A DNA stretch of 36,575 nucleotides, taken from positions 1 through 36,575 of the IMG/VR virus record IMGVR_UViG_3300030329_003889. The stretch is one strand, 5' to 3'. Position 1 is the stretch's first letter; the number at the start of each line of letters is the position of its first letter. Positions 1-36,575 of the stretch are shown piece after piece. Below the pieces are notes generated by a model. That model did no database searches and was not told the origin of the DNA. It saw nothing but the letters and a program-made list of their open reading frames with translations. The translations under genes were made by a program, and so were the position numbers. The DNA is from a virus.

Positions 1-2
1 AT

Positions 3-3000
3 TCAACTGGGAGCGGCAAGCTTTTTGGAGAGATCTTGGAAGCCATGCCTCTTAGAAACGTTGACCCGAAAGTTGTGCTCTTGTTGAGCAATCTTCAACA
101 ACTTGCAAAATTATCAAAAAAATCAATTAACCAAGAAGAGGGTTGTGTCAATTCTTATGTTGCTTTAAGTAAAAGTATACAAAATGCCTCAAAGCTGCTA
201 TCGTCAACAGAGGCCATGTCCGCTGAAGATCTTAAGGCAGGGCAAGAGGTAGAATTAGACGACGGACTTAAGTCTAACCCACCAGATCTAATACAGTTTT
301 CAAAAAGATATATCGAGTATCCAAAAAATGTAGACGGTGGCCGCATACTGCCATTTGGCGTAAATCAGGACACCTACACCCCGGTGACTTCGAAGTTACA
401 GGAGGGTCTCTCAGACAATCAAAAAGCGGAACTTATTAACAAAGCTCGTAATCAGCAACCGAAGCCTAGGTTTAAAGAGGCAATAAAAGAGGTTCTCACA
501 CCACAGGGTATTGAACTTAAAAGGCGCGCAACAAGCATTGAGGTGTCTGGGGTAAACTTTTTTAATGAAGCTGGGGATTTTGAGTTAGACTTTGACGCTA
601 AAAATTTAATGGCAAGAAGAAACAGGTCATTCGCAGATCAAATTGGAGATGAGATATTTAAAGTAACTCCTCGAACGCCTGCAAAAATAAGAAATATTGA
701 CGACGCTTATAAATTCTTTTTATCAAAACTCGATTTGTCAACAATCGCACGCGAAGCACTTAAGTGTACTTTTCTGAAATATTCGATTGATGACGTTATA
801 GAATATATGTGTGACGCACTTTTAGATAATTTCTTCGCCGCGTTTGGAACAAACACTGAAGAGGTTATTGATTTTATCGACAATGTAAAAACTAAACAAT
901 ATAAGTTTGGTGACGTCGACTTAACATTTTCAGTGCAAGCCGCTTTAAAAGACATAGAAACACAATTCAGCAAATGGGCAGTAGAACAAAACACCACATT
1001 GCACCAAAATATAGCAGGCGAAGAAGTTGAGAATGCTCAAGACTTAAGTAAGCCTCCGCCCATTGGATCGGAGTCGTTTTATTCAACTATTTCCGATGGT
1101 TTTGACGGGTCTACAAAGCGAGCCCTATGTGAACTTTTAATTTCTGGCGGTGTTGCACTAACGAACGCATTGATCAAAATATATAGTGAAGCTTCAACGC
1201 CTTCTCTTGAAGAGAGAACACGACCGAAAGCAGAACTTGAGTTAAAAAAATGCAAGGAAGACTTAAGTTTTAATATACCGGACAATCTTCCAAGTTTTAG
1301 TAGGATTCTCAGTGATATCACAGCCCAGATAGAGAGAATTTTAAGAGATTATGCTGAACAATTTATTATAACTCCATTAAGAGAAGCTTTGTTAAACATA
1401 CTTTCTTGTGGAGAGGAGGAAGAGGGTATCAACGCTGATGAACTCGACTTATCCGGACTGTTTGGAGGTCTAGATACAGAACCTTCAGTAAATGCTCTTT
1501 TGAAAGCTTATATATCAGACGTATTTTCTTCTCTAAACACAGCCGCGATTTGTTCGCTGCTTGAGGGCGTTCCAAACAGTAAAACAATTGGTGTGTGCTT
1601 GTTTGTTGCAAAAGCTGAGAAATATAAAGTAGAAGAATTACAAAAATTAATAAGAACTCAGAATCAGATTATTTCTTTATTTAAGAAACTCGGAACACCA
1701 GAGAATCTTAAAGCTTGCGAGAGAGTTCGACAGGTATTAGAGACGGCTGATTTGTGTAATGATTATAGCAAGGTCAACGAAGATTTAACAAGAATTCTTA
1801 AAAGCCTTGGCCTGACTAACGAAGAAATACAAGAACAATTAAAAACAGCTAAGGGTGTTAATAGAGGCAACGTAAAGGGTATTATTAATTCTATATTCGG
1901 TAACCCAAATAATTTAATATCACCCTCACAAGTATCTGAAATCGTTTCAAAATCAGCAGGATTTAAGAAAGTTGGAAACAAAGCATTGGATCTTGTGATG
2001 GATCCGATCCAAGACAGCATGGAAGCGTCAGACTTTGATTCATTTAAAGAGGGTTATATCCGCGCCGCCATAAGGCAAGAACTAGATTCACTTCAAGGCG
2101 ACATCGACGTTGATAGTACACCAAAGGGCGAATTCGCCAAAAAAGCCACGAAGGACCCATACGAAGCAACAAATGATTCTACACTAATCGGCCTCTATGA
2201 TCCAGAAAATCCAGAAGAAAATACAGGATCAGACTTAATTATCTCCAACACAAATGCGAAGTTGAATATCGGTGATTTTGAATATTCAGAATCCAACCTT
2301 TTTGGTGATAATGCAAGAGCAGCCCGAATTGTTAAAGAATTATCAGACATAGAAAGTCTATTTTCGGTAGGTTATGCTTCCATTCCTGCTGAGATTTCAG
2401 CATTTTTGGGAGAACAGAGTAAACTAAAAGATATACTTGAGAGGGCAAACGAGAACATTCAAAGAATCATAGCTAAAGATTTACCGGAAGATAGTGAAAA
2501 CTCGACGGTTCCGGGGTTACTGGCCACACCTTATTCAGATTTTATATTAAATTTAGAAGAATTAAAGTCTGTAATAGCGACTCTTAGTGCTCAAAATTAT
2601 TCTGATTTAGCTGAGTCGGAGGAGATACCTCCAACTCACTTGTATGACGCTGTTTATGAAGGAATGGTTGTGCTGTATACAAGAATATTCTTGATACAGC
2701 TTACAATGAATAGTCTCTATTTGTACGATGTTTTCAGTCCAGAATATATAATGGACACCAAGATGACTAGAGACTATATTCGTGAGATTATGTACCCGTC
2801 TCTCGGGTTTGAGTTTAGTAAAATAAAATCACAATTGGGTAAAATATCAAAGACTTACCTCAAAGATAAATCAGACGTTAATGTGAACTACAAGGCTTCT
2901 TTAAATAGATTAAATGATTTTGCTGCTGAGTTATTTGGAAAGGTCGAAAAAATGATTTGCGGAGAAGAAGATCAGAAAAAACTAGCACTTCCAACATCAT

Positions 3001-5726
3001 TTGAAAATTCTAATAAGCTTTTCAAGCACTTAGATATCGGTGACGCCATGATTTACAATGGGTTATTAAATGAAAATGAATTATTTTTTGAAAATTATGC
3101 AACATTCGACAAGATTAGGACGGACAGACTGTCGGCTAAACAAATAGAAGATTTAACTTTCATGGGAGTATTAAACATCGACCAGACAATCAAACAAGCT
3201 GTGAGTGAAAAAGAACTGTTTCAAATTTACAAAATTTTGTTTGATGGTACCGACGTTAACAGTTTTAAAAGAACCAACTTGCTGCCAATCGGCTTCTATG
3301 TAAAAAATGCAGAAGACGCAGAATTTACAACAATTGTTGAGGGAAGAGACAATCAAGCCACTCTGAATTATTCCCCTAATTACCAGTCATATAAAATGAT
3401 GCATGGGTTTGTTGCACAAAAATACTTTAAGACAGCGATTAGACAATTTGCAAATGGTCCAGTTCAAGAAAAGAATTACGACGACGAGTCGTCTTGGCCG
3501 CAAGAATGGTGGGATTCTGGCTCGGGTACTCAAGCACTACAAGAAGCGCAGTCGATCTACGACAATCAACTGGAAGCAACTCAGATTCTGACTGAAACCT
3601 TTATCTCAAATATACCCGATCCATTGGTAAACCAGTTTGGTACAGGGTTGAGTTCAAAGGGGTTCAATAGGGAGCAAGTCATTGAGAATATTAAAAATTA
3701 TAAAATACCTTTAAGTGATTATGCTCTTCCTTCTGATTTCGGAGTAGACATGGCTGCATTTGCAATTACGTGGGAAGGGGTTATAGAAACTCTGAATAGC
3801 AAGAAAGCTACACTCGATGCGTTATCAGCGGAAGAAGAGATTGACCCCAGCATTAGAAACGTTTTCCAAGATATCCAAGCTGAGTTTTTGCCTGGAGTAA
3901 AAACAGATCCGGATTTGGAGTATGTGCTAGTTAGCACGCTAAAAGACGAAGACCATGTGTTTGAAACAAGTGGCCCTTATAGAAAAAAGTTTGAAGAATA
4001 TTATCTGCATGAAGAAGCAGCCGGAGACGGCGTAGTGACTGACGCCTCATATGCTTCCCCCGCGAACGACGGCTGGGACAGCGGTATTCAACCAAAGGAC
4101 GACAAGATCAAAGATATGTTCTTTCCAAATTATTATAGAGACTCTGGCGGCCTCGTAGCTGTATTCAATGACGAAGATTACTCCCAGGATGCAGACTTGA
4201 TATTAGAAGGATCAATTAATGCAAATGAAGAGGCAATGACAGCTAATCCGGTTTACGTTGAAGACTATACTAATAATTTCTTTTATTTTGCTGCGGACAC
4301 TAACAGTAATATAACAAACTCAGACTATAGAGAAAGTTTGTTACCAGACAAGCCAAACCGCGCAGGAGTTTGCGGTAGAATGGTTGGCAAGTTTTATTTT
4401 GGTGAACCGCATCCCGCTGCTGTAAATTATTTTGATGAAGAACAATTTGAAACACAACCTTTAGAGCAGGGGGTCGAGAGAAAATTTAATTTGTTAACTA
4501 GAGACAAGTTTATAGAAAAGTTCAATTCATATCGAGAAACTGTTAATCCATTATATGAAGACTTGATTTCAACACTTAACAATTCTGGCAAAGGTTATAT
4601 TAACAAGCCAGACTCCAACATAGGCTTACCTAATAGTATTGTTAAATTACAGCCTTTAGCAGGGACCGATTATATAGAAGCTATAGATTCAGAAGGCAAT
4701 AAAAAGAACTTATACTTTAAGGAAATAACAATTAGAGTGCCTGTTAGATTAACCAGCGAAACGGGGGCTCCCGATGGAGATTGGTTCTCATCTGACGAAT
4801 ATACAAAAACTAAACAGGGTAAAACATACGAAGACGACGGTAACACTTTAGGTTTCATATACACGAAAACAATAAGTGTTGTTAGGGTATATTACGTTGA
4901 AAGTCAAAACGAGAACTTCTTGGACAGTTCTTCAGAGCCAGAATATTATTCAACAAAAAAGCCACTTATTAGTGAAAATGGACAAATTACAGAGCAAACA
5001 AGAATATGTCAAATATTTGATAATTTCAAGTACGGTTGCCGTTTAAGCCTTAACATTCAACCCGGAGAGAACGACGCCGAGAATGAATTAGTTTCATATT
5101 TGGAGCAGATGATAAATCTTGGAACAGTCAATTCTTTTCTTTATTATGCTCAAAAACAATACTTGAACATGGCTACTGGCCTCGTTCCCTTCTCACAGTT
5201 ATTTAATAATGCCGGATCCGATATATACCCAGATAATCCACAGTTGATTGGTTCCGAAGGCACCATCGTCACTGCTGCGTTTGGTACACCAAAGAAAACA
5301 GATTCTGTGGTAGTCTTACCACTGGTTAAATCAGAGATAAGTTTTGACGACATAAGAGACAACGAGAGTGGAAACTATATCATGAAGTCTGATAAAATAA
5401 AAGATATTTTCAAGAACTTCCCCTCTCACACTTCTCAGGCATTAACAAGCGCAGCACATGAGTTTGTTAGCATTGAGAAGCTTTATGGTACGATTATTGG
5501 AAATGATCTCTTTTGTGACATAAACAAAAATAAAAAACTAAGAGAATTTTTCAGGTGCGGAATGAAAATTCAAAACTTTATATCGTTCATAACATTGCAG
5601 ACGGACGCCAAAAGAGAAAGGATATATAATTTGTATGGAATTGAACCACAATTTAAGAGTACAAAAGATACTATCCAAAAAGTAACAGATATCATAATTA
5701 GAGATAGAGAAGGAGACGATATATAA
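3..5726 (+). CDS. Very large virion (baseplate/tail) protein of unknown fold, possibly 5'-partial
   Basis: A roughly 1,900-residue protein that I do not recognise by family. It reads as a mostly helical, charged, soluble protein with no signal peptide or membrane segment and no obvious repeat or catalytic motif. It ends in TAATG, shared with the gp25-like gene, so it is translationally coupled to a baseplate wedge gene; this and its size suggest a baseplate, tail or neck structural role (inference). The start is uncertain. The frame is open to the left edge, so the gene may begin outside the window. A TTG at 36 has a GGAG 5 nt upstream, and an ATG at 45 is also possible. The region around residues 400-1000 is Leu/Glu/Lys-rich and helix-like; the last third is more beta-like with many Asn/Asp/Tyr. 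A tape measure is possible but it lacks the long uniform coil expected. Confidence 0.75.
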   Translation, partial: STGSGKLFGEILEAMPLRNVDPKVVLLLSNLQQLAKLSKKSINQEEGCVNSYVALSKSIQNASKLLSSTEAMSAEDLKAGQEVELDDGLKSNPPDLIQFSKRYIEYPKNVDGGRILPFGVNQDTYTPVTSKLQEGLSDNQKAELINKARNQQPKPRFKEAIKEVLTPQGIELKRRATSIEVSGVNFFNEAGDFELDFDAKNLMARRNRSFADQIGDEIFKVTPRTPAKIRNIDDAYKFFLSKLDLSTIAREALKCTFLKYSIDDVIEYMCDALLDNFFAAFGTNTEEVIDFIDNVKTKQYKFGDVDLTFSVQAALKDIETQFSKWAVEQNTTLHQNIAGEEVENAQDLSKPPPIGSESFYSTISDGFDGSTKRALCELLISGGVALTNALIKIYSEASTPSLEERTRPKAELELKKCKEDLSFNIPDNLPSFSRILSDITAQIERILRDYAEQFIITPLREALLNILSCGEEEEGINADELDLSGLFGGLDTEPSVNALLKAYISDVFSSLNTAAICSLLEGVPNSKTIGVCLFVAKAEKYKVEELQKLIRTQNQIISLFKKLGTPENLKACERVRQVLETADLCNDYSKVNEDLTRILKSLGLTNEEIQEQLKTAKGVNRGNVKGIINSIFGNPNNLISPSQVSEIVSKSAGFKKVGNKALDLVMDPIQDSMEASDFDSFKEGYIRAAIRQELDSLQGDIDVDSTPKGEFAKKATKDPYEATNDSTLIGLYDPENPEENTGSDLIISNTNAKLNIGDFEYSESNLFGDNARAARIVKELSDIESLFSVGYASIPAEISAFLGEQSKLKDILERANENIQRIIAKDLPEDSENSTVPGLLATPYSDFILNLEELKSVIATLSAQNYSDLAESEEIPPTHLYDAVYEGMVVLYTRIFLIQLTMNSLYLYDVFSPEYIMDTKMTRDYIREIMYPSLGFEFSKIKSQLGKISKTYLKDKSDVNVNYKASLNRLNDFAAELFGKVEKMICGEEDQKKLALPTSFENSNKLFKHLDIGDAMIYNGLLNENELFFENYATFDKIRTDRLSAKQIEDLTFMGVLNIDQTIKQAVSEKELFQIYKILFDGTDVNSFKRTNLLPIGFYVKNAEDAEFTTIVEGRDNQATLNYSPNYQSYKMMHGFVAQKYFKTAIRQFANGPVQEKNYDDESSWPQEWWDSGSGTQALQEAQSIYDNQLEATQILTETFISNIPDPLVNQFGTGLSSKGFNREQVIENIKNYKIPLSDYALPSDFGVDMAAFAITWEGVIETLNSKKATLDALSAEEEIDPSIRNVFQDIQAEFLPGVKTDPDLEYVLVSTLKDEDHVFETSGPYRKKFEEYYLHEEAAGDGVVTDASYASPANDGWDSGIQPKDDKIKDMFFPNYYRDSGGLVAVFNDEDYSQDADLILEGSINANEEAMTANPVYVEDYTNNFFYFAADTNSNITNSDYRESLLPDKPNRAGVCGRMVGKFYFGEPHPAAVNYFDEEQFETQPLEQGVERKFNLLTRDKFIEKFNSYRETVNPLYEDLISTLNNSGKGYINKPDSNIGLPNSIVKLQPLAGTDYIEAIDSEGNKKNLYFKEITIRVPVRLTSETGAPDGDWFSSDEYTKTKQGKTYEDDGNTLGFIYTKTISVVRVYYVESQNENFLDSSSEPEYYSTKKPLISENGQITEQTRICQIFDNFKYGCRLSLNIQPGENDAENELVSYLEQMINLGTVNSFLYYAQKQYLNMATGLVPFSQLFNNAGSDIYPDNPQLIGSEGTIVTAAFGTPKKTDSVVVLPLVKSEISFDDIRDNESGNYIMKSDKIKDIFKNFPSHTSQALTSAAHEFVSIEKLYGTIIGNDLFCDINKNKKLREFFRCGMKIQNFISFITLQTDAKRERIYNLYGIEPQFKSTKDTIQKVTDIIIRDREGDDI

Positions 5727-6121
5727 TGGCCAGCGGAATATCAGTAAAATTACCATTAACACTTGATAAAAACGATGGTGCTTACACCATGAACAAAACA
5801 ATTGTGGAGAGCGTCAAACAAAATTTTAAAAATCTTTTGCTGACATCACCCGGCGAAAGAATAATGGACCCAAACTTTGGAGTAGGCTTAAGAAACTTGT
5901 TTTTTGAACTAAACGACAGCATTACTGCTGACGAAGTTAGATCTCTAATCTTGGAGCAGGTGTCCATTTATTTACCTTTTATAACAGTTTTAGAGATAAA
6001 TATTGTGAGTGGCGACAACGCCGACCCTTTAAGTCAGATAGGGATGAACACAATGTCAGTTAGAGTTGTGTACCATATACAACAGATCGGAGCTTCTGAT
6101 ACTCTGGACATAAAATTCTGA
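5726..6121 (+). CDS. gp25: gp25/GpW-like baseplate wedge protein
   Basis: A 131-residue protein of the T4 gp25 / P2 GpW family, the small lysozyme-like wedge subunit that contacts the end of the sheath and nucleates its assembly in contractile tails. The family hallmark is visible at residues 38-61: a Leu-rich turn, then SPGERIMDPNFGVGL, and an LFFE end. Length is normal for the family (about 130 aa). The ATG overlaps the stop of the upstream giant gene by one base (TAATG), and the gp6/J-like gene follows 38 nt later, the usual order in contractile tail clusters. Presence of this gene is the strongest argument that the tail is contractile. Confidence 0.93.
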   Translation: MASGISVKLPLTLDKNDGAYTMNKTIVESVKQNFKNLLLTSPGERIMDPNFGVGLRNLFFELNDSITADEVRSLILEQVSIYLPFITVLEINIVSGDNADPLSQIGMNTMSVRVVYHIQQIGASDTLDIKF

Positions 6122-6159
6122 TTTAACTAATTAATTTGTATTTGGAGACATAAAACCCC

Positions 6160-8004
6160 ATGGGCAGAAAAGACATTCCTATAAGATATACTAGTCGAGA
6201 TTTCGAAAGTATTAGAAACGATCTTGTCGATCACGTAAAAAGATATTATCCAGACAGCTTTAAAGACTTTAATGAGGCGACGTTCGGAGCCATGATGCTT
6301 GACGCCGTTGCATATATTGGAGACATTTTATCTTTTTATACAGACTACCAAGCAAACGAGTCGTTCTTTGAGACAGCTATTGAGTATGACAACGTTATAA
6401 AACAAGCACGCCAGTTGGGTTATAAGTTCAATTATAGTGCTTCTTCCACAGGTAAAGTCGACCTTTTTATTACAGTGCCAGCAAATGATAATGGTATAGG
6501 AATTGACGAAAATTACCTACCTCTACTGAGAAAAGGTACAACGATGACAGCCGGTGCCAACACATTTACGTTGGTAGAGGACGTAGACTTCAGCGATACC
6601 GACGCCATTGACGTCGCCGTTGCGAGTGTCAACTCCTCAACAGGCGTTCCCGAGAATTATGCCGTTAGAGCCACAGGTCGAGTGATTTCTGGAGAATTAA
6701 ACAGTGTCACTTCTGCGGTCGGTGATTTTAAAAAGTTTTTAAAAGTAGAGATTGCCGATAGAAACGTTACAGAAATTGTTTCTGTTATGGACTCTGAAGG
6801 TCACGAATACATGGAGGTAGAGAACCTCGCACAGAATGTGGTATATAAAGCAATTAAGAGTCAGAGGTCGGATAAGAATCTTGCACCTTTCCTTTTGAAG
6901 CCATATATCGCCTCTAGACGATACACTGTTGAGAGAACTAGAACTTCAACAATAATCCAATTTGGGCACGGTACAGATACAGAAATTAAAAACCCAACAG
7001 TTGCGGATCCAAGTGACGTTGTGTTGGATGTCAATGGCAGAGATTATGTCTCTGATCCGTCCTTCGACCCAGCGCGCCTCAACAAGACGGACAAGTTCGG
7101 TATAGCCCCTTCGAATACTACTTTATCAATTAGTTATAGGGTGAACAGTTCCGACGACGTAAATGCATCTGCCGGAGCAATCAATCAGGTTGACAATCCA
7201 ATCTTCCAGTTTAACGAAGACTTAGACCTCGATGGTGACAAAACGACAACAATTATTAATAGTATCGAAGTTACTAACGAGGATCCAATTGTTGGTGACG
7301 TTTCGGCACCGACCATTGAAGAATTAAAAATTCTAGCAAAAAACTATTTTGCAACCCAAAACAGGGCGGTAACAAAGCAAGATTATGTTAGTATTGCATA
7401 CGCAATGCCAAGTAAATTTGGCTCTATTAAGAGAGTCAGTGTAATACAAGATACAGATTCTTTTAAAAGAAACTTGAATTTATATGTTTTGGCAGAGGAT
7501 ACCGCAGGCGCGCTAACCTTAGCAACCGACACAATAAAAGAAAACTTAAAAACTTGGTTAAATAATTATAAAATGGTTAACGATACTATTGACTTGCTCG
7601 ACGCGAACATAGTTAATATTGGGATCAACTTCTCTGTAATCGGAGAAAGAAACGTAAATGTTCTTGATCTTCTTATTGAATGTAAGAGAAGATTATCAGA
7701 ATTATACACACAAAAATTCAACATTGGTGAACCATTGAACATAGCAGAGATATACCAGACCCTGAATCGAGTTGAGGGCGTGGTTGACACCACTGACGTC
7801 ACAGTGAATCAAAAAACAGGAACTGATTATTCAAATATATTTTATGATGTCGAAGAGAATCTTTCGACGGATGGAAGAATGTTGCTAGTACCAAATGACA
7901 CAATATTGGAAATTAAATTTATCAATTCAGATATTACAGGACAAATCATAGGAACCTTGAATCAAGATTCCTCCTCCTCTTCCACTGGCACAGGGGCATA
8001 CTAA
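6160..8004 (+). CDS. gp6: gp6/GpJ-like baseplate wedge protein (Baseplate_J family)
   Basis: A 614-residue protein, close in length to T4 gp6 (about 660 aa). The N-terminus (residues 8-100) has the typical layout: RYTSRDFESI, then MMLDAVAYIGDILSFYTDYQ, then the LGYK turn. Residues about 385-430 hold the J-domain signature, with NRAVTKQDYVSIAYA preceding a strand that starts KFGSIKRVSV. In T4, gp6 dimers form the inner iris of the baseplate and bind gp7 and gp25. The gene follows gp25 with a 38-nt gap containing TTTGGAG about 12 nt before ATG, a slightly long spacing. The C-terminal tail is a Ser/Thr-rich, flexible-looking stretch that overlaps no other gene; the next start lies 2 nt after the stop. 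Confidence 0.92.
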   Translation: MGRKDIPIRYTSRDFESIRNDLVDHVKRYYPDSFKDFNEATFGAMMLDAVAYIGDILSFYTDYQANESFFETAIEYDNVIKQARQLGYKFNYSASSTGKVDLFITVPANDNGIGIDENYLPLLRKGTTMTAGANTFTLVEDVDFSDTDAIDVAVASVNSSTGVPENYAVRATGRVISGELNSVTSAVGDFKKFLKVEIADRNVTEIVSVMDSEGHEYMEVENLAQNVVYKAIKSQRSDKNLAPFLLKPYIASRRYTVERTRTSTIIQFGHGTDTEIKNPTVADPSDVVLDVNGRDYVSDPSFDPARLNKTDKFGIAPSNTTLSISYRVNSSDDVNASAGAINQVDNPIFQFNEDLDLDGDKTTTIINSIEVTNEDPIVGDVSAPTIEELKILAKNYFATQNRAVTKQDYVSIAYAMPSKFGSIKRVSVIQDTDSFKRNLNLYVLAEDTAGALTLATDTIKENLKTWLNNYKMVNDTIDLLDANIVNIGINFSVIGERNVNVLDLLIECKRRLSELYTQKFNIGEPLNIAEIYQTLNRVEGVVDTTDVTVNQKTGTDYSNIFYDVEENLSTDGRMLLVPNDTILEIKFINSDITGQIIGTLNQDSSSSSTGTGAY

Positions 8005-8006
8005 AA

Positions 8007-9650
8007 ATGACAATAAAAAGATACATAGCAAACGCTGACAATACAATTACTAATGCTTTTAAGCCCAATCTCTCCACTCGCGGCACAGGCTCGAACATGG
8101 GGTTGGCGGATTCATTGGAGATTTTTTCAATCTATGGTCAAGCTTCTAGTAGTGCTGAACAATATTCGCAAGAACTATCAAGAGTGTTGGTTCAGTTCCC
8201 AGTTGATGAGATAGCCGCAGACAGGACAAATGGTGATATACCGGCTAGTGGAAGTGTATCTTTTTACTTAAGATTATATAATGCGGAGCACCCGTTTACG
8301 CTTCCCTCAAATTTTGATCTATGTGTTCATCCAATAAGGCAAGTATGGGCCGAAGGCCGTGGCCTGGACATGGATGAATACTCCGATCTAACATATGACG
8401 GCACTGGCTCTAATTGGCTTCGTGCATCATCCGGCTCAGGGGGCGTTGTAAGTTGGACCTCCCCTGGTGGTTATTACTTCGGTGAGGACGCTCCGGCAAC
8501 CACCCACACTGTCAATTTCCAAAAGGGAACTGAGGATTTAGAACTTGATATTTCGGAATTAGTGGAACAATGGATAAAGGGCTCTTCAGGAGGCGGAAAA
8601 GCTAATTATGGAGTTATCGTTAAATTAACAGGCTCATTAGAAGGTTATTCTGCCACAACCGGTGACGACAACATTATCACGAACACTACAGGATCAAGAG
8701 AGTCTTATTATACCAAAAAGTTTTATGCTAGAGGCAGCGAGCACTTCTTTAAAAGACCTTGTATTGAGGCTAGATATGACGAATCAAACAAGGACGATAG
8801 AGGAAACTTTTATTACAGCAGTTCTCTAGCTGATGGTGATTCAAACCTTAACACAATATATTTATACAACTACGTTCGAGGTAAGCTGGCAGACATTCCA
8901 GGCATTGCCACAGATTATAGTGGAAAAATTTACGTTTCATTCTTCTCAGGTAACTTAGATAATGACGCAATATCAGATACCCCAAAGCCGCTTCACTGTG
9001 TAACAACTACAGATTTTGTGTCGTCGGGTAACCCACATGTGGTTACGGGCGGATATGTGTCAACGGGAATTTATTCAGCATCTGTTGCTTTGACGTCAGC
9101 AGCCTCACCGCTGACTAGAATTTTTGATGTTTGGTGGACAGGAAGCCATTCACAACAATCTTCTATAACGTCGGGGGCCACCCGATTCACCACCGGAAGT
9201 TTCGCCCCAGAAACCTTATTAAGTTCACCAATATACGAAACTCCGGTTTATAGTAGCAAAATAACAAACTTAAAATCAGTCTATGGTCCGAAGGAAAAAA
9301 CAAGATTTAGACTCTTCATCCGTGAAGTTGGAGAAGATTACAATGTATTTTCTAAGGCCACAAATGAAGCACAAAATACAATTATTGAAGATGCTTATTA
9401 CAGAGTGTTTAGAGTTGCAGACGATTTTGAAATTATAAATTTTGGTACGGGATCTTCAGCCCCAGGAGCCTTTCAGGCAAAGACTGACTATACAAGACTC
9501 TCGTTTGACGTTTCTGGAAACTACTTTGATTTCGATACCTCTCTTTTAGAAAACGGTTACTCTTATGGAATAAAATTCGCATATTATGACGGCGAGACAT
9601 ATTTAGAACAGCCAGAAGTTTTTAAATTTAGGATCGAAGATAAGACATGA
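8007..9650 (+). CDS. Virion structural protein with DNRLRE-like carbohydrate-binding-type domain
   Basis: A 547-residue, beta-rich, Gly/Ser/Thr-rich protein. Residues about 28-215 resemble a DNRLRE-type jelly-roll module: an early ADSLEIF segment, an SRVLVQFPV strand, and DISELVEQWIKG followed by NYGVIVKL. This matches the family's 'L-DVT-xxV-xxW-xxG ... NxGxxL' pattern. These modules are found on secreted and surface proteins and are thought to bind polysaccharide. The C-terminal half is repetitive beta sequence without a recognised domain. It sits between the gp6/J gene and the 3,016-residue protein, overlapping the latter by ATGA, so it is probably a baseplate-associated decoration or receptor-contact protein (inference). 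The domain call rests on pattern memory, not a profile search. Confidence 0.75.
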   Translation: MTIKRYIANADNTITNAFKPNLSTRGTGSNMGLADSLEIFSIYGQASSSAEQYSQELSRVLVQFPVDEIAADRTNGDIPASGSVSFYLRLYNAEHPFTLPSNFDLCVHPIRQVWAEGRGLDMDEYSDLTYDGTGSNWLRASSGSGGVVSWTSPGGYYFGEDAPATTHTVNFQKGTEDLELDISELVEQWIKGSSGGGKANYGVIVKLTGSLEGYSATTGDDNIITNTTGSRESYYTKKFYARGSEHFFKRPCIEARYDESNKDDRGNFYYSSSLADGDSNLNTIYLYNYVRGKLADIPGIATDYSGKIYVSFFSGNLDNDAISDTPKPLHCVTTTDFVSSGNPHVVTGGYVSTGIYSASVALTSAASPLTRIFDVWWTGSHSQQSSITSGATRFTTGSFAPETLLSSPIYETPVYSSKITNLKSVYGPKEKTRFRLFIREVGEDYNVFSKATNEAQNTIIEDAYYRVFRVADDFEIINFGTGSSAPGAFQAKTDYTRLSFDVSGNYFDFDTSLLENGYSYGIKFAYYDGETYLEQPEVFKFRIEDKT

Positions 9651-12600
9651 GTTTAAAGGATTTATTCAAGCAAGGAAAATCAAAAATTCTTGTTGCAAAG
9701 AGTACTGAGGAAATTGGCCAAGAGGCTGAGTCCGAGAGGTATGTCTATGAAAGATCCCAAGATCAGAAGCGTGTTATACCACAAATCGACTTTTCACAGC
9801 CGAAAAACTTTGCAAAATTTGGTTCTGCTGAAGAATATTATGCACAATCGATTGCAAGAATTTATAACACGTATCCTTATGACGGCTCAAGATATGAGAA
9901 ACAAGCCTGGGAAAATAGCTCCTCGTACCTAGATCTCTATGTTCTTGAGGAATTATATCCTAGAACTAACGGATATGCAGTTTTTTCACCAGACGATGAA
10001 GGAAATGGTTGGGGAAATAAAGCCGCAACAGTTGGAGCTTATGATAAGTCTTCAGATTTAGAATATATCTTTTTGAAGGGTGGCCCGAATCCGAACAATG
10101 ATAGCGGAGAGATTCAGAAAGCGTTTCCTAATTTAGAGACCAGAAGGTCTGGTAACGTGGGTGCAAACATTTATGATCTTGCAAAAAATAGAGAATCTAA
10201 TTTAAAGCTCGATGCTGCCGATGGTAATACAGTTGAGTTTTGGTTAAAGAAGCCAAATTTTCTTTCCGATATTAATGGCGGCGGTTACGAAGTTTTATTT
10301 GACTGCTATACCACTAGCAGTCTTTCTTCCTCACTTGATTATGGCCGTCTTCGAGTCGAGTTGACAGGAAACACTTCTGGCTCACCATTCAGAATTACTT
10401 TTATGTCCGGAACAAACGGTCTTTTCAGAGAGACCATCGGTGACGTAACGACCTCCTCAGTTGGAGACGATAACTGGCATCATTACGCATTCGTGCTTAA
10501 GAATACAGGATCTTTAGGCCCAGTGTCTGCATTAAACAAGCCACCGGTAACTCAAAATAATAGAAAAGATATTCAGATCGATTTTTATGTTGACGGGAAG
10601 TTGAACTCAAGCGTTATAACAGGTTCTACTATCGACTACGTTAGCGGGGCTCTAGTGGCCACTGTTGGCGCGTTAGCAGCTTCTCCCTCTGGTACAGCCG
10701 GAGGAACCATTCAGACCGCTGTAGGCACTGATATGCAGGCTATGAGGGGATATGGTAAACTATCCGGTTCTGTTGACGAATTTAGATTTTGGAAAGAGGC
10801 AAGAACAGCAAAGCAGGTTGGCTTAAATTGGAAAAGTGCACTTGGAGCGGGAACCAATTTAGACGACGCAAATACGCAATTGGGCGTTTATTATAAATTT
10901 AATGAAGGAATTACCCAAACAGCCAGTGTGGACTCGAATGTGTTAGATTATGCCGGTAGAGTTACAAATGGAAATTGGGTTGGCTATGAAGCCGCAGGTC
11001 GTTCTACTAATTCAGCTATTGTAGAGTCAAGTGCTTCTGCCGAAGAGTTTAAAGATCCTATTGTATACTCTTTCCATCCGGACGTCAAAAGTCTGAAGGA
11101 AACCAAAGAGTTAGAGGGTCGAGTTTATGACTACAACAACCCAGGAGGCTTTTATAGAACATTCCCAGATTGGATGTTGGCGGAAGACAATGAGACTGAG
11201 AAGGGTCTCTTGAGATTGACTCAAATTATGTCAAGCTATTTCGACTCCTTATATCTCCAACTTAAGCAGTTGCCAAGAATTAAAGACGTACAATATGTAA
11301 GTTCAAGTATTGGCGCTACAGGTAGTTATAAACCGCTGCCATTTGCGGATAGAGTATTAGAATCTAAAGGGTTTATGACCTCGGAAATCTTTGCAGATTC
11401 CACGATTGTGGAGCAGTTTTTAGACAAAGACGATAATAAACTTTTCACTGAAAAGCTTTCCGACGTTAAAAACTTAATATATCAGAATATTCATAATAAC
11501 CTAGTTGAAATCTACAAGACTAAAGGTACAGAAAATGCCTTTAGAAACTTTATTAGATGTTTCGGTGTAGATGACGAACTTATTCAATTAAACGCTTACA
11601 CAAATAACGAAGTGTTTGAGATAAGAGATAATTATCGATACCGTTCAGAGAGAAAGAACTATGTCGACTTCCACACTTATGGAGATCACGACGCGAATGT
11701 ATACCAGTTTAAATCTGGCTCAAACAGCGCCGGCTTTATATCCGCTTCGCAAGCACAGTTCTTCGAAAAGGGTATGGCTCAAACTTATGAGTGTGAGTTT
11801 ATAGCTCCTCCTCCGTGGCCAGCAGCGTCAACAGGATCTCTTTATTATAATTCTATATCTTCTTCCGTGTTTGGCGTACAACAAGTCAATTATAAATCTG
11901 ATGGGACCGTCGACGAAACAGACACAAGTTTTGAACTAACAGCCGCTGACGACTTCGCGAACTTCCAAGTTTTCCTTGCTAGAGACGAAGTTGGCTCAAA
12001 CTCAGCTAAGTTTGTACTGACCAGTTCCAACGCCAGTGGTATTCAGGAGCTTACTAGTAGCTTCTTTAGAGATCTTTATGATAATAGAAAATGGAACCTT
12101 GCAGTCCGAATCGTTCCCAAGGCTAGCCCATGGGAAAACACAGTTCACGGCACAAGTGATGAAAACGGTTATGAAGTCCAGTTTTATGGCGTAAACTATG
12201 ATGCTAACACTGTTAGAGATAGCTTTTATTTAACAGGTACTTTGATCGGAGGTGACGCCCGAGGAGATGGCTTCCTCAAGAATGGTAAGAGAATGTATAT
12301 TGGTGCATTGAGAACTAATTTTACAGGATCTCTTGTATCCGGATCAGACTTGAAAATATCTTCAACTAGGGCATGGATGGCGAATATCTCGAATGAGGAG
12401 ATCAACGCTCACGCTATTGACGCTAGCAACATGGGTTCCCTTCATCCATATAGATCAGCCTATTTGTTTGAGAACTCCTCATCGGTCGCTCCAATTGCAA
12501 AGGTAAAACAAGGTAACAACCAATATGTGCCAAGTCTCGCCACATTGGCTTTAAACTGGGACTACAAGACCCTAACAGGCTCCTCAGCCGGAGGAACATT

Positions 12601-15600
12601 CTCAGTCGTTGACTTCTCTTCTGGCTCGGCGGAAGACTTTGATAGGTACCGTTGGTTAGGTAATGTTCTTAAAATGCAACACCCGGGCCGTGGTGGCAAT
12701 TTTAGAACAAACCAGACAAATGTGGTTGATACAAACTATGTTAATTCAGCAAAACAACAAGACCCAGAAACAGTTGTTGGCTTAGATATGATCAAATCTC
12801 TTTCTCGTGATGATGTTCAGTTTACTAGAGAGAGTAGGCCAATAAGTTATTTCTTCATGCTTGAGAAAAGCATGTACAAGGCTGTGACTGAACAAATGCT
12901 GAATTTCTTTGCAACGGTCAAGGACTTCAATGATCTGATTGGTTCACCAGTTAATCGTTACAGACAAGACTACAAGGCTATGGAAAAGTTAAGAAATCTC
13001 TTTTTCGAGAGAGTCGACAACACCCCAGACCTTGATAAGTATATTGAGTACTATCGTTGGTTAGATACTTCAATTGGAGAAATGGCCGAACAACTGTACC
13101 CAGCTTCTGCTGCTCATGCAAAGGGCCTTAAAACGGTTGTTGAGAGTCATGTTCTCGAAAGAAATAAATATAGACATCAATACCCCTCGGTGGAACAAGC
13201 CAGAGATTATGACAAACTTTTATCCACTGAAGAGCAGATGCAATCAGAAAGGGACACGTATCTACAAGATGCTTCTGGTGAATACGGCACCCAGATACAA
13301 CCAAAATCGGCTAGCCCTCTTGATACCAACACTTCTTTCAACTGGTGGAACTTACGAGCGGAAAGAGACAAAGCCGATGAAATTTCTTCAGGCGACTCCA
13401 CGGTTGATAAAAACAGAGAACAGCTTCGAAAAGTTATTGCTAATCATAAAACTCTAGCTTTGGGAGCCGCTTTCTACAGAAGAGGTACAAAACAAAGTCT
13501 CAATGACGTTTTTAATGCCCCTAACAAGAAAGGCACAACGCTGGTTAAGATCTCGCACGATTTCGCAGGTGGTACAAACTCCATAAGAGGGGCAAACACA
13601 GGCTTGATCGAACCCAATCTGAATATAGAGGGAAATTCTGTTCCAACGTTACGATCCGATCAGAAACCGGATACTCAAGACCCAATAACAAACGCCGAAG
13701 AAATTAATGATATTAGATTCCCAAAAATTAAAATGGAACCGAAAATTAATGTTTTGGATGAATCCTATGGAGCTAGGCGTCAAACAAGGAACACACAGGG
13801 CTTGCCTTCTCTTTATAGTAGTAGTGCTGGTCTTGAGTTTACGAACGTACAACAGAAGGTGTCTCATGGGGCTGAAGTGCCAATGCAGGGTCCGTTTGTT
13901 GAGAGAGTGGTTGGTGGTTTTGCCGACAGAACAGTGCCAATTAGCTCCGGTTCTCAAGATGAGACCACAAGAGTTGAAAGGTTTAGATTATCTGGAGAAG
14001 CTTCTGCTTTAAACTCTGGCACGGATGTTAACATTCACCCTCCTAGAAAGACTGCTGCTGGTACTGAAAATCTTAACTTACCTAGAACTGACATCAACAA
14101 GGGTATTAAGAGTGTTTACAATCTTAGCAACGTTTTACAAGCAACAGCTTCTGGACAACAAAAAACTACTATAATTGGTAATTTTGATGATAATTATCAA
14201 ATTGTACAAACTTCCGGAAGAAGTGAAAATAACTTGTGGTTCTCAAAAAATTCCGGTAGTGTCAACAGTACAACACCAGAAGTACCTTTCTTAACAGGAA
14301 ACTTAGATTATGAAATCCCAGAGAGGACTATCCATAAATCAGTTATTGTTGAGAGATTCTCCGCGCCTGGAGGTTTTGAAGTAAATTCAGTTGGTTATAT
14401 GGATCCGCAAGCAGAAGAAAAATCTGTATATAATGCGCTCCCATTCAGAAACCGATCAGTGTTGGACGGCTCCGGTAGTTTATCTGGCTTGACACCACCA
14501 ACAGATAGAAACGACAGAACACATATAGATGTATACACAAGAATACATCCAGCATGGGGTTCTGGCTTGAACGAGCTTTCTCGTAAGCATACTGGCAAGT
14601 TTGGAATTGATAGTAACTTTGGAGAGATTGTCGCAAATGATTATGATACAACAGGTTCATACCATAAGCAACACAGAAACACAAAAAGAATTATAAAGCT
14701 TGGAAACGCAGCTAACGATGTGTTGGGTGTTTACAATGGCGCTCGACACATAACAGCCTCCGTATATAACAATTTATTTTACAATTCTTTATTACCACAG
14801 AGCGAACTACAATATGCCTGGATTAGTGCTTCATTGGATAACGCACCAAACCACCCGCTTGTCGGGTACACTTCAACTCAAAAGGGATATAGCGGGCAAG
14901 TTTCCGGTGCAAACGGTTATGAGGACCCAATTAAATTTTTAGATGGTGAATCCCCACAATATTCCGGATACTCTTCAGATCTAGTTGGGTTGAACACTTT
15001 GGTTCTCAATGAACTGGTTACAGGCAGTAACTTAATCTCAGCTTCAACAGATTATAGAAATGTAGAACTTGCAACAGTTACAAGCGGCGAACAGTTTCAT
15101 GTTCTTTTGAAACACAGAAACTCAAACCAGGGCGCAGGCTGGAGACTAAACATAAAAGAAAGCAACCCTCTTGTAAGAAGCCAGAGAGAAAATAATATTA
15201 TTGATATTGTTGATCTAAGCGAGGTTGCCAAAAGCTCGAAAGACGCTGGGTCAGATTATGAAAAGAGTAAGAATACCAAGAAGATAAGAAAGACAGTTAA
15301 CAAGTTTACAGTCCCGCCAGTTTCCTCGAAGTTCAAGCCGTTGGTTCATGTTCTGAGTGATAGCGTAGGCGACGTCATGTCTATAAAGGATTCATATTCA
15401 AGTAATTTTAACTTCATGCCAATCACAGAACTAGATTTCAAACTAGGAGTGAGGCAGACAGAAAAGCAGGTTCATGACGTAATTGTCGAAGACGCTCTAA
15501 ATGATGGTGTCTCTATGGAAAGAGTTACTTATTCCGAAACAGTACATCCAAGAGAAGAAAACACGTATTTGAGCAAAGTACGAGGCCGCTTGACATTAAC

Positions 15601-18600
15601 AGAAGAGAGCGGCAGCGCGGACATTAATAGAAGACTCGGTACAGCAAGAACATTTTGGAAAACAGCCCCCGGTGACAGGAGAAGAACTAGCACTCATGAA
15701 GCCTTAAACTCCATGGATTATCTTCTGTCTCAAGAGGCCGGCTCAGGTTCGTTCGACGGCTCAGGAAATTCTTATAATCACCTTAGAGCCTTTTCACCAA
15801 GTTTATCAATTTGGCCTCTTGATGCAGGTTATCTGTCAAACTCATTCGGAGAAAGCTTTAATAATTATTGGTTTGACCCTTCAGGAGGATCAACAAAATC
15901 ACAAGAACCTCCACAAGGCCACTTCTATCAACAGCCAAATGGAGAACTCTTAACACCGGTTATTTACCAGTTGATTGAATCAGTGGATGCAAAGGCTTTT
16001 ACCCCTACTGACGCTAACTTCCAATGGAGAGGCCCGGGCACAGCTTCTCAGCAGTTCTTATTCCCGAATGATTGGACATTGAATCTTTCAGAATCCGACG
16101 GCACGATTGGCTCGAACAGAAACTACGACGTTAAATTCTTGACTTACAATTTTTATCGTATTAATGATCAGTCTGGAAATAGACCATTCTTTAACACATA
16201 TGTTGATTTCGCAAAAGATATCAGGTCATTTGCAAAAGACCACACCGTGTTGCCCGAGTTTAGAATTTCTGAACACATGGACTATTATGTTGATGAGGGA
16301 TTCTCTTTTAACAATAGATTCTTAAGCCTTGAGGGAACAAGTATCTCCGCTAGTGCAGACACAGAAAAGGGCGAATATACAGAAGAATTCTTCAAATTAT
16401 ATTCTCATTCCGACTTTATGCAGCAATTTGCAAAATTCGATAGTAATGATAATGACATTAGTAAAATGTCTTTGACGTGCCATGGTGTTAAGAAGCTTCT
16501 ACCATACAATGGGTTCTATCCCGTGCTAAGAACCACACAGTTAGGTTCACTATTCTCTCAGTCGTTTGGACCCTTTATAAGCGGATCTGCGGCAGCGCAA
16601 ACAGGCTCCTTTGAGCCGGAAAGAATGAATTCATTGCTTCAGCCCTTCTTTGCGCCTGGAATTATGTACAATACTATTAAATCCGGCATCGCGGTAGACT
16701 TCCCTGTTGTTACCGGTACGCTCCCAGCGGGAGCAGGTCTTCGAGGTTATTTCCGAAGAGCCGGCGCAACTCAAGGACAATTCTACAACTATAGAATGCC
16801 GTTTGAAGCCTTGGTCGAGCCGCAAAGATATATTCCAGTTAACCACTCTGGCTCTGAATCCGAGGAAGCAAATATTTCGTTCTTATATAACTGGACAGGA
16901 AGCTCCGGTGTAAACCCACCAATCTTCCCAAATCCAGTATTCGCTAATTGGAGCGGTAAAAGTAAATTAAACTTTAATCTCGCTATGAATAATTTCTTAG
17001 CAGAGGTTCCAAATTTCTTCTTAAGAAACCAATCTTTTACGAGCTTCACTTCAGCACCGGAAAAGAAATTTAAGACCATGAAATCTGGTTCAACTTATTA
17101 CATGGACATAGAGTTGTTCCAAACAGATGAAATGGTAATGGCGCAAGGCTTGTCGGAGGTTCCTCTTCAAGAGGTAACTTCAAGTGCTTCAAGTTTGAAG
17201 GGCCTTGTCAACAACAATTATCGCGGCCAAATATTTGGCCCAGCGGTTCAGTACTTCGCAACAGGCGATAATATTGCCCACCCTAACTATGCTGCGGGGC
17301 AAGGCGCGTACTATTCCGAAACCCGAAACATGGCGGATCCCGCTTTCGCTCCTCACACACCACCATATTTTTATGGACCTGCAATTGCAAGAGTGGCATT
17401 CACCCCAAACGACCATATAGAATTGCTAGAAGACGAGTCGAGATTCTTTACTTTGGACGAGATCTTAGCAGGTTGTAGAATAGAGACAGTTTATACCTCT
17501 AGCTACACAGAAGAAACTAATTGGTTACATCATGCTAGAACGAACAAATACCCCGCTGGTTTATCCCAAATGAGGATTACTTCTTCAGTTAATTTGTTTG
17601 GAAAGAGCAGCGTCAAGAAAGTTCAGTACGAAGCCTCTGCCGAACAAGCCGGCAAATTCATTCCGGCTACAGCAACGGACCCTGACGACTCTTCATTTGA
17701 TGTTTGGACAATCAGTCCTAAATTTGAGTGCCCCGTGGTGAACGTTTCTGGATCTACAGTATCTTCTTCGGCAAACCCATACTCAACTCTGAAAGAGGCT
17801 TCCCTCGGATACCAAACAGGAAATAGTGATGACTGGGCAAATAAGAAGTCGAACTTCGGATTTGTTCACTCCGTTAAATCAGTTTGGGGCCAGCTAGGTG
17901 AAGTACCAAGCGGCTCAGAAGGTATCTTCTTAAGACTAAAAGAAAGCTACCCAGATATAATCGAGAACCCCGCTTCTGGCGATCAGTTGACCGGCTCGCT
18001 CATTGATATTTGCGGCTTCGAAGAGGCTCAGAAGAGAGTAGGCGAGATAGCTGATCAAAAAGTAATTTCCGAAGCTGTTGTCGCAATACCGTTTGTACAG
18101 AAAGGTGGAAAACGTAAGTTCTTCGAACTTTTAAGATCACAAATCGACTTCGCGCAAGGAAAAGCAAACAAGAAACAAATTACTTCCTTGGAGAAAACCG
18201 GTAAGACCCCGGGTAATTCAATTATAAACATGGTTGACTCGTTAGAGAACTATGTGTTACCGCCTCACATGGACTTCATAAATAACAAGTCCATCACTCC
18301 TTACGCAGTGTATGTTTTTGAATTTACACACGTTTTGGACAAACAAGATCTTTCAAATATTTGGCAGAACTTAATGCCAGAGATTTCGAAAAAAGCAGAA
18401 CAACAAGAGGTTACGGTTTCACACAGCCTGGGAACAAATGAGTTCTTCTCAGGAAAGGAGATCCCAGCGGAAACACAATGGATGGTCTTCAAGGTGAAGA
18501 AAAGAGCCGCCTACAATTATTTCGCAGCAACAGCGGATTCAACCGACGACGACCGTTTCGCATTCCAGTTTGAATTTGGTGGAGAAAAGAAAACTCCAGA

Positions 18601-18697
18601 TTACAGCTATAATTGGCCGTATGATTACTTCTCTTTGGTCGAGTTGGCAAAGATTGACGCAGAAGTAGAGTTTACAAAAAAGAAGCCTGAAGGATAA
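9647..18697 (+). CDS. Giant baseplate/tail protein with two LamG-like regions and a gpI/gp7-like region
   Basis: A 3,016-residue protein occupying a quarter of the window. Visible parts: a conserved-looking N-terminus (about residues 60-110, with RIYNTYPYDGS and YPRTNGYAVFS); a LamG/concanavalin-like jelly roll at about 193-447 (VEFWLKK, DNWHHYAFVL, IDFYVDGKLNSS, GSVDEFRFWKEARTAKQV); a region at about 503-657 resembling phage tail protein I (FPDWMLAEDNETEKG, then IYKTKGTENAFRNFIRCFGV); and a second, weaker LamG-like region at about 714-928. Residues 1080-1185 contain DLDKYIEYYRWLDTSIGEM and VVESHVLERNKY. The rest is long, beta-rich and unassigned. Its position after gp25 and J parallels P2 W-J-I and T4 25-6-7, so it may be the wedge partner of the gp6-like protein with receptor-facing additions (inference). 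Start ATG overlaps the previous stop by four bases. Confidence 0.85.
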   Translation: MSLKDLFKQGKSKILVAKSTEEIGQEAESERYVYERSQDQKRVIPQIDFSQPKNFAKFGSAEEYYAQSIARIYNTYPYDGSRYEKQAWENSSSYLDLYVLEELYPRTNGYAVFSPDDEGNGWGNKAATVGAYDKSSDLEYIFLKGGPNPNNDSGEIQKAFPNLETRRSGNVGANIYDLAKNRESNLKLDAADGNTVEFWLKKPNFLSDINGGGYEVLFDCYTTSSLSSSLDYGRLRVELTGNTSGSPFRITFMSGTNGLFRETIGDVTTSSVGDDNWHHYAFVLKNTGSLGPVSALNKPPVTQNNRKDIQIDFYVDGKLNSSVITGSTIDYVSGALVATVGALAASPSGTAGGTIQTAVGTDMQAMRGYGKLSGSVDEFRFWKEARTAKQVGLNWKSALGAGTNLDDANTQLGVYYKFNEGITQTASVDSNVLDYAGRVTNGNWVGYEAAGRSTNSAIVESSASAEEFKDPIVYSFHPDVKSLKETKELEGRVYDYNNPGGFYRTFPDWMLAEDNETEKGLLRLTQIMSSYFDSLYLQLKQLPRIKDVQYVSSSIGATGSYKPLPFADRVLESKGFMTSEIFADSTIVEQFLDKDDNKLFTEKLSDVKNLIYQNIHNNLVEIYKTKGTENAFRNFIRCFGVDDELIQLNAYTNNEVFEIRDNYRYRSERKNYVDFHTYGDHDANVYQFKSGSNSAGFISASQAQFFEKGMAQTYECEFIAPPPWPAASTGSLYYNSISSSVFGVQQVNYKSDGTVDETDTSFELTAADDFANFQVFLARDEVGSNSAKFVLTSSNASGIQELTSSFFRDLYDNRKWNLAVRIVPKASPWENTVHGTSDENGYEVQFYGVNYDANTVRDSFYLTGTLIGGDARGDGFLKNGKRMYIGALRTNFTGSLVSGSDLKISSTRAWMANISNEEINAHAIDASNMGSLHPYRSAYLFENSSSVAPIAKVKQGNNQYVPSLATLALNWDYKTLTGSSAGGTFSVVDFSSGSAEDFDRYRWLGNVLKMQHPGRGGNFRTNQTNVVDTNYVNSAKQQDPETVVGLDMIKSLSRDDVQFTRESRPISYFFMLEKSMYKAVTEQMLNFFATVKDFNDLIGSPVNRYRQDYKAMEKLRNLFFERVDNTPDLDKYIEYYRWLDTSIGEMAEQLYPASAAHAKGLKTVVESHVLERNKYRHQYPSVEQARDYDKLLSTEEQMQSERDTYLQDASGEYGTQIQPKSASPLDTNTSFNWWNLRAERDKADEISSGDSTVDKNREQLRKVIANHKTLALGAAFYRRGTKQSLNDVFNAPNKKGTTLVKISHDFAGGTNSIRGANTGLIEPNLNIEGNSVPTLRSDQKPDTQDPITNAEEINDIRFPKIKMEPKINVLDESYGARRQTRNTQGLPSLYSSSAGLEFTNVQQKVSHGAEVPMQGPFVERVVGGFADRTVPISSGSQDETTRVERFRLSGEASALNSGTDVNIHPPRKTAAGTENLNLPRTDINKGIKSVYNLSNVLQATASGQQKTTIIGNFDDNYQIVQTSGRSENNLWFSKNSGSVNSTTPEVPFLTGNLDYEIPERTIHKSVIVERFSAPGGFEVNSVGYMDPQAEEKSVYNALPFRNRSVLDGSGSLSGLTPPTDRNDRTHIDVYTRIHPAWGSGLNELSRKHTGKFGIDSNFGEIVANDYDTTGSYHKQHRNTKRIIKLGNAANDVLGVYNGARHITASVYNNLFYNSLLPQSELQYAWISASLDNAPNHPLVGYTSTQKGYSGQVSGANGYEDPIKFLDGESPQYSGYSSDLVGLNTLVLNELVTGSNLISASTDYRNVELATVTSGEQFHVLLKHRNSNQGAGWRLNIKESNPLVRSQRENNIIDIVDLSEVAKSSKDAGSDYEKSKNTKKIRKTVNKFTVPPVSSKFKPLVHVLSDSVGDVMSIKDSYSSNFNFMPITELDFKLGVRQTEKQVHDVIVEDALNDGVSMERVTYSETVHPREENTYLSKVRGRLTLTEESGSADINRRLGTARTFWKTAPGDRRRTSTHEALNSMDYLLSQEAGSGSFDGSGNSYNHLRAFSPSLSIWPLDAGYLSNSFGESFNNYWFDPSGGSTKSQEPPQGHFYQQPNGELLTPVIYQLIESVDAKAFTPTDANFQWRGPGTASQQFLFPNDWTLNLSESDGTIGSNRNYDVKFLTYNFYRINDQSGNRPFFNTYVDFAKDIRSFAKDHTVLPEFRISEHMDYYVDEGFSFNNRFLSLEGTSISASADTEKGEYTEEFFKLYSHSDFMQQFAKFDSNDNDISKMSLTCHGVKKLLPYNGFYPVLRTTQLGSLFSQSFGPFISGSAAAQTGSFEPERMNSLLQPFFAPGIMYNTIKSGIAVDFPVVTGTLPAGAGLRGYFRRAGATQGQFYNYRMPFEALVEPQRYIPVNHSGSESEEANISFLYNWTGSSGVNPPIFPNPVFANWSGKSKLNFNLAMNNFLAEVPNFFLRNQSFTSFTSAPEKKFKTMKSGSTYYMDIELFQTDEMVMAQGLSEVPLQEVTSSASSLKGLVNNNYRGQIFGPAVQYFATGDNIAHPNYAAGQGAYYSETRNMADPAFAPHTPPYFYGPAIARVAFTPNDHIELLEDESRFFTLDEILAGCRIETVYTSSYTEETNWLHHARTNKYPAGLSQMRITSSVNLFGKSSVKKVQYEASAEQAGKFIPATATDPDDSSFDVWTISPKFECPVVNVSGSTVSSSANPYSTLKEASLGYQTGNSDDWANKKSNFGFVHSVKSVWGQLGEVPSGSEGIFLRLKESYPDIIENPASGDQLTGSLIDICGFEEAQKRVGEIADQKVISEAVVAIPFVQKGGKRKFFELLRSQIDFAQGKANKKQITSLEKTGKTPGNSIINMVDSLENYVLPPHMDFINNKSITPYAVYVFEFTHVLDKQDLSNIWQNLMPEISKKAEQQEVTVSHSLGTNEFFSGKEIPAETQWMVFKVKKRAAYNYFAATADSTDDDRFAFQFEFGGEKKTPDYSYNWPYDYFSLVELAKIDAEVEFTKKKPEG

Positions 18698-18710
18698 TTA
18701 CTGATACAAG

Positions 18711-19694
18711 ATGAAGTTTTTCGATCCAAAAGAAGAAGTACTAGATATTCAACTGACTCAATATGGTAAAAGATTACTGGCAAAGGGTAAGCTGAAGCCG
18801 GTGTATTATGCGTTTTTTGATGATGATATCTTGTATGAAGCGAAGGCAGGAGGAATTGTTGAAGACCAAAATGCCGCACAGCAGAGAATTAAGGAAGAGA
18901 CTCCTAGAATACACACTCAACATGTTTACGAGGGGATTAGGACAAATATTAATCAAGAATCCTCAGCAATTGACGCAACATACCAATATCAGTCTTTGAA
19001 AGAGAGCGAAAAAATATTGGGACTTCCGCTCGGAGAATGTGCCTTATCAGGCAACATGGCACCGGCCTGGAATGTAACTTTGTTTCACAATGAGATATTG
19101 TCTTGTGATTCATATATAACGAGTTCCGGAGGTATATTAAGAATACCGCAATTAACAGCAAAGATAGAGCCGGAGACGTTTATTAGTTATGATAGCCAAG
19201 AGTTAGTTGAGAGACAACTAAGATACATAAAGGATTCATATTCTATTATAGAAGAGACTCCTGAGTCGGACATGTCTCCGCTTGAAGGACCACCAGACCA
19301 AAACAGTAGTGTGTATGACGACTCGTCTTTCGTTCTGATAAAGAAGGACGGAATATTTTTAGATATTTCAGAAAAAAACACTGAATATTTACGAGAAAAT
19401 TTTGATATAGAGGTTTTTATATCTGATATCGAAGACGACGAGGAAAAAGATACGAGAAAACTTTATTTTTTACAAGAAGGGCAACAACTTACAGAACAAA
19501 ACGTAGAATATTGGCTAGACATAGCGGTTGATAACGAGATACCAGAGTCAGCTTATTGTGATTTAGGGGTCAAGCCTACCAAGAAACAGGTTTTGACAGA
19601 CTCTATTCAGGGTTGTGCAACAGAAAACGGCAGAAATGTCACACTTCGCAACTTCTATAACAAAGATGATAACGATGGCGGAGACGTTTGCTAA
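18711..19694 (+). CDS. Phage structural protein with N-terminal LDxxLTxxG module
   Basis: A 327-residue acidic protein whose N-terminus (residues 5-45) resembles a conserved phage virion family: VLDIQLTQYGKRLLAKGKLK followed by a YYAFFDDDILY strand. The function is not known to me; the context (between the giant baseplate protein and further large tail genes) implies a virion component. The same N-terminal pattern appears in the protein at 26285-27250, with identical spacing of L-D-L-T-G-L-A-G, though the remainders differ. The C-terminal part is rich in Glu and Asp and ends in a basic-acidic tail finishing in Cys. The ribosome binding site is weak (AAGGA about 16 nt upstream). The stop TAA overlaps the next ATG (TAATG). 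Confidence 0.82.
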   Translation: MKFFDPKEEVLDIQLTQYGKRLLAKGKLKPVYYAFFDDDILYEAKAGGIVEDQNAAQQRIKEETPRIHTQHVYEGIRTNINQESSAIDATYQYQSLKESEKILGLPLGECALSGNMAPAWNVTLFHNEILSCDSYITSSGGILRIPQLTAKIEPETFISYDSQELVERQLRYIKDSYSIIEETPESDMSPLEGPPDQNSSVYDDSSFVLIKKDGIFLDISEKNTEYLRENFDIEVFISDIEDDEEKDTRKLYFLQEGQQLTEQNVEYWLDIAVDNEIPESAYCDLGVKPTKKQVLTDSIQGCATENGRNVTLRNFYNKDDNDGGDVC

Positions 19695-22618
19695 TGTTGG
19701 TTAAGAATTCAGATAATAGTATAATAAATTTGACTGATATTCGTGTGATTATTGGTGAAAATCAAGAAGAAGAGACAATTGACATTGATTTTTACGCTGA
19801 AATGCCAATATCAAAGGATAGTCTTAACAATCCACAAACGGGTTGGATGTTTGATCAAGAATTTAGAGCGTCTTTGAGCGTGTATGTTATAGAAATTACA
19901 GATCCAAAGGTCTACAATGTTCTTAAGAAGCTGGATAAGTCCGAAACAGCACAAGTTTTATATGAAAAAAGAAAAAGCTTTGTTTATGATATTGTTAAAC
20001 CCCCAAGATTGACTGAAAAGCAGATTTTATCGCTAGGAAAACACAAAGATCAGGATGGAAACATGATATATAAGGTTCCATTTAAGATCGACAGACCAAG
20101 AGTCAGGAGAAAGACGGAGGCTACTGGAACTTTGGCATATTTTCTGATCCCTGTTTTGGACAGCGGTGATGATAGCGACGAATCTTTCGTAAAAACGGCT
20201 TTTCGTAAAGAAATAATTCTTAATAGTAAGCCTTCATTAGCAGTTAAGCAGTTTTCAACTGTTGATACTTCTCCAGACTCTTCAACTAGCGTCGTTCAGG
20301 GGCATTATCATACATATTATGTTGATGAAGACGGGAATGGTTATGCCTCCTCAGCTTTTTCTGAAGCTGGGCAGTATAATCCAAACGCTCAACATAAACA
20401 TAAGATAATAGACGGTAAAGTTCAAGCAGCAAGGTCAGTTGTGACGGGAAAAATCCACGTTCATGCGATTGAGTCCCTCTCCGTTGTCGAAAAAGAAAAT
20501 TCTGGCATTGTTGATACAAGAAATATAGAGAAAACAGTCGTTGAATCGAAACTTTCTTCCACAGTTGCTGAAAATATCAAAATTCCAACAGTACAGACCA
20601 ATATAGGTGTTGTGCCAAAGGGTATTGTGGCACCTTCTGCGAGGCGAGTAGAGGTTTCTACTGCAAAGGCTAACATGTCTGATTCTTTTTCCGATTTAAC
20701 GCTCTCAAAAGACGAAAACAACAATAATAATATGGTTTTTGCTTTAAATTTTAACAATTTGGTTAAACAAAGTAGTTTTTTGACAACTTTGCCTAATAAT
20801 AATTCTTTGAAGGACCTGTTTATCTCTAATTCTAAAATTTTATCTTTAAAAGTGTATAGAACTCGTCTAGACGAGGAAAAAGGTCCTGGCACCTCTAAAG
20901 AACAGTCAGAAAAGCCTTTTCTTGTCGCAGAGTCCAGTGACAACAACAATAGAACCCTGGTTGCGAAGAAAAAATATGTTGATTTTGAAAATAATGATGC
21001 TAGTAAGAACTCCAAAGATCGCCGAGACACCGAAAACAAGGGCCAATTGGTTGGCAGCATTTCAGAACTAATAATTAACAATACTAATATGGGAATTAGA
21101 CAATTTGCATGTTCTGACAACGCTGCTTCGAGATTAACTAATGGAAAATTTAAATATTACGTAGAGGCTGAAATAACAGACCCACTTCCGGAAACTTTAG
21201 AAAAATTTGCAAAAGAAATGACAAACAATAAGACTCAGCTTGAGAATTATTTCGCATCTGTGGGCTCCAAGAAAGCCAACACTTCTTTTAACTACGATTC
21301 ATTAGCTAACAGATTTAAGGCGAACTTTATTAATGTTTTTTACGAGAACAATTTAAATGCTCCAATGTTAGAGGCGATGCAAACATATAAAAAAGTTTTG
21401 TCGTATTTCCAATCCACCGCAGATCTATCTGTAGCTTCTTTATACGCCATGGTCGACCCAAGAACGGCAACACTAGACACCATACAGCAAATAATCAGTT
21501 TACACCAGCAACTTATAACTAGAATCAACAAGCTGTTGGGTCGAGAAGCAAGTGGCACAAGCAAGAAAAAGGTAAAAGACGGCGCAGCCGGCACCTATAC
21601 GGGTCAAAACTCTGATAAGAGAAAAATAAAAGTTAATAAACATTTTGTTAATAACCTTTTCACAAGAGATATAACACAGCAAAAGAATATTGGATACGAT
21701 TTCTTAGGACAGAAAACCACTGAAGAGGGGGGCCTCAAAAGTGTTTCTGTGGCGGATATGAAAAGTAGATTTGATAAGGAGTTGAGAAAGGTAAACATAC
21801 AACCAAACCAAGAAACCTTAGAGTTGTCTGGTAAGTCATACACTATAAATAAGGTAGGTGAACTAACCCCGGATAGAATTTTAATTGCCGGGAAGAAAAA
21901 CGCAGTCACAGATCCAAAAGATGTAATGCAAAATCTTAATGCTAATTTGTTGATTACTCAAGTTAACCAAAAACAACAAACGAGAAAACAACTTCTAAAA
22001 GACAAAGAACTCCAGGCCAGTAAAGAGGTGATCAAGTGGGCCAACAATACAAATATTACAGTTATAAGTTTACAATCTGAAATGCTAGAACAGCTAGAAG
22101 GTGCTGATGTGGTTGACTTAAAAACAAGCCTCACTGGAAGTGGTATTGATACAAAAGAATTGCAATCACAAATAAAGAGGCGCAAACAGGAATCGACAAA
22201 ACCCGGTATTTTAACAAAAATATATAATTCATTCTTTGACACGAATTTGACAAATAAGAATAATAGGTTTGTAAAAAAACTAGAGGAAAAAACCAGCGAA
22301 GAATTACAAGAGTTACCATATCACACAATCGCTTTGGCGAGCGAAGTATCGGGCTCGGGACCAGTAGAATACCCAAACTCTTATCAGAACTATGTTAACA
22401 TGTACAAGGTTGAGATTTTCGATGGTTACGAAGAGTCTCAAAATGGTGATAAATCAACTTTGTCGCCTAAATACAAAGAGCTAAAAGACATGAATCAAGT
22501 AAAGGGAAACACCCTTGCACGCCTTGTTCCTTATGAGAATGTTGATATCGATATTAGGCAAGAAAAAAACTTACAATTACCTGTTTTAGATGAGCACTTT
22601 ATATTGAGAGAAGATTAA
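19694..22618 (+). CDS. Large structural protein with three HxH pairs
   Basis: A 974-residue protein starting at ATG 19694, which overlaps the previous stop as TAATG. A TTG two codons earlier (19688) is also possible, because GGAG at 19680-19683 sits 4 nt from TTG and 10 nt from ATG. Residues 200-258 contain three His-x-His pairs (H204/H206, H234/H236, H255/H257) in a Gly/Asn/Asp-rich setting (GHYHTYYVDEDGNG). This recalls metal-binding HxH motifs in some phage spike and fibre proteins. N-terminal residues 10-160 look beta-rich; the rest is a lysine/glutamate-rich, partly helical stretch. I do not recognise the whole protein. It precedes a 1,194-residue protein with which it overlaps by one base, and is probably part of the baseplate or tail tip. 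Confidence 0.8.
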   Translation: MLVKNSDNSIINLTDIRVIIGENQEEETIDIDFYAEMPISKDSLNNPQTGWMFDQEFRASLSVYVIEITDPKVYNVLKKLDKSETAQVLYEKRKSFVYDIVKPPRLTEKQILSLGKHKDQDGNMIYKVPFKIDRPRVRRKTEATGTLAYFLIPVLDSGDDSDESFVKTAFRKEIILNSKPSLAVKQFSTVDTSPDSSTSVVQGHYHTYYVDEDGNGYASSAFSEAGQYNPNAQHKHKIIDGKVQAARSVVTGKIHVHAIESLSVVEKENSGIVDTRNIEKTVVESKLSSTVAENIKIPTVQTNIGVVPKGIVAPSARRVEVSTAKANMSDSFSDLTLSKDENNNNNMVFALNFNNLVKQSSFLTTLPNNNSLKDLFISNSKILSLKVYRTRLDEEKGPGTSKEQSEKPFLVAESSDNNNRTLVAKKKYVDFENNDASKNSKDRRDTENKGQLVGSISELIINNTNMGIRQFACSDNAASRLTNGKFKYYVEAEITDPLPETLEKFAKEMTNNKTQLENYFASVGSKKANTSFNYDSLANRFKANFINVFYENNLNAPMLEAMQTYKKVLSYFQSTADLSVASLYAMVDPRTATLDTIQQIISLHQQLITRINKLLGREASGTSKKKVKDGAAGTYTGQNSDKRKIKVNKHFVNNLFTRDITQQKNIGYDFLGQKTTEEGGLKSVSVADMKSRFDKELRKVNIQPNQETLELSGKSYTINKVGELTPDRILIAGKKNAVTDPKDVMQNLNANLLITQVNQKQQTRKQLLKDKELQASKEVIKWANNTNITVISLQSEMLEQLEGADVVDLKTSLTGSGIDTKELQSQIKRRKQESTKPGILTKIYNSFFDTNLTNKNNRFVKKLEEKTSEELQELPYHTIALASEVSGSGPVEYPNSYQNYVNMYKVEIFDGYEESQNGDKSTLSPKYKELKDMNQVKGNTLARLVPYENVDIDIRQEKNLQLPVLDEHFILRED

Positions 22619-25600
22619 TGACATTTTATAAACCAAATTTTAAAAAGATTACCGATGCATTTAAAGATATTAAAGAATCTGTTACCCAATTTCTTCCGGA
22701 AGAGGAACAAGAAGAATCAAATATACCAGATACAAAAGTAAACAAGTCAGAAGTAGTTGTAGGAAATATTACACCTCCTCAAGACCCAGGCCCTAAAAAG
22801 CCTCCTATAGGAACTGTTGATTTAGGGAAAAAGATATCTGATTTAACAAAGACAGACTACGAAACCAAATCAGGCATGCCGACTTCAACAGGAGTCGGAG
22901 GCAAACAAATAGACTTGCCTATCCCTGAAGAACAGTTGATTGTTAGCAAAGAAGATACGGTTCCTATGTTTATAGATACAGAAATAGCCGACTTTCTTTC
23001 AAAGCTAAAGCCTGTGGAATATGAAGCCTTGTTGTGTAATGATGGTACGTTGACAAACAACGATACAGAACCACAAGCTTGGGATCAGGCGTACAATATT
23101 TTGATCAAGCCAGTTGGCTTGGCAAGCTACCTCAATGCGATTACCTCTCAATACGTTAACGAAGGGGCATACCAGACTAGTGATCTAGCTAGACTTCTTG
23201 CCGGCGCTACATGGACAACATATTCTAGTTTAAATCAGAAAGATGTTTCAGGTGTTAAATTTGGTTTTTTAAGAAATCAAATACAAAAGCAATCCGGCAC
23301 CGACTCAACTGTAAAACAGAGTTTCCTACAAATTAAAAAAGACACTAATGCGACATGGCCCGAACACGAAGACCCCTTCCAGGCCGCGCCTCTATATGCG
23401 GACAATTTCGGTCAAGCGTACGAGAATACTCAGGGGTTCAATACTCCACTTTTTTCAAGAATAAAAAACCTAGCTCTTGCCCCCGGTTTAGCTACTGACA
23501 CTATTGAGGGAGACAACGTTAGTTATTTTGCGGCTACAAACAGCAGTGCGAAGAAAAACTCTCCAAACACTGGGGTTCGGGAAAGAATAATCATGAGAAC
23601 TCCAATGAGAGCCTCGGGTCTTTCCGGCATGTTGGAGAGCGATAAAAATGTTCTTACAACATTAAAGCAAGTTATCACCCCAACAATACAACAGTTCGGT
23701 GCAAACAACCCAGTGATCACAGACATAAAAACTTTTTATGATTACGTTTGCAAGTATGAGACACCGAAATCACAAGATTTTTCAAATCTTAAGCCCACAC
23801 CCGGTCGCGATTTGTATGTGGACTCTGAGTCTGTTTACAAGTATTATGAACAGACGTATGAAGAATTTATCAAATCAGAAGCAGTAAGTGAAAATACTTT
23901 GCCGGATTATAACATTAATACAATGCACGATAAGTGGAGCCCTCTTCAGCAGTTGCTTGTTGGCAATTTTCAAGAGTTTGAGTCTTTGGTAAACAATTCA
24001 GATTTTGATGATTATTATAATTACGCAACCTTAGAAGGTATTATTGATCCACTAAGTATACTTAATCAGGCTGCTGCCCTCAGTGATAAATTTAAAAGCC
24101 AAAACTATTTTAGAGAGTGGACCAAGGGTGCACAATTTGTGGGAGACAATTTCCAGAATTTCCCGGTCTTCAATAAAGCTGACGATTTAATCTTTCCGGC
24201 TAAGTCTGCGATTATCGATACTATAGAGAAAGATCCGTTTGGCGGTCAATATCCAATGCACAACAGAATTACTTTAAAGATGCCGCCTCCTTCTTATTTG
24301 AAAAGAAAAAATGCAATCACTGAGGAGTTTGATTTAAGAGCACTAATGGGAGGTCTGCTGGAGAAGTTCGCGGGACCACCTTTAGATCATGCATATTTAA
24401 CCAGAATATTAAAGCATATAGAATCCGCGAATAGTGGTGACGAAACAATCGCCTATCCTCCAATAAAGGCAAGCGCCGGAGTTTTTATTACAAAAGATAA
24501 AGGATATTGGGAAGACTATGTTACTGACAAGTGGTGGCTTGCGACACCAGAAAGAACAACTGAAAAAAATTATAGTTTTTCTGTAAGTTCTTTGAACCAG
24601 CCGTCATTGCAGTTTTTAGAATTTCTCACAAACTTGGCAAAATACGAAAATAAGTTATATGGATACGCTCCCGGAAAAGAGGAAGACAAAACATATTTGA
24701 GCTTATTGAAATCTAATAATAGGAACGCCGAAGAATCGCTTCAGGTGATAGAAAATAAAAGTAATGAAAACTATCTTAGAGCCACTCTTAGGTCCTTAAA
24801 CAAGGTCTTCCAATGTACAAGAACTTTTTCGGAAATTCTTGAAGGTAAGTTGGCACCTTCTCAAATTATTGGTTTTAGAATCAAAAAATATAAGACTGAT
24901 GCAGCAGGTGTAAAAGCCGCAAAACCAATTTCGACATTTTTTATATCGAACACAAATAATCAAGAGGATATGAAAAACCGCATATTTGATTTTTATGATA
25001 CAAGAGTCAAATACGGCGAAAAATATGTATATGATATAAACGCACTACATTTCGTTGTGGGTACAAAATATATGTATAAATCAGTTACTGAGCCTCGCTT
25101 GCTGGCCACAAAAAATAAAAGCTTTTACGAGATGCAGGCAATCGTTGATTCGTTCCCTCATGTCAAAATCGTAGAAGTTCCTTATGAAACAGATATTCCA
25201 CTATTAGTCATAGACAAGCCACCTTTGGCACCAGAAGTGGAACCGGTTCCATTTAAGAATGTTGACAATAAATTGCTTTGGCTTTTAAGGCCACAACTTG
25301 GCGAGGCAGAGGAAGTGCCAATTCTTCTTCTAGATAGTGATCAAGACATGTTGAAGGAGCAATATGAGGCGCAATACGGTGGAATCCTAGGACAAGGGTT
25401 AGATAAAATACCAGAAAGCCCCGTAAGTGATTTGGTTGCCGCTCTAGCCCTTGCTGCTCAAAAAGAAGCCGGTTTTGGAGAGGTTGGCGTCTCGCCATTG
25501 ACTTATCGAGGAGACGATCTCACAAAGAGATATCAAGTATTTAGACTCTCTACGGCTCCAAATAGTTATTCTGATTTCAAAAATGCCGAATTAATAAGAG

Positions 25601-26202
25601 AGGTCGGGAGTGATTTTTCAACGTCAACAAGTTTTAAAGACGATTTAAAGCCAAATCAAAAATATTATTATATATTTAGATCAATCGACGTGCACAACAA
25701 TCTGTCTAATCCAACGCCGATTTATGAGGTCGAACTTATAAATGACTCTGGGACAGTATATATTGAAACAAAAATTTACGAGTTCCCAAAACCAGACAAG
25801 ATCTCTTCTAAGCCGGTAAAACGTTTTATTTCAATTGAACCTGCGTTTGCTCAAAGAATCATCAACCCAGAGACCAGTGGGATCACCGAGGACGCTCAAG
25901 GCTTTACAACAACTGCCGGGAAAAGTAAGGATATAAAACTCGGAGTTGCAAAACAATCAATATTCGGAGGCAACAAAAGAATAAAAGTTAGGTTGACCTC
26001 TAAACAAACAAACAGAAAAATTGATTTTAATGTCGATTTCGCTGTTAAAAATACGGTGACTGAAGAGAGTAAAAATCCGGATAAATGGGGCAAAAACAAG
26101 ATTGTGTTGCCGCCTATTGGCCCAATTGACGTACCCGTCTTCGGCCCGGTGGACGTGTTCCCAGAGCCTCAATCAACAGAGGATCCGGATGAGTGTAGCT
26201 AA
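22618..26202 (+). CDS. Large structural protein with C-terminal FN3-like domain
   Basis: A 1,194-residue protein, not assigned to a named family. The N-terminal 115 residues are charged and proline-rich (likely flexible), followed by a long mixed alpha/beta body. Residues about 957-1045 look like a fibronectin type III-like beta sandwich: TKRYQVFRLST, a FKDDLKPNQKYYYIFRSID strand pair and a closing IYEVELI strand. The C-terminus is Pro-rich (PPIGPIDVPVFGPVDVFPEP) and ends in Cys-Ser. FN3 domains in phages are often exposed on the virion and can contact cell-surface sugar. It is the last gene of the coupled block that starts at gp25: ATG overlaps the preceding stop, and an 82-nt gap follows. 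Confidence 0.8.
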   Translation: MTFYKPNFKKITDAFKDIKESVTQFLPEEEQEESNIPDTKVNKSEVVVGNITPPQDPGPKKPPIGTVDLGKKISDLTKTDYETKSGMPTSTGVGGKQIDLPIPEEQLIVSKEDTVPMFIDTEIADFLSKLKPVEYEALLCNDGTLTNNDTEPQAWDQAYNILIKPVGLASYLNAITSQYVNEGAYQTSDLARLLAGATWTTYSSLNQKDVSGVKFGFLRNQIQKQSGTDSTVKQSFLQIKKDTNATWPEHEDPFQAAPLYADNFGQAYENTQGFNTPLFSRIKNLALAPGLATDTIEGDNVSYFAATNSSAKKNSPNTGVRERIIMRTPMRASGLSGMLESDKNVLTTLKQVITPTIQQFGANNPVITDIKTFYDYVCKYETPKSQDFSNLKPTPGRDLYVDSESVYKYYEQTYEEFIKSEAVSENTLPDYNINTMHDKWSPLQQLLVGNFQEFESLVNNSDFDDYYNYATLEGIIDPLSILNQAAALSDKFKSQNYFREWTKGAQFVGDNFQNFPVFNKADDLIFPAKSAIIDTIEKDPFGGQYPMHNRITLKMPPPSYLKRKNAITEEFDLRALMGGLLEKFAGPPLDHAYLTRILKHIESANSGDETIAYPPIKASAGVFITKDKGYWEDYVTDKWWLATPERTTEKNYSFSVSSLNQPSLQFLEFLTNLAKYENKLYGYAPGKEEDKTYLSLLKSNNRNAEESLQVIENKSNENYLRATLRSLNKVFQCTRTFSEILEGKLAPSQIIGFRIKKYKTDAAGVKAAKPISTFFISNTNNQEDMKNRIFDFYDTRVKYGEKYVYDINALHFVVGTKYMYKSVTEPRLLATKNKSFYEMQAIVDSFPHVKIVEVPYETDIPLLVIDKPPLAPEVEPVPFKNVDNKLLWLLRPQLGEAEEVPILLLDSDQDMLKEQYEAQYGGILGQGLDKIPESPVSDLVAALALAAQKEAGFGEVGVSPLTYRGDDLTKRYQVFRLSTAPNSYSDFKNAELIREVGSDFSTSTSFKDDLKPNQKYYYIFRSIDVHNNLSNPTPIYEVELINDSGTVYIETKIYEFPKPDKISSKPVKRFISIEPAFAQRIINPETSGITEDAQGFTTTAGKSKDIKLGVAKQSIFGGNKRIKVRLTSKQTNRKIDFNVDFAVKNTVTEESKNPDKWGKNKIVLPPIGPIDVPVFGPVDVFPEPQSTEDPDECS

Positions 26203-26218
26203 TAAACGGTGATTTTTA

Positions 26219-26255
26219 TTGAAAAAGTGCTATTTAGGAATACGATACTATTTAT
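26219..26255 (+). promoter_or_regulatory. Possible promoter in the largest intergenic gap
   Basis: The 82-nt gap before 26285 is the biggest in the window. It contains TTGAAA (26219-26224) with TACGAT 16 nt downstream (26241-26246; 4/6 match to a -10 box) or GATACT at 26244-26249, and the box CTATTTAT at 26248-26255. CTATTTAT also occurs in the gap before the holin-like gene. A new transcription start here would separate the three following structural genes from the upstream block. This is inference from weak matches. Confidence 0.3.
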
Positions 26256-26272
26256 GTTGAAAACGTTATAAC

Positions 26273-26277
26273 AGGAG
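26273..26277 (+). promoter_or_regulatory. Strong ribosome binding site for the gene at 26285
   Basis: AGGAG sits 7 nt before ATG in an A-rich leader. It is clearly stronger than the sites of most structural genes in this window, suggesting high expression of the following protein. Confidence 0.65.
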
Positions 26278-26284
26278 TAAAAAT

Positions 26285-27250
26285 ATGGGGTTTCTCGATA
26301 ATTCAGGTGACATCATTTTAGACGCAGTACTTACCGACACCGGTAGAATGAGACTTGCAAGAGGTGATGGCTCTTTTAAAATTGCAAAGTTCGCTTTAGG
26401 CGATGATGAAATCAATTACGAATTGTATAGAAATGCAAATCATTCTTTGGGAGCACATCCTAGTGGTAGTGCATACTACGATCTTGACATTTTACAGAGC
26501 CCTGTGCTTGAGGCATTCACAAACAACACTTCATTTTTGAAGTCAAAATTGATTACACTTTCTAACACTAATCTTTTGTATCTTCCTGTTTTAAAACTTA
26601 ATGAAGGCGACACCAAAACAAAACGAAACGCCACAGCAAACCAAGCTCTTGATAAGTTTGTTGTAACAGTTGACGAAACAACTTCTAAGTTTGTGCCTGA
26701 CGGCCTCAGAGAAGAAGGAGACCCTGTGGGTATCATGAATGGTCTCACCGGAGAAGGTGTCACAGTTAGAGTTGATCAGGGTCTTGATACTTCGGATATT
26801 GACCCTTCTCAGACTCTTGATTCGGAACTTTATGAACCTCAATATCTCATTGAAATTGACAACCGTTTTGGCCGTATTGCCAATCCGGACAACCCTCTTC
26901 AGAGTCTTACACCTTCTTTTATTGACGATGACAATATCGCGGCCTACTATGTTACAGACGCGACCGACGGATCTTTTGTAACAAACAACGGTAACACGCT
27001 AACAACTGCCGATTCTGGACAGACAATTGCTGGTCCTCGCGGCTCGATGCTCGCTTTCAAGATTCTGTCTTCAGTTGAGCTTCAACGAAGCAATACGCTT
27101 TTCACAAAAGTGGGTGTTAACGATGAAACTTGGACAGACTCAGCTTCTAGCGCAGAAGATGTTCGATATATCGACACAACAGTTAGAGTGACCGGGCTGA
27201 CAACTGGATATAGATTAGACATTCCGGTTAGATTCATTAAATTAAGATAA
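26285..27250 (+). CDS. Virion structural protein with LDxxLTxxG N-terminal module
   Basis: A 321-residue protein with a conserved-looking N-terminus (residues 3-45): FLDNSGDIILDAVLTDTG, RMRLARGDG, then FKIAKFALGDDEINY. I associate this start with hypothetical or virion proteins of marine phages, but know no assigned function. The middle and C-terminal parts are beta-rich, with Asp/Thr-rich loops and a final strand, GYRLDIPVRFIKL. It has a strong ribosome binding site and follows the largest gap in the window, so it may be made in quantity. Its synonymous codons look somewhat different (many CTT and TCT) from the upstream genes, consistent with high expression, though I did not compute this. 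It shares its N-terminal pattern with the protein at 18711-19694 and is followed 14 nt later by the first of two paralogous proteins. Confidence 0.85.
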   Translation: MGFLDNSGDIILDAVLTDTGRMRLARGDGSFKIAKFALGDDEINYELYRNANHSLGAHPSGSAYYDLDILQSPVLEAFTNNTSFLKSKLITLSNTNLLYLPVLKLNEGDTKTKRNATANQALDKFVVTVDETTSKFVPDGLREEGDPVGIMNGLTGEGVTVRVDQGLDTSDIDPSQTLDSELYEPQYLIEIDNRFGRIANPDNPLQSLTPSFIDDDNIAAYYVTDATDGSFVTNNGNTLTTADSGQTIAGPRGSMLAFKILSSVELQRSNTLFTKVGVNDETWTDSASSAEDVRYIDTTVRVTGLTTGYRLDIPVRFIKLR

Positions 27251-27264
27251 TATAGGTAAAAAAC

Positions 27265-28338
27265 ATGGCTAACGCATTTAAAAATTTAAAACCCCAAGAT
27301 ACTACAATTACTAGGACGCCTCTACATGAGGCTATTCCTCTTACCGGTACAATCGTCTCCGGAACTTACCAAACAGTCCCAGGAACAGAGTTGGCAATCA
27401 AGAATTATTCTCATGGAATTTTCCAGTCAGCTTATGATTATCCTCACTTAAGTTCTTCTGCAAATCACATTTTTGATCTTAGCTTTGGTTATAGTGCTAA
27501 TTCCACGATTTCCCAAAGTGTTGCAACAACAGGTTACGCGGGTTTTCAACAAGATAAGAAAATCAACATTTATAATGAAATGGCTCAGGTTCTAATGGGT
27601 CATGATGCAACTGGCTCTATTAAGGAATTTAAGATTCCTGGCGGTGACACAATCCGCGAAGCATTCTTTGTGAGTTTTACAAGATTGCTCACTAAAGATG
27701 AGATTGATAAAAACAATTTCTCTCTGAGCATGAATAAGAAAATTTCATATACCCCTGGTAATGCTAGAACAGCAATGATCCTTGACGAAATTACATTGCC
27801 GCAATCTAATAACGAAACAGTCTTTTACACAGACTCTCCGGCTGGCGAATATTCTGTTTTGTCAAGTTCTATGTCTGGTAGTGTTGGACTTTTGTTCTAT
27901 CAAGCAGGAATCGCAGTCCTGGGTACTTCCTCCATCAAAGAGCTTACCGGTGCGGTATCTCTAGGCGGAGCTAGCTACGCAGGAGCAGAGGGTGGCGAAA
28001 TGGTTGGTGCAATGGTTACCTCTTCTATTTCTGGTAATTGTGATAACTTCCGTTTCCACTATGGAAACTGTGACTTCAACAATACAACGGAATTGAACTC
28101 AACAATTCACTTCTGTAGAGCTAATCACAACGAGTTTAACTACAGTGCTAATCCAACATACTTGAGTTCTAGTAAGATTCGAGTCAAAGAGAGCACGCTG
28201 GATGAACCAGTTTCTTATATTACAACCGTTGGTTTGTATTCGCCTGATAATGAGTTGTTGGCAACAGCCAAGTTGTCAGAACCTCTTAAGAAGACGCCAA
28301 ATACGGAGTTGACTTTAAGAGTACGACTAGACTATTAG
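27265..28338 (+). CDS. Structural protein, first of two paralogues
   Basis: A 357-residue Ser/Gly/Thr-rich protein without a named family known to me. The C-terminal 60 residues carry the motif YSANPTYL, then YITTVGLYSPDNELLATAKL, then EPLKK and a closing LRVRLDY. The next gene has matching segments (YSNNPTF; YISKIGVYDDQKNLIGIAKV; RPVKK; FKLKIDI). A mid-protein segment GLLFYQAGIAVLG also matches GVVLYNEGVILLTG in the neighbour. These are therefore paralogues or share most of a domain. The beta-rich composition and position in the structural block suggest a tail, baseplate or fibre-base protein. ATG follows a short A/T-rich gap with TAGGT about 8 nt upstream. Confidence 0.83.
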   Translation: MANAFKNLKPQDTTITRTPLHEAIPLTGTIVSGTYQTVPGTELAIKNYSHGIFQSAYDYPHLSSSANHIFDLSFGYSANSTISQSVATTGYAGFQQDKKINIYNEMAQVLMGHDATGSIKEFKIPGGDTIREAFFVSFTRLLTKDEIDKNNFSLSMNKKISYTPGNARTAMILDEITLPQSNNETVFYTDSPAGEYSVLSSSMSGSVGLLFYQAGIAVLGTSSIKELTGAVSLGGASYAGAEGGEMVGAMVTSSISGNCDNFRFHYGNCDFNNTTELNSTIHFCRANHNEFNYSANPTYLSSSKIRVKESTLDEPVSYITTVGLYSPDNELLATAKLSEPLKKTPNTELTLRVRLDY

Positions 28339-28347
28339 GCCGCTCAA

Positions 28348-28353
28348 AAGGAG
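28348..28353 (+). promoter_or_regulatory. Ribosome binding site supporting a TTG start
   Basis: AAGGAG lies 10 nt before TTG 28364. No ATG is near the start in this frame, so this site decides the start of the following gene. Confidence 0.6.
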
Positions 28354-28363
28354 TAGCTTATAA

Positions 28364-29848
28364 TTGTCTTATTATAGATTCAAAGATACAGACGTTTTCA
28401 CAAACGTCATAAAGGCTAACCCGTTTAATAACTTCTTTATCTACAGTGGTAGTGTCTTCTACAGAAACACTCCTTACGAAAGCGGAAGTGTGTTTCAAGG
28501 TAATGTCACACATGTGCCTGTAGGGGCTGTGAGCTTATATGAGCTTAATGTCGATAGAGCAGAGAGTGATCACACCTACAATTACGAAGACAACTCTGGC
28601 GTTAAAACAATGATTCATCCTTTCATTGTGAAAAATGGCGGAAACTTAAAGTTTAAATCAGTGTCGACTGGTTCTTATAATGTTGAGGATTACGGCACAA
28701 CCATGACAGCGAGTTTCAACTACCCGCTGTCGGCTAGTTTATCGAGAGAATTATACCCAGCTAATCATCTGGCTTCCGCTTTAAATTACAGTGCGAGATC
28801 GAATGTTCAACTTTCCTCCTTAACATATGATGGATTCAACACTGCAAACTCCACAGCAGATCTCGGTTTAGTGACTGTTTCCAGTTCTTATATCGAGGCC
28901 CTAAAGAATACTCTGGATTTTTATACCCCACTAAGTAACCACTATGAGTTTACCTCGTCAGCAAAAGCATCGGACGGTACACCACTTTGGGACAAGGGCG
29001 TTCAATCAATAAACATGATAAATGTTCCGTCTATATATTACGGGAGTTCTATAAAGAAAGGATCGGTCAAATTAAGATTTTATCTTAGTGGCACAATTAT
29101 AGGTGAGTGTGCTGACTTATATGAGAATGGAGAACTTATAGAGGTTAGCGCCTCCTCCGGTTATGACAGGGACACCACAGAGCGCGTAGCAGGGGTTGTC
29201 TTATACAACGAGGGCGTCATTCTGCTTACAGGAAGTTGGAACTTAGGTAGTGGCCCAGCCACCGAGCCATATGGCGGATCCGGAGCAACTAACCCAACAT
29301 GGCTTTATTGGGGAGTTGGACTTACTTCGAGCCTAAACGTCCCAGGAGCCTCTCAGTTGGGCTCAATTGCGAAATCTAATGGTGACGTTAACTACGCTCA
29401 GTCTTTGGGGTATAACATACCTTCCTCAAGCTATTCCTTAGATTTCAGAGGGATAGAACAGGTACCGGTCAAAACAATGCTGGCACACGCGCCGAAGGGA
29501 GAACTGTATTATTCGAACAATCCAACGTTTACCGTTGCAACAACTTCCTCGCAACATGGGGAGAAACGACGCGGCTTGCCGACTGCCCAACCGAATTACA
29601 TGTCTGGGTCGATACAAAAAGCTGTTACAGGCTCAACCTTTTATGCAGAAAACGATGCCCTAGAGATAAAAAACATAAACAGTAGTTCCTTTCCTAACCA
29701 CACAGCCAGCTTTGATAGAATAACTTATATTTCTAAAATTGGCGTTTATGACGACCAAAAGAACTTAATAGGTATTGCCAAAGTCGCCCGCCCGGTTAAG
29801 AAAACGCTAGAAAGAGATTTAACGTTTAAATTAAAGATTGATATTTGA
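28364..29848 (+). CDS. Structural protein, second of two paralogues (TTG start)
   Basis: A 494-residue protein starting at TTG, supported by AAGGAG 10 nt upstream and by a plausible N-terminus (MSYYRFKDTDVFTN, then FIYSGSVFYRN). It is about 140 residues longer than its upstream neighbour but shares the C-terminal motif set (YSNNPTF, YISKIGVYDDQKNLIGIAKV, RPVKK, FKLKIDI) and the GVVLYNEGVILLTG strand pair. The sequence is rich in Ser, Gly, Tyr and Thr, with no signal peptide or membrane span. I infer a virion component, possibly connected to fibres. It is the last structural gene before the nucleic-acid genes; the next start lies 12 nt after its stop. Confidence 0.83.
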   Translation: MSYYRFKDTDVFTNVIKANPFNNFFIYSGSVFYRNTPYESGSVFQGNVTHVPVGAVSLYELNVDRAESDHTYNYEDNSGVKTMIHPFIVKNGGNLKFKSVSTGSYNVEDYGTTMTASFNYPLSASLSRELYPANHLASALNYSARSNVQLSSLTYDGFNTANSTADLGLVTVSSSYIEALKNTLDFYTPLSNHYEFTSSAKASDGTPLWDKGVQSINMINVPSIYYGSSIKKGSVKLRFYLSGTIIGECADLYENGELIEVSASSGYDRDTTERVAGVVLYNEGVILLTGSWNLGSGPATEPYGGSGATNPTWLYWGVGLTSSLNVPGASQLGSIAKSNGDVNYAQSLGYNIPSSSYSLDFRGIEQVPVKTMLAHAPKGELYYSNNPTFTVATTSSQHGEKRRGLPTAQPNYMSGSIQKAVTGSTFYAENDALEIKNINSSSFPNHTASFDRITYISKIGVYDDQKNLIGIAKVARPVKKTLERDLTFKLKIDI

Positions 29849-29854
29849 TATAAT
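29849..29854 (+). promoter_or_regulatory. TATAAT -10-like box immediately upstream of the RuvC-like gene
   Basis: A perfect TATAAT ends 6 nt before ATG 29861. A start of transcription at the usual distance would fall on or next to the ATG, which would give a leaderless or nearly leaderless mRNA. The -35 region is poor (TTAAAT with a 17-nt spacer) and the sequence is AT-rich, so chance is possible. No Shine-Dalgarno sequence is visible in the 12-nt gap. Confidence 0.35.
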
Positions 29855-29860
29855 ATTAAT

Positions 29861-30382
29861 ATGATATTGGGGCTAGATATATCCACTTCTATAGTGGGCG
29901 CAACAGTTCTTAATGAGGCTGGAGAAATGGTTTATTGTGAAGCGTGGGATCTTCGCAACAAAACTAAATTCCCAGATTTATATTCCAAGGCCGTATTTGT
30001 TAGAGGAAAGCTGTGGGAAGTTGATGATGAGTTTGGTATAAACAAGATTTTTATTGAACAATCGTTGTTGGCCTTCCGACCCGGACTCTCGTCCGCAAGA
30101 ACAATCTTTACATTGGCCAAATTTAATGGGATAGTATCTTACATATGTCAAGATTGTTTTACAGAACCAGAATATATTGGAGCCTCCACTGCAAGAAAAG
30201 CTTGCGGTATAAAAGTACCGAAAGGAAAAAAAGCAAAACAAACAGTTTTAGATTTTTTACTTGACAATGATAGTAGTTTTAGTGTAGAGTATACAAGACA
30301 TGGAAACCCAAAGCCTGGAAGTTATGACCGGGCAGACTCTTATATCATTGCGAAAGCCGGATGGAAAAACACACAATCTTAA
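29861..30382 (+). CDS. ruvC: RuvC-like Holliday junction resolvase
   Basis: A 173-residue RNase H-fold nuclease of the RuvC type, which cuts four-way DNA junctions in pairs of strands. The four acidic residues expected at the metal site are present with RuvC spacing: D6 in ILGLDIS, E66 in IFIEQSL, and D156/D159 in YDRADSY (E. coli RuvC: D7, E66, D138, D141). Length equals the bacterial protein (about 173 aa). In phages such enzymes resolve replication and recombination intermediates before packaging. The gene lacks an evident ribosome binding site and has a TATAAT just upstream. Its 3' end overlaps the primase gene by 22 nt, and the SbcD-SbcC fusion follows, so the three look like one recombination/replication unit. 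Confidence 0.88.
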   Translation: MILGLDISTSIVGATVLNEAGEMVYCEAWDLRNKTKFPDLYSKAVFVRGKLWEVDDEFGINKIFIEQSLLAFRPGLSSARTIFTLAKFNGIVSYICQDCFTEPEYIGASTARKACGIKVPKGKKAKQTVLDFLLDNDSSFSVEYTRHGNPKPGSYDRADSYIIAKAGWKNTQS

Positions 30383-31302
30383 AAGATATACTTGGTCGTC
30401 CTTTTGTTACGAATGACGAACATCAATATTATTGTCCTTATTGCAAGCATCATAAAAAGAAGATGTCTGTCAATATAGACAAGAACGTATACAAGTGTTG
30501 GATTTGTGATATACATGGTCGTAATATCAGAAGAATTGTAAAGAGATTCGGCACTTATGAACAACTGAAAACATGGGATACTCTCTCTGGAAAGGAAAAT
30601 ATATTAGACTTTGACAAGCTTTTTGAGGAAGTGTCAGAAAAAAGAATAAAAAAATACTTGACATTACCAGAAGAGTTTGTTACACTAACAGGTGAGAACA
30701 AAAATCTATCATCAATTAAAGTACTAAATTATCTCAAAAATAGAGATATTGCAAGAAAGGATATTGTTAAGTGGAAAATTGGTTACTGCGTCAGAGGTCA
30801 ATATCAAGGCCGAGTCATAGTGCCTTCGTTTGGAATAGACGGAAGAATCAATTACTTCGTAGCAAGAACTTATACCGGAGACTGGAAAAAGTATATTAAC
30901 CCTTCAGTCGCAACTAGCGACATTATATTTAATCACTTGTTTATAGACTGGAACAAAGACGTGGTGCTCGTTGAAGGCATATTTGACGCAATCCGCGCAG
31001 GCTCAAATGCCATACCACTTCTTGGTTCCACCTTAAGGACCAACAGCTTGTTATTTCAGGAAATAATTAAAAAAGACGCTAGCGTATTTGTCGCATTAGA
31101 TGAGGACGCTAAAAAGAAATCAACCAAAATCATACACACTCTTCTGTCTTATGGGGCAGAGGTGTTTTTGATTGATACTTCCGGTCACGAAGACGTAGGC
31201 AGCATGACCAAGGAAGAATACCAATATAGAAAAGAGCATGCAAAACTTGTCAACCCTGACACGTTTATGGTGGAAAACGCTCTAGATTCTATAAAAATTT
31301 AG
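30361..31302 (+). CDS. dnaG: DnaG-like DNA primase (zinc-binding plus TOPRIM)
   Basis: A 313-residue phage primase, which makes short RNA primers for lagging-strand synthesis. Residues 25-49 form a zinc-binding site of four cysteines (C25, C28, C46, C49; YCPYC and KCWIC). Residues about 150-180 match the primase core (GRVIVPSFGIDGRINYFVAR, then KKYINP). The TOPRIM motifs follow: VVLVEGIFDAI with E205, and FVALDED with D247 and D249 as metal ligands. A late DVGSMTKEEYQYRK segment also occurs in phage primases. It is much shorter than bacterial DnaG (about 580 aa) and has no helicase or helicase-binding domain attached, comparable in size to T4 gp61 (about 340 aa). ATG 30361 overlaps the RuvC-like gene by 22 nt. 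The replicative helicase is not in this window. Confidence 0.88.
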   Translation: MEKHTILKDILGRPFVTNDEHQYYCPYCKHHKKKMSVNIDKNVYKCWICDIHGRNIRRIVKRFGTYEQLKTWDTLSGKENILDFDKLFEEVSEKRIKKYLTLPEEFVTLTGENKNLSSIKVLNYLKNRDIARKDIVKWKIGYCVRGQYQGRVIVPSFGIDGRINYFVARTYTGDWKKYINPSVATSDIIFNHLFIDWNKDVVLVEGIFDAIRAGSNAIPLLGSTLRTNSLLFQEIIKKDASVFVALDEDAKKKSTKIIHTLLSYGAEVFLIDTSGHEDVGSMTKEEYQYRKEHAKLVNPDTFMVENALDSIKI

Positions 31303-31305
31303 GAG
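31301..31305 (+). promoter_or_regulatory. Ribosome binding site supporting a TTG start
   Basis: AGGAG overlaps the primase stop codon and sits 5 nt before TTG 31311. The resulting N-terminus (KFAHIADTH) is the expected beginning of an SbcD-type nuclease, so the TTG start is well supported. Confidence 0.75.
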
Positions 31306-31310
31306 AAGTT

Positions 31311-34300
31311 TTGAAATTCGCCCATATAGCAGATACCCATATTAGGAATCTTAAATACCATTATGAATATAGAGAGGTCTTTAAACAGATCTTTGAAACC
31401 TTAAAGAAAGAAGAGGTGGACTATATCGTACATTGCGGTGACTTGGCTCACACAAAGACTCAGCTAAGTCCTGAATACTTTGATATGGCACAATGGTTTC
31501 TTAAGAGTTTGGCTGATATTGCGCCAACATACATAATCCCCGGTAATCACGATGGAAATCTAAAAAACAGTAGTCGCCAAGATGCAATCACTCCAATTGC
31601 CGAAGCACTGAATCACCCGAACCTTTATTTGCTGAAGGATTCCGGAGAGGTTAAATTGGACGAGACATTTTGTCTGAATGTTTTATCCGTATTTGATGAA
31701 GAGAATTGGACCGATCCAACTGACTCAGATATGGTAAACATTGCATTGCACCATGGATCAATCAGTGGCTGCAAAACAGACCAAAACTGGGTCATGGAAT
31801 ATGGCGAGCACGATATACAAATATTTAAAGAGTTTGACTATGTGTTTTTAGGAGATATTCATAAGACAAATCAGATTCTAGACGACGATGGTCGTGTTCG
31901 ATATTGCGGCTCTACTGTACAGCAGAACCACGGAGAAACGAACGACAAAGGTCTTTTACTATGGGACATTACTGACAAGGAGACATTTACATGTCGACAC
32001 ATTCAGTTTAATAATCCAAAACCATTCGTGACAGTAGAATTAACACCAAAAGGTAAGATTCCACGAAAAGCACAAGTGCCTGAAAATGCAAGACTTCGTG
32101 TCGTATCTAGGAACAATTTACCACTGAATGTTCTTAAGAAGGCGGTAGAGGTCGCCAAAACCAAGTTCAACCCAGAATCTGTAACCTTCTTAAATAAATC
32201 TACTGGTAATAGAGGGAATGTCGAGAACCTAACCAGCAATCTCCAGCAGGAAGATTTGAGAGATGTGGGAGTCCAAGAGAAGTTTATACGAGAGTATCTT
32301 AAGGATTATGACCCCTCAGAGGAAACAATGGATAAGGTTTTAGAACTCAATAGGAGGTTTAACACAACTGTTGAAGAGGGTGAAGACGTTATCCGCAATG
32401 TAAACTGGAAGATCGATTCTGTCGAGTGGGACAATTTATTTAACTACGGAGAAGGCAATAGAATCAACTTCGAGAACCTAGACGGCATTATCGGTATTTT
32501 TGGAAAGAATTATTCTGGTAAAAGCTCGGTAATCGACTCTGTTCTTTATACCATGTTTGACAAGACTTCTAAGATGAATAGGAAGAATCTAGACGTTATC
32601 AATCAAGATAAAGAATATTGTAGAGGCAAGGTGCATATTTCCATCGGAGATAGCTCCTACTCTATAGAAAGACAGTCAGATAAATACTTGAGGACCTTAC
32701 ATGGTAAAACGACTACAGAGGCTAAAACAAACGTGGAGTTTGGAAAGTCTAACGTAGTTACGGAAGTAGAGCAGGAACTCAACGGCCTAACCAGACAAGA
32801 TACAGATAAGCAAATCCGTAAGGTTTTCGGAACCTTTGATGACTTCTTGTTAACTTCCATGGCTTCACAGATTGATTCTCTTTCTTATATTAAAGAAGGG
32901 TCTGTAAAGAGAAAAGAAATTCTAGCTAAGTTTCTAGACTTAGAGATTTTTGACAAGAAATATAAATTAGCAAAGGAAGAAACAGGTGATCTAAGGTCTG
33001 CAATCAAAAGACTGGAGGAAAAGGACTTCGCAGCAGAAATAGAGGAGGCCGAAGGCAGTCTTGAAGACAACTCTAAACTCACTAAAAGTAAAAAGAGGGA
33101 GTGCACAGCAACGAAAAAGAGAATTCAGAAGTGTAACGAGGAACTCAAAGAGATCGACAGAATGATTGATTCGATTCCAGCCGAAATCATTAATTGTGAT
33201 GAGGTTAGGCAGGAACTTGAAGACAAACAAGAGGAGATGCAACAGGTTATAAAGACCAATCAGGCTTACGAAGAGAAGATAGCCGAACACAAAGAGTTTC
33301 TTGAGAAGGTAAACAACCTTAAGAATGTTTTTAATATTGAAGAATGCTTCGAAAAGAAGGAAATAATCGCAGAGCATAAAAAGACTCTAGACGATTTGCA
33401 TTCTGAGATCTCTCAAAAGAATAATAAATTAGAGGATCTTAACAAAAGAATTAAATTGCTGGAAGAGGTGCCGTGTGGAAGCGAATATTCACATTGTAAG
33501 TTCATTAAGAATGCCTACGACGCAGAAGCAGAAGTTGATATTATAGCTCAGGCAATCAAAACGCTTGAGGCTGACGCACAGAAAGTTGATAGTGATATCA
33601 AAGACTTGGACCCCGAGACGGTAGAAGACTATATTGAGAAGTATAAGGATGTTTCGGAAAGAGAACAGGTGGTAAAAGAGGAAATCTCAGATCTTTCTCT
33701 GACAATTGAGAAGAACAAGAGTGTTATTATTCAGCTTCAGTTAGCGATTGATACACTCAACATTAAACTAGCTGAATACGAGGTCAACAAAGAAGCTATT
33801 GAAAACTTAGAGAAGCTTATCAAGCAGAAAAGAGAACTCAATACTAAAATTAAAGATGACAATTTGATTCTCGGGGGCTGCGAAAAAGAGCTTCTACAAC
33901 TTCATAAGACTCACGGCTCCCTAGAACAGCAGTTACAGAACCTTCATGATCAAGAGGACGAGCTAGAGGGCCTCCGCTTAGACTATGCCGCTTACGATCT
34001 CTATGAGAAGTGCATGAGATCAAAGGATGGAATCCCATATGATATCATTAAAAACAAGTTACCGGTCATTAATGAAGAGATTGCCAAGATTTTATCTAAT
34101 ATCGTTGACTTTGAGATCTTCTTTGAGACGAGCGATAAAAAACTGGAAATCTACATTAAGCACTCTAAGTATGGGCCACGGCCCATTGAGCTTGGTTCTG
34201 GTGCTGAGAAGACTATTGCTTCCATGGCTATCAGGCTTGCGTTACTTAGCGTATCGAATCTCCCCAAGGCGGATCTATTCGTCCTTGATGAACCGGGAAC

Positions 34301-34469
34301 AGCCTTAGACGAAGATAACATGGAAGGTTTCATTAGAATCTTGACGGACATGATTAAAACACAGTTTAAGACAGTCTTGCTGATTTCGCATTTGGATAGT
34401 TTGAAGGATTGCGTAGACATGACGATTGACATTGATAAGGTTGACGGATTAGCGCACATTAATCAGTAA
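31311..34469 (+). CDS. sbcCD: Single-chain SbcD-SbcC (Mre11-Rad50) recombination nuclease/ATPase
   Basis: A 1,052-residue fusion of two proteins that are usually separate (T4 gp47 and gp46; SbcD and SbcC). Residues 1-350 are a Mre11-type metallophosphoesterase: D8/H10, D44 in HCGDLAH, GNHD at 78-81, H147/H148, and GDIH at 181-184. Residues about 365 onward are the Rad50-type ATPase: FNYGEGNRINFENLDG, Walker A GKNYSGKSS (398-406), Q520, long coiled coils (about 550-720 and 735-890) around a turn with C722 and C729, ABC signature LGSGAEKTI (961-969), Walker B LFVLDEPGTALDE (989-1001) and the H-loop ISHLD. It would resect or process double-strand ends and hairpins using ATP. It follows the primase by 8 nt with a TTG start. 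No internal stop or frameshift is present. Confidence 0.9.
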   Translation: MKFAHIADTHIRNLKYHYEYREVFKQIFETLKKEEVDYIVHCGDLAHTKTQLSPEYFDMAQWFLKSLADIAPTYIIPGNHDGNLKNSSRQDAITPIAEALNHPNLYLLKDSGEVKLDETFCLNVLSVFDEENWTDPTDSDMVNIALHHGSISGCKTDQNWVMEYGEHDIQIFKEFDYVFLGDIHKTNQILDDDGRVRYCGSTVQQNHGETNDKGLLLWDITDKETFTCRHIQFNNPKPFVTVELTPKGKIPRKAQVPENARLRVVSRNNLPLNVLKKAVEVAKTKFNPESVTFLNKSTGNRGNVENLTSNLQQEDLRDVGVQEKFIREYLKDYDPSEETMDKVLELNRRFNTTVEEGEDVIRNVNWKIDSVEWDNLFNYGEGNRINFENLDGIIGIFGKNYSGKSSVIDSVLYTMFDKTSKMNRKNLDVINQDKEYCRGKVHISIGDSSYSIERQSDKYLRTLHGKTTTEAKTNVEFGKSNVVTEVEQELNGLTRQDTDKQIRKVFGTFDDFLLTSMASQIDSLSYIKEGSVKRKEILAKFLDLEIFDKKYKLAKEETGDLRSAIKRLEEKDFAAEIEEAEGSLEDNSKLTKSKKRECTATKKRIQKCNEELKEIDRMIDSIPAEIINCDEVRQELEDKQEEMQQVIKTNQAYEEKIAEHKEFLEKVNNLKNVFNIEECFEKKEIIAEHKKTLDDLHSEISQKNNKLEDLNKRIKLLEEVPCGSEYSHCKFIKNAYDAEAEVDIIAQAIKTLEADAQKVDSDIKDLDPETVEDYIEKYKDVSEREQVVKEEISDLSLTIEKNKSVIIQLQLAIDTLNIKLAEYEVNKEAIENLEKLIKQKRELNTKIKDDNLILGGCEKELLQLHKTHGSLEQQLQNLHDQEDELEGLRLDYAAYDLYEKCMRSKDGIPYDIIKNKLPVINEEIAKILSNIVDFEIFFETSDKKLEIYIKHSKYGPRPIELGSGAEKTIASMAIRLALLSVSNLPKADLFVLDEPGTALDEDNMEGFIRILTDMIKTQFKTVLLISHLDSLKDCVDMTIDIDKVDGLAHINQ

Positions 34470-34489
34470 ACAATCTATTTATCAGACAC

Positions 34490-34495
34490 AAGGAG
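34490..34495 (+). promoter_or_regulatory. Strong ribosome binding site for the holin-like gene
   Basis: AAGGAG is 6 nt before ATG 34502. The 32-nt gap also contains CTATTTAT at 34475-34482, the same octamer found in the gap before 26285. It may be part of a phage promoter. Confidence 0.5.
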
Positions 34496-34501
34496 AATCT
34501 C

Positions 34502-34708
34502 ATGAGTGAGGAAATGAAAGCAAAATTAGACCGCTGGATGGAACGTTGGGCCTCCAGAAAACTTATTGTATGGGCAACAGCGACAGCGTTCCTTGCATTT
34601 GACAAACTTGGTTCAGATGAATGGGTTGCAGTAGCTCTGGCTTACATTGGAATTGAGGGTCTGGCTGATATCGCCACACGCTGGAAGCACGGTGACAATC
34701 GACGATGA
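34502..34708 (+). CDS. Small membrane protein, holin-like
   Basis: A 68-residue protein with a charged N-terminus, a hydrophobic segment at about residues 20-34 (KLIVWATATAFLAF), a short Asp/Gly loop, a second hydrophobic segment at about 40-57 (EWVAVALAYIGIEGLADIA) and a basic C-terminus (RWKHGDNRR). Size, two predicted membrane segments and a basic tail fit a class II-type holin, which forms the inner-membrane lesion at lysis. The following two genes also encode membrane-associated coiled-coil proteins, supporting a lysis cluster. The gene has a strong ribosome binding site and its stop overlaps the next ATG (ATGA). The holin function is inference; no family match could be run. Confidence 0.68.
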   Translation: MSEEMKAKLDRWMERWASRKLIVWATATAFLAFDKLGSDEWVAVALAYIGIEGLADIATRWKHGDNRR

Positions 34709-35112
34709 CTTGGTTGGCTGTGAAAAATTCTATATCCAAAGTATGGATATGGTGTAAGCACAATTGGAAGATCGTTGCCCTATTGGTCTATACGCTCCTC
34801 CTTTACCTCTTATTTAGCAAGAACGCTAGAAACGCTAAGAAGATGCTTGAAGACCAAAGAGCGGCTCACAAGGCAGAATTAGAGGCTTTAGAGAAGGCAT
34901 ACCAAGAACAATTGCAAAAAAAAGACGAGAACCTTAAAAAATATAAGGAAACTCTTGAAGCAATCGAGAAAAAGCTTGAAGATGAAAGCAAGAAGATAAC
35001 AGAGCAACAAAAACAAAGAGTTAAAGAAATTATAGAAGAAACAAAGGACGATCCGAATAAGCTGGCGGAACTAATTAAAGAAGAGTTTGGATTCGAGGTT
35101 TGGGATGACTAA
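34705..35112 (+). CDS. N-terminally anchored coiled-coil protein, inner-membrane spanin-like
   Basis: A 135-residue protein with one N-terminal membrane segment (about residues 21-38, IVALLVYTLLLYLLF) followed by a continuous Glu/Lys/Gln-rich coiled coil (about 40-122) and an acidic end (FEVWDD). This topology is that of Rz-type inner-membrane spanins, which join inner and outer membrane at the end of lysis. It sits directly after the holin-like gene, overlapping by 4 nt, and directly before a secreted coiled-coil gene that it overlaps by 8 nt. An overlapping Rz/Rz1-type pair is common in phages. Alternatively it could be a generic membrane-anchored structural or lysis-regulating protein. Confidence 0.7.
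   Translation: MTWLAVKNSISKVWIWCKHNWKIVALLVYTLLLYLLFSKNARNAKKMLEDQRAAHKAELEALEKAYQEQLQKKDENLKKYKETLEAIEKKLEDESKKITEQQKQRVKEIIEETKDDPNKLAELIKEEFGFEVWDD
35095..35098 (+). promoter_or_regulatory. Ribosome binding site favouring ATG 35105
   Basis: GAGG lies 6 nt before ATG 35105. A TTG at 35087 in the same frame would add six residues ahead of the signal peptide. The ATG gives a clean signal sequence and is preferred. Confidence 0.5.
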
Positions 35113-35524
35113 ATTTATTTCAATAATATTATTAATAGTCTTCCCTTTGACAGCAGCGGCAGAGCTTCCACAGGTCGCTCCCCTGAACGAGGGAGATCCA
35201 GCGCCATATAGCGGCGTGTTATATAATGCTGCCGCTGTAGCCGAGACAATTGCCCAAAGAGAAGCTCTAATCGCACAACACAACCTTAATTTAGAGATCT
35301 TGGAAGAGAGATTAAAGGCTGAATGCACCCTCCAGTTGGATAATTTAACCGCAGATCTAGATTTATGTAATCAAAAATATAATTCTATGATAGAAATAAA
35401 GGACCAGCAAATCAAAAACTTACAAGAAATGGCCTTGGAAAACAATAATTCTTCATGGTGGTTCTTAGGCGGGATTGGCACCGGCATACTACTTACTGTA
35501 GGGGTTGTATACGCCCTTAAGTAG
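35105..35524 (+). CDS. Secreted coiled-coil protein with C-terminal membrane anchor, spanin-like
   Basis: A 139-residue protein when started at ATG 35105. Residues 1-19 form a signal peptide (TKFISIILLIVFPLTAAA, predicted cut before E20). There is no cysteine near the cut, so no lipobox. After a short PLNEGDPAPYSGVLY segment comes a coiled coil (about 45-112) with two cysteines (C74, C88), then a C-terminal membrane span (about 118-137, FLGGIGTGILLTVGVVYAL). The layout is like that of a unimolecular spanin but with an ordinary signal peptide rather than lipid attachment. Together with the preceding overlapping gene it may form an envelope-spanning lysis complex (inference). I recall similar GDPAPY-type small phage proteins without firm function. 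Confidence 0.7.
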   Translation: MTKFISIILLIVFPLTAAAELPQVAPLNEGDPAPYSGVLYNAAAVAETIAQREALIAQHNLNLEILEERLKAECTLQLDNLTADLDLCNQKYNSMIEIKDQQIKNLQEMALENNNSSWWFLGGIGTGILLTVGVVYALK

Positions 35525-35538
35525 GAGACTGCAAGGCC

Positions 35539-36575
35539 ATGGGCAAATCATTTAGACCAGGGGTCGGCAATATTGCCGATTTTACTGAAGGCAAACTGAA
35601 AAAAAAGATAATTCAGTATGCGTCGGATACAAGCACAACGGCGGATAATGTCGGTGATCCTGGGGCGGATGGCGTCTTTTTTCAGAAATCCGGCACAGAA
35701 TTACAATTTAAAAGTCTTGCTACTGGCTCAAACATAGCAATTGCCGATGATGGCGAGGGAACTCTGACTATTTCAGCACAATTGCAGCATGATGACGTCG
35801 GCTGGTATCAAAAGGGTTCGAACAACATTGAATCTTCAGGTTCTGTCGCTATTACCGGCTCACTTGCAACAAAATCAACACTCAGTGCCTCCGGAAACTC
35901 AAACTTAGCTGGAAATGTATCTGTAGAGGGTAATTTCCTCCTCTCCGGAAGTGCAACATTGGGTAATGCAGCCGCAGACGTGACAACCATCACAGGCAGA
36001 CTAACAGGATCTCAAGGTGCTACATTTTCCCAGATAGTGAGAGGTACAGCACTCTCTGGTTCAGCAGCTATATCTGGTCAGACGCTTAACGTAGGTGCTG
36101 GTAGAGTAACTATTAATGTTACTGGAGACTTGTTCGGAGCGTCAGCTATCTCAGGTTCAGGTATTGGTACCTTCACGGGCGGTATAGTGACTGAAGGTAC
36201 ATTAAAAGCCTCTGGTAGTGTCACGCTTGGAGATGCAGCGGCAGACGTTACAACAGTGACAGGGCGCTTAACAGCTTCACAGGGTGCGTATTTAAACGGA
36301 AGAGTCGGAATTGGCCACAGCACACCGGAAGAAGAACTGGATATCGTTGGTGACGCAAGAGTTATTAAAAATAATAATAGCCCAGGCGCTCGCCCAAAAT
36401 ATACTCTTGCAAAGTCAAGAGGTTCTTTTGGTTCTGAATCAGCAGTTCAGAGTGGGGATACAATTGGAGAAGTCCAATTTGACGGTTACGACGGAAATTC
36501 ATATGAAGAATTTGCCTCGATTTATGCAAAAGCAGACGCAGCAGTAGGGGATGGAGACACTCCCGGTGCTATATA
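35539..36575 (+). CDS. Tail fibre-like structural protein, truncated by the right window edge
   Basis: An open frame from ATG 35539 to the right edge (345 complete codons, no stop), so the 3' part is missing. It begins MGKSFRPGVGNIADFTEG, continues with a Gly/Ser/Thr/Ala-rich beta-solenoid-like section with an imperfect 26-residue repeat (22 of 26 identical), and then has VGIGHSTPEEELDIVGD (from residue 256), the 'VGIG-xxxPxxxLxIxG' motif that precedes many phage fibre and adhesin C-terminal domains. A C-terminal self-cleaving chaperone domain of the S74 type is often found after such a motif, but would lie outside this window. AGGAG overlaps the previous stop, 11 nt before ATG. Role: host recognition or a fibre shaft (inference). 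Confidence 0.8.
   Translation, partial: MGKSFRPGVGNIADFTEGKLKKKIIQYASDTSTTADNVGDPGADGVFFQKSGTELQFKSLATGSNIAIADDGEGTLTISAQLQHDDVGWYQKGSNNIESSGSVAITGSLATKSTLSASGNSNLAGNVSVEGNFLLSGSATLGNAAADVTTITGRLTGSQGATFSQIVRGTALSGSAAISGQTLNVGAGRVTINVTGDLFGASAISGSGIGTFTGGIVTEGTLKASGSVTLGDAAADVTTVTGRLTASQGAYLNGRVGIGHSTPEEELDIVGDARVIKNNNSPGARPKYTLAKSRGSFGSESAVQSGDTIGEVQFDGYDGNSYEEFASIYAKADAAVGDGDTPGAI
35944..36021 (+). repeat. First copy of a 26-codon imperfect repeat in the fibre-like gene
   Basis: This copy encodes SGSATLGNAAADVTTITG followed by RLTGSQGA. The second copy, 267 nt downstream in the same frame, differs at four of 26 residues. The intervening sequence has weaker, related Ser/Gly/Ala repeats, consistent with a repeated beta-rich shaft. 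Confidence 0.75.
36211..36288 (+). repeat. Second copy of a 26-codon imperfect repeat in the fibre-like gene
   Basis: This copy encodes SGSVTLGDAAADVTTVTG followed by RLTASQGA. The nucleotide sequences of the two copies differ more than the proteins (many third-position changes), so the repeat is old or selected at protein level. Confidence 0.75.

Follow-up and report, generated by a model that had tools for sequence, protein, structure and literature searches.

Positions 31311 to 34469 of the window, by which we mean the whole analysed stretch of 36,575 nucleotides, hold a single open reading frame in which the nuclease Mre11 (SbcD) is followed by the ATPase Rad50 (SbcC). The window sits in a 64.7-kb virus record that also encodes baseplate wedge proteins, the large terminase, a portal, a head protease, the major capsid protein and a tail sheath; by these genes, the record is a fragment of a myovirus. 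The features of the locus are as follows.

30361..31302, plus strand: DnaG-like primase with CHC2 zinc finger and catalytic-core matches (Pfam, PHROGs), a conserved neighbour
31311..34469, plus strand: Mre11/SbcD-Rad50/SbcC fusion gene, 1052 aa, TTG start (frame, Pfam, PHROGs; fused in relatives)
31311..32015, plus strand: metallophosphoesterase (Mre11 nuclease) domain, residues 1-235 (Pfam, motifs, model)
32016..32201, plus strand: capping (DNA-binding) region, residues ~236-297 (fold and position, secondary structure of the model, Mre11 structures among the matches)
32265..32378, plus strand: Mre11 C-terminal helix-loop-helix predicted to contact the Rad50 coil root, residues 319-356 (model, alignment)
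32379..32402, plus strand: connector between the two proteins, residues 357-364 (alignment; no in-frame ATG/GTG/TTG)
32403..32942, plus strand: Rad50 N-lobe, residues 365-544, with Walker A 398-406 and Q-loop Q520 (motifs, model)
32943..33467, plus strand: Rad50 coil, ascending arm, residues 545-719 (model)
33471..33497, plus strand: hook apex, residues 721-729, P-C722-x6-C729 (motif, alignment, model with apex 720-729)
33498..34016, plus strand: Rad50 coil, descending arm, residues 730-902 (model)
34032..34466, plus strand: Rad50 C-lobe, residues 908-1052, with signature 961-969, Walker B 989-994 and H1027 (motifs, model)

An earlier note, made from the sequence alone, had claimed that one uninterrupted frame carries the motif sets of both proteins, and the 1052-aa frame indeed gives profile matches to both halves. 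In Pfam, Metallophos (calcineurin-like phosphoesterase) matches residues 1-185 (E 1.7e-15) and AAA_23 (SMC-type AAA) residues 374-613 (E 8.7e-11), and SMC_N extends over residues 370-1031 with an E of 1.2e-7, under its own cut-off. Among the PHROGs, residues 1-356 match the SbcD-like phrog_100 (E 6.6e-39) and residues 183-1046 the SbcC-like phrog_77 (E 7.4e-55), and the sbcd and Rad50 models of NCBIfam also match, all under their curated cut-offs. Having SbcD and SbcC profiles in one ORF, the protein falls among the Mre11/Rad50 fusions as these were understood in 2011 by Yoshida, Claverie and Ogata (PMC3175470). Judged by its sequence, its motif content is far beyond chance. The TTG start is preceded by the Shine-Dalgarno-like AGGAG, and the 1:1 ratio that the note ascribed to the fusion follows directly from the sequence.

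All five phosphoesterase motifs of Mre11/SbcD are present (D8xH10, GD44xxH47, G78NHD81, H148 and GD182IH184), with two ligand-type substitutions. D8, H10, D44, N79/H80/D81 and G181/D182/I183/H184 are invariant or nearly so in 56-81 relatives. The motif positions given earlier hold across both halves except for the histidine of motif IV, which had been placed at H147 and is H148; the latter is invariant, and residue 147 is Tyr in most relatives. Compared with cellular Mre11, the protein has GDxxH in place of GDxxD and D182 in place of P. furiosus H206. The same two substitutions, His for the third Asp of GDxxD and Asp for P. furiosus His206, have been reported for Mimivirus R555 (PMC3175470), and here both GD44LAH47 and GD182IH184 are invariant in the relatives. 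Because two ligand positions differ, metal use may differ from that of cellular Mre11.

The second half contains everything expected of Rad50/SbcC, namely Walker A, Q-loop, signature, Walker B, H-loop and a pair of coils. Walker A 398-406, Q520, S963/G964/E966/K967 of the signature, D993/E994 and H1027 are invariant or nearly so, again in 56-81 relatives. An AlphaFold2 model of the whole fusion (mean pLDDT 82, pTM 0.48) has all the Mre11 and Rad50 modules in order, with a pTM at which the relative placement of the domains is not fixed by the prediction. Structural matches in the PDB include Chaetomium Mre11-Rad50-Nbs1 (MRN), E. coli SbcCD and T. maritima Mre11:Rad50, and the best viral matches in BFVD are giant-virus fusions, Tupanvirus first (E 4.6e-60).

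The order at the junction is Mre11 N-terminal and Rad50 C-terminal, with the capping and helix-loop-helix regions kept and a short linker between the proteins. The model retains the gp47-type C-terminal helices 319-330 and 337-356; the natural C-termini of the gp47 proteins of T4 and the cyanophage S-B68 align to residues 356 and 357, and the Rad50 proteins in the alignment begin just past these ends, by about residue 365. It had been suggested that a linker of about residues 335-372 may replace the Mre11-Rad50 interface, an idea that the retained helices in the model and the gp47 alignment contradict. What remains as connector is about 8 residues ahead of the first Rad50 strand at 365, conserved in length. 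This fits the 2011 study, which put at 9-12 the number of extended residues needed to span the 28-angstrom gap in the T. maritima complex (PMC3175470).

The primase lies upstream of the fusion with a gap of 8 bases, and of the 90 loci with enough flanking sequence, 87 have a primase homologue upstream, at a median gap of 87 bases. This arrangement fits the phage primases reported on marine scaffolds carrying R555 homologues (PMC3175470). Two other regions of the window deserve a mention. Just downstream of the fusion, positions 34705-35524 hold a frame with a weak Rz-like spanin match (135 aa) and then an overlapping 145-aa frame whose N-terminus is hydrophobic, a possible lysis cassette as far as the sequence tells, and a 3016-aa frame occupies positions 9647-18697, downstream of the baseplate wedge genes.

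Fusion of the two proteins as such has been known since 2011, and that of Bacillus phage 0305phi8-36 is a published case. Besides Mimivirus R555, the 2011 study described twelve further Mre11/Rad50 fusions, one of them from a Bacillus phage, and argued that the abundant R555 homologues of aquatic metagenomes are viral, many of them probably phage-borne (PMC3175470). Beyond that paper we found no further named descriptions of such fusions in the open-access literature, which is weak evidence that there are none. Split genes are the rule in T4, cyanophages, Herelleviridae and T5-like phages. The statement of the earlier note that T4, T5 and bacteria encode two proteins is incomplete: besides the fusions published in 2011, fused ORFs occur in annotated phages under other names, including Microcystis phage Mel-JY01, Xanthomonas phage XacN1 and uncultured jumbo phages.

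The known systems differ from the window protein in several respects. By its published description, Mimivirus R555 shares the Mre11-Rad50 order, the capping and helix-loop-helix regions, the short connector and the two substitutions, but it has 1351 aa against 1052; the window protein, for its part, comes from a myovirus, and its hook is CX6C. The Mel-JY01 protein (WWT39521, "AAA domain containing protein") is likewise a single-ORF fusion, 30.6% identical over the full length, with a DnaG-like primase just upstream and one small ORF between; unlike the window protein, it belongs to a separate clade and has a CXXC apex (CKHC). T4 gp47/gp46 have the same domains and presumed task, and the last residues of gp47 align with residue 356, but they are encoded by two genes with two small ORFs between them, the Rad50 is shorter (560 aa), the hook is CXXC and the nuclease motifs are GDxxD and GHxH. 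E. coli SbcCD has the same nuclease-ATPase architecture in two proteins; its SbcC, at 1048 aa, exceeds the Rad50 part of the fusion (about 690 aa), so its coils are longer, and its hook is CXXC. The split pairs were concatenated in silico and placed in a tree with the fusions. One fused group there comprises the window clade together with the Mel-JY01 clade and two jumbo phages, and XacN1 ORF305, a single-ORF fusion of 1099 aa, falls among the T4-type split proteins. Long branches call for caution, but the topology suggests that fusion occurred more than once, and XacN1 ORF305, itself on a long branch, is possibly an independent fusion.

Quite probably, the product of the gene is a myovirus machine for processing DNA ends in which Mre11 and Rad50 (SbcD and SbcC) form a single chain, working as follows. 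Domain order, catalytic residues, continuity, conservation, the retained interface helices and the primase neighbour are observed; the dimer, the activity and the role are the most likely ones given what is known of the family and the T4 precedent. Two identical chains would most likely form the usual M2R2 particle as a homodimer. In this arrangement, paired phosphoesterase domains would contain the two-metal nuclease sites, and closure of the ABC heads on ATP would control how DNA reaches them; the nuclease would be tethered to the Rad50 coil root by the retained helix-loop-helix, and the coils would meet at the cysteine hook. By analogy with T4 gp46/gp47, whose role is summarised in PMC3175470, the likely task is to resect or open phage DNA ends and hairpins for recombination-dependent replication, and degradation of host DNA is a possible second role. 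With its fixed stoichiometry and fairly short coils, a 1052-aa single-chain complex would lend itself well to structural and biochemical work.

That an assembly error or a frameshift joined two normal genes might be suspected from the fact that the window comes from a single metagenomic contig and that split genes are the rule in the phages named above, yet the relatives leave this a negligible chance. A scan of IMG/VR returned 408 contig stretches, of which the best 80, 52-80% identical, were kept; the junction is open in all 80, and the whole protein lies in a single frame in 79, the exception (L060) being truncated where its contig stops. Single-ORF fusions also occur in two cultured phages, Mel-JY01 and XacN1, and the connector length is conserved. 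We therefore reject an artefact, and related contigs, which the earlier note had named as the check on continuity, nowhere show the two separate genes that would have told against it. Separate gp46/gp47 genes elsewhere in the same phages were also considered and rejected: in 13 large records (64.7-204 kb, including the window's own fragment and the cultured Mel-JY01), no second strong match to phrog_77 or phrog_100 was found, the sole strong SbcC-like and SbcD-like match per record being the fused gene and the extra matches being weak (E 8.5e-4 to 7e-6). The fusion is real, well conserved and near-universal among the relatives, and it is the only Mre11-Rad50 found in this clade.

It could also be that the fused chain is separated later by proteolysis, or that extra Rad50 arises from an internal start, so that a normal two-protein complex results. 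The connector is short and probably exposed, and an ATG at M340 follows a GAGGA-like sequence; however, the nearest relatives do not conserve M340, translation beginning at it would truncate the interface helices, residues 355-370 contain no in-frame ATG, GTG or TTG, and no conserved internal start at the junction was found in the window sequence or the alignment of relatives, which makes separation very unlikely. Somewhat less remote, but still improbable, is a role mainly in conflict, that is, in degrading the host genome or cutting the DNA of rival phages or plasmids, rather than in phage replication. T4 gp46/47 are annotated as needed for host DNA degradation as well, and SMC-like complexes act against foreign DNA in defence systems (PMC10586767); the conserved primase neighbour and the presence of the gene in every relative better fit a core replication gene, and a single-chain replication machine remains our preferred reading.

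The R555-like genes of aquatic metagenomes, "probably phage-borne" in 2011, can now be tied to a concrete clade of uncultured myoviruses. A cellular origin was rejected: most of the 13 GTDB loci lie on small MAG contigs, one of the loci (L090) equals an IMG/VR locus (L055) in length and position, and binned phage is likelier than bacterial genes. L092 (CP070664.1, a 2.8-Mb MAG "chromosome" labelled "WOR-3 bacterium") includes a phage fragment that shares 61% identity with the window protein and whose frame ends near a run of N, and it is likely a chimeric scaffold. Plasmids gave four weak partial matches, none of them fused. In a 484-kb uncultured phage (LR756508.1, L083:2944-7166), about 0.9 kb of sequence interrupts the fusion gene immediately behind GDIHK; it contains a 305-aa frame with zinc/HNH-like motifs and resembles a homing insertion, intron or intein, in the active site of the nuclease.

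What makes the locus interesting is this link to a phage clade together with the alternating hook, rather than the mere fact of fusion; the hook is the least expected and fresher observation. The canonical Rad50 hook is CXXC (PMC9569753), and the window protein has CX6C instead, keeping two cysteines. Among the window and the best 80 of 408 relatives, 74 of 81 have a C-x6/7-C apex, and in seven (L044, L049, L057, L063, L064, L065 and L075) the apex is YDPxCxxC and resembles that of the Mel-JY01 clade. These seven require six changes on a heads-only tree, and holding them as one clade is rejected for the heads (p 2.7e-42) and for the coils minus the apex (p 4e-5); L063 groups with L041 by its heads and with L057 by its coils. 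The set was extended to 119 orthologues by adding CXXC carriers from a pattern scan, a sample thus chosen for CXXC type, and it divides into 74 C-x6/7-C and 45 CXXC with zero intermediates; its heads-only tree needs 11 apex changes, at least nine of them forced by well-supported branches.

From these sequences, the alternation looks like modular exchange of the dimerisation tip, repeated conversion being the other option. Such modularity is plausible because in yeast the MukB hinge can take the place of the Rad50 hook (PMC6969161). We offer only tentatively the fuller proposal that the tip is a dimerisation module that can be swapped, exists as two discrete alleles (P-C-x6/7-C-xF and YDPxCxxC..xFVKDA) and is exchanged or converted repeatedly and independently of heads and coils, perhaps stopping cross-pairing of Rad50 chains from co-infecting relatives. 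If the alternation is confirmed, partner specificity encoded by the Rad50 hook becomes testable. No non-CXXC hooks were found described in the open-access literature, which is weak evidence of their absence. A distant Mre11/Rad50 fusion on a human gut phage scaffold (MT837445.1, L087) also has a C-x6-C hook, CPVENPECRF.
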